NCBI GenBank assembly: GCA_017510705.1 | Contig: JAFWMO010000018.1 | Coordinates: 1-39,066, forward strand | Direction of reading: 5' to 3' | From: Candidatus Saccharimonadota bacterium | Lineage (GTDB): Bacteria > Patescibacteriota > Saccharimonadia > Saccharimonadales > Saccharimonadaceae | Length of the DNA stretch: 39,066 nucleotides | In this document: piece by piece, positions 1 through 39,066 of the stretch | Numbering within the stretch: position 1 is the first letter of the stretch | Layout: the number at the start of each line of letters is the position of its first letter | Notes under the pieces: generated by a model | The model's input: only the letters and a program-made list of their open reading frames with translations | What the model was told of the DNA's origin: nothing | The model's database searches: none | Translations under genes and position numbers: made by a program

Positions 1-56
1 AAGGCAGTGGGTTCTGGTCCCACCATTCGAGGGTTCGAATCCTTCCGCCCTAGCCA
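1..56 (+). tRNA. tRNA 3' part (class II, probably Ser)
   Basis: Only the 3' part lies in the window; the anticodon is outside. A long variable arm is visible (GTGGG / CCCAC with a 7-nt loop, about 8-24). The T arm follows (GAGGG, loop TTCGAAT, CCTTC), then the acceptor 3' strand CGCCCTA, discriminator G73 and an encoded CCA at 54-56. A long variable arm means Ser, Leu or Tyr. G73 favours Ser, because Leu and Tyr tRNAs normally carry A73. The amino-acid assignment is an inference. Confidence 0.8.
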
Positions 57-95
57 AGCATAAAAAGAAGACCCTTGTGGTCTTATTTTTATGCT
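57..95. terminator. Bidirectional terminator after the tRNA
   Basis: AGCATAAAAA-GAAGACC, loop CTTGT, then GGTCTTATTTTTATGCT form a 17-bp inverted repeat with one mismatch. The core is AAGACC/GGTCTT, flanked by A-tract and T-tract, so it can stop transcripts from both sides. It directly follows the tRNA CCA end. Confidence 0.75.
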
Positions 96-292
96 TTGAC
101 TGGCAGATAGATTTGAACCCGTAGGGTTCGCACCGAGCGAAGCGAGGTCTAGCCGTAGCGAAGCGAAGGCGTCATCCTTCCGCCCTAGCCATTTTTTTAT
201 TGCAAAATATTGCCATCAGACTTGCTCAGCAAAAACTACGAGAACCTTGACGTACGCGTCCTAAATAATAATGATGTACTAGATGAGACTTA
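96..292. other. Intergenic region with a copy of the tRNA 3' end
   Basis: No gene is supported here. An 18-bp exact direct repeat of the tRNA 3' end (ATCCTTCCGCCCTAGCCA, 39-56) recurs at 174-191. Between the copies is a GC-rich stretch with two related motifs, GAGCGAAGCGAG (134-145) and TAGCGAAGCGAAG (156-168). A T7 run follows the second copy. The ABC transporter gene ends at 293 on the other strand without a convincing hairpin terminator. Confidence 0.7.
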
Positions 293-3200
293 TTATTCGC
301 TTCTCAAAGCTTCTACTGGGTCTTTCTTTGAAGCGGATTTAGCTGGGATTAACCCACCAATTAGTGTAAGTGCTACGCTAAGCACTATCAAGAATAAAGC
401 CGTATTTGGCGCAAGAGCTGCAGACAAAGGAATATCGCCAGTAAAATGATGTAGTACGATATTAATTATCGGTATTATGAGGTAAGAAAACGCAATTGCA
501 AACACGCCCGAAAGCAGCCCAATGATAAATGTTTCTGCATTGAATATATTAGAAATATTGTGCTTGGACGCGCCGATCGCACGCAAAATCCCAATCTCTT
601 TTGTGCGCTCGTATACAGAAATATAAGTAATAACGCCGATCATAATAGAAGATACAATCAGTGAAATAGAAACAAATGCTATTAGCACATAAGACACTGC
701 ATCCACAATTGTTTTTACGGATGACATCAGCATTCCAGTTGTATCACTATATTCAATTACTCGCGAATTATATCCAGCTTGGCGCATCTTTTCGTTGTAA
801 TCGTCTAACCACTCCATAAAATGCGTTTTTCCATCAAAACTCTTAAAATAAAACGAAATATGCGTCGGGTCGTCTAGCGGTTGATAGCCGAGCAACTGAA
901 GATTTGTTTGTAGTGTTGATTTTTTCTTGGTAAACATTGCCGAAACCACACGTTGTAATTCGTCTTGTGAAAAATTTAGTTTGAATGCACCAGTGATAGC
1001 ATTTGGATCTACATGGAATGCATTAGCAAAACTATCGGTAAGATATTTAGATAAATCGCCAACTTTAGTCAGCACCTCAGTTTTAATTTTTGCGTCAGTC
1101 ATAATTACAGCAAAAGTCTCAAACGCAGTCGCGACCTGCGCGGAGGCCACATAATCATCAATCGGTGTGCCCGGTGGCATTACAAAATATCCTGCGACAA
1201 GCCCCGCAAACGGTTCTTTTAGCACGTCACTAGGTATATAATATGTACTAGTTAGGTCATCAAACCCAATTTCATCGATACATTTTCCTACAAATGCCAT
1301 AAATTTTTCCTGGGTCTCCAATTCAGCTTGTTCTTCTGGCGTCAATGCAGCAATTTTTGTGGCTGTGGCCGTAATTAACGCCTTTAATTTTTCAGAAAGC
1401 GCATCTTTGGCTGGCGTAGTATCTACCGAAATGTCATCACCAATTTTTATAATATAATCCTGAATTTTATTAGAAACCGCCGTCTGGTCAATATCTACAC
1501 CAAAAGCCTGGTTTAGTTTTGCCTCATCTACACTCACCAAATCTTCAAACTTAAAACTAAAGTTATTATTACTTGCACCAAATTTTGTATTAGAGAATAT
1601 GTCTATTTTTGGATTATCGAGCTGTTTCTTCACAATTTCAGACTTAGACGATACTTCAATAATATGCTCGATCAAACTTGGCAAATATAATACGCCGTTT
1701 CCGATCGCTAGCATGTCGGATTTTGGTGTCACAATCCCCACAATCTTTAGTTTTTCGGACTTATTTTTATATACATCCATCATAAAATCAGTATTCCCCG
1801 ACATATCTTCATATACATTATATTTACTATTATATGTATATGTATCACTTGGCATAATTAGCCTTAGATCGCGATTCAAAATATCGTCGTACTCTAGTGT
1901 TAAAGGATTCTTTTCTATAGTCACCTTTTCCCCGCCCATAATCTTAGTAATAATATTATTTAGCGCATCTGTATCATGAAAACCTAGTGAATATGTAAGC
2001 AAATCATTTATTTCGGAAGGGTTTGCTAGCGCCACCACCATTTCATTATAATTTTCTGGGTAACGTCCAGCTACAATCTCTGTGTCATTTTTTATATTGT
2101 CTAATTCGTATTGCTTAAACACGGATGTTAGATTAGAATATGACGTCATCAAAGTACTTTCGCCAAGAATTGTTGAGAATAATGAATTTGGATTTAATTT
2201 TGCTAGTTCATTCGTAGCGTCAATCGTATAAATCATAGGGTCAATATTGTATTCATTTTCAATTAACCTTATATCGTCGGAGACTTCACTGTAGTGTGTA
2301 TCAAGATATTCACGAAAACTAATCAAATCATTTTTAGTTACATCACCAAGCGTAGATGTAATTACCTGATTTTCGTGGATTTTTCCGTCATTAGTTTTTT
2401 CGCCGCCACCAGTAATACTCAGCAAAATACTAGTAAAGTTTGTGGATTCGCGCTGGATCATCAAAGGATAAGATGTTAGTGTGTCGCGTTCTATTGTATC
2501 AATATAATTCTGAAAACCAGTAGATACTGCGGAAATTAACGCAATACCAATAATACCGATTGAGCCAGCAATGGCCACCAGCGCCGTGCGGCCTTTCTTG
2601 GTCAACAAATTTTTTAACGACAAAGAAAGCGCAGTAAAGAAAGACATTTTGGTCTTTTTGCTTTTTGTCTTGGCTTTTTCTAAATCTAGGTCGGTTTTTA
2701 ATTTGCCATCATAGGCATTAGAGTCTGACGTAATCTCACCATCTTTTAAAGTAATAATACGCGTCGCGTACTCATCCGCAAGCTCGGGATTATGCGTCAC
2801 CATGATTACAAGTTTTTCATCAGCGACCGATTTTAAGAGTTCCATAATTTGCACGCTAGTTTCTGAATCTAGCGCACCAGTTGGTTCATCAGCTAGCAAA
2901 ATATCAGGATCGTTTACTAGCGCGCGTGCAATTGCCACACGCTGCATTTGTCCACCCGACAGTTGGCTCGGGCGTTTGTTTATATGCTCCGACAATCCCA
3001 CATCAGAGAGTGCTTTTTTGGCACGCTTGATACTTTCGCGTTTTGAAATACCGGAAAGAGTTAAAGCTAGGCGCACGTTAGCCAGTACTGTTTGGTGCGG
3101 AATCAAATTATAGCTTTGAAACACGAATCCTACGCGGTGGTTACGATACGCATCCCAATCTTTATCACGAAATTTTTTGGTACTTTTTTCATTGATAATT

Positions 3201-3385
3201 AGATCACCGGAATCGTATCTATCAAGCCCACCAATAATATTAAGAAGTGTAGTCTTACCAGAGCCAGATGGACCCAAAATTGCTGCAAACTCATTCTCAC
3301 GAAAATTAATGCTAACTTTTTTTAGCACCGTGCGCCTTATCCCACCGGTCTCATAGACCTTGGTTACTCCACTAAGTTCCAACAT
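293..3385 (-). CDS. Fused ABC-type exporter: ATPase + FtsX/MacB-like permease
   Basis: This 1030-aa protein joins an ABC ATPase to a permease. The ATPase (about residues 1-225) shows Walker A GPSGSGKT at 38-45, signature [15 protein letters not shown], Walker [14 protein letters not shown] and H-loop VTHN, which is the LolD/MacB subfamily. A basic linker leads to one TM segment (about 265-290), a very large extracytoplasmic region (about 300-890) and three C-terminal TM segments carrying the FtsX motif [16 protein letters not shown]. The family exports peptides or acts as a mechanotransmitter; the substrate here is unknown. The start at 3385 has no SD. A TGT-TAAAAT -10 box ends 8 nt upstream, which suggests a leaderless or near-leaderless mRNA. 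The gene is divergent from the polyphosphate operon. No separate partner subunit is visible, so it may act as a homodimer. Confidence 0.9.
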
Positions 3386-3393
3386 ACATAACT

Positions 3394-3402
3394 ATTTTAA
3401 CA
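3394..3402 (-). promoter_or_regulatory. Extended -10 promoter of the ABC gene
   Basis: On the minus strand, TGT-TAAAAT (TAAAAT at 3399-3394) ends 8 nt before the ATG. No -35 box and no SD are visible. The expected transcription start is at or within 2 nt of the start codon. Confidence 0.5.
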
Positions 3403-3420
3403 TATTTTCAGAAAACCATA

Positions 3421-3433
3421 TATAATATATGGT
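3421..3433 (+). promoter_or_regulatory. Leaderless promoter of the polyphosphate operon
   Basis: TATAAT at 3421-3426 is followed by 7 nt and then the ATG at 3434. There is no SD, so transcription should start on or next to the A of the start codon. Confidence 0.6.
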
Positions 3434-4159
3434 ATGGATGAAAAGATTTTTGACCGCGTGGAGAAAAAATACGTTATTAATAAAGACCAAAAAGCTGAAA
3501 TCATGCGCGTAATTGATAAAAAAATGTCAAAAGGCAAATACCATAAATCCAGGGTCATGAACATTTATTTTGATACAGATAATTATGATCTCATCATCAA
3601 ATCTATTGAAAAACCTGAGTTCAAACAAAAACTCCGGGCTCGTTCCTATGGTGGCTATGACAAAGTCTTTCTCGAGATCAAAACCAAACTTCGCGGCAAA
3701 GACGTTAACGTTGGCTACAAGCGCCGTGTTCTTATCACCAAAAAAGATTATGACAATTTTATAAAAGGCAAAATCGATATTATTACTTTAGCAAAAGCAA
3801 AGATTGAAACCGCCGACGACATCCAAATCGCAAAAGAAGTAGATTATATGGTAAAATATTTCGATTTAAAACCAAAGATTTTAGTTTATTATGACCGCAC
3901 TAGTTTCCTCGGTGAAGATAGTTTGCGCATTACTTTTGATGAAAATTTAAAGTATCGTGACAAAAATCTCAAATTTGTCAGGAATTCCAAAGATAAACAC
4001 TACTTTTATGACGAAAAAAATATTATAATGGAAATTAAAGCTGCGGGAGTAATGCCACTTTGGCTTACCAAAACTTTATCAAAAATAGAAGCTTACCCAA
4101 CGAGTTTTTCAAAAATTGGCAAAATATACGAATTAATAAGAAAGGAGCAAAATGTTTAA
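3434..4159 (+). CDS. VTC-type polyphosphate polymerase domain protein
   Basis: This 241-aa protein is a VTC/triphosphate-tunnel domain. The family polymerises inorganic polyphosphate from nucleoside triphosphate inside a beta-barrel lined by basic residues. Matching features are the N-terminal RVEKKYVI, the NIYFDTDNYDL stretch, KLRARSYG, the acidic and basic FLEIKTKLRG strand, YDRTSF, and the C-terminal LRITFDENL and IMEIKAAGVMPLWL strands. There is no membrane segment, so it should be cytosolic or attached through its neighbour. It is the first gene of a five-gene operon and overlaps the DUF4956 gene by 8 nt (ATGTTTAA). VTC plus DUF4956 plus a Cthe_2159-like protein is a recurring trio in Firmicutes, which supports the assignment. 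Polymerase activity is inferred from the family and not shown by the sequence. Confidence 0.88.
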   Translation: MDEKIFDRVEKKYVINKDQKAEIMRVIDKKMSKGKYHKSRVMNIYFDTDNYDLIIKSIEKPEFKQKLRARSYGGYDKVFLEIKTKLRGKDVNVGYKRRVLITKKDYDNFIKGKIDIITLAKAKIETADDIQIAKEVDYMVKYFDLKPKILVYYDRTSFLGEDSLRITFDENLKYRDKNLKFVRNSKDKHYFYDEKNIIMEIKAAGVMPLWLTKTLSKIEAYPTSFSKIGKIYELIRKEQNV

Positions 4160-4823
4160 TAGTATATTTGATACAAGTGTTAGCGGGCTTAGTATTTCTA
4201 CGGCGCTAATTTGTGCTGGCGTTGCATTGGTCCTCGGTGTGTCTATTGCTATCACTCACATGAAAACTTCGCAAACTACCAAGGGTTTTCTTACCACCTT
4301 GGCAGTTCTACCTTTGCTCGTAATGGCCGTGATGATCATGATCAACGGCAATCTCGGTACTTCTATCGCTATTCTTGGCGCCTTTTCGCTTATTCGCTTC
4401 CGTAGTATTCAGGGGCGAGCCAAAGATTTGCTTTCGGTATTTTTTGCTATGATGGTGGGCCTTGCACTAGGCATGGGACACGTCCTTTTTGCAGTCGTCA
4501 TTACCGCTATTGCCATTATTGCAATTATCTTCTTTACTCGCACTAATTTTCTCGAACCAGATCGCCACGAACGCGTACTCAAAATCACCATTCCAGAAGA
4601 TATGGATTACGACGAAGTTTTTAACGAAATTTTCAAAAAATATACTACTCGTGCCAATCTCGTTCGTATGAAAACCGTCAATATGGGTAGTCTCTACGAT
4701 CTCACTTACGACGTGCGTATTAAACATGGAGTTAAAGAAAAAACATTTCTAGACGAAATCCGCACCAAAAACTGCAACCTCAAAGTCTTACTTAGCCAAC
4801 CAGTAATGGAAGAAGATATCTAA
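4152..4823 (+). CDS. DUF4956 membrane protein
   Basis: This 223-aa integral membrane protein has about four TM segments in residues 15-135 and a soluble C-terminal domain (about 137-223). The conserved core ILGAFSLIRFRSIQGRAKDLLSVFF is typical of DUF4956. The biochemical role of the family is not established; its steady pairing with VTC-type polymerases suggests that it anchors the polymerase or handles polyphosphate at the membrane. The start overlaps the upstream gene by 8 nt, behind an AAGGAG SD. The stop overlaps the next start as TAATG, so translation is probably coupled across all three genes. Confidence 0.88.
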   Translation: MFNSIFDTSVSGLSISTALICAGVALVLGVSIAITHMKTSQTTKGFLTTLAVLPLLVMAVMIMINGNLGTSIAILGAFSLIRFRSIQGRAKDLLSVFFAMMVGLALGMGHVLFAVVITAIAIIAIIFFTRTNFLEPDRHERVLKITIPEDMDYDEVFNEIFKKYTTRANLVRMKTVNMGSLYDLTYDVRIKHGVKEKTFLDEIRTKNCNLKVLLSQPVMEEDI

Positions 4824-6199
4824 TGAAAAAGTGGTGGTTAATTTTTACACCAGTTGCAATTTTTGTAGTTATCTTGGCTGTTATTTTAAATAATTCCGTA
4901 AACACATCTAATAATCCTACCGACATTTCTTCCCTAAATATTGACAATGGGGATCTTAATATTGACTGGCCTAAATATGGCGAAAAGACCATCACGCTAG
5001 AAAAAGCTCTCACCATTACCGAAAGCGGTACATATAATATATATGGTAGCCTAGAAGACGATAATATAATCATCAATGTCCCAAACGGCAAAGTCAAACT
5101 CATCTTGAATAATGTTTCCATCAAGAATAGTTCTGGTCCAGCTATTTCATGCTATGCGGCAGACGATCTCGTAATAGAGCTTGTCGGTGAAAATTATTTG
5201 GAAGACGGCAAGACTCATGCGAGCAATCTAGACGAAGACGTAAACGGCGTAATTTATAGCAAGGCCGATCTTATCTTCCAGGGCGAAGGCTCGCTTGCTT
5301 TGACTTCCCACTATCAAGATGGCATTGTTTCAAAAGATGACCTTACAATTAGGGGCGGCACTTATGATATCACTTCGGTCGACGATGCAATTCGTGGCAA
5401 AGATAGTGTTCATATCGCTGGCGGCAATATAGATATTAAGTCTGTTTCTGATGGCATCAAGTCCACTAGCAACTCCGAAGCCGGCAAAGGTTTTGTCTAT
5501 ATTGAAAGTGGCAGCATCAATATAGAAGCTGGCGACGATGGCATCCATGCTGAAACTTCGCTCATCATAGACGACGGCAATATCAAGATCGCCAAAAGTT
5601 ATGAAGGCCTAGAGGGTAAAATTATTACTATCAATGACGGCACAATTTATACCAAATCATCAGATGACGGCATCAATGCCGGTAACGGCACTAGCGAGTC
5701 CAACACTCCACGTCCTGGTGGCATGATGGACGCAGACGAAAATTGCATTCTCACAATAAATAATGGCGATATCTATGTTAATGCCGGTGGCGACGGTATT
5801 GACAGCAACGGTTATGTATATATAAATGGTGGCAAAATCGTCGTCGACGGACCAACTAATAATGGCAATGGCGCACTAGATTCCGGCCTCGGCATTATAA
5901 TCAACGGTGGCGAAGCTTTAGCTATTGGTTCTAGTGGTATGGCCGAAAAATTTAGCCAAAAATCTAGTATTAGTAGTATCAGTATCAATCTTTCCTCTAT
6001 GGCTGATGCTGGTAGCAAAATTGAGCTTAAAGATAGCTCAGGCAATATCATTTTTGAACACACTTCCGCCAAACGTTTTTCCAATATTACAGCCGCCAGC
6101 CCAAAACTTACTGATAGCGGCACATATATATTATATATAGATGGTGAACCAACAAAAACTTTATGCTATAATAATAAAAAGGAGGTCCCGTGCAATTAA
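4823..6199 (+). CDS. Cthe_2159-like carbohydrate-binding beta-helix protein
   Basis: This 458-aa protein starts with one membrane segment (about residues 4-23), serving as signal or anchor. It continues as a repetitive parallel beta-helix with recurrent motifs such as DDGIHAETSLIIDDG, SDDGINAGNG and GGDGIDSNGYVYINGG. Those acidic D-D-G-I turns match the calcium-rich beta-helix of the Cthe_2159 family (DUF4353), whose founder binds polygalacturonate and cellulose-like polymers. It lies third in the polyphosphate operon, starting by a TAATG overlap and ending 10 nt inside the next gene. It contains no sortase motif, so it should stay anchored by its N-terminus outside the membrane. The ligand is unknown. 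A strong internal promoter for the two downstream genes sits in its last codons. Confidence 0.82.
   Translation: MKKWWLIFTPVAIFVVILAVILNNSVNTSNNPTDISSLNIDNGDLNIDWPKYGEKTITLEKALTITESGTYNIYGSLEDDNIIINVPNGKVKLILNNVSIKNSSGPAISCYAADDLVIELVGENYLEDGKTHASNLDEDVNGVIYSKADLIFQGEGSLALTSHYQDGIVSKDDLTIRGGTYDITSVDDAIRGKDSVHIAGGNIDIKSVSDGIKSTSNSEAGKGFVYIESGSINIEAGDDGIHAETSLIIDDGNIKIAKSYEGLEGKIITINDGTIYTKSSDDGINAGNGTSESNTPRPGGMMDADENCILTINNGDIYVNAGGDGIDSNGYVYINGGKIVVDGPTNNGNGALDSGLGIIINGGEALAIGSSGMAEKFSQKSSISSISINLSSMADAGSKIELKDSSGNIIFEHTSAKRFSNITAASPKLTDSGTYILYIDGEPTKTLCYNNKKEVPCN
6164..6185 (+). promoter_or_regulatory. Internal promoter and SD for the 7TM-CAP genes
   Basis: TGC-TATAAT (TATAAT 6167-6172) lies inside the end of the previous gene, with AAGGAGGT (6179-6186) shortly before the GTG at 6190. 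The same TATGCTATAAT block occurs at the divergent 12006/12064 promoters and before the FKBP gene. Confidence 0.6.
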
Positions 6200-7152
6200 T
6201 TATCATTTTGCTTGTAGTAGTATCAATTCTTACGTTTTTGTCCGGCGCTATCGTTTTCTTTGGCTCCACTAAGGGCAATCGCGCTCGCTCTGCCTGGTAT
6301 TTCGCTGCAGCAATTTTTGCCACTATTTGGATGGCTTCAATATCCGCTTTCCTAATGGCGGAGCCAAGCTGGGGAGATTCCGTAGATTGGCACATCAAAT
6401 GGACATTTTCTAGTGCGCTCTTTCTAGATGCCGCATTCTTAGGCTACACGGCTTGGAAAGCTAAATATGGCAAGCCTCTTACCATCCTCTTTTTAATTTT
6501 AGCCGCGTCAGTCTCTTGCACGATTTTTATGAAGCCAGAGCTCCTCTATACTGGCTTTAGCTTATCACCATCTGGCAATTCTGTGTCTCTTAATATTGGG
6601 CCAATGTATATTATATATGCTTCATTCTTTGGCGCTATTGTGCCAGCTATTATCGTCAATCTATTCTTGCAATATGTCAAAACCACTTCAATTAAAAAAC
6701 GCAAAGTTGACATAGTTACCATGATTAGCTTTGGTATATCCAGTATCCCGACTTTAATTTTCAACCTAATAATGCCTCTTATGGGGCATTGGAATATGGT
6801 CTGGATGGGCCCACTAGCTCTGTCTATCACTATCATTGCGGTCTACTACACAATTTTGCGTTATCGTTCACTCAATCTCAATTCAATCTGGCTAAAATTT
6901 TTCTCATATATCGTAATTACTGCCTCTCTAGCCATCTTGTATATGTTGATTTTTTCAATTATCTTTGCCGGTATGTTCCGTGGGGCCACACCATCCACCG
7001 AAGTTATCGTACTAAATTTCGTAATGATCTTTATTGTAATTATCTTAATGCCAGCCATTAGTAATCTTACCATGTATATTCGTTCCCTTGTGTCTGGAGA
7101 ACCAGAACAGGCTAAAGCCCAAAATACAGACGATAAAAAGGTCGAGAAATGA
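6190..7152 (+). CDS. Orphan 7TM sensor-like membrane protein
   Basis: This 320-aa protein is almost wholly hydrophobic, with seven to eight TM segments (about residues 3-23, 35-57, 68-88, 98-115, 136-160, 175-198, 205-222, 240-290) and a charged tail. The stretch ending in YYTILRYRSLNLNSIWL before the last helices resembles the N-terminal 7TM sensing region of certain histidine kinases. Here nothing follows it: there is no HisKA, HATPase, GGDEF or PAS domain. It starts with GTG behind a strong AAGGAGGT, overlaps the upstream gene by 10 nt, and overlaps the CAP gene as ATGA. It may pass a signal to a neighbour or be a simple membrane scaffold. The function is unassigned. Confidence 0.7.
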   Translation: MQLIIILLVVVSILTFLSGAIVFFGSTKGNRARSAWYFAAAIFATIWMASISAFLMAEPSWGDSVDWHIKWTFSSALFLDAAFLGYTAWKAKYGKPLTILFLILAASVSCTIFMKPELLYTGFSLSPSGNSVSLNIGPMYIIYASFFGAIVPAIIVNLFLQYVKTTSIKKRKVDIVTMISFGISSIPTLIFNLIMPLMGHWNMVWMGPLALSITIIAVYYTILRYRSLNLNSIWLKFFSYIVITASLAILYMLIFSIIFAGMFRGATPSTEVIVLNFVMIFIVIILMPAISNLTMYIRSLVSGEPEQAKAQNTDDKKVEK

Positions 7153-8105
7153 CACCCACGCCAGAGATGCAAAAAAAATCCAAAATGACGATCCTGCTCT
7201 CCGTCAATGCGGCAGCTATCGTAATTGCTGGAATTTTAATTGCTAGCGCAATCTGGTTTAATGGTGGTGCCACTTTTCATGTTGTTGGCGAACGTTCCGA
7301 TATTGTCAAAGACGAAATGGGCGAGCTAGAGCTTCTAGAATCAGTTTCAGAGTCAGAAGTTGCGCCAATCGCCTACCAAGGCGACATGGGTGGCTACACT
7401 TATACTACGCAGAATGACACCGGCAACGTCCCAGACGGAGAAATCTGGAACGAAACCACACTTACCATTTATGCTACACCAGATATTGATATTTGTGTAG
7501 GCAACGGTCTTACAAATCTCGGTGACATGTACTGGCAAACTTCAAATGCATCTGTGATATCAGGATTTTATGATTCCGCCCGCACTTGGCTTGGCTACGA
7601 CAAAGAGACTTGTCGTTATCCAGTAGTCAGCGGCATTGGTACCACCACGATCACAGCTGGTACTTATGACGGCAAACGCAAAGATTCTATCACTGTAAAT
7701 GTCGTAGCTCCGCCAGTTGAGCAATGGAAAAAGGAAGTTCTAAGTTTCGTCAACAACATCCGCGCCAATAATAATCTCAGCGCCCTCAGCTGGGGCAATA
7801 CCTGTGAATCTGCCGCCGACACTCGCGCCCATGAAATCATAAATACTTACAGCCATACGCGCCCAGATGGTACCAGTTGGTCTACAGCTTGTCCTGCACC
7901 AGAAAATGGTGGCACTAGTGGCGAAAATCTTGCCATTGGCAATGCCGCAGTTTCTCCGGTTACTACCGTAATGCTCTGGATGGGCTCGGACAGTCACCGC
8001 GCAAATATTTTGAACCCAGACTTCACTAAACTCGCCGTAGGGTTCGTATTTGATTTAGATTCTACTTACAAGACCCACTGGTCACAATTCTTTAGTACCT
8101 ACTAA
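7149..8105 (+). CDS. Membrane-anchored CAP/SCP domain protein
   Basis: This 318-aa protein has a short cytosolic tail and one TM helix (about residues 14-36). An extracellular Ig-like or bacterial beta region follows (about 80-185), then a C-terminal CAP (SCP/PR-1) domain (about 190-318). CAP signatures visible are HTRPDGTSW, GENLAIG, SDSHRANILNPDF and HWSQFF. The CAP family includes secreted proteins with lipid-binding, protease-like or adhesive roles; none can be assigned here. It is the last gene of the operon and overlaps the 7TM gene by 4 nt. Its stop codon overlaps the stop of the convergent capA gene, leaving no room for a terminator. Confidence 0.88.
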   Translation: MTPTPEMQKKSKMTILLSVNAAAIVIAGILIASAIWFNGGATFHVVGERSDIVKDEMGELELLESVSESEVAPIAYQGDMGGYTYTTQNDTGNVPDGEIWNETTLTIYATPDIDICVGNGLTNLGDMYWQTSNASVISGFYDSARTWLGYDKETCRYPVVSGIGTTTITAGTYDGKRKDSITVNVVAPPVEQWKKEVLSFVNNIRANNNLSALSWGNTCESAADTRAHEIINTYSHTRPDGTSWSTACPAPENGGTSGENLAIGNAAVSPVTTVMLWMGSDSHRANILNPDFTKLAVGFVFDLDSTYKTHWSQFFSTY

Positions 8106-9556
8106 GGTCTTTCAGATTTTAATCTCTCTAGAAACCAGCCTGGATTTTCCATTACCCGCGTTTGCATATTCGCATCATATACCGTTGGCACTACTTGGGT
8201 TTGGAGTAATTTACCATTATAAAAATAGTGAGAAAGTATCAAGCTCCTAGTAGTACCAGGCCACCAAACTTGGTCAAAGAAAAGGTTACCAAGACCATAA
8301 TATATTGCACCGTTGCCATATAATTCATAAGTTTGTGGCTGGTGCGCAGAAGTGCCAACTACTACGTCTGCACCTAGATCAATGAGGTGTCTGAAAAATC
8401 CAATTTGGTCTCCAGCCGAAGACCCAGCAAAATCGCAAAAAGTTTCCTCCTCGTCCGACACATAAAAGCTACACTCATAATATTGGATATCTACGATCAC
8501 AAAATCACCACGTGCTTTGGCGGCAAAAATTTCGCTAGATGCATTTTCTTCATAATATTGATTTGCTCCGGGATAATCACCGGTTGTCGCTCCACCAGTA
8601 GACTGGTTGTAAGCGAGCATTGTAATATTAGTATTCTTTTCGCTAAGATTTAGTGGCACGGCTGCTTCTGTAGCATTCTTGCCGCCACCCACAATTTTGA
8701 TGCCATTATTATTGTATATGTCTATGGTATTATTAGCCGAATCTATCCCGCAATCCACATTGTGATTACCAGTAAGCTCCACTACATCTAGACCAATAGC
8801 AGTAAGCGTATTAATAAATCTTCCATCCGAACAAATATTTCTTGCATTTGCAAAATCCGAAAATGAAGATTCGTTTGACGTATGCGTAATATCAAAACTA
8901 GATAGATAATCTTTGATGTTAGCTGCAAAAAATGTCGCATCACCTATTTCGTATAATTTTTGATTCATCCCACGTGACATTGCCGTAACTCCTGTTTGCG
9001 CAAAAGTAAGGACTTTGTCTTTAGTTGGGTATTCACGCGCAAAAGCTTCGTTCACTAGTGGTTTTATTTCTTCATCAAATTTTTCCGATTCAAATTTCAC
9101 AACGTGAAAAACTGCACCAGTATCAAAATCATCAAGGTAGTATTTGTCATTTATAGAAAGCAATTTTTGTTTAAAATCAAGGTCGTCAATATCTATTAAT
9201 TTATAACTACATTCCGCGCAATTATTAAACAGTTCATCCACATTCTCTACTGCGACATTTGTCTCACTGCTATAAAAATCCACCACTGGTACATATATAT
9301 TATATATATACTCATTTTCTTTGATCTCTGGACGATTAAGTGTATTGTAGCTAGAAATTGTTACATCCTTGTCTAAAACTACATCTTCTGTAAAAATAGT
9401 TTTAAGTTTGTTTGTCTCTTCTTCGCTCAAACTCTCATCATAATAAACTACACCAGGAATTTTAAATATACCAGTTTTAGTAAAAAATTGAATGCCAAAA
9501 AACACCCCAGCGCCAATTACTGCAAACAAGCATAAACTACAAATTACTTTTTTCAT
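8102..9556 (-). CDS. capA: CapA-family (PGA_cap) metallophosphatase-like protein
   Basis: This 484-aa protein has an N-terminal membrane segment (about residues 4-25), a poorly conserved region (about 30-190), and a CapA/PGA_cap domain at the C-terminal half. Diagnostic motifs are VELTGNHNVD, GTSAHQPQTYE and YYGLGNLFFDQ. CapA proteins belong to the calcineurin-like phosphoesterase fold and take part in poly-gamma-glutamate or other surface-polymer assembly; no capB/capC partners are present, so the polymer is unknown. The start codon lies 6 nt after TATAAT and has no SD, so the mRNA should be leaderless. The gene shares a 22-bp intergenic promoter with the divergent GH97 gene. Its stop overlaps the CAP gene stop. 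Confidence 0.87.
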   Translation of the reverse strand: MKKVICSLCLFAVIGAGVFFGIQFFTKTGIFKIPGVVYYDESLSEEETNKLKTIFTEDVVLDKDVTISSYNTLNRPEIKENEYIYNIYVPVVDFYSSETNVAVENVDELFNNCAECSYKLIDIDDLDFKQKLLSINDKYYLDDFDTGAVFHVVKFESEKFDEEIKPLVNEAFAREYPTKDKVLTFAQTGVTAMSRGMNQKLYEIGDATFFAANIKDYLSSFDITHTSNESSFSDFANARNICSDGRFINTLTAIGLDVVELTGNHNVDCGIDSANNTIDIYNNNGIKIVGGGKNATEAAVPLNLSEKNTNITMLAYNQSTGGATTGDYPGANQYYEENASSEIFAAKARGDFVIVDIQYYECSFYVSDEEETFCDFAGSSAGDQIGFFRHLIDLGADVVVGTSAHQPQTYELYGNGAIYYGLGNLFFDQVWWPGTTRSLILSHYFYNGKLLQTQVVPTVYDANMQTRVMENPGWFLERLKSERP

Positions 9557-9578
9557 AGTTTTATTATATAATATTTAT
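9557..9578. promoter_or_regulatory. 22-bp bidirectional leaderless promoter
   Basis: Two -10 boxes overlap by 2 bp: TATAAT on the minus strand at 9568-9563 and on the plus strand at 9567-9572. Each ends exactly 6 nt before an ATG (9556 minus, 9579 plus). Neither gene has an SD. Confidence 0.65.
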
Positions 9579-11534
9579 ATGTTCTGGTGGGCGAAAAAGC
9601 ACGACGAAGCCGAAAAAACCATCATTTCCCCAAATGGCCGCGTGGCTTGTAAGTTTTTGCTGAAAAACAACCAGGTTTTTTATAGTATCAAAAAAGATGA
9701 CCGTGATATCATACGCCAGTCAAAGCTCGGTTTTTTGATTTGCGGAGAAGAACCACTAGTTGATAATCTTCGCCTTATTCGCACGCAAACCAAAAAACAT
9801 ACCGAAACCATAGAAATGCTTTGGGGAGAAGACCGTTATATCAAAAATAATTATAATGAAATGGCCTTTTACCTGTCAGAAGACAAAAATTCTCGCCGCA
9901 TTTTTACTTTACGTTTCCGAGTTTTTGACGATGGCGTAGCTTTTCGCTACGAAATCCCACCTCAGCCAAATTTCCGTCGCATTACCATTGCGGATGAACT
10001 TACCGAGTTTAATCTTAGTCCCAATACTACCGTCTGGAAAATCCCAGCTTATCAACCAGACCGCTACGAATATAATTACGAAAAATGTCGAGTCTATGAT
10101 TTGTCTAATTCCGTACACACACCTCTCACTATGCGCACAGAAAATGGCTATTACCTTAGCATCCATGAAGCTGCCCTCTATAATTATGGTTCAATGACAA
10201 TCAAATTAAATGAGAACGGTATTTTGAAATCCGACATTACGCCGCTTTCCGACGGCACCAAGGCGCACGTAGATTTGCCATTCCAGACCCCATGGCGTCT
10301 AATTATGCTAGCCGATAGTGCTATTGGGCTTACTATGAATCGCGTTATGTATGCCCTAAACGATCCTCCAGCGCAAGATTTTAGTTGGGTAAAAACACTC
10401 AAGTTTATTGGTATCTGGTGGGCAATGTATGTAGGTGAGTGGACTTGGGCTCCGGGCGATCGTCATGGCGCCACTACGGCTCATGCCAAAGAATATATTG
10501 ATGCCGCAATAAGGCTAGGTATTTCTGGGCTCCTTATTGAGGGCTGGAACGAAGGCTGGGAAGGTGATTGGCTTGAAAATGGTATCAACAACAAATTTAC
10601 CGTTTCAACACCAGATTTTGATTTGGAAGAAGTTGCACGCTATGCCTCGCAGCACAACATAGAGCTAGTCGGTCACCACGAAACTGTTGGTTTTGTTGAT
10701 AATTACGAGAACCAATTAGAGAATGCCTACAACTATTACGCCCTAAACCATATTAATTATATCAAAACTGGTTATGCTGGCAGCATGATGACGATCAATG
10801 GCCGCAAAGAATATCACCATTCACAACTTGGCGTCAATCATTATCAAAAAACCGTAGAACTTGCCGCCAAAAAACATATCTGTCTGGACATCCACGAGCC
10901 GATCAAGGGCACTGGCATTGAGCGCACTTGGCCAAATCTATTAAGCCGTGAAGGTGCACGTGGGCAAGAGTATGAGGGCGGAGCACTTAGCCCTTCTCAT
11001 GCTTGTTTCTTGCCATATACCAGGTTGCTTTCTGGTGGCATGGACTACACCAATGGTATTTTAGATATCGCAAACAGCGTTAAACGTATCGCTACCACTA
11101 TCACTCGTCAAGCCGCTTATTTTGTCACGATTTATTCTGGCATGGCCATGGCTGCCGACCGGCCGTTTATTTATGAAGAGCGCTTCCCTGATATCTTTAA
11201 ATTCATCCGTGATGTTCCGACTAATTTTGAAAAAACTATTGCTCTAGCTGGCGAAATTGGTGGATACTATGTAGTGGCTAGAAAAGATCGTGATAGCGAC
11301 AATTGGTATATCGGCGGGGTGACAGACGAAACTCCACGTCGCGTCTTGATTGATTTGGATTTCCTAGACAACGGAGTTTACGCTGCCGAAATCTACACCG
11401 ACTCGCCTGACGCTCATTTCCGTGAGAATCCTTTTGGATATGAAATTTCAAAAAAACATGTCGGCAAAAACGATCGTCTAGATATTTATATGGCACCAGG
11501 TGGTGGGTTTGCCGTTAGACTAGTTCGGCAGTAA
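9579..11534 (+). CDS. GH97-family alpha-glucosidase/galactosidase-like enzyme
   Basis: This 651-aa protein spans the full GH97 length: an N-terminal beta-sandwich (about 1-260), a (beta/alpha)8 barrel (about 270-545) and a C-terminal beta domain. Matching motifs are WKIPAYQPDRYEYNYE, LLIEGWNEGW, the HHETVGFVDNYE loop, DIHEPIKGTGIERTWPN and LLSREGARGQEYEGG, which carry the conserved metal- and acid-binding glutamates. GH97 enzymes remove alpha-linked glucose or galactose. No signal peptide is visible with the ATG at 9579, which argues for cytosolic action unlike the periplasmic SusB. That ATG was chosen because it lies 6 nt after TATAAT and longer reading upstream overlaps capA. The 3' end overlaps the convergent sortase gene by 20 nt. 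Confidence 0.88.
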   Translation: MFWWAKKHDEAEKTIISPNGRVACKFLLKNNQVFYSIKKDDRDIIRQSKLGFLICGEEPLVDNLRLIRTQTKKHTETIEMLWGEDRYIKNNYNEMAFYLSEDKNSRRIFTLRFRVFDDGVAFRYEIPPQPNFRRITIADELTEFNLSPNTTVWKIPAYQPDRYEYNYEKCRVYDLSNSVHTPLTMRTENGYYLSIHEAALYNYGSMTIKLNENGILKSDITPLSDGTKAHVDLPFQTPWRLIMLADSAIGLTMNRVMYALNDPPAQDFSWVKTLKFIGIWWAMYVGEWTWAPGDRHGATTAHAKEYIDAAIRLGISGLLIEGWNEGWEGDWLENGINNKFTVSTPDFDLEEVARYASQHNIELVGHHETVGFVDNYENQLENAYNYYALNHINYIKTGYAGSMMTINGRKEYHHSQLGVNHYQKTVELAAKKHICLDIHEPIKGTGIERTWPNLLSREGARGQEYEGGALSPSHACFLPYTRLLSGGMDYTNGILDIANSVKRIATTITRQAAYFVTIYSGMAMAADRPFIYEERFPDIFKFIRDVPTNFEKTIALAGEIGGYYVVARKDRDSDNWYIGGVTDETPRRVLIDLDFLDNGVYAAEIYTDSPDAHFRENPFGYEISKKHVGKNDRLDIYMAPGGGFAVRLVRQ

Positions 11535-12006
11535 TAATTAACCGGTGCGAAGCATCACCATTGTCATATAGCTCACCAGCACAAGTCATCAGCACCAAGG
11601 TATCTTCCTTGGCTGGAGCCAAGATTTTATCCATATCTATATCGGCCTTTTCCAAGACTTCAATTTTTTTGGTAACATATTTTTTATCGTTATATTCTAT
11701 CTCATCATTTAATTCTACATTTTTCAAATTTTCAAACGCCGTGGTAGAATGCCCCACAAGTAATGTTTTATTCTCAGCGCGCGAAAAACTTCCCACAATA
11801 TAATCCGGTGTCACAATTTTATGATTTAGCAAATGAGTTTTTGTCACATAAGAAGATAATTCTATATTTTGTATAGTAAGTTTTGTGAAAATTTCATACT
11901 CTTGCGCACTAGCCAAGTGATGGTAATTCAAGAAACAAAACGTACAGATCGCAAAACATATCGTTGCAATTATCACACGGAAGTCAAAACGTTTCCTAAT
12001 CTCCAC
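11515..12006 (-). CDS. Sortase family transpeptidase
   Basis: This 163-aa sortase has an N-terminal membrane anchor (about residues 8-28) and the three catalytic landmarks: His in LLVGHSTTAF, Cys in LVLMTCAG and Arg in ASHRLIITAEL. Sortases cleave a sorting signal and attach surface proteins to the wall or to each other. The likely client in this window is the APDTG protein at 26553-28646. I place the start at the GTG (12006): AAGGAG lies 4 nt before it, while the more upstream ATG (12024) overlaps the TATAAT box and would precede the transcription start. The gene is divergent from the GHKL-like gene and its 3' end overlaps GH97. Confidence 0.85.
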   Translation of the reverse strand: MEIRKRFDFRVIIATICFAICTFCFLNYHHLASAQEYEIFTKLTIQNIELSSYVTKTHLLNHKIVTPDYIVGSFSRAENKTLLVGHSTTAFENLKNVELNDEIEYNDKKYVTKKIEVLEKADIDMDKILAPAKEDTLVLMTCAGELYDNGDASHRLIITAELV

Positions 12007-12010
12007 ACTA

Positions 12011-12063
12011 CTCCTTTTCTCCATTATAGCATAAGAACTAAAAAACTATGCTATAATTTTTTT
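12011..12063. promoter_or_regulatory. Divergent twin promoters (sortase / GHKL-like gene)
   Basis: The identical block TATGCTATAAT, an extended -10 of form TGC-TATAAT, occurs on both strands: minus with TATAAT at 12028-12023 and plus with TATAAT at 12052-12057. The plus copy lies 6 nt before the ATG at 12064 (leaderless). The minus copy precedes an AAGGAG SD (12016-12011) and a GTG. Confidence 0.65.
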
Positions 12064-12393
12064 ATGGAACGTTTGGTTGAAATCGTAAATCGCGTTTGCA
12101 AAAAATATCTACCAACTATCAAAAACGTTGGGATTACTTTTGACCTAGATTTCCCAGACACCACGCTCACCGTAAAAGACAAGGAACGTATTGAAAAAGA
12201 TCTAGACCGCGGCATGAAATCCGCTGTCTCTCGTACCAAAAAAGGCACCATCAAATTATCCATCAAAAAAGGCGAAATTTCCATCACCGATACTGGCACC
12301 GTTATAGACAAGACCACTTGCCGAGAAATCAGCAACGACCATTTTATCGTCAAATCACGCGTAGGTTTTGGCACTACTATTACGATCAAATAA
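12064..12393 (+). CDS. Small GHKL/HATPase-like protein (degenerate)
   Basis: This 109-aa protein is unlike any complete family member I know. Its C-terminal half (KGTIKLSIKKGEISITDTGT ... FIVKSRVGFGTTITIK) resembles the final strands of a GHKL ATP-binding fold, including a glycine motif of the G-x-G-T-T type, but a clear N box and the lid are missing. It could be a kinase-derived binding module or an unrelated alpha/beta protein. The start at 12064 is set by TATAAT ending 6 nt upstream and the absence of an SD, so a leaderless mRNA is expected. The stop directly abuts the convergent metallopeptidase gene. Confidence 0.6.
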   Translation: MERLVEIVNRVCKKYLPTIKNVGITFDLDFPDTTLTVKDKERIEKDLDRGMKSAVSRTKKGTIKLSIKKGEISITDTGTVIDKTTCREISNDHFIVKSRVGFGTTITIK

Positions 12394-12939
12394 TCATACG
12401 CCCGGGCTAAACATTTTCAACTTTTTTTCGTGCATTTTATAATTCTTGTCATGCAATCCAACTTCTGCCCAAAAAGCTTTGGAATGATCCATGTGGTTGA
12501 GATGTGCAAGTTCATGCAAGATTACATAATCTCTCAAAATTTCTGGCACATTCATTAACCCAATATTAAGAGAAATTGTTTTATTTGATGAACAACTTCC
12601 CCACCTTGTATTTGCATGTGTCAATCTGCATTTATCATAGCTATATCCGTAAAGTTTCGCATAATATTCCAAACGATACGGCAAATATTCCTTGGCTTTT
12701 TTCATCAAAAGTTTTTTCTGATAATCACGTGCGCGTTGCGAAGACGGATCTTTCAACGGTAATTTTTCGCGAATCACCTCACGATTGCTGTTTAAGAATC
12801 TTTTTATCAAAAAATCCGAAGTATATTTTGGTACAGACATCTGAAGCCGCCCAGAAGTAGAAACCGAAAATCTTACTCCGCGTGAAAGCGGGCTTTTTCT
12901 AACTATGACTTCACCAAATTCACTATCTTTTAACAGCAT
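12394..12939 (-). CDS. YgjP/WLM-type zinc metallopeptidase
   Basis: This 181-aa protein belongs to the YgjP (DUF45/M48-related) family. The motif HELAHLNHMDHSKAFW supplies the HExxH zinc ligands and the downstream third histidine, and ANTRWGSCSSNKTISLN is the typical preceding strand. These proteins are small cytosolic metalloproteases of poorly known substrate. The start at 12939 overlaps the 3' end of the upstream kinase gene by 17 nt; it is preferred to the more upstream ATG because the protein then begins directly before the conserved VIVRKSPLSRGVRFSV strand. No good SD is seen, so translation is probably coupled to the kinase gene. Confidence 0.8.
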   Translation of the reverse strand: MLLKDSEFGEVIVRKSPLSRGVRFSVSTSGRLQMSVPKYTSDFLIKRFLNSNREVIREKLPLKDPSSQRARDYQKKLLMKKAKEYLPYRLEYYAKLYGYSYDKCRLTHANTRWGSCSSNKTISLNIGLMNVPEILRDYVILHELAHLNHMDHSKAFWAEVGLHDKNYKMHEKKLKMFSPGV

Positions 12940-13417
12940 CAGCAAGACCAGCAAGCGTATGTTTGCTCTGAGTTTCAAATGTATGTTTACCAGAAAGGAT
13001 TATTGGCGCTTCATATTCTGCTGGGGCTTCTAGACTCTCTGCGCTATCCAAAATCTTTTTTGCTTTTGCAATTGTTTTGTGCCTAATCCGAAGACGCGTA
13101 CGAATTGTCGCAAGATCTGTCTGCACCCAAATTAGTGCTGGCTCATACCCTGCTGCACGAAACACATTACGAATTTCCGTACGATCTTTTTCAGTACCAA
13201 TACCACCTTCAATAATAATATTTGCGTGCGTGCGAGAAATTAGGTCAAGAATTCTCAAAATATTTTCTCTTGAAAATTTATCTTCATCTGCTAGTTCATC
13301 TAAATTATAATAAGCAAGATTGTATTTTTTGGCGAATTTTTCCGCGAAAGTAGTCTTACCGCTACAGGGCGCACCGAACACTAGCAGTAGGCGCGGTTTA
13401 GTTTTATTACCTTCCAT
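12923..13417 (-). CDS. P-loop kinase (AAA_33 / zeta-toxin-like)
   Basis: This 164-aa protein begins with a hydrophobic strand and Walker A FGAPCSGKTT (about residues 14-23). It continues with IIIEGGIG and an RTRLRIRHKT arginine-rich lid, the layout of small AAA_33-type ATP-dependent kinases. Relatives phosphorylate nucleotides, sugars or tRNA, or act as zeta toxins; no antitoxin is next to it. The substrate is unknown. TGA-TATAAT (13435-13427) ends 9 nt before the ATG and no SD is visible, so the 5' leader should be only a few bases. It overlaps the metallopeptidase gene by 17 nt and forms a two-gene unit with it. Confidence 0.78.
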   Translation of the reverse strand: MEGNKTKPRLLLVFGAPCSGKTTFAEKFAKKYNLAYYNLDELADEDKFSRENILRILDLISRTHANIIIEGGIGTEKDRTEIRNVFRAAGYEPALIWVQTDLATIRTRLRIRHKTIAKAKKILDSAESLEAPAEYEAPIILSGKHTFETQSKHTLAGLADAVKR

Positions 13418-13426
13418 AATACTTTC

Positions 13427-13435
13427 ATTATATCA
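13427..13435 (-). promoter_or_regulatory. Extended -10 promoter of the kinase-protease unit
   Basis: On the minus strand TGA-TATAAT ends 9 nt before the ATG at 13417, in the 33-nt gap after the deacetylase gene. No -35 box is evident. Confidence 0.6.
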
Positions 13436-13450
13436 CACACTCACAAAAAA

Positions 13451-14431
13451 TTAATTATTTACGCCGTGATGCGCCGCAAAAGAATTTGCATCAAGTTTAT
13501 CAAACACATAACCATTCGCTAAACAATGCTGGATGATCCGTTCTACTGCTGCCACCGAAAAATCTTTTATATCATGTTGCAGCACTATCGACGCGCCGCC
13601 ATCTTTTAATTGTGTCACTGTACGCGCAAATACTTCATCCGAATTTACTGCACCGCCTGCATCACCAGAAGAAACGTTCCAATCAAAATAGGTAAAACCA
13701 CGCGCCGTTACTTCATCCACTAATCTGCTCATAATCCTTGTGCCGCCGTCATATAATGCGCTAATTGTATTTGAACTACCTCCCGGAAACCGCATCAAAG
13801 TCACAGTCTGCCCGGTCAAATTTTTAACCCTATTTTGCACAGAATATAAATCCGAAAGAAACGCATCTACACTTTGATAAATCGCTGCATAATTATGCGA
13901 AAAAGTGTGGAGCGCCACCGTATGGCCCTCATTATATTCACGCACAATCAAATCGTCACTACCATGCCCAGTCACAAAAAACGTTGCTTTTACATTATAT
14001 TTTTTTAGCACATCCAGAAGCGTTGCCGTATATTCCCCCGGCCCGTCATCAAAAGTAAGATAGATTATACCTCGTGGCTGAATTACTTTTACTGTACGTG
14101 TAGCCTCACTAGAATTACCATGCTCGTCTGTAGCGATATATTTCAAAACATATTCGCCAATTGTATTAGTGTCTACTGTGCCTTCCGTAGTAATTGCCAC
14201 CTCCGTACGATCATCATAAGCCTCTACTCCACCGTCTTCATATTTTCCACCTACAGCTATATTCACCGTTTCGTTATTTATTGTAATCGTCGGCGGAGTC
14301 TCATCTGGCACACTATAAAAAGCAAAGAAATTGTCCATAATTATACCCGCCACAAAAAACAAACCACAACAAAGTGCGGTTATTACGGTAACTGCCATCA
14401 AAACAATTCTTGAAACATTAAAGCGTCTCAT
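13451..14431 (-). CDS. Polysaccharide deacetylase with Ig-like domain
   Basis: This 326-aa protein has an N-terminal TM segment (about residues 6-30), a DUF5011-type Ig-like domain (about 37-118: VGGKYEDGGVEAYDD, IGEYVLKYIATDEHGN), then a NodB homology domain. The NodB motifs are complete: TFDDGP, HTFSH, RFPGGSS, FDWNV and LQHD. The family removes N-acetyl groups from peptidoglycan or chitin-like polymers, so an action on the cell's own or the host's wall is plausible. The start at 14431 is chosen because AGGGG lies 5-6 nt before it. That SD begins with the last base of the upstream tRNA-Trp, so the two must share a primary transcript. Confidence 0.9.
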   Translation of the reverse strand: MRRFNVSRIVLMAVTVITALCCGLFFVAGIIMDNFFAFYSVPDETPPTITINNETVNIAVGGKYEDGGVEAYDDRTEVAITTEGTVDTNTIGEYVLKYIATDEHGNSSEATRTVKVIQPRGIIYLTFDDGPGEYTATLLDVLKKYNVKATFFVTGHGSDDLIVREYNEGHTVALHTFSHNYAAIYQSVDAFLSDLYSVQNRVKNLTGQTVTLMRFPGGSSNTISALYDGGTRIMSRLVDEVTARGFTYFDWNVSSGDAGGAVNSDEVFARTVTQLKDGGASIVLQHDIKDFSVAAVERIIQHCLANGYVFDKLDANSFAAHHGVNN

Positions 14432-14440
14432 ATTTGCCCC

Positions 14441-14515
14441 TGGCAGGGGAGGCAGGAATCGAACCCACATCAATGGTTTTGGAGACCACGATACTAACCG
14501 TTGTACTACTCCCCT
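14441..14515 (-). tRNA. tRNA-Trp (CCA)
   Basis: Acceptor strands AGGGGAG and CTCCCCT pair fully, followed by G73 and an encoded CCA. The anticodon stem GTGGT/ACCAT closes loop CTCCAAA with anticodon CCA. The T arm is GTGGG, TTCGATT, CCTGC. The length is 75 nt. An extended -10 box TGA-TAAAAT (14541-14533) lies 17 nt upstream. The deacetylase start codon is 10 nt downstream and there is no terminator between. A CCA anticodon reads only UGG, consistent with UGA as a stop. Confidence 0.95.
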
Positions 14516-14532
14516 TCAAAAGTTCTGCTACC

Positions 14533-14564
14533 ATTTTATCATAAAACGTGCTAAAATAAAATAG
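14533..14564. promoter_or_regulatory. Divergent promoters: tRNA-Trp (-) and GT4 gene (+)
   Basis: On the minus strand TGA-TAAAAT at 14541-14533 serves tRNA-Trp. On the plus strand TGC-TAAAAT, with TAAAAT at 14552-14557, is followed by 7 nt and the ATG at 14565. The GT4 gene has no SD, so it should be leaderless. Confidence 0.55.
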
Positions 14565-15788
14565 ATGAAAATACTAATGCTTGGTTGGGAACTTCCTCCG
14601 CACAACAGTGGCGGTCTTGGCGTAGCCTGCCTAAACATGGCGCGCGCACTTGCCAAAGAAGGCGCCAGCATTGATTTTGTCGTCCCTTACGAAGCCAAGC
14701 ATCCAGAAATTGACTTTATGAACGTAGTTTCTGCTACGCATCTTGATCCAATCTATCGCTATGGCGGCGGCTCTTATGCCTCACTCCAAATTTTTGAGCA
14801 AATCATTCCTGGTATAGACAAAGACAAACTCGTCTCCATCCGCGAAATCCAAAAAACCTACCAAGAATTTGTCAAAGAATATCTCATGGAATATAAGCCA
14901 GACGTAGTTCACGCTCACGATTGGCTTACTTACGAAGCTGGCGTTCTTGCCAAAAAGAATTATGGCATTCCGCTTGTTGCGCACGTTCATGCTACCGAGT
15001 TTGACCGCGCCGGTATGCACACAGGAAATCCCCTAATTCACGAAATTGAATACGAAGGCCTGATGATGGCAGACAAAATCATTGCCGTCTCCGAAACCAC
15101 CAAACGTATCGTCCACGAAAAATACCATATTCCACTTAGCAAAATAGATGTTATTTATAATTCCCTCGACGAAAATTTTTGTGATACGAATTATACTTAC
15201 AACAAAGACGCCTATGAGTACATTCGCGCGCTCAAAAACACCGGCTGGACAGTCATCTCTACTGTTGGGCGTTTTACAGTGCAAAAAGGTTTGTGGCATT
15301 TGATGCAAGCTGCTGCCATGGCCATCAAGAAAAATCCAAAACTCCTCTTTGTCTTTGCTGGTGATGGCGAAGAAAGAAACGAGCTTATTTCTCTCGCCGC
15401 AGATTTAGGCATTGCTAAAAACGTTGTTTTTACTGGCTTTGTTCGTGGCAAAAAATTACGTGATATTTATTCTATTTCTGATATTTTTGTAATGAGTTCC
15501 GTTTCAGAGCCATTTGGCCTCACCGCTCTTGAAGCCGCCCACCACGGCGACGCGCTCATCCTCACCAAACAATCCGGTGTTTCAGAAGTTATTTGGTCTG
15601 CTATGAAATATGATTTCTGGGACGAGCGCAAACTTGCCGACGAAATCATTGCCATTTCTACCGATGATGCGCTCCGCCAAGAACTTTTGGAAAATGTCAA
15701 AAACGAATACCGCAAAATTTCATGGGACCAAGTTGCCAAAAAATGCCTAAAGGTCTATAATAAAATAATAAAACATAAGGGGAAATAG
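14565..15788 (+). CDS. GT4-family glycosyltransferase (glycogen-synthase-like)
   Basis: This 407-aa protein is a GT-B glycosyltransferase. The N-terminus MLGWELPPHNSGGLGVACLN is the ADP/UDP-sugar glucan-synthase type of loop (compare the K/P-x-G-G-L-G motif). HAHDWLTYEAG, the Rossmann start STVGRFTVQKGLWHL and the donor-binding SVSEPFGLTALEAAHHG complete the GT4/GT5 signature. It probably transfers glucose to an alpha-glucan or glycolipid acceptor in the cytosol. The neighbouring GH57 gene begins 2 nt after its stop, and this pairing is common for glycogen-like metabolism. The start follows TAAAAT by 7 nt with no SD (leaderless). Confidence 0.88.
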   Translation: MKILMLGWELPPHNSGGLGVACLNMARALAKEGASIDFVVPYEAKHPEIDFMNVVSATHLDPIYRYGGGSYASLQIFEQIIPGIDKDKLVSIREIQKTYQEFVKEYLMEYKPDVVHAHDWLTYEAGVLAKKNYGIPLVAHVHATEFDRAGMHTGNPLIHEIEYEGLMMADKIIAVSETTKRIVHEKYHIPLSKIDVIYNSLDENFCDTNYTYNKDAYEYIRALKNTGWTVISTVGRFTVQKGLWHLMQAAAMAIKKNPKLLFVFAGDGEERNELISLAADLGIAKNVVFTGFVRGKKLRDIYSISDIFVMSSVSEPFGLTALEAAHHGDALILTKQSGVSEVIWSAMKYDFWDERKLADEIIAISTDDALRQELLENVKNEYRKISWDQVAKKCLKVYNKIIKHKGK

Positions 15789-15790
15789 TT

Positions 15791-16990
15791 TTGCGCGCGA
15801 TCTGTCTGTATTTACACATCCATCAGCCAATTCGCTACCGCGAATATTCTATTTTTGACGTCGCCAACGATTCAAATTATTTTAATGATAGCTATAACTC
15901 CCGTCAATCTAATGAGCGCATTTTCAAAAAAGTTGCCGAAAAAAGTTATCACCCAATGTTAGATTTGCTAGAAGCAAATATCAAAAAATACCCAGGGTTC
16001 AAAGTCTCTTTTAGTATCACTGGCACTTGGATTGAGCAAGCCGAAAAATGGGACAATTCCCTCATAGAGCAAATCCGGCGCATGGTAAATACAGGCCAGA
16101 TAGAGATTATCGGCGAAACTTACTATCACTCACTGGCTTTCTTCTATAACCTAGAAGAGTTCGAAGAACAAGTCAAAAAACATGATACCAAAATTCACGA
16201 GCTATTTGGTGTCCATCCAAAAATTTTCCGCAATACCGAGCTAGCATACAATGATAATCTCGCGCACTGGGCAGACGAAAAGGGCTACAAGGGCATCCTG
16301 GCCGAAGGTTGGGACAAAGTTCTTGGCTGGCGCAGCTCAAATCATATTTATCGCCCATACGGCTGCAAAAATCTCAAACTCTTACTCAAGAATTACCGCC
16401 TTTCCGACGATATTGCTTTCCGCTTTTCCAACCGCAGCTGGAGCGAGTGGCCTCTCACCGTGCCAAAATACATTAATTGGCTAGATTTAGATTGCTTGCG
16501 TGGTAATCTTATCAATCTATTTATGGATTTTGAGACTTTTGGTGAACACCAATGGAAAGATACCGGTATTTTTGAATTTATGAATAACCTCATCCCAGAG
16601 TGGCTCAGCGCGTACGAAAACAAATTCGTCACCGCTTCCGAAGCTTGTGATTTGGAAGAGCCAGTAGACGAAATCTCCATGCCAGAAACAGTCACTTGGG
16701 CCGATACTGAGCGCGATCTTTCTGCTTGGCTATCTAATTCTTTGCAGCATTCCGCCATGGATACTCTCTATGGGATGCGAAGCGACATCCTGGCCTCAAA
16801 TGACGAAAAACTAATTTCCGATTGGCACAAAATGACTACTTCAGATCACCCATATTCCATGTGCACTAAGTATTGGAATGATGGCGACGTCCACGCCTAC
16901 TTCTCCGCCTACGCCTCCCCATACGAAAGCTTCATGTATTTCATGAACGTGATGAGAGACATAGAATATAGGTTAACCAACAAAAAATAA
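15791..16990 (+). CDS. GH57-family alpha-amylase / branching-type enzyme
   Basis: This 399-aa protein is a GH57 (beta/alpha)7-barrel enzyme. It begins with the family motif CLYLHIHQP, continues with SFSITGTWIEQ, and shows the nucleophile glutamate in FRNTELAYN and the acid-base aspartate in MDFETFGEHQW. GH57 enzymes hydrolyse or rearrange alpha-1,4-glucans. There is no signal peptide, so it acts in the cytosol with the GT4 enzyme. The start is a TTG at 15791, behind AAGGGG, and lies 2 nt after the upstream stop; no ATG would keep the conserved first strand. The stop overlaps the first base of a large structured terminator. Confidence 0.9.
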   Translation: MRAICLYLHIHQPIRYREYSIFDVANDSNYFNDSYNSRQSNERIFKKVAEKSYHPMLDLLEANIKKYPGFKVSFSITGTWIEQAEKWDNSLIEQIRRMVNTGQIEIIGETYYHSLAFFYNLEEFEEQVKKHDTKIHELFGVHPKIFRNTELAYNDNLAHWADEKGYKGILAEGWDKVLGWRSSNHIYRPYGCKNLKLLLKNYRLSDDIAFRFSNRSWSEWPLTVPKYINWLDLDCLRGNLINLFMDFETFGEHQWKDTGIFEFMNNLIPEWLSAYENKFVTASEACDLEEPVDEISMPETVTWADTERDLSAWLSNSLQHSAMDTLYGMRSDILASNDEKLISDWHKMTTSDHPYSMCTKYWNDGDVHAYFSAYASPYESFMYFMNVMRDIEYRLTNKK

Positions 16991-17090
16991 TACCCATTTG
17001 GGGGATTTCGGAGCGCGGCAGCGCGAGAATTAGCGCCAGCCGCCCATGGCGATGGGCCGGCTGGACGCGACCCCAAAGGGTATATTTTTT
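16990..17090. terminator. Large three-way-junction-like bidirectional terminator
   Basis: A closing stem (ATACCC-A-TTTGGGG at 16990-17003 with CCCCAAAGGGTAT at 17071-17083, one bulged A) encloses two hairpins. These are GCGC-GGCA-GCGC at 17013-17024 and a GC-rich stem CCAGCCG-CCCAT / ATGGGCCGGCTGG at 17036-17064 with loop GGCG. T-runs flank both outer sides (17085-17090 on plus; 16989-16984 read on minus). It separates the convergent GH57 and bL33 genes and is much richer in GC than its surroundings. Confidence 0.7.
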
Positions 17091-17095
17091 GTTAA

Positions 17096-17305
17096 TTAAC
17101 GCTTCTTTTCTTTTACTTCGTTACGCCCAAGATTCTTCTTGGTTTCAGTAAACACTACGTGTTTCCTAAGCACTGGATCATACTTCTTGAGAGACAATTT
17201 ATCAGGAGTATTCATCGTGTTTTTCTTAGTATAATAAGCACGAACACCAGACTCCTCAGAAACGAGGCCAACGAGTTTGCGTTTAGTATTATTCTTCTTT
17301 GCCAT
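17096..17305 (-). CDS. rpmG: Ribosomal protein bL33
   Basis: This 69-aa protein matches bL33 of the large subunit ([35 protein letters not shown]). It is the zinc-free (C-minus) type: the usual CxxC pairs are absent. The C-terminus is slightly extended with basic residues ([10 protein letters not shown]). The start at 17305 ([10 protein letters not shown]) is chosen by homology. TGG-TAAAAT (17324-17316) ends 10 nt upstream, so the leader should be very short. It stands alone, between a terminator on each side. Confidence 0.9.
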
Positions 17306-17333
17306 AATTCTCATTATTTTACCACAGATAAAG

Positions 17334-17366
17334 AAAAAAGGCAAGACATAATAAAATCGTCTTGCC
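17334..17366 (-). terminator. Terminator of the 41-aa ORF
   Basis: On the minus strand GGCAAGAC and GTCTTGCC (8 bp, 11-nt loop) are followed by TTTTTTCTTT. It lies between the small Cys-rich ORF and rpmG and overlaps the upstream edge of the rpmG promoter region. Confidence 0.8.
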
Positions 17367-17388
17367 CTAAAAATTAATGAAATGATAA

Positions 17389-17514
17389 TTATGAACCGCA
17401 GCTAATAACGTGTATAGCATATTCTGTTTGAGTAAGACAAACCTTACCGCATCTGGAGCACGTCCAAGTGATAGAATAAATTCGTTTTGCACGAAATTTT
17501 GGTCTAATTTTCAT
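17389..17514 (-). CDS. Unlisted 41-aa Cys-rich, zinc-ribbon-like protein
   Basis: I read a short ORF on the minus strand starting [14 protein letters not shown] and containing [15 protein letters not shown] and, near the end, HVISCGS. It has four cysteines in a C-x2-C-x3-C-xn-C arrangement after a strongly basic N-terminus, which suggests a small metal-binding and nucleic-acid-binding protein. A very strong SD (AGGGGGTGG) lies upstream of the ATG, a TATATT -10 box lies at 17539-17534, and a good terminator follows at 17334-17366. I do not recognise the family. Confidence 0.6.
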
Positions 17515-17564
17515 TTCTTCCACCCCCTCTCATAATATACTATCGATGATCTAGGCAGATTTTA

Positions 17565-20500
17565 CTATTTTTCTTGATTTTTTGCAAGCAAGAGCTCAAT
17601 AAACTTCTTGATATCCTTTATACCTTTAGTGCTATCTGGCGAAAGCATCAAATCTGCATCTTTCAGGAAGTCTAATGACGAAATTTGATAATACACTGCC
17701 GCCATTAATTCCAAAAGTTCTTTTTCATCTGCACTATTAAATTCATAAACCTTGTCATGAACTTCGTCATCTTTGTCTGGCACCACAAACAAAATGTGAG
17801 CCTTTGATATTTTATATTTAGAATATTTTGGTGAATTATTTAGAAGTAATTTATAAAACCCAAGTTGAAGCATATATTTATACAATGTTGCATGCGAAGT
17901 CCATTTTTCCTTATGATATCCAGAAGTCTTAAAATCATAGATTTCAATTTCTTTGTTTTCTTCATCAATCCGAATATGATCTACTTTGCCAGTCACTGGC
18001 ACGCCGTTTATCACTAATTTATCCGAACCGAGATTCACCTCTGCCTCGCCATCACGTAATATATTCGCAAAAGTTTTTAGCGAAATTACCAAGTCTGCCG
18101 GCCCTTTTTCACGCAACTTACTCTTAGTCTCCACTGATAAATCTTGCTTTTCTAGCTCAGACAAGAAAAACTCTACCGCCTCCTCGTCTGAAATGCCTTC
18201 GTTGGTCACCTTCTCAAAAGTCGCATGTACTAATATACCAAAAATCATGGCTTCCGTCGGCGCTTCCTTAGGCGCCATCAAAATTCTTTCCTCAAAAAAC
18301 TTTTCCGGCCCAGCATAACAAATATCCACAAAAGACGTAAGAGACGATGCGCTCATCCGGTAGTTTGCCACACGCTCCTTGTAAATTGCCATCAAATCCG
18401 GCGAAGCATTTACGTATGGTAAAAACCAATTTCGCACATTTTTTGCGGCAATTTCCGGCGCGCTTAGATCGTAGTGAATTTCTACCCTACCGGATGGAAT
18501 TAACGGCGAAATTATAGCGCCATCTTCCTCGTATTCTTCAAAATATTCCAGTCTCTCCGGGGATTTTTCGTTAAAGTCATGCTTTGAATTAGTAATATAC
18601 AGATGGCTTTTGGCCCTCGTCAAAGCTACGTAAAGCACCCTCAGTCTTTCACTATCCGTTACGCCAGTATGCCGAATATGAGTTAAATTTTTTGGCAAGC
18701 TTAGTAGATTGTTATTCCCCTTACCTTTGCCCCAAGCTATATGATCTGCCGAAATTATAAAGACATGCTCAAACTCTAGCCCCTTGGAACCATGCGCCGT
18801 CAAAATTTGTACCGCTTCCTCTGCTTCCTTGTACGGGCTCACTACATTTAGCCCCATCTCTGCCTCCGCATAATCATCCAGCATCATGATCAAATCACTT
18901 AGGCGCAAATTTTTCTCACCAAAATGCTTGCTTAGGCGCCCCCTTAGAGCCGCCAAGTCTTCATACAATGTAAAAGTTGCATAATCTTTTTCCTTGGCAT
19001 AATATTCTAGAAACGGCGATTTATAACCTTCAAGCGGCATTGCTCCGACCAAGTAATCCAGAAAAATCTCCAAAGGCTCGTTGAAAGATTTTGCAATCAA
19101 ATTCGCAAAAAATGTCATCACGGTCTTAATATCTTCGTTTCCAGAATCAGAAAATACTTCAAACGCCGACCGTTTATCATACTTTGCCACCCCCGAAAGC
19201 TTAATTATTTCCAGAATCGGCAATTTAAAAAACGGATACGACAAAATCTCTAGAAGCGACACGTCCACACGTTTTTCATTTGCGCACTCATAAATATACC
19301 TTGCAATCGTAAAAATCTGGTGCATTCTTTCGTCACCCATGAGGTCATTTTGTTTTTCATAGGCAATTTTTATCTCTTTGTGCTCACTAAGAAACGGCAA
19401 AAGTGGCTCAAAATATTTACGCTTTTGCGAAATCACTGCAATCTCATTCTGTTTGACGCCAGATTTTATGAGCCTTGCAATTTCGTCTGCTACATAAGAA
19501 TACTCCATATCAGAACTTAGGAATTCCGCACGCAGAATGCCCGTAGATTTAAGTGGCTCTTTGTGGGCAATTAGTTCTTTGTCTGCATAGCGGTCTGGCG
19601 CTTCCATAATAATTTTATGCGAAAAATCCAAAATTTCTTGTGTGCTACGGTAATTCTCAGTAAGCGCAATCACTTCTGCATTATAATGCTCCTGGAAGCT
19701 CGCAAAATTAGACGAAAGAGCCCCTTGGAATTCAAAAATTGCTTGATCGTCATCGCCCACCGCCATAATCATAGGCTTATCATAATCTGTGATGGACTCA
19801 ATAATCGCCAGCTGCGACGGATTTGTATCCTGAAATTCATCTAGCATAATCACCTGATACCGCTCAGCTAGTGTCAGCTTAAAACCTTGGTCAGCCTTTA
19901 GTACCCTTACTGCTTCTTGTATCATATCATCATAGTCAAACAACCCCTCCTCCCTTAGTCTCTCCTCGTACCTTGTCATCACTTTTGCTATACTCAGCAG
20001 TTTTTTATTCGCCACCCTATCTTTTAATCTATAGGTGCCCTTCTCGGATTTTTCAAAATAACCATCTCGCCACTTAGATAAAGGCGTAATTTTGTGAGCG
20101 CTTTCCGCCTCTAGTATCGCGTCTTTCATGTCTTTGGCAATCAATGCAATGTTACGATGCACCGGAGTTTTATACTCGCCCAAACTTATCTCTGGTGCCG
20201 CCTCGGCATAATTTCTTAATATCTCATAAATTGGCCGGTATGCATTCTCAAAAGACTTTTCAAAATCCCTCGGCACCACATTTAGAAGTAGTGGCGAAAT
20301 TGCCTCGGATAGTACCCTGGAATCTTCAATATTTATCTCAGCAATTTTATTTAAGTCCTCCGCCGAAAGATTTGCGCCCTTTGCCGCTGAAATCACCTCT
20401 ATGATATCCTTGATATTGTCACCATGCAAAATATCCGTCCCCGGCAACTTATCCCGAATTTCTTTTACCACCTTAAATTGCGTTACCTCATCTATCGGGC

Positions 20501-20819
20501 TGTCAATTTTTCTGGTATATTCGTCCGAATAATTTTTATATTGCGCCAAAATCTCCGACCCAAAAGCATGATAAGTAGAGACGTTTACCTTGAGGCCATC
20601 CTTTCCAACTATCTTTTTTAGCCTTTCACGCATATTTTTGGCGCCATTCTCCGTGAAAGTAATACATAGAATATTCTCTGGCGCCATGTCGGTATTTTTT
20701 AAAATATATGCCACCTTTTCAGAGAGAAGTTGAGTCTTACCGGTGCCCGGACCCGCCAGCACCAAAAGTGGCCCATCTAGGTATTCTACCGCCTGCTTTT
20801 GTTTAGCATTCAGGCCCAT
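17565..20819 (-). CDS. UvrD/PcrA-type helicase fused to PD-(D/E)XK nuclease
   Basis: This 1084-aa protein is a superfamily 1A DNA helicase with a C-terminal nuclease, resembling AddA/RecB. Helicase motifs are Q-motif LNAKQKQAV, Walker A AGPGTGKT (22-29), motif Ia ITFTENGA, motif II MLDEFQDTN, motif III AVGDDDQAIFEFQGA, motif IV ALTENYRST, motif V TAHGSKGLEFEHVFI and motif VI LYVALTRAK. The nuclease end shows GILVHATFEKV, TGKVDHIRI and EIYDFKTSG, the PD-(D/E)XK core without a visible iron-sulfur cysteine cluster. It should process double-strand breaks or unwind DNA. Its ATG overlaps the end of gpsA by 10 nt behind AGGAG, so the two are cotranscribed. Confidence 0.92.
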   Translation of the reverse strand: MGLNAKQKQAVEYLDGPLLVLAGPGTGKTQLLSEKVAYILKNTDMAPENILCITFTENGAKNMRERLKKIVGKDGLKVNVSTYHAFGSEILAQYKNYSDEYTRKIDSPIDEVTQFKVVKEIRDKLPGTDILHGDNIKDIIEVISAAKGANLSAEDLNKIAEINIEDSRVLSEAISPLLLNVVPRDFEKSFENAYRPIYEILRNYAEAAPEISLGEYKTPVHRNIALIAKDMKDAILEAESAHKITPLSKWRDGYFEKSEKGTYRLKDRVANKKLLSIAKVMTRYEERLREEGLFDYDDMIQEAVRVLKADQGFKLTLAERYQVIMLDEFQDTNPSQLAIIESITDYDKPMIMAVGDDDQAIFEFQGALSSNFASFQEHYNAEVIALTENYRSTQEILDFSHKIIMEAPDRYADKELIAHKEPLKSTGILRAEFLSSDMEYSYVADEIARLIKSGVKQNEIAVISQKRKYFEPLLPFLSEHKEIKIAYEKQNDLMGDERMHQIFTIARYIYECANEKRVDVSLLEILSYPFFKLPILEIIKLSGVAKYDKRSAFEVFSDSGNEDIKTVMTFFANLIAKSFNEPLEIFLDYLVGAMPLEGYKSPFLEYYAKEKDYATFTLYEDLAALRGRLSKHFGEKNLRLSDLIMMLDDYAEAEMGLNVVSPYKEAEEAVQILTAHGSKGLEFEHVFIISADHIAWGKGKGNNNLLSLPKNLTHIRHTGVTDSERLRVLYVALTRAKSHLYITNSKHDFNEKSPERLEYFEEYEEDGAIISPLIPSGRVEIHYDLSAPEIAAKNVRNWFLPYVNASPDLMAIYKERVANYRMSASSLTSFVDICYAGPEKFFEERILMAPKEAPTEAMIFGILVHATFEKVTNEGISDEEAVEFFLSELEKQDLSVETKSKLREKGPADLVISLKTFANILRDGEAEVNLGSDKLVINGVPVTGKVDHIRIDEENKEIEIYDFKTSGYHKEKWTSHATLYKYMLQLGFYKLLLNNSPKYSKYKISKAHILFVVPDKDDEVHDKVYEFNSADEKELLELMAAVYYQISSLDFLKDADLMLSPDSTKGIKDIKKFIELLLAKNQEK

Positions 20820-21589
20820 TCTTTGCTCCTGCTAATCAAATCTTTTAGCTTTGTCGCCTCTTTAGGCACCATTATTTCACCATTTTTGATCTTTTTTAGT
20901 GCAGACAACCCCTCTACGGTTTTTTCTGGCTCAGCTTTTGGGTTTTTGCGAAGAATCTGCCCAAATTCATAATTTCTAGATGGAAAATCACAAGTAATCT
21001 TGAGGTCACCCTTGCCACAAACCAAATCTACCGTCTCTGCTTTTGCACCATTTTCTAGTAGCACGAGTTTCATCTCATTTGCTGTCCCTTTCAGAAACTC
21101 CATGTGCTCACCAGTGCCGGCTTTTAGCCCCAAAAGCCCACAATATAGTGCGTACACATTCTTGAGCGCCCCGCACATTAGCACGCCTTTCTCATCCGTC
21201 GTACGATCAAAAGTAAGATAATCCGTGCCAAATAGCTCCTCAATACGATTATCCGTGGCGGTAAGTTTGGCATTTTTGTGAGCCTTGATATCATCTGCAA
21301 ACCCCGGCCCAGAAATAATCATATAGTCTTTAAAATCAGCAAAAATCTTATCAGACAAAATGCCCTTAGTCGCAACTACCATCGGCTTATTTTTGGGCAG
21401 ATGGGGCAAAAGATATGGCACAGCCTTGCTTGGTACCGCCAACACCAACATTTTTGCATCATCTAGCACTTCATGCAGAGTTTCTTTTTCGCATTTACTA
21501 TCATAATAATCTATATCATAACCTTTGTCCGCCAAAATACCACCGAGTGCAGTGCCAAACGCCCCCGCCCCCAAAATCGCAATTTTCAT
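20810..21589 (-). CDS. gpsA: Glycerol-3-phosphate dehydrogenase (NAD(P)+), short form
   Basis: This 259-aa protein is a GpsA. It shows the dinucleotide-binding GAGAFG at 7-12, ATKGI, SGPGFAD, the catalytic-lysine strand CGALKNVYALYCGLLGL and the C-terminal GDLKITC/SRNYEFG substrate motif. GpsA makes sn-glycerol-3-phosphate from dihydroxyacetone phosphate for phospholipid or teichoic-type polymers. It is about 70 residues shorter than the usual 330; most of the loss appears to be in the Rossmann half, while the catalytic half is complete. GGAGGA precedes the ATG, and TGG-TAAAAT (21621-21613) is the likely promoter. It forms an operon with the helicase gene. Confidence 0.88.
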   Translation of the reverse strand: MKIAILGAGAFGTALGGILADKGYDIDYYDSKCEKETLHEVLDDAKMLVLAVPSKAVPYLLPHLPKNKPMVVATKGILSDKIFADFKDYMIISGPGFADDIKAHKNAKLTATDNRIEELFGTDYLTFDRTTDEKGVLMCGALKNVYALYCGLLGLKAGTGEHMEFLKGTANEMKLVLLENGAKAETVDLVCGKGDLKITCDFPSRNYEFGQILRKNPKAEPEKTVEGLSALKKIKNGEIMVPKEATKLKDLISRSKEWA

Positions 21590-21612
21590 TTTCCTCCAAA
21601 GTTATAAATACT

Positions 21613-21621
21613 ATTTTACCA
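21613..21621 (-). promoter_or_regulatory. Extended -10 promoter of gpsA-helicase
   Basis: On the minus strand TGG-TAAAAT precedes a leader of roughly 15-20 nt with a GGAGGA SD. It directly follows the terminator of the membrane-protein pair. Confidence 0.55.
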
Positions 21622-21622
21622 C

Positions 21623-21658
21623 AAAAATTCCCCGAGCGTTAAGCCCAGGGGATTTTTT
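21623..21658 (-). terminator. Terminator of the 129/150-aa membrane gene pair
   Basis: On the minus strand AAAAAATCCCC ... GGGGAATTTTT form the stem, with TTAA in the loop. It shares sequence with the terminators at 22572-22608 and 23027-23057. Confidence 0.7.
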
Positions 21659-21670
21659 AATTTCTTTAGT

Positions 21671-22123
21671 TTATTCCAATCTAGGGCTTGGCTCATCATC
21701 AAACCACTTCGTAATCACGTCTATGTCGCATCCGTTTTGCAAAGCGATTCTTTTGGCGGAATCCTCACCCCATTGCAAGTAATAGGAGACGAGTTTGTCC
21801 CTAAAGAAAGGGCCGAGCAGTATTTCCATAAAACCTAAAACAAATACAAAGACTAAACATATTACGAAGAATTGATTAGTAAAAAGATGCGTAATCCACG
21901 CTAAAGCAATTGCCAAGCTACAGCTGATCAACGATGTAAAAAAGAATACAAAGTTGAGTATAGTTTGGAGCATTGTAGCTTTTGTGTAATTAGACGTAAT
22001 GGAATTACTCTCTTTATCAAAGTAAAACCAATGATCGATTCGATAAGAGAGTACGCCAAAGAAGATGATAGACACAATCAAGTATAGCCCATCGACAATT
22101 AATAATAGATGCCAATAATTCAT
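21671..22123 (-). CDS. Small three-TM membrane protein, 150 aa
   Basis: I do not recognise this protein. It has three hydrophobic segments (about residues 5-26, 52-74 and 78-104), a polar stretch between the first two, and an acidic C-terminus ending GCDIDVITKWFDDEPSPRLE. It overlaps the upstream 129-aa gene as ATGA behind a GGAGGGG SD, so translation is probably coupled. It is one of four neighbouring proteins with the same three-TM layout (21671-23422). Confidence 0.75.
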   Translation of the reverse strand: MNYWHLLLIVDGLYLIVSIIFFGVLSYRIDHWFYFDKESNSITSNYTKATMLQTILNFVFFFTSLISCSLAIALAWITHLFTNQFFVICLVFVFVLGFMEILLGPFFRDKLVSYYLQWGEDSAKRIALQNGCDIDVITKWFDDEPSPRLE

Positions 22124-22509
22124 TCGCCCCTCCTTTTTAATTGAATACTTAAAGCTTTTTGCCTCATACCACTAACTTTAGTGAAAACCAAGTAAACGAT
22201 ATACCAATGCAACGCGATCGAAATAAGGACAATAAAATCATAAAGCACCATAGTGAAGAATTGATCATTTTTGCATAATTCCATCAACAATTGGGAACAG
22301 CAAATCTTAAGAATTAGATAATAAAACGCTTCAATTCCAGCAATAAAAATACGGTTATCCCTATTAAATCGAATAGAACAAAAACGCCCATCAATGCGCA
22401 CTGTCTCTGTAAAAAGTACAGCGCAGATTGCAGTAGTAATTAGCATTACTCCACCAATGATATATGGAATAAGCCAAACTAAAACTTCAGAAAAATTGTT
22501 AATTTGCAT
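22120..22509 (-). CDS. Small three-TM membrane protein, 129 aa
   Basis: I do not recognise this protein. It has three TM segments (about residues 8-33, 52-72 and 84-108), a basic loop after the first (VRIDGRFCSIRFNRDNR) and a basic C-terminus ending LKRRGE. It is preceded by TGG-TATAAT (22550-22542) and an AAGGAGGGGAG SD, and overlaps the 150-aa gene by 4 nt. Basic loops would face the cytosol. The layout resembles the two neighbours downstream of promoter copies at 22997 and 23497. Confidence 0.75.
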   Translation of the reverse strand: MQINNFSEVLVWLIPYIIGGVMLITTAICAVLFTETVRIDGRFCSIRFNRDNRIFIAGIEAFYYLILKICCSQLLMELCKNDQFFTMVLYDFIVLISIALHWYIVYLVFTKVSGMRQKALSIQLKRRGE

Positions 22510-22541
22510 ATTCTCCCCTCCTTAAGAATGAATTTTATATG

Positions 22542-22590
22542 ATTATACCATATAATTCCGCTTTTGGCAAGAAAAATCCCCGAGCGTTAA
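22542..22590 (-). repeat. Terminator-promoter repeat, copy 1
   Basis: This 49-bp block matches 22997-23045 at about 44 positions. Read on the minus strand it holds the 3' arm and T-tract of the previous gene's terminator (GGGGATTTTTCTTGCC), a spacer with AAAGCGGAAT, and the TGG-TATAAT promoter of the next gene. Confidence 0.8.
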
Positions 22591-22608
22591 CCGCTCAGGG
22601 AGTTTTTT
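22572..22608 (-). terminator. Terminator of the 122-aa gene (contains its stop)
   Basis: On the minus strand CCCTGAGCG-GTTAA-CGCTCGGGG is followed by ATTTTT. The TAA stop of the 122-aa gene lies in the loop, and its last codons form the 5' arm. Confidence 0.85.
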
Positions 22609-22955
22609 AATTTCTTAAGTCTGGCTTTTCCGGCCAGCGTCAATATCGTATACACCACCACAATATATGCCGCCAGAAGAACCGCCACTATGCCAGTGGC
22701 TACATACGGATATGCCTTATTGCCATCTACCAGCCACTCGGCATACGGTATCAGCACCGGGGTGCACGCAATGGCGCACATACCCATAAAAAAAGCGCAT
22801 ATGCCAGTAATTAGTTGCTTTTCAAACCTTGTTATTATTCTGATCCTTTTTCGTCCACGCACTTTCACGATACGGACAAAGAATAATGGGATAATGCCCA
22901 CTGCAACAAAGGTTACAAAGGCGAAAATCGCCGTAAAAATTGGAACGTACTTCAT
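22587..22955 (-). CDS. Small three-TM membrane protein, 122 aa
   Basis: I do not recognise this protein. Three TM segments (about residues 6-28, 46-70 and 82-108) frame a very basic loop (RIVKVRGRKRIRIITRFEKQ) and a basic tail (GKARLKKLKNSLSG). It has an AAGGAGGG SD, a TGG-TATAAT promoter (23005-22997) and its own terminator that includes the stop codon. Hydrophobic layout and length match the flanking 126-aa and 129-aa proteins, which suggests distant paralogy. Confidence 0.78.
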   Translation of the reverse strand: MKYVPIFTAIFAFVTFVAVGIIPLFFVRIVKVRGRKRIRIITRFEKQLITGICAFFMGMCAIACTPVLIPYAEWLVDGNKAYPYVATGIVAVLLAAYIVVVYTILTLAGKARLKKLKNSLSG

Positions 22956-22996
22956 ATAAATTCCCTCCTTTTTTATATGACAATCTACTACAATAT

Positions 22997-23045
22997 ATTA
23001 TACCACATCATTCCGCTTTTGGCAAGAAAAATCCCCCGGCCTTAA
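22997..23045 (-). repeat. Terminator-promoter repeat, copy 2
   Basis: This is the second copy of the 49-bp block at 22542-22590, with differences mainly in the TA/CA spacer and the terminator arm. It holds the terminator tail of the 126-aa gene and the promoter of the 122-aa gene. Confidence 0.8.
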
Positions 23046-23057
23046 CGGCCAGAGGAT
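23027..23057 (-). terminator. Terminator of the 126-aa gene (contains its stop)
   Basis: On the minus strand TCCTCTGGCC-GTTAA-GGCCGGGGGA is followed by TTTTT. The TAA stop of the 126-aa gene lies in the loop. Confidence 0.85.
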
Positions 23058-23422
23058 AAAAATTTTTCTTTTGTATTTTGGCCAAATTTATAAGCCAATC
23101 TAGAAAACCATACTATGATTCCGACGAAAATTGCTATAGCAATCAGCACAGACAATAAGACCCAAAAAGGATTTATGTCCGCTTCGGCGTAGCTCATAGA
23201 GAGACCTAGTAATTTTACAAAAGTACCGGTAAACACCGACATTAGTATAATGCCAACGCACTCAGCAATAATAGCGGAAATAACCACTATTTTCCCTGGC
23301 CTTCTCGTCCTTACCGTCCATTTTCTGGTCCATTTAGACCAAACTCGTTTTTTTGAGTTAAATCCGAAAATGAACCCACAGACTACAAACAATAAACAAA
23401 ACACAAAAAACAAAATCACCAT
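23042..23422 (-). CDS. Small three-TM membrane protein, 126 aa
   Basis: I do not recognise this protein. Three TM segments (about residues 2-20, 46-72 and 84-108) are separated by a strongly basic loop (SKKRVWSKWTRKWTVRTRRPGK); the tail is polar and basic (GQNTKEKFLSSGR). It is the first of the series and has the best promoter in the window (TTGACA, 17 bp, TATAAT). A 70-75-nt leader with alternative hairpins precedes an AGAGAGGG SD 8 nt before the ATG. It ends inside its own terminator. Confidence 0.78.
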   Translation of the reverse strand: MVILFFVFCLLFVVCGFIFGFNSKKRVWSKWTRKWTVRTRRPGKIVVISAIIAECVGIILMSVFTGTFVKLLGLSMSYAEADINPFWVLLSVLIAIAIFVGIIVWFSRLAYKFGQNTKEKFLSSGR

Positions 23423-23448
23423 ATCACTAACCCTCTCTTTCTAATTTT

Positions 23449-23525
23449 CTAAGCCTCCCTTGGAGGCTTAGTCCTCCATTACAAGCTTCACCTACCATTA
23501 TACCACATAAGCTTAAAAATGTCAA
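23449..23525 (-). promoter_or_regulatory. Consensus promoter and hairpin leader of the 126-aa gene
   Basis: On the minus strand TTGACA (23525-23520), a 17-bp spacer and TATAAT (23502-23497) with an upstream TGG form a near-perfect promoter; its -35 box overlaps the stop codon of the FKBP gene. In the leader, CTAAGCCTCC-AAG-GGAGGCTTAG is a perfect 10-bp stem (23471-23449). A second pairing, GGAGG-ACTAAG-CCTCC, uses the same CCTCC, so the two are mutually exclusive. A three-codon ORF (ATG GAG GAC TAA) overlaps the first GGAGG. Confidence 0.65.
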
Positions 23526-24241
23526 TAATTATATTCGCTGTCGTAGTCTATGCCATATTGCGCATATTGAAGCCTAAGATACGCCGTGTCTAGTTCCGAA
23601 GCAAGCGTACTAAGTGGCTCTTTTTTCTCCATTGGCATAATCATAAATTTAAGAGGTTTGTTGTATCCTCCGCAAATCTCCATAGAGCTGCCATATGCCA
23701 AAGTACTAGGCACCGTAATCACCCTGATACCGCCCAACTTCATACCTTCTACCCCAGTATTCCAGCCCTCTATCATCCCTACAGACGCGTCCAAAATCTT
23801 TGCAAAAGCAGCCGGATTCTTGTCGCTATCAAAAGACGAGTCAAAAATACTCTCATCCGCACACCATCCCACATAATAAGCCAGATAATCATTATCTCCA
23901 TCTGTTAGTTCGCGACCACTACCAGCCACTAAATCCTTTTTCTCTACCGGCCCAGAATTTGCCGAAGCCTCGTTGTAAGCTTTTATCTCTGTATGATATT
24001 TATAAAACTTATCAAAATCACTCTTTGTAGTAGATTTAAACTCAGCTAATTTCTTGGCGTAATCATCCTCGTATTCACGCATTTTTTCATCAGAAATTTT
24101 GCTGGTAGTACCGCTACTAGACTTACCGCCATTTATTACGATTGCAGCATAACTCGCTATTATTGAACCTAGCATTACCACTGCAATCAAAATTATCACA
24201 AACCGCTGTTTCGGGCTAGTTTTTAGCTCTTTTTCATCCAT
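23522..24241 (-). CDS. Membrane-anchored FKBP-type peptidyl-prolyl isomerase
   Basis: This 239-aa protein has a basic N-terminus, one TM segment (about residues 13-37), a charged coiled-coil-like linker (about 50-95) and an FKBP domain (about 100-208). FKBP signatures are VGMIEGWNTGVEGMKLGGIR, VPSTLAYGSS and PLKFMIMPM. FKBPs catalyse proline cis-trans isomerisation and help folding of exported proteins; the anchor places the domain outside the cell. It is preceded by TGC-TATAAT (24270-24262) and an AGGAG SD. It ends within the promoter of the next gene, without a terminator. Confidence 0.88.
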   Translation of the reverse strand: MDEKELKTSPKQRFVIILIAVVMLGSIIASYAAIVINGGKSSSGTTSKISDEKMREYEDDYAKKLAEFKSTTKSDFDKFYKYHTEIKAYNEASANSGPVEKKDLVAGSGRELTDGDNDYLAYYVGWCADESIFDSSFDSDKNPAAFAKILDASVGMIEGWNTGVEGMKLGGIRVITVPSTLAYGSSMEICGGYNKPLKFMIMPMEKKEPLSTLASELDTAYLRLQYAQYGIDYDSEYNY

Positions 24242-24261
24242 ATTAACTCCTATCTGTTAGT

Positions 24262-24272
24262 ATTATAGCATA
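24262..24272 (-). promoter_or_regulatory. Extended -10 promoter of the FKBP gene
   Basis: The minus strand carries TATGCTATAAT, identical to the promoters at 6162-6172 and on both strands at 12023-12057. The leader is about 15 nt with an AGGAG SD. Confidence 0.65.
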
Positions 24273-24284
24273 GATAGATTAAAA

Positions 24285-24456
24285 GAAGCTTAATATATCT
24301 TTCTTAAGAGTATAAAAATAGATTTGTGAGTGTTATTTTTATAACATCAACAAATAAAAGAGACGCCCCTTAGGGCATCTGTCTCTTTTATTTGACTTGT
24401 ATGTTATGAAAATAACAACGAATAAGTCCAACTCTTAAGAAAGATATTTAAGCTTC
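24285..24456. repeat. Nested inverted-repeat element after rplO
   Basis: Three arm pairs are nested around one centre. The outer arms ATATCTTTCTTAAGAGT (24295-24311) and its exact complement (24431-24447) are 17 bp perfect, and extend outward as GAAGCTTAA into the last rplO codons. The middle arms at 24332-24347 and 24401-24416 match 15 of 16, and each is itself a small hairpin. The inner arms at 24352-24364 and 24381-24393 are 13 bp perfect, around GCCC-CTTA-GGGC. It begins directly at the rplO stop. Confidence 0.85.
24352..24393. terminator. Terminator of the rplF-rplO operon
   Basis: AAATAAAAGAGAC ... GTCTCTTTTATTT (13-bp perfect stem) encloses a GCCC/GGGC hairpin. Both sides carry T/A tracts, so it should work in both directions. 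It is the core of the nested repeat 24285-24456. Confidence 0.8.
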
Positions 24457-24915
24457 CTTCTTGCTTGCTGGCTTTTGCAAGATAGCAACTTTTTTGAACG
24501 AACCGCCAGCTTTTTTGATAGCTTCTACAGCGCTCTTAGAAGCAAACTGAGTTTCTAGATCAATTTTTGCGGTAAGCTCACCACGGGTGATGATTTTTAC
24601 CTTTACAAACGGACTAGAAATAAGATTTGCCTCTGCTAGAGCAAAGTTATCAACTTTACCCTTTAGACCATTCAAACGATCGGTATAAACTACCTCTGCC
24701 TTTGGATGGAAAGACTTAAAACCCTTGAGCTTTGGGATAGCTTGCATGATAGCACGTTGGCCACCCATAAAGCCAGCTGGCATCTTGCTATGGCCGGTAC
24801 GAGCCTTTTGACCTTTTGTACCGCGGCCAGCAGTTTTACCTTGGCCAGCAGAAATACCACGGCCCTTACGAGAAGGACGGGTATTCTTTTCTACGATTAA
24901 ATCATTATACTTCAT
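24448..24915 (-). CDS. rplO: Ribosomal protein uL15
   Basis: This 155-aa protein is uL15 of the large subunit, with the glycine/arginine-rich N-terminal extension typical of the family (RPSRKGRGISAGQGKTAGRG) and the globular GFMGGQRAIMQAIPKLKGF. It overlaps rpsE as TAATG. In most bacteria rpmD (uL30) lies between these two genes; here there is no space for it. It is the last gene of the rplF-rplR-rpsE-rplO unit and its last codons take part in the nested inverted repeat. Confidence 0.96.
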   Translation of the reverse strand: MKYNDLIVEKNTRPSRKGRGISAGQGKTAGRGTKGQKARTGHSKMPAGFMGGQRAIMQAIPKLKGFKSFHPKAEVVYTDRLNGLKGKVDNFALAEANLISSPFVKVKIITRGELTAKIDLETQFASKSAVEAIKKAGGSFKKVAILQKPASKKEA

Positions 24916-25574
24916 TATTTAGCCTCCTTTTTAGTGGCTTTCTTTGCAGCTGGTTTTTCTGCCTTAGGAGCTTTTGCACCATTCCAATCTTTGCGTGGAA
25001 CTTGTTGCCTCAAACCTTCAATTACTGCATAGGCGATGTTTACCTTATTCGTAGAACCAAGGCTCTTTGAGATAAGGTTTTTTACACCAGTAAGCCCAAC
25101 GATAGAACGAACTGTACCACCAGCGATAATACCAGTACCCGGAGCAGCTGGCTTGAGAAGCACATCTGCACCAGTTACCTTAGTACGAGTCTCGTGGCAA
25201 ATGGTTTCGCCATCCATATTAAAGGTAATCATGGTCTTTTTAGCTTTAGAAGTAGCCTTAGCGACAGCAGTAGTAACATCGTTACCTTTAGCTACGCCAA
25301 TACCAACTTTGTTTTTGTGGTTACCAATTGCGACAAGTGCCTTGAAACGCATACGGCGACCACCAGCCACAGTACGAGAAACACGATCAACTGCGATAGT
25401 GATTTCGTCAAATTCTTTTGGCGCCACATCTGCTTTTACGCGGTCGCGACGGTTCCTTTTGTCCATCTTCTTACCAGAAATATCTTTAACTTCTTTCTTG
25501 GCAGCGGTTTCGTCTGTCATCTTGAGGGTGCCAGACTTATTAATTACTTTTGGGGCTTTTTTGTCATCAGTCAT
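24915..25574 (-). CDS. rpsE: Ribosomal protein uS5
   Basis: This 219-aa protein is uS5 of the small subunit. The double-stranded-RNA-binding part (FDEITIAVDRVSRTVAGGRR, FKALVAIGNHKNKVGIGVAKG) and the C-terminal domain (VLLKPAAPGTGIIAGG) are intact. The N-terminal (about 45 residues) and C-terminal lysine-rich extensions are longer than in E. coli (167 aa). It starts 2 nt after rplR and overlaps rplO by one base. Confidence 0.96.
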   Translation of the reverse strand: MTDDKKAPKVINKSGTLKMTDETAAKKEVKDISGKKMDKRNRRDRVKADVAPKEFDEITIAVDRVSRTVAGGRRMRFKALVAIGNHKNKVGIGVAKGNDVTTAVAKATSKAKKTMITFNMDGETICHETRTKVTGADVLLKPAAPGTGIIAGGTVRSIVGLTGVKNLISKSLGSTNKVNIAYAVIEGLRQQVPRKDWNGAKAPKAEKPAAKKATKKEAK

Positions 25575-25576
25575 GA

Positions 25577-25906
25577 TTAAAACTCCAATCCTTCCTTGCG
25601 AGCTGCATCAGCTAAAGCGCTCATACGGCCTGCATATAATTTAGAACCACGGTCAAATACAACTTTCTTTACCTTGGCGGTCTTTGCCTTTTTGGCAATT
25701 TCTTCACCAATTTTAGCTGCTTTTTCCGTTTTGGTACCAGTCATTTTAGCGCCTACAGTAGTAGCATAGGCTAGAGTTACCTTCTTGTCATCATCAATGA
25801 TTTGAGCGGTAATGTGTAGGTTCGAAAAATGAACGGAGAGACGTGGACGCTCAGCGGTGCCATGGATTTTAGCACGGGTGCGGTTTGCTCTAAATACTTT
25901 ATTCAT
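25577..25906 (-). CDS. rplR: Ribosomal protein uL18
   Basis: This 109-aa protein is uL18, which binds 5S rRNA in the central protuberance. RPRLSVHFSNLHITAQIIDDD and the C-terminal FDRGSKLYAGRMSALADAARKEGLEF are characteristic. Its ATG shares one base with the rplF stop (TAATG), so translation is coupled. Confidence 0.96.
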   Translation of the reverse strand: MNKVFRANRTRAKIHGTAERPRLSVHFSNLHITAQIIDDDKKVTLAYATTVGAKMTGTKTEKAAKIGEEIAKKAKTAKVKKVVFDRGSKLYAGRMSALADAARKEGLEF

Positions 25907-26442
25907 TATTTCTTTCCTGCCTTTCCAGCCTTACGGATGATAACTTCATCAACATATTTAATACCTTTACCCTTGTATGGCTCAGGTTTCTTGAGGCTGC
26001 GGATTTCAGCAGCAACTTGGCCGACTTTTTGCTTATCGATACCACTTACTGTGATTTCCATCTTATTAGTTGCAAGATCAACGCCTTCTGGAGCTTTGTA
26101 TTTCACAGGGTGTGAAAAACCAAGTGCCATTTCAATTTCCTTGCCACCACCTGACAAACGAAAACCTACACCGTTGATTTCTAGTTTTTTCTCGTAACCT
26201 TTGGTCACACCAACAACAGCGTTGTTTAGAAGAGCGCGTTGTAGGCCGTGCCAAGCACGAGATTTTGGCTCGTCATCCTCACGGGTAACGGTAGCCGTAG
26301 TACCTTCGACTGTAACTTTAGTCTTAGGCTGAACCGGAACAATGAGAGTGCCCTTAGGCCCTGCGACAGTAATCTCTTTGTCGCCGACCGTAATTGTCAC
26401 TCCTGCCGGAATTTCGATAGGTTGTTTTCCGATACGACTCAT
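25906..26442 (-). CDS. rplF: Ribosomal protein uL6
   Basis: This 178-aa protein is uL6 (MSRIGKQPIEIPAGVTITV; C-terminal RSLKKPEPYKGKGIKYVDEV). It is now the first gene of a separate unit, because the surface-protein gene intervenes between rpsH and rplF. It has its own promoter (TGA-TATAAT, 26480-26472) and a GGGAAAG SD. Confidence 0.96.
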   Translation of the reverse strand: MSRIGKQPIEIPAGVTITVGDKEITVAGPKGTLIVPVQPKTKVTVEGTTATVTREDDEPKSRAWHGLQRALLNNAVVGVTKGYEKKLEINGVGFRLSGGGKEIEMALGFSHPVKYKAPEGVDLATNKMEITVSGIDKQKVGQVAAEIRSLKKPEPYKGKGIKYVDEVIIRKAGKAGKK

Positions 26443-26471
26443 ATCTTTCCCTTATTGTTAATATTCTCACA

Positions 26472-26480
26472 ATTATATCA
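26472..26480 (-). promoter_or_regulatory. Promoter of rplF-rplR-rpsE-rplO
   Basis: On the minus strand TGA-TATAAT precedes a leader of about 23 nt with a GGGAAAG SD. It resembles the rplC promoter (also TGA-TATAAT), which may keep the two halves of the split cluster in balance. Confidence 0.65.
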
Positions 26481-26502
26481 CAAAAATCTTCAAAAAACAA
26501 GC

Positions 26503-26530
26503 AAAATCCCCTGCAAAAACAGGGGATTTT
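26503..26530 (-). terminator. Terminator of the surface-protein gene
   Basis: AAAATCCCCTG ... CAGGGGATTTT form an 11-bp perfect stem with a 6-nt loop and T-tract, between the surface-protein stop (26553) and the rplF promoter. Confidence 0.85.
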
Positions 26531-26552
26531 ACCGTAACGATTGCGAGGCTAC

Positions 26553-28646
26553 TTAGTTCTTTCTAGCATTTATCTTTCTCGTTATAAATATAAAGCTAGA
26601 AATCATTGTAAGCGAACCGGCCACGATCGACGCAACAATTGTCGCACCCATTGCGGAACCACCTTGACGAGTTATCACGCCTGTATCTGGAGCTTTTGCG
26701 GTGTCTACGTAGGTTAATACAAATGTAGAATACTTATCACTTGTAATAGTAAACTTGCTTCCATCACGCACAAAATCAACTCTGGCGGCAGACGTTTCAC
26801 CGTCGATAGCATAATGTCCACGAATTACGCTAAATTCCCTAGTATAACCATCCGCTGGCTCGAGATCGATACTTGGAGCAAGAGATTCTAATGAAGTGTC
26901 TATTACAAATGGGAGTGGTGTATCCATCTCTAAAACATATCCTAGATATGTGCCATCAGATGAATAGATATCAGCATACACATCATACATAGCTAGAATC
27001 TTTTCGTTTTCGCCAAGTTCTGCCATGATTTTGTCGTGTGCATCGGCATACTCATATTCATCTTCATCATATTTGTAATCTACATAAAGCACCGTTTTTA
27101 TAGTTTGACCGCTAGCCAATCTCACTTTTAGATCATCGAGATTATTACTATTAAATGCAATCTTACCGTTAGTGGTTTTACCGCTTTTAAGCAACTCCGA
27201 TATTTGGCGACCCACAAAATCCGCCAGTACATTTTGGGACGTTTCGTCTATGTCGCTATTCTCACCAGGAGTAACCTCGTATACGACCACATTTATGTTG
27301 CGATCAATAGGATTCTTATAATTGTGCAAATTAAAGTTAATAAGACCAGAGCCAACCTTATCTGCAGTAATTGTGGTATCACTTAGGGTGGCTACATCAG
27401 ATGAATTCCCAAACGTACCATATTTCTTGGCAACTTCAGATAGTGTCACAGTCTCCGCCTCGCCAACTTGCAAAAAGAGGTTATCTGGCAAATCGACCGT
27501 CGTTTCTGCGTCCACAAAATATGGACCATCTGGGCCTTTATCATATTCATCATACCCATCAGCAATATAGGCGGTATTAACTTCGCTCGAATACTCACCA
27601 CCAGATATCGTCGTGACGATTTCATTATCCACTACACCAAAACCAGCTGCAGGATTTGGCACAATATCATGCGCATCTTCAATAAGACGAATCACATCAA
27701 CGCCAGCCTTGCTAGAAAAAGTACCGCCAGATATTTCGACGTTCATATCTTGTGCGATTTTGCCAGCATTCCATACTAGAAGCGCAGAACCATTTGCCGC
27801 AGAAATTTTACCACCAGTAATCTTTATATTCAATGAATTTCCATAGGTTGGGTTAGCGCTACTGTATTGACCTCCCTGAACAGCGATAGCGTCGCCAAGC
27901 CACGCATAGCCGTCCCCAAGATTGTAGTAATCTTCGAGAGCATCAAGGCCACTAGCCGAGGCAATTCCATTAATTGTACCGCCAGTTATTTCAATCTGGC
28001 CCATCTTTACATAAATACCACCGTTTAATGTCCCACCAGAAATCTTCAAATTAACTTGAGAAGGCATAAACACTGTTTGGTATTGTGATTTTAGTTCTCC
28101 ACCGGACATAATAAAGTTCATATCACCAGTTGTATTATTGCCACCAACCGCAGCACCATAACTTGCAGTAGTATCAACTACGCCACCAGTCATATTCAAC
28201 GTCGACCCTCCAAAAATATAAAAACCATAGCCGCTTCCATGTGCAAGCATCTTCAAAGTTCCACCTTTTAGATTTGCCGTTGCACCAGCTCCTAGCTCTA
28301 CAACATTTCCACCTTGAGCAAGTATTTCCCCATCCCCATCAATAGACACAATGGTGTTTGCGCCTTCAATGCTTAATGCAGAAAAATTACCAGAAGTAAT
28401 AGTTTTCCCAGTAATATCAATATCCATGCTGTCAGAAAATACAATCGTGTTTTTTAGGGTAATATCATTTACGGCTGAATTACCAATGCCAGCAATTAAA
28501 TCCGCGGCCGTCTCCGCAAAACAACTTGCACTCGTAATACCGGTTGCACAACGGATGCTTTCTTCCGCGAAGACATTAAGCGATGCAATTGCACCACAAA
28601 ATACCAACGCAAACATCGCATAACCTAAACGTTTATGTTTTACCAT
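26553..28646 (-). CDS. APDTG-sorted beta-helix surface protein
   Basis: This 697-aa protein has a signal peptide (about residues 1-28, ending SLNVFA). A repetitive beta-helix region follows (about 60-360), with recurring GGT/GGK turns such as MTGGVVDTT, ISGGTLNGG, ITGGTINGI and ISGGTFSSK. Less repetitive domains come next (about 370-640), then a C-terminal sorting signal: APDTG near residue 652, a hydrophobic helix and a basic tail (TRKINARKN). A sortase should cleave at APDTG and anchor the protein; one is encoded at 11515-12006. The start at 28646 is set by GGAGGT 3 nt before ATG; a longer reading frame upstream is not needed. The gene has its own promoter and terminator and sits inside the spc ribosomal operon. 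It is probably an adhesin. Confidence 0.85.
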   Translation of the reverse strand: MVKHKRLGYAMFALVFCGAIASLNVFAEESIRCATGITSASCFAETAADLIAGIGNSAVNDITLKNTIVFSDSMDIDITGKTITSGNFSALSIEGANTIVSIDGDGEILAQGGNVVELGAGATANLKGGTLKMLAHGSGYGFYIFGGSTLNMTGGVVDTTASYGAAVGGNNTTGDMNFIMSGGELKSQYQTVFMPSQVNLKISGGTLNGGIYVKMGQIEITGGTINGIASASGLDALEDYYNLGDGYAWLGDAIAVQGGQYSSANPTYGNSLNIKITGGKISAANGSALLVWNAGKIAQDMNVEISGGTFSSKAGVDVIRLIEDAHDIVPNPAAGFGVVDNEIVTTISGGEYSSEVNTAYIADGYDEYDKGPDGPYFVDAETTVDLPDNLFLQVGEAETVTLSEVAKKYGTFGNSSDVATLSDTTITADKVGSGLINFNLHNYKNPIDRNINVVVYEVTPGENSDIDETSQNVLADFVGRQISELLKSGKTTNGKIAFNSNNLDDLKVRLASGQTIKTVLYVDYKYDEDEYEYADAHDKIMAELGENEKILAMYDVYADIYSSDGTYLGYVLEMDTPLPFVIDTSLESLAPSIDLEPADGYTREFSVIRGHYAIDGETSAARVDFVRDGSKFTITSDKYSTFVLTYVDTAKAPDTGVITRQGGSAMGATIVASIVAGSLTMISSFIFITRKINARKN

Positions 28647-28650
28647 TTTA

Positions 28651-28674
28651 CCTCCATTTAATACTTCTATTATA
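28651..28674 (-). promoter_or_regulatory. Promoter and SD of the surface-protein gene
   Basis: On the minus strand TATAAT (28674-28669) lies about 22 nt before the ATG, with GGAGGT as SD. No TGN extension is present. Confidence 0.6.
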
Positions 28675-28706
28675 ATGCTCGTGGCAAAATAAAACAATAG
28701 CAAAAT

Positions 28707-28740
28707 GCAACAAAAAATCTCCAAAAGGAGATTTTTTGCA
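28707..28740 (-). terminator. Terminator after rpsH
   Basis: AAAAAATCTCC-AAAA-GGAGATTTTTT is an 11-bp perfect stem with a T-tract, 12 nt after the rpsH stop. It closes the first ribosomal unit (rplC-rpsH). Confidence 0.9.
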
Positions 28741-28751
28741 CAGTTTGTTTT

Positions 28752-29153
28752 TTACCAAACTTTTACTAGAATTTCGCCGCCGAGACTATTTTTCTTAGCA
28801 TCACGACCAGTCATCAAACCTTTAGAAGTGGACACAATGACTGCACCACGGCCAGATTTAATGGTTGGGATTTCAGCTGCAGCAGAGTAAACTCTACGGC
28901 CTGGTTTTGAAACTTTGGTAATCTCGTTGATTTTGGCAATAGTACCTGGCTCGTTAATTACAACGCGAAGAATGCCACGTGGCTTTCCATCTTCTACTGT
29001 GTAAGAAGCAAGATAGCCATTCTTTACTAAAATCTCTACGATTGCTACTTTGAGTTTAGAAGTAGGAACGAGAATTTCAGTCTTGCCAGCACTTATCGCA
29101 TTACGAATACGCGTAAGCAGGTCAGCGATTTGATCAGTAGATTGTAACGACAT
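28752..29153 (-). CDS. rpsH: Ribosomal protein uS8
   Basis: This 133-aa protein is uS8, which binds the central domain of 16S rRNA. DQIADLLTRIRNAISAGK begins the first domain, and the C-terminal VIVSTSKGLMTGRDAKKNSLGGEILVKVW contains the conserved STSKG RNA-binding loop. It is the last gene of the upstream ribosomal unit; a terminator and a foreign-looking surface-protein gene follow instead of rplF. Confidence 0.96.
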   Translation of the reverse strand: MSLQSTDQIADLLTRIRNAISAGKTEILVPTSKLKVAIVEILVKNGYLASYTVEDGKPRGILRVVINEPGTIAKINEITKVSKPGRRVYSAAAEIPTIKSGRGAVIVSTSKGLMTGRDAKKNSLGGEILVKVW

Positions 29154-29169
29154 ATTTTTCTCCTTTCTC

Positions 29170-29439
29170 CTACCAGCTACTCTTAGTTACACCTGGGATT
29201 TCGCCTTTAGAAGCTTTTTCCCTAAAGTTAATACGGCTTAGGCCAAAACGGCGCATATAGCCACGTGGACGACCATCCAACATGTCACGATTTTTGAGAC
29301 GAGTTGGTGACGCGTTACGTGGGAGCTTTTGAAGACCTTCTAGGTCACCAGCAGCTTTTAGTTCTGCACGCTTGGCAGCATATTTTTCATACATTTTGCG
29401 ACGCTTTTCGTCACGAAGAACTGCAGATTTCTTAGCCAT
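29170..29439 (-). CDS. rpsN: Ribosomal protein uS14 (zinc-free type)
   Basis: This 89-aa protein is uS14 of the long, cysteine-free type ([36 protein letters not shown]). The zinc-binding CxxC pairs of the short form are absent, as in bL33 of this window. Spacing to rplE is 1 nt. Confidence 0.96.
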
Positions 29440-29440
29440 C

Positions 29441-30049
29441 TTACTTGTCCTCCTTTACGAAAGGCATTCCGAAGAGTTCTAGCAATTTAGTGCTTCCTTC
29501 CTTTGAACCATTTTTAATAATAAATGTTACTTCTAGGCCGTGGAGAGCAGATGCATCTTCAAAGGTGATCTCTGGAAATACAGTTTGTTCCTTTAGGCCC
29601 AAGTTGTAATTGCCTTGCTTATCAAATGCAGTACGACTCACACCGTGAAAATCACGTACGTGAGGAAGTGCAATATTGATCAAGCGATCAACAAATTCAT
29701 ACATTTTATCGTTACGCAAAGTTACGAGATAGCCAACTGGCGCACCCATTCCTTTGCGAATTTTAAAGGTTGCGATTGATTTCTTTGCAAGACGAGAGGT
29801 TGGTGCCTGACCAGTAATCTTAGCAAGTGTAAGTTCTACGGTCTCGGTAAACTTCTTATCTTCACGTTTTTTGCCAACGCCACAGGAAACGATAACTTTC
29901 TTAAGTTCTGGGACTTGGTTAATATTCTTAAGCCCGAGTTCTTTTTCAAGTTTCGCCTTGAACTCTTTGTCGTAGAGCTCTTTGAGGCGTGGTTGTGCTT
30001 TGGCTACAGTTTTTGCAGTAGCTTTAGCAGCCGTTTTCTTTTCCGCCAT
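29441..30049 (-). CDS. rplE: Ribosomal protein uL5
   Basis: This 202-aa protein is uL5, a 5S rRNA-binding protein of the central protuberance. [36 protein letters not shown] and [16 protein letters not shown] are conserved. It carries an additional Ala/Lys-rich N-terminal extension of about 20 residues. The start overlaps the rplX stop as TAATG. Confidence 0.96.
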
Positions 30050-30351
30050 TACTTAGCTCCTTTCTTAGCGTTTTTCTTATCTGCTTTTTTATCAGCAGTC
30101 TTCTTTGCAGATTTCTTCTCTACTTTAGCAGCTTCTACTAGCTTTAGGTTAGATAGATCGATACCTACATGGATAGTTTTCTTACCACCTTTTGGATTTA
30201 GGTAAGATTTCTTCATATGGCGTTCACGAACTTCTAGGCCTTCAAGCATGGCTTTATGAGCTGCGCGGTCCATCTTGACGATTTTTGCAGTTTTGCCCTT
30301 ATTGTCGCCAGAAATCACCATAACTTTGTCATTAATCTTTAGGTTTGCCAT
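30049..30351 (-). CDS. rplX: Ribosomal protein uL24
   Basis: This 100-aa protein is uL24, an assembly initiator of the large subunit. The KOW motif KINDKVMVISGDNKGKTAKIVK is clear, and a lysine/alanine tail of about 20 residues follows. It lies 2 nt after rplN and overlaps rplE by one base. Confidence 0.96.
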   Translation of the reverse strand: MANLKINDKVMVISGDNKGKTAKIVKMDRAAHKAMLEGLEVRERHMKKSYLNPKGGKKTIHVGIDLSNLKLVEAAKVEKKSAKKTADKKADKKNAKKGAK

Positions 30352-30353
30352 AA

Positions 30354-30722
30354 TTATAGTACCTCCGGTGCAAGACTGATAATCTTAGAAAAGCCAAGAT
30401 CACGTAGTTCGCGTGGGATAGGACCAAAGACACGGGTGCCTTTTGGAGTCTTATCTTCGTTTACTAGCACTGCTGCATTTTCGTCAAAACGGATAGTAGA
30501 ACCATCTGGACGACGAATTGGAGCAACAGTACGTACGATTACGGCTTTTACAACAGCTTTTTTCTTAACGTTACCAGTTGGGGATGCTTCCTTGACCGAG
30601 CAAGTTACAATATCTCCAACATGTGCATAACGAGCACGGGTGCCGCCAAGCACGCGGATCACGCCAAGTTCCTTGGCGCCGCTGTTGTCGGCAACTTTGA
30701 GTCTAGTTTCTTGCTGAATCAT
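30354..30722 (-). CDS. rplN: Ribosomal protein uL14
   Basis: This 122-aa protein is uL14 ([20 protein letters not shown]). I start it at 30722 rather than at the upstream ATG at 30776: 122 aa is the family length and the upstream stretch overlaps rpsQ coding. A GAGG-type SD at the end of rpsQ precedes it. Spacing to rpsQ is 1 nt. Confidence 0.96.
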
Positions 30723-30723
30723 T

Positions 30724-31068
30724 TTATTCCTCCCCTTCCTTGGCAACTTCAGCCTTAGCGGCTTTGTCTGCGCCAACTTTCTCTGGCATTTCTACATTCA
30801 TTACATCTTCTTTAAGTTCAACTGTGCCATGAGAACGCTCAATAATCTTTACCAAAGTATAAGCTTTGGTCTTTGAAAGTGGGCGAGTTGCAGCAATTTC
30901 TACTTTGTCGCCTACCTTTGCTTCATTCTTCTCGTCATGAGCAGTATATTTACGAGTCTTCGTGTACTGCTTGCGATAAAGTGGGTGAGTCTCACGACTC
31001 GTGATGGAGACGGTAATGGTCTTATCACGCTTGTCGGAGGTCACAATTCCTACTAATGTGTGTGCCAT
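30724..31068 (-). CDS. rpsQ: Ribosomal protein uS17 with C-terminal extension
   Basis: This 114-aa protein is uS17 ([64 protein letters not shown]). It is about 30 residues longer than the E. coli protein (84 aa) through an acidic/alanine tail (residues about 85-114). It lies 1 nt after rplP. In most bacteria rpmC (uL29) would sit between these two genes; there is no room for it here. Confidence 0.95.
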
Positions 31069-31069
31069 A

Positions 31070-31489
31070 TTAGAACTCCTCTTTCTTAATTATTTTACAT
31101 TTCACAGGCAACTTATGAGAAGCAAGGCGAAGAGCCTCTTTAGCTTGTTCATCGGTTACGTCTGCGATTTCAAACATCACAGTACCAGCTTTTACCTTTG
31201 CAACGAAGAACTGTGGTTCACCTTTACCGGAACCCATTTTTACGTCTAGAGGTTTCTTGGTAACTGGAGTGTGTGGGAAGATACGAATCCAAATCTTACC
31301 ACCACGCTTAATATAACGGGTGATAGCTTGACGAGCTGCTTCAATTTGGCGGCTGTTAATACGCTCATTATCTAGAGACATCAGGCCATAGTCACCAAAT
31401 GCTACAGTGTTACAACGAGTAGCTACACCTTCATTTTTGCCTTTGCGTACCTTGCGGTGTGCAGTTTTCTTTGGTAATAAAATAGCCAT
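31070..31489 (-). CDS. rplP: Ribosomal protein uL16
   Basis: This 139-aa protein is uL16, which binds near the A-site tRNA. FGDYGLMSLDNERINSRQIE, ITRYIKRGGKIWIRIFPH and KMGSGKGEPQFFVAKV are conserved. It starts 1 nt after rpsC. The following gene is rpsQ, without rpmC. Confidence 0.97.
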   Translation of the reverse strand: MAILLPKKTAHRKVRKGKNEGVATRCNTVAFGDYGLMSLDNERINSRQIEAARQAITRYIKRGGKIWIRIFPHTPVTKKPLDVKMGSGKGEPQFFVAKVKAGTVMFEIADVTDEQAKEALRLASHKLPVKCKIIKKEEF

Positions 31490-31490
31490 A

Positions 31491-32117
31491 TTATTTCTCC
31501 CCCTTGTAGATCCAGACCTTTACGCCTACGATACCAGCAATTGTTGGTGCGTGATGACAATGGAAATCAATGTCTGCACGCAAGGTATGTAGAGGCACAG
31601 AACCTTCAATAAATTTCTCGCGGCGGCTCATTTCAGCACCGTTAAGACGGCCTGAAACCTCGATACGAACACCTTTGGCGCCTGCATTCATTGTAGATTG
31701 AAGTGCAGTTTTTACTGCGCGGCGGAAGTTCATACGCTTGCCAAGTTGAAAACCAATGTTTTCGGCAACGAGCTTTGCGTTGAGTTCTGGTTTTTTAACT
31801 TCTTCTACGTTGATACGGATAGGACCATCAACGATTTTTTCTAGTTGAGCTTTAAGCTCATTGATACCCGCACCTTGCTTACCAATTACAGCACCTGCTT
31901 TTGCAGTGAGAATAGTGATGGTAGTAAGATTTGCGGAGCGTTCAATATTGATTCGTGCAATAGTTGGACGGCTTTTGAAGCGGTCTTCAATGAGTTCACG
32001 AATCTTTACGTCTTCCACTAGCCAATGGCGAAAATCGCTCTTCCTGGTAAACCATTTTGAAGACCAATCTTTGCTGACCTGGAGACGGTAAGAGATGGGA
32101 TTAACCTTCTGACCCAT
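31491..32117 (-). CDS. rpsC: Ribosomal protein uS3
   Basis: This 208-aa protein is uS3 (MGQKVNPISYRL; KH motif AGAVIGKQGAGINELKAQLE; C-terminal MNFRRAVKTALQSTMNAGAKG). KH-domain glycines are intact, so mRNA-entry helicase function should be kept. It starts 1 nt after rplV. Confidence 0.97.
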   Translation of the reverse strand: MGQKVNPISYRLQVSKDWSSKWFTRKSDFRHWLVEDVKIRELIEDRFKSRPTIARINIERSANLTTITILTAKAGAVIGKQGAGINELKAQLEKIVDGPIRINVEEVKKPELNAKLVAENIGFQLGKRMNFRRAVKTALQSTMNAGAKGVRIEVSGRLNGAEMSRREKFIEGSVPLHTLRADIDFHCHHAPTIAGIVGVKVWIYKGEK

Positions 32118-32118
32118 A

Positions 32119-32535
32119 TTACTTTTTCTCCTTTTCTGCCTTTGCTTTAGCCTCAGCTTCTGCAGGAGCAGCTTTCTTTACTTTTTCTTCGCCGGCGACC
32201 TCGACAAAGATGTTGCTACTTACCTTTTCGTAAGGAAGTGCACGACCACGAGATGCAGGTTTGTAGCGACGCATCCTGGTGCCACTTGTTACAAAAATTC
32301 TTGCAATACGAATAGTTTTTGGATCAATGCTAACCTTTGAATTATTGAGAAGGTTTGCATTTGCTGATTCCACAGCCTTGAGGACTGCACGGGCAGCGCG
32401 GCGTGGAGTGTGCTCTAGAATTACTACAGCATCAGCAACGTAGCGATCACGTACAAGAGCAGCTACAACACTGGTCTTGCGTGGCATTGAATCAATGCCT
32501 TTTTCATATGCGTGTGCGAAATAAGTCTTAGCCAT
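32119..32535 (-). CDS. rplV: Ribosomal protein uL22
   Basis: This 138-aa protein is uL22 of the exit tunnel (MPRKTSVVAALVRDRYVADA; TRMRRYKPASRGRALPYEKV forms the tunnel loop region). A charged tail rich in Ala, Glu and Lys (about 25 residues) extends the C-terminus. It starts 2 nt after rpsS. Confidence 0.96.
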   Translation of the reverse strand: MAKTYFAHAYEKGIDSMPRKTSVVAALVRDRYVADAVVILEHTPRRAARAVLKAVESANANLLNNSKVSIDPKTIRIARIFVTSGTRMRRYKPASRGRALPYEKVSSNIFVEVAGEEKVKKAAPAEAEAKAKAEKEKK

Positions 32536-32537
32536 GA

Positions 32538-32831
32538 TTATGCCTTTCCTTTCGCAGCGGCAGCTTCAGCAGCTTTTTTACCGCCATGACGCTTAAATTT
32601 ACGAGTTGGCGCAAATTCACCAAGTTTGTGACCGACCATGTTTTCTGAAATGAAAACTGGTACGTGAACTTTGCCGTTGTGAACGGCGATTGTGCGACCT
32701 ACCATTTCTGGAGAAATTGTAGATTGACGTGCCCACGTTTTGATAACGGTGCGATCTTCACTGGAGAGAGCGGCAACTTTCTTTGCGAGTTTGTAGTCTA
32801 CGAATAGACCTTTCTTTAGACTCCTCGACAT
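32538..32831 (-). CDS. rpsS: Ribosomal protein uS19
   Basis: This 97-aa protein is uS19 ([59 protein letters not shown]). It overlaps rplB as TAATG. The C-terminus has a short Ala/Lys tail. Confidence 0.97.
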
Positions 32832-33667
32832 TATTTCCTCTTTCCTTCGTGGCGACTGCGCACGATCATTTTATTAGTTTTCTTGTTATGACGAGTACGG
32901 TAACCGAGTGTAAGTTGGCCCCAAGGAGTGCGTGGAGCTTTACCAGAACCGTGACGACCACCGTCACCACCACCGTGTGGGTGATCTGTAGCGTTCATTA
33001 CAACACCACGTACAGTTGGACGAATACCTTTGCGGCGACGACGTCCAGCGGCACCAATCTTTACATTCTGATGTTGCAAGTTTGAAACAGTACCAATAGA
33101 TGCTTCGCAAGCTACAAGTACTTTACGAACTTCGCCAGAAGGCATCTTGAGGGTGGCATAGCCATTCTCTTTTGCCATCAGCTGCGCAGAAGCACCCGCT
33201 GCGCGCACCATTTGTGCACCTTTGCCCGGTTGAAGTTCAATTGCGTAGACAAAAGTACCTACAGGGATGTTTTCAAGTGGAAGACGATTAGAATCCTCTA
33301 CTTCAATTTCATCACCAGTCTTAAAAGTGGTACCCTTAGTCATCTTGGTATCAGCGATTACATAGTAATATACGCCGTTTTCATCTTTCACGCGAGCGAT
33401 ACGAGCAGAACGATTTGGGTCGTACTCAATTTCCTCTACAGTAAAAGTAAGATTTTTTGGCAAGTTGTAAGTAACAATACGATAATGACGCTTTACGCCG
33501 CCACCACGGTGACGAACAGTAATGCGGCCTTGGTTGTTTTTACCTGCCTGTTGCTTCTTTGCTGCGAGCAAAGATTTCATTGGCTTCTTAGTTGTAATCT
33601 GATCATAGTCTTCGGTCGTCTTTTGACGTTGTGCCGGAGTGATCGGACGATATGCTTTAATAGCCAT
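32831..33667 (-). CDS. rplB: Ribosomal protein uL2
   Basis: This 278-aa protein is uL2, needed for subunit joining and peptidyl-transferase assembly. [14 protein letters not shown], the conserved [14 protein letters not shown] loop near the C-terminus (with the active-site-proximal histidine) and [17 protein letters not shown] are present. It overlaps rplW by one base (TAATG). Confidence 0.97.
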
Positions 33668-34023
33668 TACTTGTCCTCCTTCTTATCAGCAGACTTTGCT
33701 GGCTTTTTGCTTTCTTTGGTCGCTTTATCATCTTCAGGCGTATCAAACACCTTGATAAAGTCACCTTTTTTCAAAGTAACGTATGCAAATTTCTTATCTT
33801 GGCGGTGAGTAATGCCCGGATAAGCATGTTTGCCTTTGCTAAATTTAGTTTTCTTACCATTACGGATAAGAGTACGTACATCGGTAACCGTCACGTTAAA
33901 TTCTTTTTCTACCATCTTGGCAATTTCTTGCTTTGATGCAGTACGAGAAACTGGGAAAATATAGGTACGGTTAGTTTGCTCGAGGTAGCTTTTTTCGGTT
34001 GCTCTTGGTTCAAGGATATTCAT
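33667..34023 (-). CDS. rplW: Ribosomal protein uL23
   Basis: This 118-aa protein is uL23 at the tunnel exit (ILEPRATEKSYLEQTNRTYIF; FNVTVTDVRTLIRNGKKTK). The start at 34023 (MNILEPRATEKS) fits homology and the GGAG before it. A Lys/Asp tail of about 25 residues follows the domain. Confidence 0.95.
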   Translation of the reverse strand: MNILEPRATEKSYLEQTNRTYIFPVSRTASKQEIAKMVEKEFNVTVTDVRTLIRNGKKTKFSKGKHAYPGITHRQDKKFAYVTLKKGDFIKVFDTPEDDKATKESKKPAKSADKKEDK

Positions 34024-34025
34024 AA

Positions 34026-34625
34026 TTATTTCTCCTCTCCTAGTAGCCATTTGTCTACAACTTTAAGTGCCGCATCCGAAAAGACAATTGCATCAGCATT
34101 CATAATGTCAAATACGTTAAGATAAGTTGCACGAACTAGCTTTACGTTTGGCAAGTTGTTTACTGAACGCATAACTTCTGGAGTTTTCTCAGCTGCTACG
34201 GCGAGAACATTCTTACCCTCAAGCTTCATGTCTTTTAATACTTTTGCTGCATCTTTAGTCTTGCCAGTAAGTTTTACTGCTGGATCCAAGATAAAGATTG
34301 CTTTGTCAGCATTCTTCATAGAGAGTGCCTGACGAATAGCGATACGCTTTGCGGATTTACTAATCTTCTTGGTAAAGTTTTCTTCACCGGTGCGACCAAA
34401 TGCTACACCACCGTGGCGCCAGATAGGGTTACGGGTTGAACCGAAACGTGCACGACCTGTGCCTTTTTGCTTCCATGGTTTCTTACCACCACCGCGAACT
34501 TCACCACGCTTCAAAGTTTTTGCGTGAGAACTGCGTGAGTTTGCAAGGTATGCATCATATGCGAGTTTTACGAGTTCGTGGTTTTCTACGGTTAAACCGA
34601 AGATATCTTTATTCAAAGTAGCCAT
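34026..34625 (-). CDS. rplD: Ribosomal protein uL4
   Basis: This 199-aa protein is uL4. The tunnel-loop region is clear (RGGGKKPWKQKGTGRARFGS, NPIWRHGGVAFGR). In E. coli uL4 also represses its own operon through the S10 leader; whether the structured rplC leader here serves that purpose is unknown. The start at 34625 (MATLNKD) lies 1 nt after rplC. Confidence 0.96.
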   Translation of the reverse strand: MATLNKDIFGLTVENHELVKLAYDAYLANSRSSHAKTLKRGEVRGGGKKPWKQKGTGRARFGSTRNPIWRHGGVAFGRTGEENFTKKISKSAKRIAIRQALSMKNADKAIFILDPAVKLTGKTKDAAKVLKDMKLEGKNVLAVAAEKTPEVMRSVNNLPNVKLVRATYLNVFDIMNADAIVFSDAALKVVDKWLLGEEK

Positions 34626-34626
34626 A

Positions 34627-35247
34627 TTACTCCTTTCCCTCCACAGACACAATGCCTTTCTTTGGACCAGGGACAGCGCCCTTTAGACCAATGAGGTTGT
34701 TTGCAACGTCGATATAAGCAACTACCAAGTTCTTGACAGTTACAGTATCGTGGCCCATACGACCTGGCATCTTCTTGCCTTTCCAAACTTTTTGTGGGTA
34801 CATAGAGCCGATAGAACCGACTTTACGAATATCGCCCTTAAAACCGTGGGTATTGCGGGATTCATTAAAGTTCCAGCGTTTTACAGTACCAGCATAGCCT
34901 TTGCCTTTGCTTGTACCAGTTACAGCTACCTTATCACCAAGCTTGAAAGCTTCTACGGTGATAGTGTCGCCGAGCTTCATGCCTTCAGGGATTTCGTCAA
35001 CACGGAATTCCTTAAGCACTTTTGGACTAATATTTTCACCAGCCTTTTTTGCGTGGCCAGTAACCGACTTGCTCAGATTCTTACCCTGACCAAAACCAAA
35101 TTGCACAGCATTATAACCATCTGTTTCGATAGTCTTTATCTGAGTCACTGTGATTGGCCCGGCTTGAAGGATAGTCACTGGAGTAACTACACCATCGTCA
35201 CCGATAATCTGGGTCATACCAATTTTGGTGCCGAGAATGACTTGCAT
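34627..35247 (-). CDS. rplC: Ribosomal protein uL3
   Basis: This 206-aa protein is uL3 (MQVILGTKIGMTQIIGDDG; central WNFNESRNTHGFKGDIRKVG; KMPGRMGHDTVTVKNLVV). It is the first gene of the cluster; rpsJ (uS10), which usually precedes it, is not present. The start at 35247 is preceded by AAAGGAAAGG. The 154-nt leader is strongly structured. Confidence 0.96.
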   Translation of the reverse strand: MQVILGTKIGMTQIIGDDGVVTPVTILQAGPITVTQIKTIETDGYNAVQFGFGQGKNLSKSVTGHAKKAGENISPKVLKEFRVDEIPEGMKLGDTITVEAFKLGDKVAVTGTSKGKGYAGTVKRWNFNESRNTHGFKGDIRKVGSIGSMYPQKVWKGKKMPGRMGHDTVTVKNLVVAYIDVANNLIGLKGAVPGPKKGIVSVEGKE

Positions 35248-35416
35248 TCTATTCCTTTCCTTTATATTGCCAATTCCGCCTCTGTACAACAGGCAGAATT
35301 ATTCTCGCAATTTTTTTAATATTTTTTACATGTAAATAACTAGACTTTTAGGCTGGTTTCCGCTCGTGAGTTTTACGGACCTCTCCTTATGTCTAGATAA
35401 CACCTTAATTATATCA
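35248..35416 (-). promoter_or_regulatory. Promoter and structured leader of the ribosomal operon
   Basis: On the minus strand TGA-TATAAT (35416-35408) starts a leader of about 154 nt. Stem 1 pairs GTCTAG/CTAGAC (35396-35391 with 35345-35340) and encloses GGTCCG ... CGGAAACC. A second domain, AATTCTGCCT ... AGGCGGAATT (35300-35272), is a 10-bp stem with one G-U, extended by ATTGC/GCAAT. It ends shortly before the SD. This architecture suggests autogenous control by a ribosomal protein. Confidence 0.6.
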
Positions 35417-35443
35417 CACTTTTTCTCTTACTACAAGAGAAAT

Positions 35444-36382
35444 TTAGATGTTTTTTATAATCCCCCAAGCTTCTTCTACAGAATGAGTTTCCATTAATTT
35501 GGCGCGAATATCCGAAGCACCCGGAAAATTATTGATATAAATCTTGAAAAAGTGTTTGAGCGGCTCATACGGAAGCTCGTGTGGATATTCTTCATATAGA
35601 CTTAAATGATATTTCAAAAGTTCTATCAGTTCTTCTCTTGTTGGCTCATGATCCGTAAAGCAATACGGATTCTGGAATACGCCACGACCAATCATAAAAC
35701 CATCTACCTCTGGATATTTTTTATGTAATTCTAGCGCCTGTGCGCGGTTTTTGATATCACCATTAATAACTAATTTAGTCTCGGGGCTAATCTCATCACG
35801 AAGCTTAATTACCTCTGGAATTAGCTCATAATGTGCATCCACCTTGCTCATTTCTTTCTTAGTACGAAGGTGCACAGTAAGTGCTGCCGGGTGTTCCTTG
35901 AGGAGCGTCGGTAGCCAATCATGGAATTCTTCCACCTTGCTCCAGCCAAGCCTAGTTTTCACCGATACGGGCAAATCCGTATGCGCTTTGGCATTCCTAA
36001 AACATTCCACGGCTAGCTCTGGAGTTTTTATCATTGCCGCACCACCGCCAGCGCGATTTACGTTTTTATCTGGACAGCCAAAATTGATGTCCACACCAGA
36101 GAAGCCGAGTGACTTTAGCGCCTCAGAAATTGCCGCAAAATGCTCTGGATTTTTGCCCCAAATTTGAGCAATTATAGGCTTATCCGTAGGTACTACTTGC
36201 AGTCTTTCTAGCGCATTTGCACGCCCTTTTTCGGATGCGTAAGACGATACATTTGTGAACTCGGTATAAAAAAGGTCTGGCCGGCCAGCCTTCGCCACCA
36301 CCTGCCGAAAAATCACATCTGTTACACCCTCCATCGGCGCCAAGATGAGAAACGGTTTTTCTAGCTCTTGCCAAATATTCAT
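35444..36382 (-). CDS. dus: tRNA-dihydrouridine synthase
   Basis: This 312-aa protein is a Dus FMN enzyme, which reduces uridines in tRNA D-loops. LAPMEGVTDVIFRQVV binds FMN, the catalytic cysteine is in DINFGCPDKNVNRAGGGA, and VKTRLGW, LTVHLRTKKEMSK, INGDIK and MIGRGVFQNPY complete the pattern. The subfamily (A, B or C) is not certain. The start at 36382 (MNIWQELEKPF) is chosen because TGT-TATAAT ends 6 nt before it with no SD, so the mRNA should be leaderless; an ATG 18 nt upstream would overlap the -10 box. A small hairpin (TTTCTCTT/AAGAGAAA, 35422-35442) follows the stop. Confidence 0.92.
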   Translation of the reverse strand: MNIWQELEKPFLILAPMEGVTDVIFRQVVAKAGRPDLFYTEFTNVSSYASEKGRANALERLQVVPTDKPIIAQIWGKNPEHFAAISEALKSLGFSGVDINFGCPDKNVNRAGGGAAMIKTPELAVECFRNAKAHTDLPVSVKTRLGWSKVEEFHDWLPTLLKEHPAALTVHLRTKKEMSKVDAHYELIPEVIKLRDEISPETKLVINGDIKNRAQALELHKKYPEVDGFMIGRGVFQNPYCFTDHEPTREELIELLKYHLSLYEEYPHELPYEPLKHFFKIYINNFPGASDIRAKLMETHSVEEAWGIIKNI

Positions 36383-36397
36383 TTTTATATTATAACA
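36383..36397 (-). promoter_or_regulatory. Leaderless promoter of dus
   Basis: On the minus strand TGT-TATAAT (TATAAT 36394-36389) is followed by 6 nt (ATAAAA) and the ATG at 36382. No SD is present. Confidence 0.65.
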
Positions 36398-36412
36398 CAC
36401 TTTTTAGTACTC

Positions 36413-36496
36413 TTGTATTTTCTCCAGAATTTGATACAATAGAAACATATTCGGGGATACCCGCCCACCCTAATCGCAAGATTAGGGGATATTTTT
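36413..36496 (+). ncRNA. Candidate small RNA antisense to the mazF-like 3' end
   Basis: On the plus strand TTGTAT (36413-36418), 16 bp, then TGA-TACAAT (TACAAT 36435-36440) form a plausible promoter. The following 50 nt (about 36447-36496) contain a CGGG-GATA-CCCG hairpin (36452-36463) and a CCCTAATC-GCAA-GATTAGGG terminator stem (36468-36487) ending in TTTTT. No ORF fits. It overlaps the last codons and the stop of the mazF-like gene on the opposite strand. The call is an inference from promoter, hairpins and T-run. Confidence 0.45.
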
Positions 36497-36886
36497 GCCA
36501 AGAATTAATGAGCATAGGCTCTTACGAACTAGTTCCAAATCCGACTCAGGTATCGCCCCCATCTTTTTATACAGCCTAAATGAGCTAATATTCTTAACCT
36601 GCGCAACTACCGCAATCTGCTCAGCATTCTTAAAACCAAAATAGGCATACCAGTTACCTTCATGTTTTTTGGTAGTAAGCGGGACGCCAATAAAACTATA
36701 TTTAGTTAGTTTTCTCACGATCAAAACTGGCCTAGCAAACGTTTCGCTTTTTCCATTTATCTCGCTCCCCACATTTTCACCAACCGCACACCACCAAATG
36801 TCGCCGTCTTTTATAGAATGCAACACTCCAGAATAGTGAATTTTGGCTTTAAGTTTTATCCACCCATTAAAATCCTTTTTATCCAT
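36482..36886 (-). CDS. Solitary PemK/MazF-like toxin-family protein
   Basis: This 134-aa protein shows the PemK/MazF fold pattern: GDIWWCAVGENVGSEINGK, ARPVLIVRKL, SFIGVPLTTK and QVKNISSFRLYKKMG. MazF proteins are sequence-specific endoribonucleases balanced by an antitoxin; no antitoxin gene adjoins it on either side. It may be a solitary housekeeping variant, or may be controlled by RNA structure: the SD lies in a hairpin (36892-36914), and a candidate antisense RNA covers its 3' end. Its stop codon sits inside an inverted repeat. The start has AGGAG at normal spacing. Confidence 0.8.
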   Translation of the reverse strand: MDKKDFNGWIKLKAKIHYSGVLHSIKDGDIWWCAVGENVGSEINGKSETFARPVLIVRKLTKYSFIGVPLTTKKHEGNWYAYFGFKNAEQIAVVAQVKNISSFRLYKKMGAIPESDLELVRKSLCSLILGKNIP

Positions 36887-36891
36887 AAATT

Positions 36892-36914
36892 ACTCCTATT
36901 TTAATTACAGGAGT
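36892..36914 (-). promoter_or_regulatory. SD-sequestering hairpin before the mazF-like gene
   Basis: On the minus strand ACTCCT, 11 nt, AGGAGT form a 6-bp perfect stem. The right arm is the SD (AGGAG), 6 nt before the ATG at 36886. If formed, it would block ribosome binding. Confidence 0.6.
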
Positions 36915-37008
36915 TTTCTAGCATACTGCTGTAAAAATTACAACCCCCACCAACCTAAATAAGCCTAGGCGGAATAAAACAGCCCAACAAACAATCACGA
37001 CAACACAT

Positions 37009-38079
37009 TTACATCTCTAAAAACGCATCAATAAACTCGTCTAGATGCCCATCTAATACATCATCTGGATCGGTAGATTCATAGCCGGTACGCGTATCTT
37101 TCACTAGTTTATAAGGCTGAAGAACGTAATTCCTAATCTGTTGACCCCAACCGGCGGATTCACCCGCGCGAAGTTCCCCGATTGTAGCTGCATGCTGTTC
37201 TAATTGCATCTGCACCAATTTACCACGCAAAATCTCCATTGCCTTCTCTTTATTCTGGAGTTGCGAGCGCTCATTTTGAATCGCCACCACAGTATTAGTT
37301 GGAAGATGCGTAATCCTTACCGCCGAATTGGTCGTATTCACAGACTGCCCACCATGCCCACCAGAATGGTATACGTCAATACGCAAGTCTTTCTCATCAA
37401 TCTGCACCTCTGCATCCGCCTTTATCACCGGCAAAATCTCTACCAGCGCAAAAGAAGTTTGACGCAAATTATTTGCATTAAACGGAGATAAGCGCACCAG
37501 CCTATGTACGCCATGCTCAGATTTTAGTAGCCCATACGCATTAGCCCCAGACACCTCATACACGGCAGTTTTTATCCCGGCTTCTTCCCCCTCTACACGC
37601 TCAAGCAAAGTCACTTTGAAACCTTTTTTCTCAAAAAACCTCAGATACATCCGCTCCAGCATGGAAGCCCAGTCCATAGCCTCGGTGCCACCAGCACCAG
37701 AAGTAATTCGGATAATTGCATCTTTACTGTCATACGGCCCTGTAAATCTCAGGGATTTTTTTAGTTCAGACAGCCCCTCTTCCATAGCCGCAATCTGCTC
37801 ACCAAATTCATCTTCCATGCTATCATCAGACAGCTCCATCAGCTCCTTCAGATCCTTAATCTGCGTACCAAGCAGCTGCCACGGCTGGATTTCGTCGTTT
37901 AGTCTCGCAAGCTCCTGATTTTTGTGCGTAGCATTTTCTACATTATGCCAAATTTCTGGGTTCTCTACCTCTTTTGCTAGCACGCCAGCCGTCACAATTT
38001 TATCCGCAATATTTAGTTTCTCATAGGACCGCAAAAACTCCGCTTCCAGATCTTCTAATCTTTTCTGTAATTCCTGCAT
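37009..38079 (-). CDS. prfB: Peptide chain release factor 2
   Basis: This 356-aa protein is RF2. The RF2-specific stop-codon recognition motif SPF is in VRLSPFNANN (about residue 200), and the GGQ motif is in YHSGGHGGQSVNTTNSA (about residue 240). It recognises UAA and UGA, consistent with UGA as a stop in this genome. The start at 38079 (MQELQKRLED) is preferred: TGA-TATAAT ends 7 nt before it with no SD, whereas the earlier ATG overlaps the -10 box. The reading frame is open throughout, so the autoregulatory +1 frameshift known from many bacteria is absent. Confidence 0.95.
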   Translation of the reverse strand: MQELQKRLEDLEAEFLRSYEKLNIADKIVTAGVLAKEVENPEIWHNVENATHKNQELARLNDEIQPWQLLGTQIKDLKELMELSDDSMEDEFGEQIAAMEEGLSELKKSLRFTGPYDSKDAIIRITSGAGGTEAMDWASMLERMYLRFFEKKGFKVTLLERVEGEEAGIKTAVYEVSGANAYGLLKSEHGVHRLVRLSPFNANNLRQTSFALVEILPVIKADAEVQIDEKDLRIDVYHSGGHGGQSVNTTNSAVRITHLPTNTVVAIQNERSQLQNKEKAMEILRGKLVQMQLEQHAATIGELRAGESAGWGQQIRNYVLQPYKLVKDTRTGYESTDPDDVLDGHLDEFIDAFLEM

Positions 38080-38125
38080 ATCAACCATTATATCACACCC
38101 AATTTCCGTCAAAATGTGATATATT
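38080..38125. promoter_or_regulatory. Divergent promoters: prfB (-) and 95-aa gene (+)
   Basis: On the minus strand TGA-TATAAT (38095-38087) ends 7 nt before the prfB ATG (leaderless). On the plus strand TGA-TATATT (38117-38125) precedes a leader of about 30 nt with an AAGGGGGTGG SD. Confidence 0.6.
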
Positions 38126-38160
38126 TATAAATACATATGCTAAAAAAAGGGGGTGGCAAT

Positions 38161-38448
38161 ATGGGTACTTTAAAGAATACTTCCGAAGAAAATTTGCAAA
38201 AAATCCGGAAGAAAGTTTACGAGATGCCTTATCGGACATTTAGCAACAACATTGTCCATAAAATAATCCAAAGTGCAGAGTTTGAAAAATTTTTTCAGTG
38301 TGGCGTGGAGAATTTGAGCCTTGAAGAAAAGGACCATTTAGCAGAAATGATTGTCAAAACCCTTGGCGACGAGACTCTAATTATCAACAACAACGCTCTT
38401 ATTGTTTTTATGGCCGCAGTTGTCGTACGGATGGCATCCCACCAATAA
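38161..38448 (+). CDS. Unknown 95-aa protein
   Basis: I do not recognise this protein. It is mainly helical and charged (LQKIRKKVYEMPYRTFSNNI), with a hydrophobic C-terminus (residues about 76-92, NNNALIVFMAAVVVRMAS) that could be a core helix or a weak membrane helix. The start at 38161 has the SD AAGGGGGTGG about 5 nt before it; an upstream ATG at 38137 would place that SD inside the gene. It ends at a strong bidirectional terminator. Confidence 0.7.
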   Translation: MGTLKNTSEENLQKIRKKVYEMPYRTFSNNIVHKIIQSAEFEKFFQCGVENLSLEEKDHLAEMIVKTLGDETLIINNNALIVFMAAVVVRMASHQ

Positions 38449-38474
38449 AAAGCCCCTCATGCGAGGGGCTTTTT
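38447..38474. terminator. Bidirectional terminator
   Basis: AAAAAGCCCCTC-ATGC-GAGGGGCTTTTT is a 12-bp perfect stem with T-tracts on both strands. It stops the 95-aa gene (+) and the 82-aa gene (-), whose stop codon lies at its edge (38475). Confidence 0.92.
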
Positions 38475-38723
38475 CTAAATTATAGACCAGGAAAGGTCGC
38501 GCGAGTTAAACTCGAGCGTCATTTTTTCCCGACCTACGAGCACGTCAAAGATATGAAGTGCAACACCACCCGCAAAGCGAATTTGCGTGCGGAGAAGCTC
38601 GGTTATTTCGGTTTCCGCCTCACCGCGCCGCCTAAAAGTCAGCGGCTGGCATGGCGTCATTTCATAACCGAAGAGGGCCATTACCTCAACTTGCTCGGTT
38701 TTGTTTTTGTTAAAGTTTCTCAT
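38475..38723 (-). CDS. Unknown 82-aa protein
   Basis: I do not recognise this protein. It has a basic N-terminus, an acidic centre (GEAETEITELL) and a strand-rich C-terminal half (QIRFAGGVALHIFDVLVGRE). AAGGAG lies 5 nt before the ATG, but inside a hairpin (38727-38757). A long leader with further hairpins precedes it. Presence of a good SD, a promoter-like upstream and a shared terminator supports that the gene is real. Confidence 0.65.
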   Translation of the reverse strand: MRNFNKNKTEQVEVMALFGYEMTPCQPLTFRRRGEAETEITELLRTQIRFAGGVALHIFDVLVGREKMTLEFNSRDLSWSII

Positions 38724-38880
38724 AAAGACTCCTTAAAAATTAATTTTTCTTAGAGTCATTTATGTGAGCCTAATGTGTGCTCGGCTCTTGGCTAAGGGCA
38801 TAAATGACAATACCACATAGCTTTAAAACTTTTCTCGGCGTCAGTGACCGAAGTATAACGCGAGTACTTTCATTATACCA
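38724..38880 (-). promoter_or_regulatory. Promoter and structured leader of the 82-aa gene
   Basis: On the minus strand TGG-TATAAT (38880-38872) starts a leader of about 145 nt. It holds a stem of GTCATTTATG with CATAAATGAC (38808-38799 and 38764-38755, 10 bp) around an inner AGCC/GGCT-rich region. Next comes GACTC ... GAGTC (38757-38727) around the palindrome AAAAATTAATTTTT, which places the SD in its right arm. The first T-stem and the second share bases at 38755-38757, so they compete. Confidence 0.55.
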
Positions 38881-38912
38881 TAACCACCTTCGGGATGCTA
38901 GGTGCATGCTAA

Positions 38913-39066
38913 CTAGCGGGCTAGGCAGCGGAGAGAAAAGCCGTAATACCGGTTGTTGGCATCCTGCGTATAGGAACTACCACTGCTGAAATTCAAGTAA
39001 CGGGCGTAGATAGCGGACTGCACAGTACTAGACCAATAGAAGCCATAGTAACCTGCGTAGTACAAA
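38913..39066 (-). CDS. C-terminal end of a FISUMP-like surface protein (partial)
   Basis: Read on the minus strand from the window edge, an open frame (first complete codon at 39065) gives 50 residues including YYGFYWSSTVQSAIYARYLN and NNRYYGFSLRCLAR, ending in TAG at 38913. The YWSST ... L-x-F ... GFSLRC pattern is the C-terminus of the Fibrobacter succinogenes major paralogous (FISUMP) domain, a C-type-lectin-related fold often found in secreted proteins. The 5' part lies outside the window. No terminator hairpin with a T-tract follows. Codons near the end are rich in AAC and TAC. Confidence 0.75.
   Translation of the reverse strand, partial: LYYAGYYGFYWSSTVQSAIYARYLNFSSGSSYTQDANNRYYGFSLRCLAR

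Follow-up and report, generated by a model that had tools for sequence, protein, structure and literature searches.

The locus and its control modules

The window, that is the whole stretch of 39,066 nucleotides that was analysed, belongs to a genome of 658 kb in 19 contigs and carries on its minus strand, in this order, an FKBP gene, four small genes termed P4, P3, P2 and P1, and a gpsA-like gene (Table 1). Judged by the FKBP gene, the relatives of this genome are Saccharibacteria from rumen and gut. P4 lies directly downstream of the membrane-anchored FKBP gene in the same orientation and is followed by P3 to P1. Since the gpsA-like gene and the FKBP gene lie apart in the relatives compared, the position of the former next to P1 is regarded as a rearrangement. 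The names gpsA and FKBP derive from profile searches, and pheT, sbcB, ldh, nusA, rplF, rpsH and leuS were recognised by eye.

The ORF list, a Kyte-Doolittle scan and a self-comparison of the window recovered everything that a first-pass annotation had described here at the level of inventory, namely four small open reading frames, three hydrophobic segments in each of them and near-identical modules in between. The annotation had also ascribed to all four proteins a layout of TM1, basic loop, TM2, TM3 and tail. This holds for P2, P3 and P4, which combine three transmembrane (TM) segments with a basic TM1-TM2 loop (charge +2, +8 and +10, respectively) and a basic tail, while P1, with a neutral loop (0) and an acidic tail (-3), conforms in the number of TM segments only. 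Elsewhere in the window, within a run of ribosomal-protein genes, a surface-like protein of 723 aa with a C-terminal TM segment and a basic end is encoded between rplF-like and rpsH-like genes and gives a weak match to Pectate_lyase_5 (E 0.0085).

Table 1. Features of the locus, with positions counted from the first letter of the window.
Feature	Position	Strand	Remarks
gpsA-like gene (glycerol-3-phosphate-dehydrogenase-like)	20810..21589	-	elsewhere in relatives
Third module copy	21603..21670	-	diverged, looser; 79% over 68 nt (70 columns, E 2e-11, self-comparison)
Terminator-like stem	21650-21630		
P1	21671..22123	-	150 aa; 3 predicted TM; 4-nt overlap with P2; weakest family candidate
P2	22120..22509	-	129 aa; 3 predicted TM; homologous to P3 and slot protein L179
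Module P3/P2	22542..22594	-	terminator stem and promoter TTGCCA-17-TATAAT
Terminator-like stem	22601-22577		
P3	22587..22955	-	122 aa; 3 predicted TM; stop codon inside own terminator loop
Module P4/P3	22997..23049	-	terminator stem and promoter TTGCCA-17-TATAAT
Terminator-like stem	23057-23031		
P4	23042..23422	-	126 aa; 3 predicted TM; stop codon inside own terminator loop
P4 promoter-like site	23497..23525	-	TTGACA-17-TATAAT, 12/12, TG before -10
FKBP-type peptidyl-prolyl isomerase, membrane-anchored	23522..24241	-	anchor gene of the slot; Pfam FKBP_C E 2e-11
rplF-like gene	25906-26442		
723-aa surface-like protein	26553-28724	-	
rpsH-like gene	28752-29153		

The motif TGGTATAAT occurs upstream of P4, P3 and P2; its four matches in the 39-kb window compare with 0.53 expected, and four were reached in none of 100 shuffles. 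The TGG-TATAAT promoters proposed earlier for three of the four genes were confirmed at P4, P3 and P2 as full promoter-like sites, those of P3 and P2 agreeing with the consensus at 11 of 12 positions each. P4 and P3 end within their own terminator hairpins, with the TAA in the loop and a T-run that reaches the -35 box of the following promoter. Judged from sequence, P4, P3 and P2-P1 likely constitute three transcription units, each of which would possess a strong promoter and a terminator of its own. A strong promoter, however, is the rule in this chromosomal position in relatives and not special to the window, because among 50 first genes examined there, 45 reach a promoter score of at least 10 (TG bonus included) and 41 show a TATAAT preceded by TG.

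The two modules that separate P4 from P3 and P3 from P2 are 89% identical over 53 nt (self-comparison, E 1e-13), which substantiates the claim of near-identical terminator-promoter units. Their 25-nt core, searched with up to three mismatches, is present in two copies in the genome, both in this array, and a 27-nt version was encountered in 9 of 218 loci, all nine of them overlapping pieces of the window's own place. The third, more diverged copy starts at the base after the P1 stop codon and corresponds to the last eleven codons of P3 together with terminator and promoter, the equivalent of the P3 tail lying outside the P1 reading frame.

The FKBP slot and its protein family

Of 99 genomes in the genus, 95 gave an FKBP match, among them the genome that carries the window. 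The region downstream of the FKBP gene, hereafter the slot, was inspected in 63 and a further 32 loci, of which four with less than 600 nt were excluded from the counts. Among the 91 usable loci of the same genus or of relatives, 45 contain one small 3-TM gene, seven contain two to five and 39 were scored empty, so that at least 52 of 91 slots are occupied. The empty class is an overcount, as the ORF picker masked members in L027 (G173) and L125 (G189) behind overlapping opposite-strand ORFs, both of which the family-profile search detected; the occupied class, in turn, includes some ORFs of doubtful status (82-104 aa), four longer proteins that stand behind another gene and two opposite-strand genes. 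Arrays comprise five genes in L089, three in L168 and two each in L094, L100, L104, L146 and L171. In g11, another genus of the family, a pheT-like gene, FKBP, a 3-TM gene and an sbcB-like exonuclease recur in this order; since the succession FKBP, 3-TM gene, sbcB is thus found there too, the block has outlived a change of its upstream neighbour.

Several slots deviate from the simple pattern. In L134 (1196-2128) and L137 (1182-2192), the slot-family member carries a long extension at the C-terminus, reaching 310 and 336 aa, respectively, and stands behind a thioredoxin-reductase-like gene. In the close relative G001, a five-gene array replaces the single slot gene (L089 186-2983), three of its genes forming a separate 2-4-TM cluster. 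A second group of small TM proteins, with an RPExYETPxxA-like outer loop (motif recognised by eye), shares the slot in L094, L104, L168, L171 and L100. Apart from the slot, a 3-TM gene of the family follows rpsH in L248, much as the gene for the 723-aa protein of the window adjoins an rpsH-like gene.

The FKBP-adjacent slot defines a Saccharibacteria 3-TM family, here designated slot family A1, that has no Pfam or NCBIfam name: scans of 40 members against both collections revealed no family matching more than one of them. These 40 members align with a common pattern, FNxW ahead of TM1 and ESxxGIxQxxxNxL where TM2 ends. The strict form ES..G[ILV].Q, at the outer end of TM2, is a hallmark of the family and not a requirement; it is present in 20 of 45 single-gene slots and in the gene that opens the L252 array, whereas the 18 genes from other slot arrays all lack it. 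The predicted model of one member (pLDDT 93.6, pTM 0.81) comprises a helix at residues 14-31, a small hairpin at 34-44 and helices at 48-81 and 89-147. The predicted anatomy would place the N-terminus outside, followed by TM1, a basic cytoplasmic turn, TM2, a short acidic outer loop and a TM3 that continues into a long cytoplasmic helix. Matches to the family profile were obtained in 43 of 118 genomes of the genus at E 0.01 and in 51 of 295 genomes at family level at E 0.001, the latter spanning 7 of 61 genera. Against PDB sequences, the best profile match had E 0.036 and a bacterial relative was absent among the leading matches, fold searches with the family model yielded nothing significant in the PDB (best E 1.2) or in a viral library (best E 0.25), and literature searches in one library listed nothing on the family.

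The constant neighbour invites the reading that slot proteins are envelope-maintenance partners or substrates of the adjacent FKBP, and it is favoured by the adjacency of both genes in two genera that differ in the upstream neighbour. Nevertheless, as many as 39 of the 91 FKBP-bearing loci have a slot scored as empty, a figure known to be an overcount, and L247, L248, L249 and L250 harbour family members without an adjoining FKBP gene; we therefore consider such a partnership unlikely.

Relationship of P1-P4 to the slot family

In whole-genome searches at E 0.01 and at E 0.001, the family profile found nothing in the genome that carries the window, and ES..G[ILV].Q is absent from all four proteins (0/4). 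A 60-member profile, which like the family iteration was built without any window protein, scored P4 at E 3e-4, P2 at 7e-4, P3 at 0.011 and P1 at 0.21 (7.5 bits; Z=1000), the match of P4 spanning nearly its whole length. All four exceed 23 natural 3-TM control segments, none of which surpassed 3.0 bits. Composition-preserving shuffles of the proteins themselves reached the real score 16, 5, 60 and 25 times per 1000 for P1, P2, P3 and P4, respectively, and with profiles of 14 to 40 members the shuffles equalled or exceeded the real score of most of the four more often than with 60. In a test of mean scores, the corresponding numbers were 2, 25, 88 and 3 per 500, with three of the 23 natural controls attaining Z 1.9, about the value of P2, and none attaining 2.8, a value close to those of P1 and P4.

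Direct comparison established homology between P2 and P3 (0 of 1000 glocal shuffles; 3 of 5000 in a second test) and between P2 and the slot protein of L179 (0 of 5000 shuffles; E 2.5e-4), while the five other pairs among P1-P4 exhibited no similarity in direct pairwise tests. Taken together, P2 and P3 match the family profile over TM3 (E 1.9e-5, probability 77.5). In hhalign, the alignment of P4 with the family keeps the TM2-TM3 loops in register (E 4e-4, probability 35); P1 is likewise in register, but fails to reach significance (E 0.056, probability 1). The first-pass annotation had named a comparison of predicted structures among the four as a check. A model was predicted for P2 alone (pLDDT 83.6), and its helices H5-33, H50-78 and H83-126 display the family architecture, an agreement that is partly built in, as the underlying alignment included family rows. 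Family membership thus appears well founded for P2 and P3, fairly so for P4 and weakly so for P1. The earlier view of a tandem-duplicated family hence stands for P2 and P3 on the strength of shuffle tests; for P4 and P1 it is suggested by profile scores above all 23 controls, and the remaining pairs gave null results.

That four unrelated small membrane ORFs were gathered at a hotspot, their likeness reflecting hydrophobic composition, would be in keeping with five null results in six pairwise tests, with shuffles that outscore the real proteins in some cases and with clustering at E<1e-3, in which 67 proteins fell into 16 clusters and P1 and P4 remained single. This explanation is contradicted by the homology of P2 with P3 and with the L179 protein, by the scores of all four above the 23 natural controls and by the alignment of P4 and P1 in register with the family (hhalign; not significant for P1), and is in our estimate fairly improbable. 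Searches in Pfam, NCBIfam, PADLOC and PHROGs placed none of the four proteins above a cut-off; their best matches, Tetraspanin (E 0.007), a Na/H exchanger (E 0.008) and phrog_3878 (E 0.0012), have the look of chance matches among hydrophobic sequences. Protein searches of P1-P4 in 121 genomes of the family returned, outside their own genome, E values of 7e-5 or weaker, often within larger open frames, and the best fold match of the P2 model had E 4.6.

Divergence, proposed cassette exchange and known systems

Slot proteins turn over far faster than the neighbouring FKBP. In a set of 33 of the 40 family members (seven without an FKBP sequence were dropped), median identity amounts to 26% for slot proteins versus 60% for FKBP, and in every one of 528 pairs the slot proteins are less identical than the FKBPs; one pair, for instance, shares 84% of its FKBP and 26% of its slot protein. 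Synonymous divergence (dS) is saturated in four of six slot pairs, dN/dS of the other two being 0.14 and 0.22. Computable values for slot and array genes range from 0.13 to 0.43 and give no sign of positive selection; diversifying selection on slot genes is neither demonstrated nor excluded by dN/dS where it can be computed. A loosening of constraint may account for a large part of this divergence; the strong promoters and the persistence of the slot in more than one genus are hardly explained in that way.

Our preferred interpretation, with a probability of roughly 0.55, is that P1-P4 represent a local array of diverged slot-family members whose modules result from cassette copying or recombination. 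The members would descend from the Saccharibacteria 3-TM family with its usual place directly downstream of the anchored FKBP gene, and the modules would owe their near-identity to gene conversion within the array, or to import of cassettes via shared modules, and not to ageing at the same pace as the genes. The main competitor is the view of the first-pass annotation, a plain tandem duplication in which gene, terminator and promoter were copied together and coding sequences drifted under constrained modules. The homology of P2 and P3, the 89% identity of the modules and the constraint on promoter and terminator bases agree with it. Yet the unconstrained promoter spacer is kept as well, within an identical 25-nt core, although P3 and P4 have no detectable pairwise similarity, and the copy after P1 holds the equivalent of the P3 coding tail outside the P1 frame. 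Since a simple duplicate would be expected to carry this tail in frame, its position abutting the P1 stop codon favours replacement of a cassette or a change of frame. Plain duplication is therefore somewhat unlikely. The statement that coding sequences diverged faster than the control modules remains valid as a description of the data, but given the P3-tail copy after P1 and a related mosaic array it is probably not the mechanism; cassette recombination probably fits better than coding that simply outpaced the modules.

The related array belongs to G166 and G169 (L250 1324-4016 and L251) and consists of five small membrane genes beside a nusA-like gene, with terminators and promoters in between; it sits elsewhere than the FKBP slot of the window. 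Compared between the two genomes, its neighbouring genes are 55, 95, 90 and 36% identical (dS 1.78, 0.049, 0.395 and saturated, respectively), with dS 0.65 for the nusA-like gene. A block, mostly 92-100% identical, has its left edge just before a gene start, and on the right identity drops about 30 nt into another gene. Read at the sequence level, this array is mosaic, some of its cassettes being near-identical and others very diverged. The nusA-like gene also contains a near-identical patch, so recombination between G166 and G169 is not special to the array. Self-comparison of L250/L251 disclosed repeats of 46-95 nt at 60-77%. Among the other arrays, L094 contains a 47-nt likeness at 74%, L146 and L168 a promoter-sized one of 30 nt and L089 a likeness at the level of genes; none was found in L100, L104, L171 and L252.

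Rapid turnover, patchy presence and the occurrence of arrays could point to contact with attackers or a host. The proteins may tentatively be viewed as an exchangeable accessory envelope repertoire, perhaps immunity-like, of an epibiont facing changing attackers such as phages, toxins or the host bacterium, which we regard as possible. A more elaborate and rather speculative proposal is an integrase-free cassette system, in which modules flanking single membrane-protein genes would supply the homology for swapping or importing them by natural transformation, yielding strain-specific immunity-like sets against phages or host weapons. Saccharibacteria are described as naturally competent (PMC10633639). 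Cassette exchange via control modules constitutes a testable idea in these bacteria, for which Tn-seq is reported as well. In general, much of the CPR proteome is nameless, and here one chromosomal slot offers a way of ordering dozens of small membrane proteins that could not otherwise be recognised. The pattern seen in this unnamed family is real and orderly and, although of modest size, has an unusual cassette form.

Known systems offer partial likenesses. PADLOC anti-phage profiles produced a sole, weak match, that of P4 to a 2TM effector (E 0.15, 9.2 bits). The Gram-positive tandem five-TM protein Gpos_tandem_5TM (TIGR01218) likewise comprises, by name and description, small membrane paralogs in tandem; P4, at 9.8 bits, stays below its cut-off of 35 and has three TM segments in place of five. 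In channel subunits of the ExbB/TolQ/MotA type, the last TM segment runs into a long cytoplasmic helix. The family model shares this feature with them (PDB 5sv1, 9kpz; ZorA 8qyd), but differs by its tiny cytoplasmic part between TM1 and TM2 and has no significant fold match. An oligomeric pore or ion-conducting protein resembling ExbB, TolQ, MotA or ZorA subunits, with a TM2-TM3 hairpin and a long cytoplasmic helix, would accord with this topology and with the high rank of ExbB and TolQ chains, and the presence of ZorA, among the Foldseek matches of the family model; the best E value, however, is 1.2 with none below 0.001, and VIA Z scores of 5-6 at an rmsd of about 8 A or more lie within chance for helical bundles. 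In our estimate, a pore of this kind is very doubtful. With respect to slot family A1 itself, the copies in the window differ by the absence of the YYHxF and ES..GI.Q motifs, by their number of four and by their weak scores, whereas position, size and the count of three TM segments agree, as does the charge pattern for P2-P4, and the predicted model of P2 suggests a similar helix layout.

Follow-up and report, generated by a model that had tools for sequence, protein, structure and literature searches.

A candidate hypervariable surface-gene locus inside the spc ribosomal operon of a Saccharimonadaceae genus

Organization of the rpsH-rplF Locus

Few bacterial gene orders are as conserved as that of the S10-spc ribosomal-protein cluster. 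In the stretch of DNA analyzed here (39,066 nt, hereafter the window), which is contig C8 of a draft genome (658 kb, 91% complete) of a Candidatus Saccharimonadota bacterium, this cluster lies on the minus strand, as do the features described below unless stated otherwise. The gene rpsN (29170-29439) is located upstream of rpsH (28752-29153), which encodes S8 (PF00410, 2.4e-38; NF001109, 140.3 bits) and forms the upstream conserved flank of the locus, while rplF (25906-26442), encoding L6 (TIGR03654, 229.9 bits), forms the downstream conserved flank and is followed by rplR, rpsE, and rplO. In bacteria the two flanking genes nearly always adjoin each other. Here, between them and on the same strand, an open reading frame at 26553-28646 with its ATG at 28646 encodes a 697-aa protein that reads as a sortase-type surface protein with an APDTG motif. 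The original prediction was correct about the ORF, its strand, its neighbors, and its coordinates.

The surface gene appears to be a transcription unit of its own. An intrinsic terminator of 13 pairs (28710-28739) was found by a terminator scan directly after rpsH and would close the transcription unit running from S10 to rpsH. It is followed by a putative promoter, TTGTTT-N17-TATAAT (28669-28697, -10 at 28669-28674), and by a GGAGG Shine-Dalgarno sequence (28651-28655), both read from the sequence. Beyond the gene lies a second predicted terminator of 15 pairs (26500-26533), and then a putative rplF promoter, again TTGTTT-N17-TATAAT (26472-26500, -10 at 26472-26477, extended TG). The scan gave 32 terminator sites, compared to 14.0 +/- 4.1 in shuffled sequences. 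Both promoters score under the scan threshold; the one before rplF is supported by its conservation in the genus, described below. The proposals that the surface gene has its own promoter, Shine-Dalgarno sequence, and terminator, and that each ribosomal half has its own terminator or promoter, thus hold up. An Rfam search returned no RNA element at the junction and a single tRNA as its sole match in the window.

Several observations were made elsewhere in the cluster and the window. The gene secY was not found after rplO (below 24448), nor in the related loci L073-L075, and is retained downstream of rplO in the sister-clade loci L076-L079. A 53-nt repeat at 22542-23525 (minus strand), with a third copy near 21594-21670, contains near-consensus promoters (12/12 and 11/12 consensus matches) and hairpin terminators and separates small membrane-protein ORFs (21671-23422), an arrangement that resembles tandem self-contained gene cassettes. 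On the plus strand, a 680-aa protein (9492-11534) is encoded end to end with a sortase gene; its resemblance to the NCBIfam model for retaining alpha-galactosidase lies below the cut-off (240.7 of 800 bits).

The 697-aa Window Protein

The N-terminus of the window protein (MVKHKRLGYAMFALVFCGAIASLNVFA) has a hydrophobic core according to inspection and hydropathy and resembles a signal peptide over about residues 1-27 (28566-28646). At the C-terminus the APDTG sorting motif (residues 652-656; 26679-26693) precedes a hydrophobic stretch and a positively charged tail ending in NARKN, and P653, G656, and T659 are invariant among 19 aligned relatives (alignment A1). The genome encodes two sortases (PF04203), one in the window (11515-12024, minus strand; 45.8 bits at 11518-11799) and a second copy on contig C5, and a PF04203 sortase is present in 30/30 genomes of the genus. 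With a signal peptide, a sorting signal, and a genomic sortase in place, the protein is predicted to be sortase-anchored, and either of the two sortases can, by prediction, anchor it.

An AlphaFold model computed without an alignment is informative for the N-domain alone, with moderate confidence: pLDDT is mostly 60-80 and drops in some stretches. The predicted fold of residues 45-312 (27711-28514) resembles a right-handed beta-helix; among the best structural matches, all of them weak (best E = 0.026), beta-helix proteins predominate, and the match to Pectate_lyase_5 (PF20585) is below the cut-off of that family (16.8 vs 24.3 bits, E = 0.008), to which the protein is therefore not assigned. 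It may work like a beta-helix adhesin. Because the beta-helix matches are non-significant and the Pectate_lyase_5 score is below its cut-off, we infer the adhesin role from protein architecture and genomic context. The cluster to which the protein belongs (468-787 aa, pairwise identity 23-61%) occurs at this locus in 17 genomes, 16 besides the window, and strong matches in a profile search (E<1e-50) are confined to the rpsH-rplF locus. In G089 an 80-aa ORF at the locus has a start resembling that of this protein family and is possibly the remnant of a deletion.

Occupancy of the Junction in the Genus and Beyond

The positions of rpsH and rplF were compared in whole genomes, one per species and nearly all of them drafts; in the other families of the order, the two genes were searched as single genes. 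Genomes of the genus were regarded as resolved (n = 62) when a single contig carried both genes, in order and no more than 30 kb apart. In 53 of these, more than 300 bp separate the two genes (range 0.5 to 27.7 kb); in the remaining nine the gap measures 21-171 bp. In two further genomes of the genus, rpsH and rplF are displaced by 55-72 kb. Gaps of more than 300 bp occur in 27/95 genomes in the rest of the taxonomic family, in 0/108 genomes of the other families of the order (maximum 278 bp), and in 0/63 loci of Firmicutes and other bacteria (maximum 252 bp). The adjoining junctions of the genus loci themselves are tight (rpsN-rpsH 14-22 bp, n = 64; rplF-rplR 2 bp, n = 61), and among 14 other junctions at 33 loci of the family a gap above 300 bp was found once (G060). 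Inserts are also present at the junction in two single-contig genomes of the family, G105 (1.7 kb) and G117 (1.2 kb), indicating that they are not only effects of draft assembly. The same pattern is seen in named relatives, Candidatus Saccharibacteria metagenome-assembled genomes, several of which are from ruminant gut (L073-L079). In one of these loci, L076, rpsH is absent within 10 kb of rplF and rpsB- and tsf-like ORFs lie upstream of rplF instead, which suggests that rearrangements, too, have their breakpoint at this junction.

The synteny comparison that the original prediction had called for shows that the gene is not universal at the junction, so that it is an accessory surface gene, as had been supposed, and not one ancestral to the phylum. 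An ancestral origin is rejected on the absence of gaps above 300 bp in the other families of the order and on the lack of relatives of the gene in 120 sampled genomes of the family, where a single-sequence search found an anchor fragment at most. The view of the gene as a singular, rare intrusion has to be given up, since different DNA occupies the site throughout most of the resolved genomes, and the division into two transcription units is a property of the whole genus and of a sister genus, g11. Any benefit to an adhesin from a highly expressed place near the replication origin, as the original prediction proposed, would be conjectural.

This division can be followed in the regulatory sequences. 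A TAnAAT motif is located 25-50 nt before the rplF ATG in 59/64 loci of the genus, including most of the near-empty ones, and it is also found in g11, whose members carry inserts; no such motif turned up at small-gap loci from other genera, as far as their start had been correctly read. A strict terminator follows rpsH in at least 41 of 65 genus loci. Taken with the terminators, the presence of the motif in near-empty loci and in g11 indicates that splitting of the operon came first, or at an early stage, and that the junction then became tolerant; with a promoter before rplF, cargo can change without silencing the downstream operon.

Cargo Carried at the Junction

Intervals were read from 66 genomes of the genus, in which 24 loci carry anchored proteins, nine loci a polysaccharide operon, six loci both, 16 loci other cargo, and two loci rpoBC-type genes, with nine loci empty. 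In the surface loci 95% of the coding length is on the operon strand. The large adhesin-like proteins that were scanned (868-2098 aa) contain VWA and Cna_B domains, and one an FctA-like domain. The polysaccharide operon encodes Wzz+BY-kinase-like, CpsB/CapC, LytR-CpsA-Psr, UDP-sugar dehydrogenase, and Polysacc_synt_2 proteins, and wzz and cpsB usually adjoin rplF. Genes for a SipW-like peptidase and TasA/camelysin-like proteins are present in three loci, G253 (L073), L075, and G062. Credible anchored proteins number 41 in 143,293 aa of interval and 0 in 35,101 aa outside, a rough comparison with a small background rich in core genes. The gene wzz is at the rpsH-rplF locus in 5/5 positive controls and is missing genome-wide in 24/26 species without a polysaccharide operon at the locus, a confinement which implies that the locus holds alternatives and not extra copies.

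The distribution of cargo differs between clades. On a tree of rpsH and rplF, cargo of the anchored or polysaccharide type is present in 32 of the 38 rows that make up the clade of the window. The sister clade (22 of the 60 tree rows) and other genera have cargo that is mostly not recognizable as surface genes and that includes uncharacterized proteins. Three sister-clade loci (L206 in G254, L195 in G289, and L200 in G334) contain an operon for ornithine carbamoyltransferase, arginine deiminase, and a DcuC-family antiporter. In G104, secY lies inside the gap (L037:8597-10003). Genes of the rpoBC type, recognized by size and sequence start, are present in the gap of two members of the genus, G308 (L168) and G248 (L194), and G060 (L035-L036), from a distant genus, has 35 kb in the gap with tuf- and rpoBC-type genes.

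Exchange of Cargo Between Species

Placing the cargo classes on the 60-row tree of rpsH and rplF takes 27 changes; the minimum would be 5, and shuffling gives a mean of 34.2. The classes are therefore only partly clustered. Sister species differ, as in G333 (polysaccharide) and G296 (anchored; SH-aLRT 100), and G001, the nearest relative of the window, has a polysaccharide operon at the locus. In three species pairs, near-identical cargo blocks lie beside rpsH genes that are 71-87% identical. The adhesin blocks of G116 and G244 share 96-100% nucleotide identity, compared to 78-89% for the S10-spc ribosomal genes, and when third codon positions are counted, identity falls from 95.6% in the block to 57.1% in the rpsH next to it; G062/G310 and G267/G294 have the same mosaic pattern. 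Such near-identical blocks adjoining a divergent rpsH indicate that cargo has moved between species. In the three pairs, no recombination tract was seen across rpsH or rplF; the near-identical blocks lie inside the cargo, so exchange could make use of homology within the cargo.

Alternative Explanations

A pattern of this kind might in principle arise from faulty assembly or binning, as most of the genomes are drafts and contigs often end at or near the junction (G001, G116, G277, G295, G336). However, the same architecture recurs in independent genomes, the window has its two flanks on a single contig, and the motif of the rplF promoter persists next to differing cargo. Misassembly is also made unlikely by the 16 other genomes with a relative of the protein at the site and by the inserts of G105 and G117; we give an artefact hardly any credence. 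A single, one-off insertion of a surface gene would agree with the 120 sampled genomes of the family in which the single-sequence search found no relative beyond an anchor fragment, but it is rejected as highly improbable, since in the genus at large the site holds relatives of the gene in some species and unrelated cargo in others. Recurrent occupation of one junction is also what a site-specific mobile element, an integrase or transposon with the junction as attachment site, would produce. Against this, no convincing terminal direct or inverted repeats frame the insert of the window, and neither integrase nor transposase was recognized in the cargo proteins scanned (a minority of all cargo proteins), and we consider this route improbable.

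A stronger competitor is that the junction is simply a permissive breakpoint, at which the own promoter of rplF lets any DNA land and surface genes dominate one clade through the fastest turnover, without dedicated swapping. The mostly non-surface cargo of the sister clade and other genera makes such permissiveness conceivable, and it is favored by the arginine deiminase-type operons of G254, G289, and G334 as non-surface cargo, by secY in the gap of G104 as the relocation of a core gene, by the rpoBC- and tuf-type genes of G248, G308, and G060, and by G257 and G268, where rplF and rpsH lie far apart. It fits less well with the window's own clade, where surface cargo predominates and is nearly always on the operon strand, with a window protein family strongly matched nowhere else, and with a wzz nearly confined to the locus. 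We regard it as a credible though less than even possibility. The main uncertainty lies between a site reserved for surface variation and one that is simply permissive.

Proposed Mechanism and Implications

The reading that we consider probable is that the rpsH-rplF junction is a cps-like hypervariable surface-gene cassette locus in the spc operon, whose cargo would be exchanged by recombination. The junction has conserved flanks and alternative, non-homologous cargo in relatives, and horizontal exchange is visible in the mosaic of near-identical blocks, as expected of hypervariable loci. The spc operon would be cut in two, with rpsH closed by a terminator and rplF started from its own promoter, and the DNA between the two units could come and go while the rplF half stays unsilenced. 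Species differ in what they hold there: a single sortase-anchored adhesin or two of them, a polysaccharide operon, adhesins and operon together, genes of the SipW/TasA type, or no cargo at all. The window protein would be one of these alternatives: after export, a sortase whose gene lies elsewhere would anchor it, and it would be displayed as a beta-helix adhesin. Homologous recombination, mediated by flanks or cargo, appears to be the most economical way of swapping; it may follow natural transformation and act through the conserved flanks. Natural transformation with recombination through homologous flanks of ~1 kb has been demonstrated in another, cultured Saccharibacterium, Southlakia epibionticum (PMC10633639). 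The cargo proteins may mediate contact with bacterial hosts or animal surfaces. A bolder extension, which we put forward as a speculation with the balance against it, is a dedicated identity locus of presumably epibiotic bacteria, where recombination swaps whole surface types (adhesin, fiber, or capsule-like coat) at one expressed site in a translation operon. Which host bacteria the cells attach to, or which phages they escape, would change accordingly.

It is unexpected that a genus should refill one junction of the S10-spc cluster with interchangeable surface genes, and a search of the open-licence literature found no earlier report of such a locus. The host choice of Patescibacteria and their switching between hosts are poorly known, and the cargo of the junction supplies concrete candidate contact genes for this choice, at a single PCR-accessible place for typing surface diversity. 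The locus is furthermore a case of interspecies cargo transfer among bacteria whose genomes are very small, and it suggests how the gain of a promoter within an operon can create an insertion site.

Comparison With Known Systems

In the pneumococcal capsule locus, cps is located between dexB and aliA. The rpsH-rplF junction resembles it in its conserved flanks, in the alternative polysaccharide clusters with Wzz/BY-kinase-, CpsB-, and LytR-CpsA-Psr-type genes that differ between relatives, and in belonging to a group able to undergo natural transformation. It differs in that the flanks are ribosomal-protein genes inside an operon, that the cargo may be adhesins instead of or alongside polysaccharide genes, and that the variation is seen between species, each represented by one genome. 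Cassettes of anchored proteins are also found in the sortase/pilus (FCT) region of Streptococcus pyogenes and the pilus islands of group B streptococci. As at the junction, these cassettes occupy a single place on the chromosome, and their anchored proteins contain VWA, Cna_B, and FctA/Spy0128-like isopeptide domains; here, however, a sortase was not recognized inside the cassettes, the sortases are encoded elsewhere, and pilus polymerization would be conjectural. The SipW-like peptidase and TasA/camelysin-like genes of G253 (L073), L075, and G062 recall the SipW-TasA/camelysin fiber operons of Bacillus, from which they differ in being linked to an anchored protein within the spc operon; any fibers formed here would be hypothetical.

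Insertions into ribosomal clusters are known as well, for example nrdHEF between rplL and rsmC, with others between operons (PMC8046335). These resemble the present case in the insertion of genes into the same core operon cluster but, as far as the accessible text of that study goes, are separate events traced on a species tree, whereas here one junction, rpsH-rplF, is recurrently refilled with surface genes. By analogy with these systems, the position in the spc operon, the mixed adhesin, fiber, and polysaccharide cargo, and the host group would be the new elements of this locus, while conserved flanks, alternative surface cassettes, and exchange would place it among loci of a known kind.
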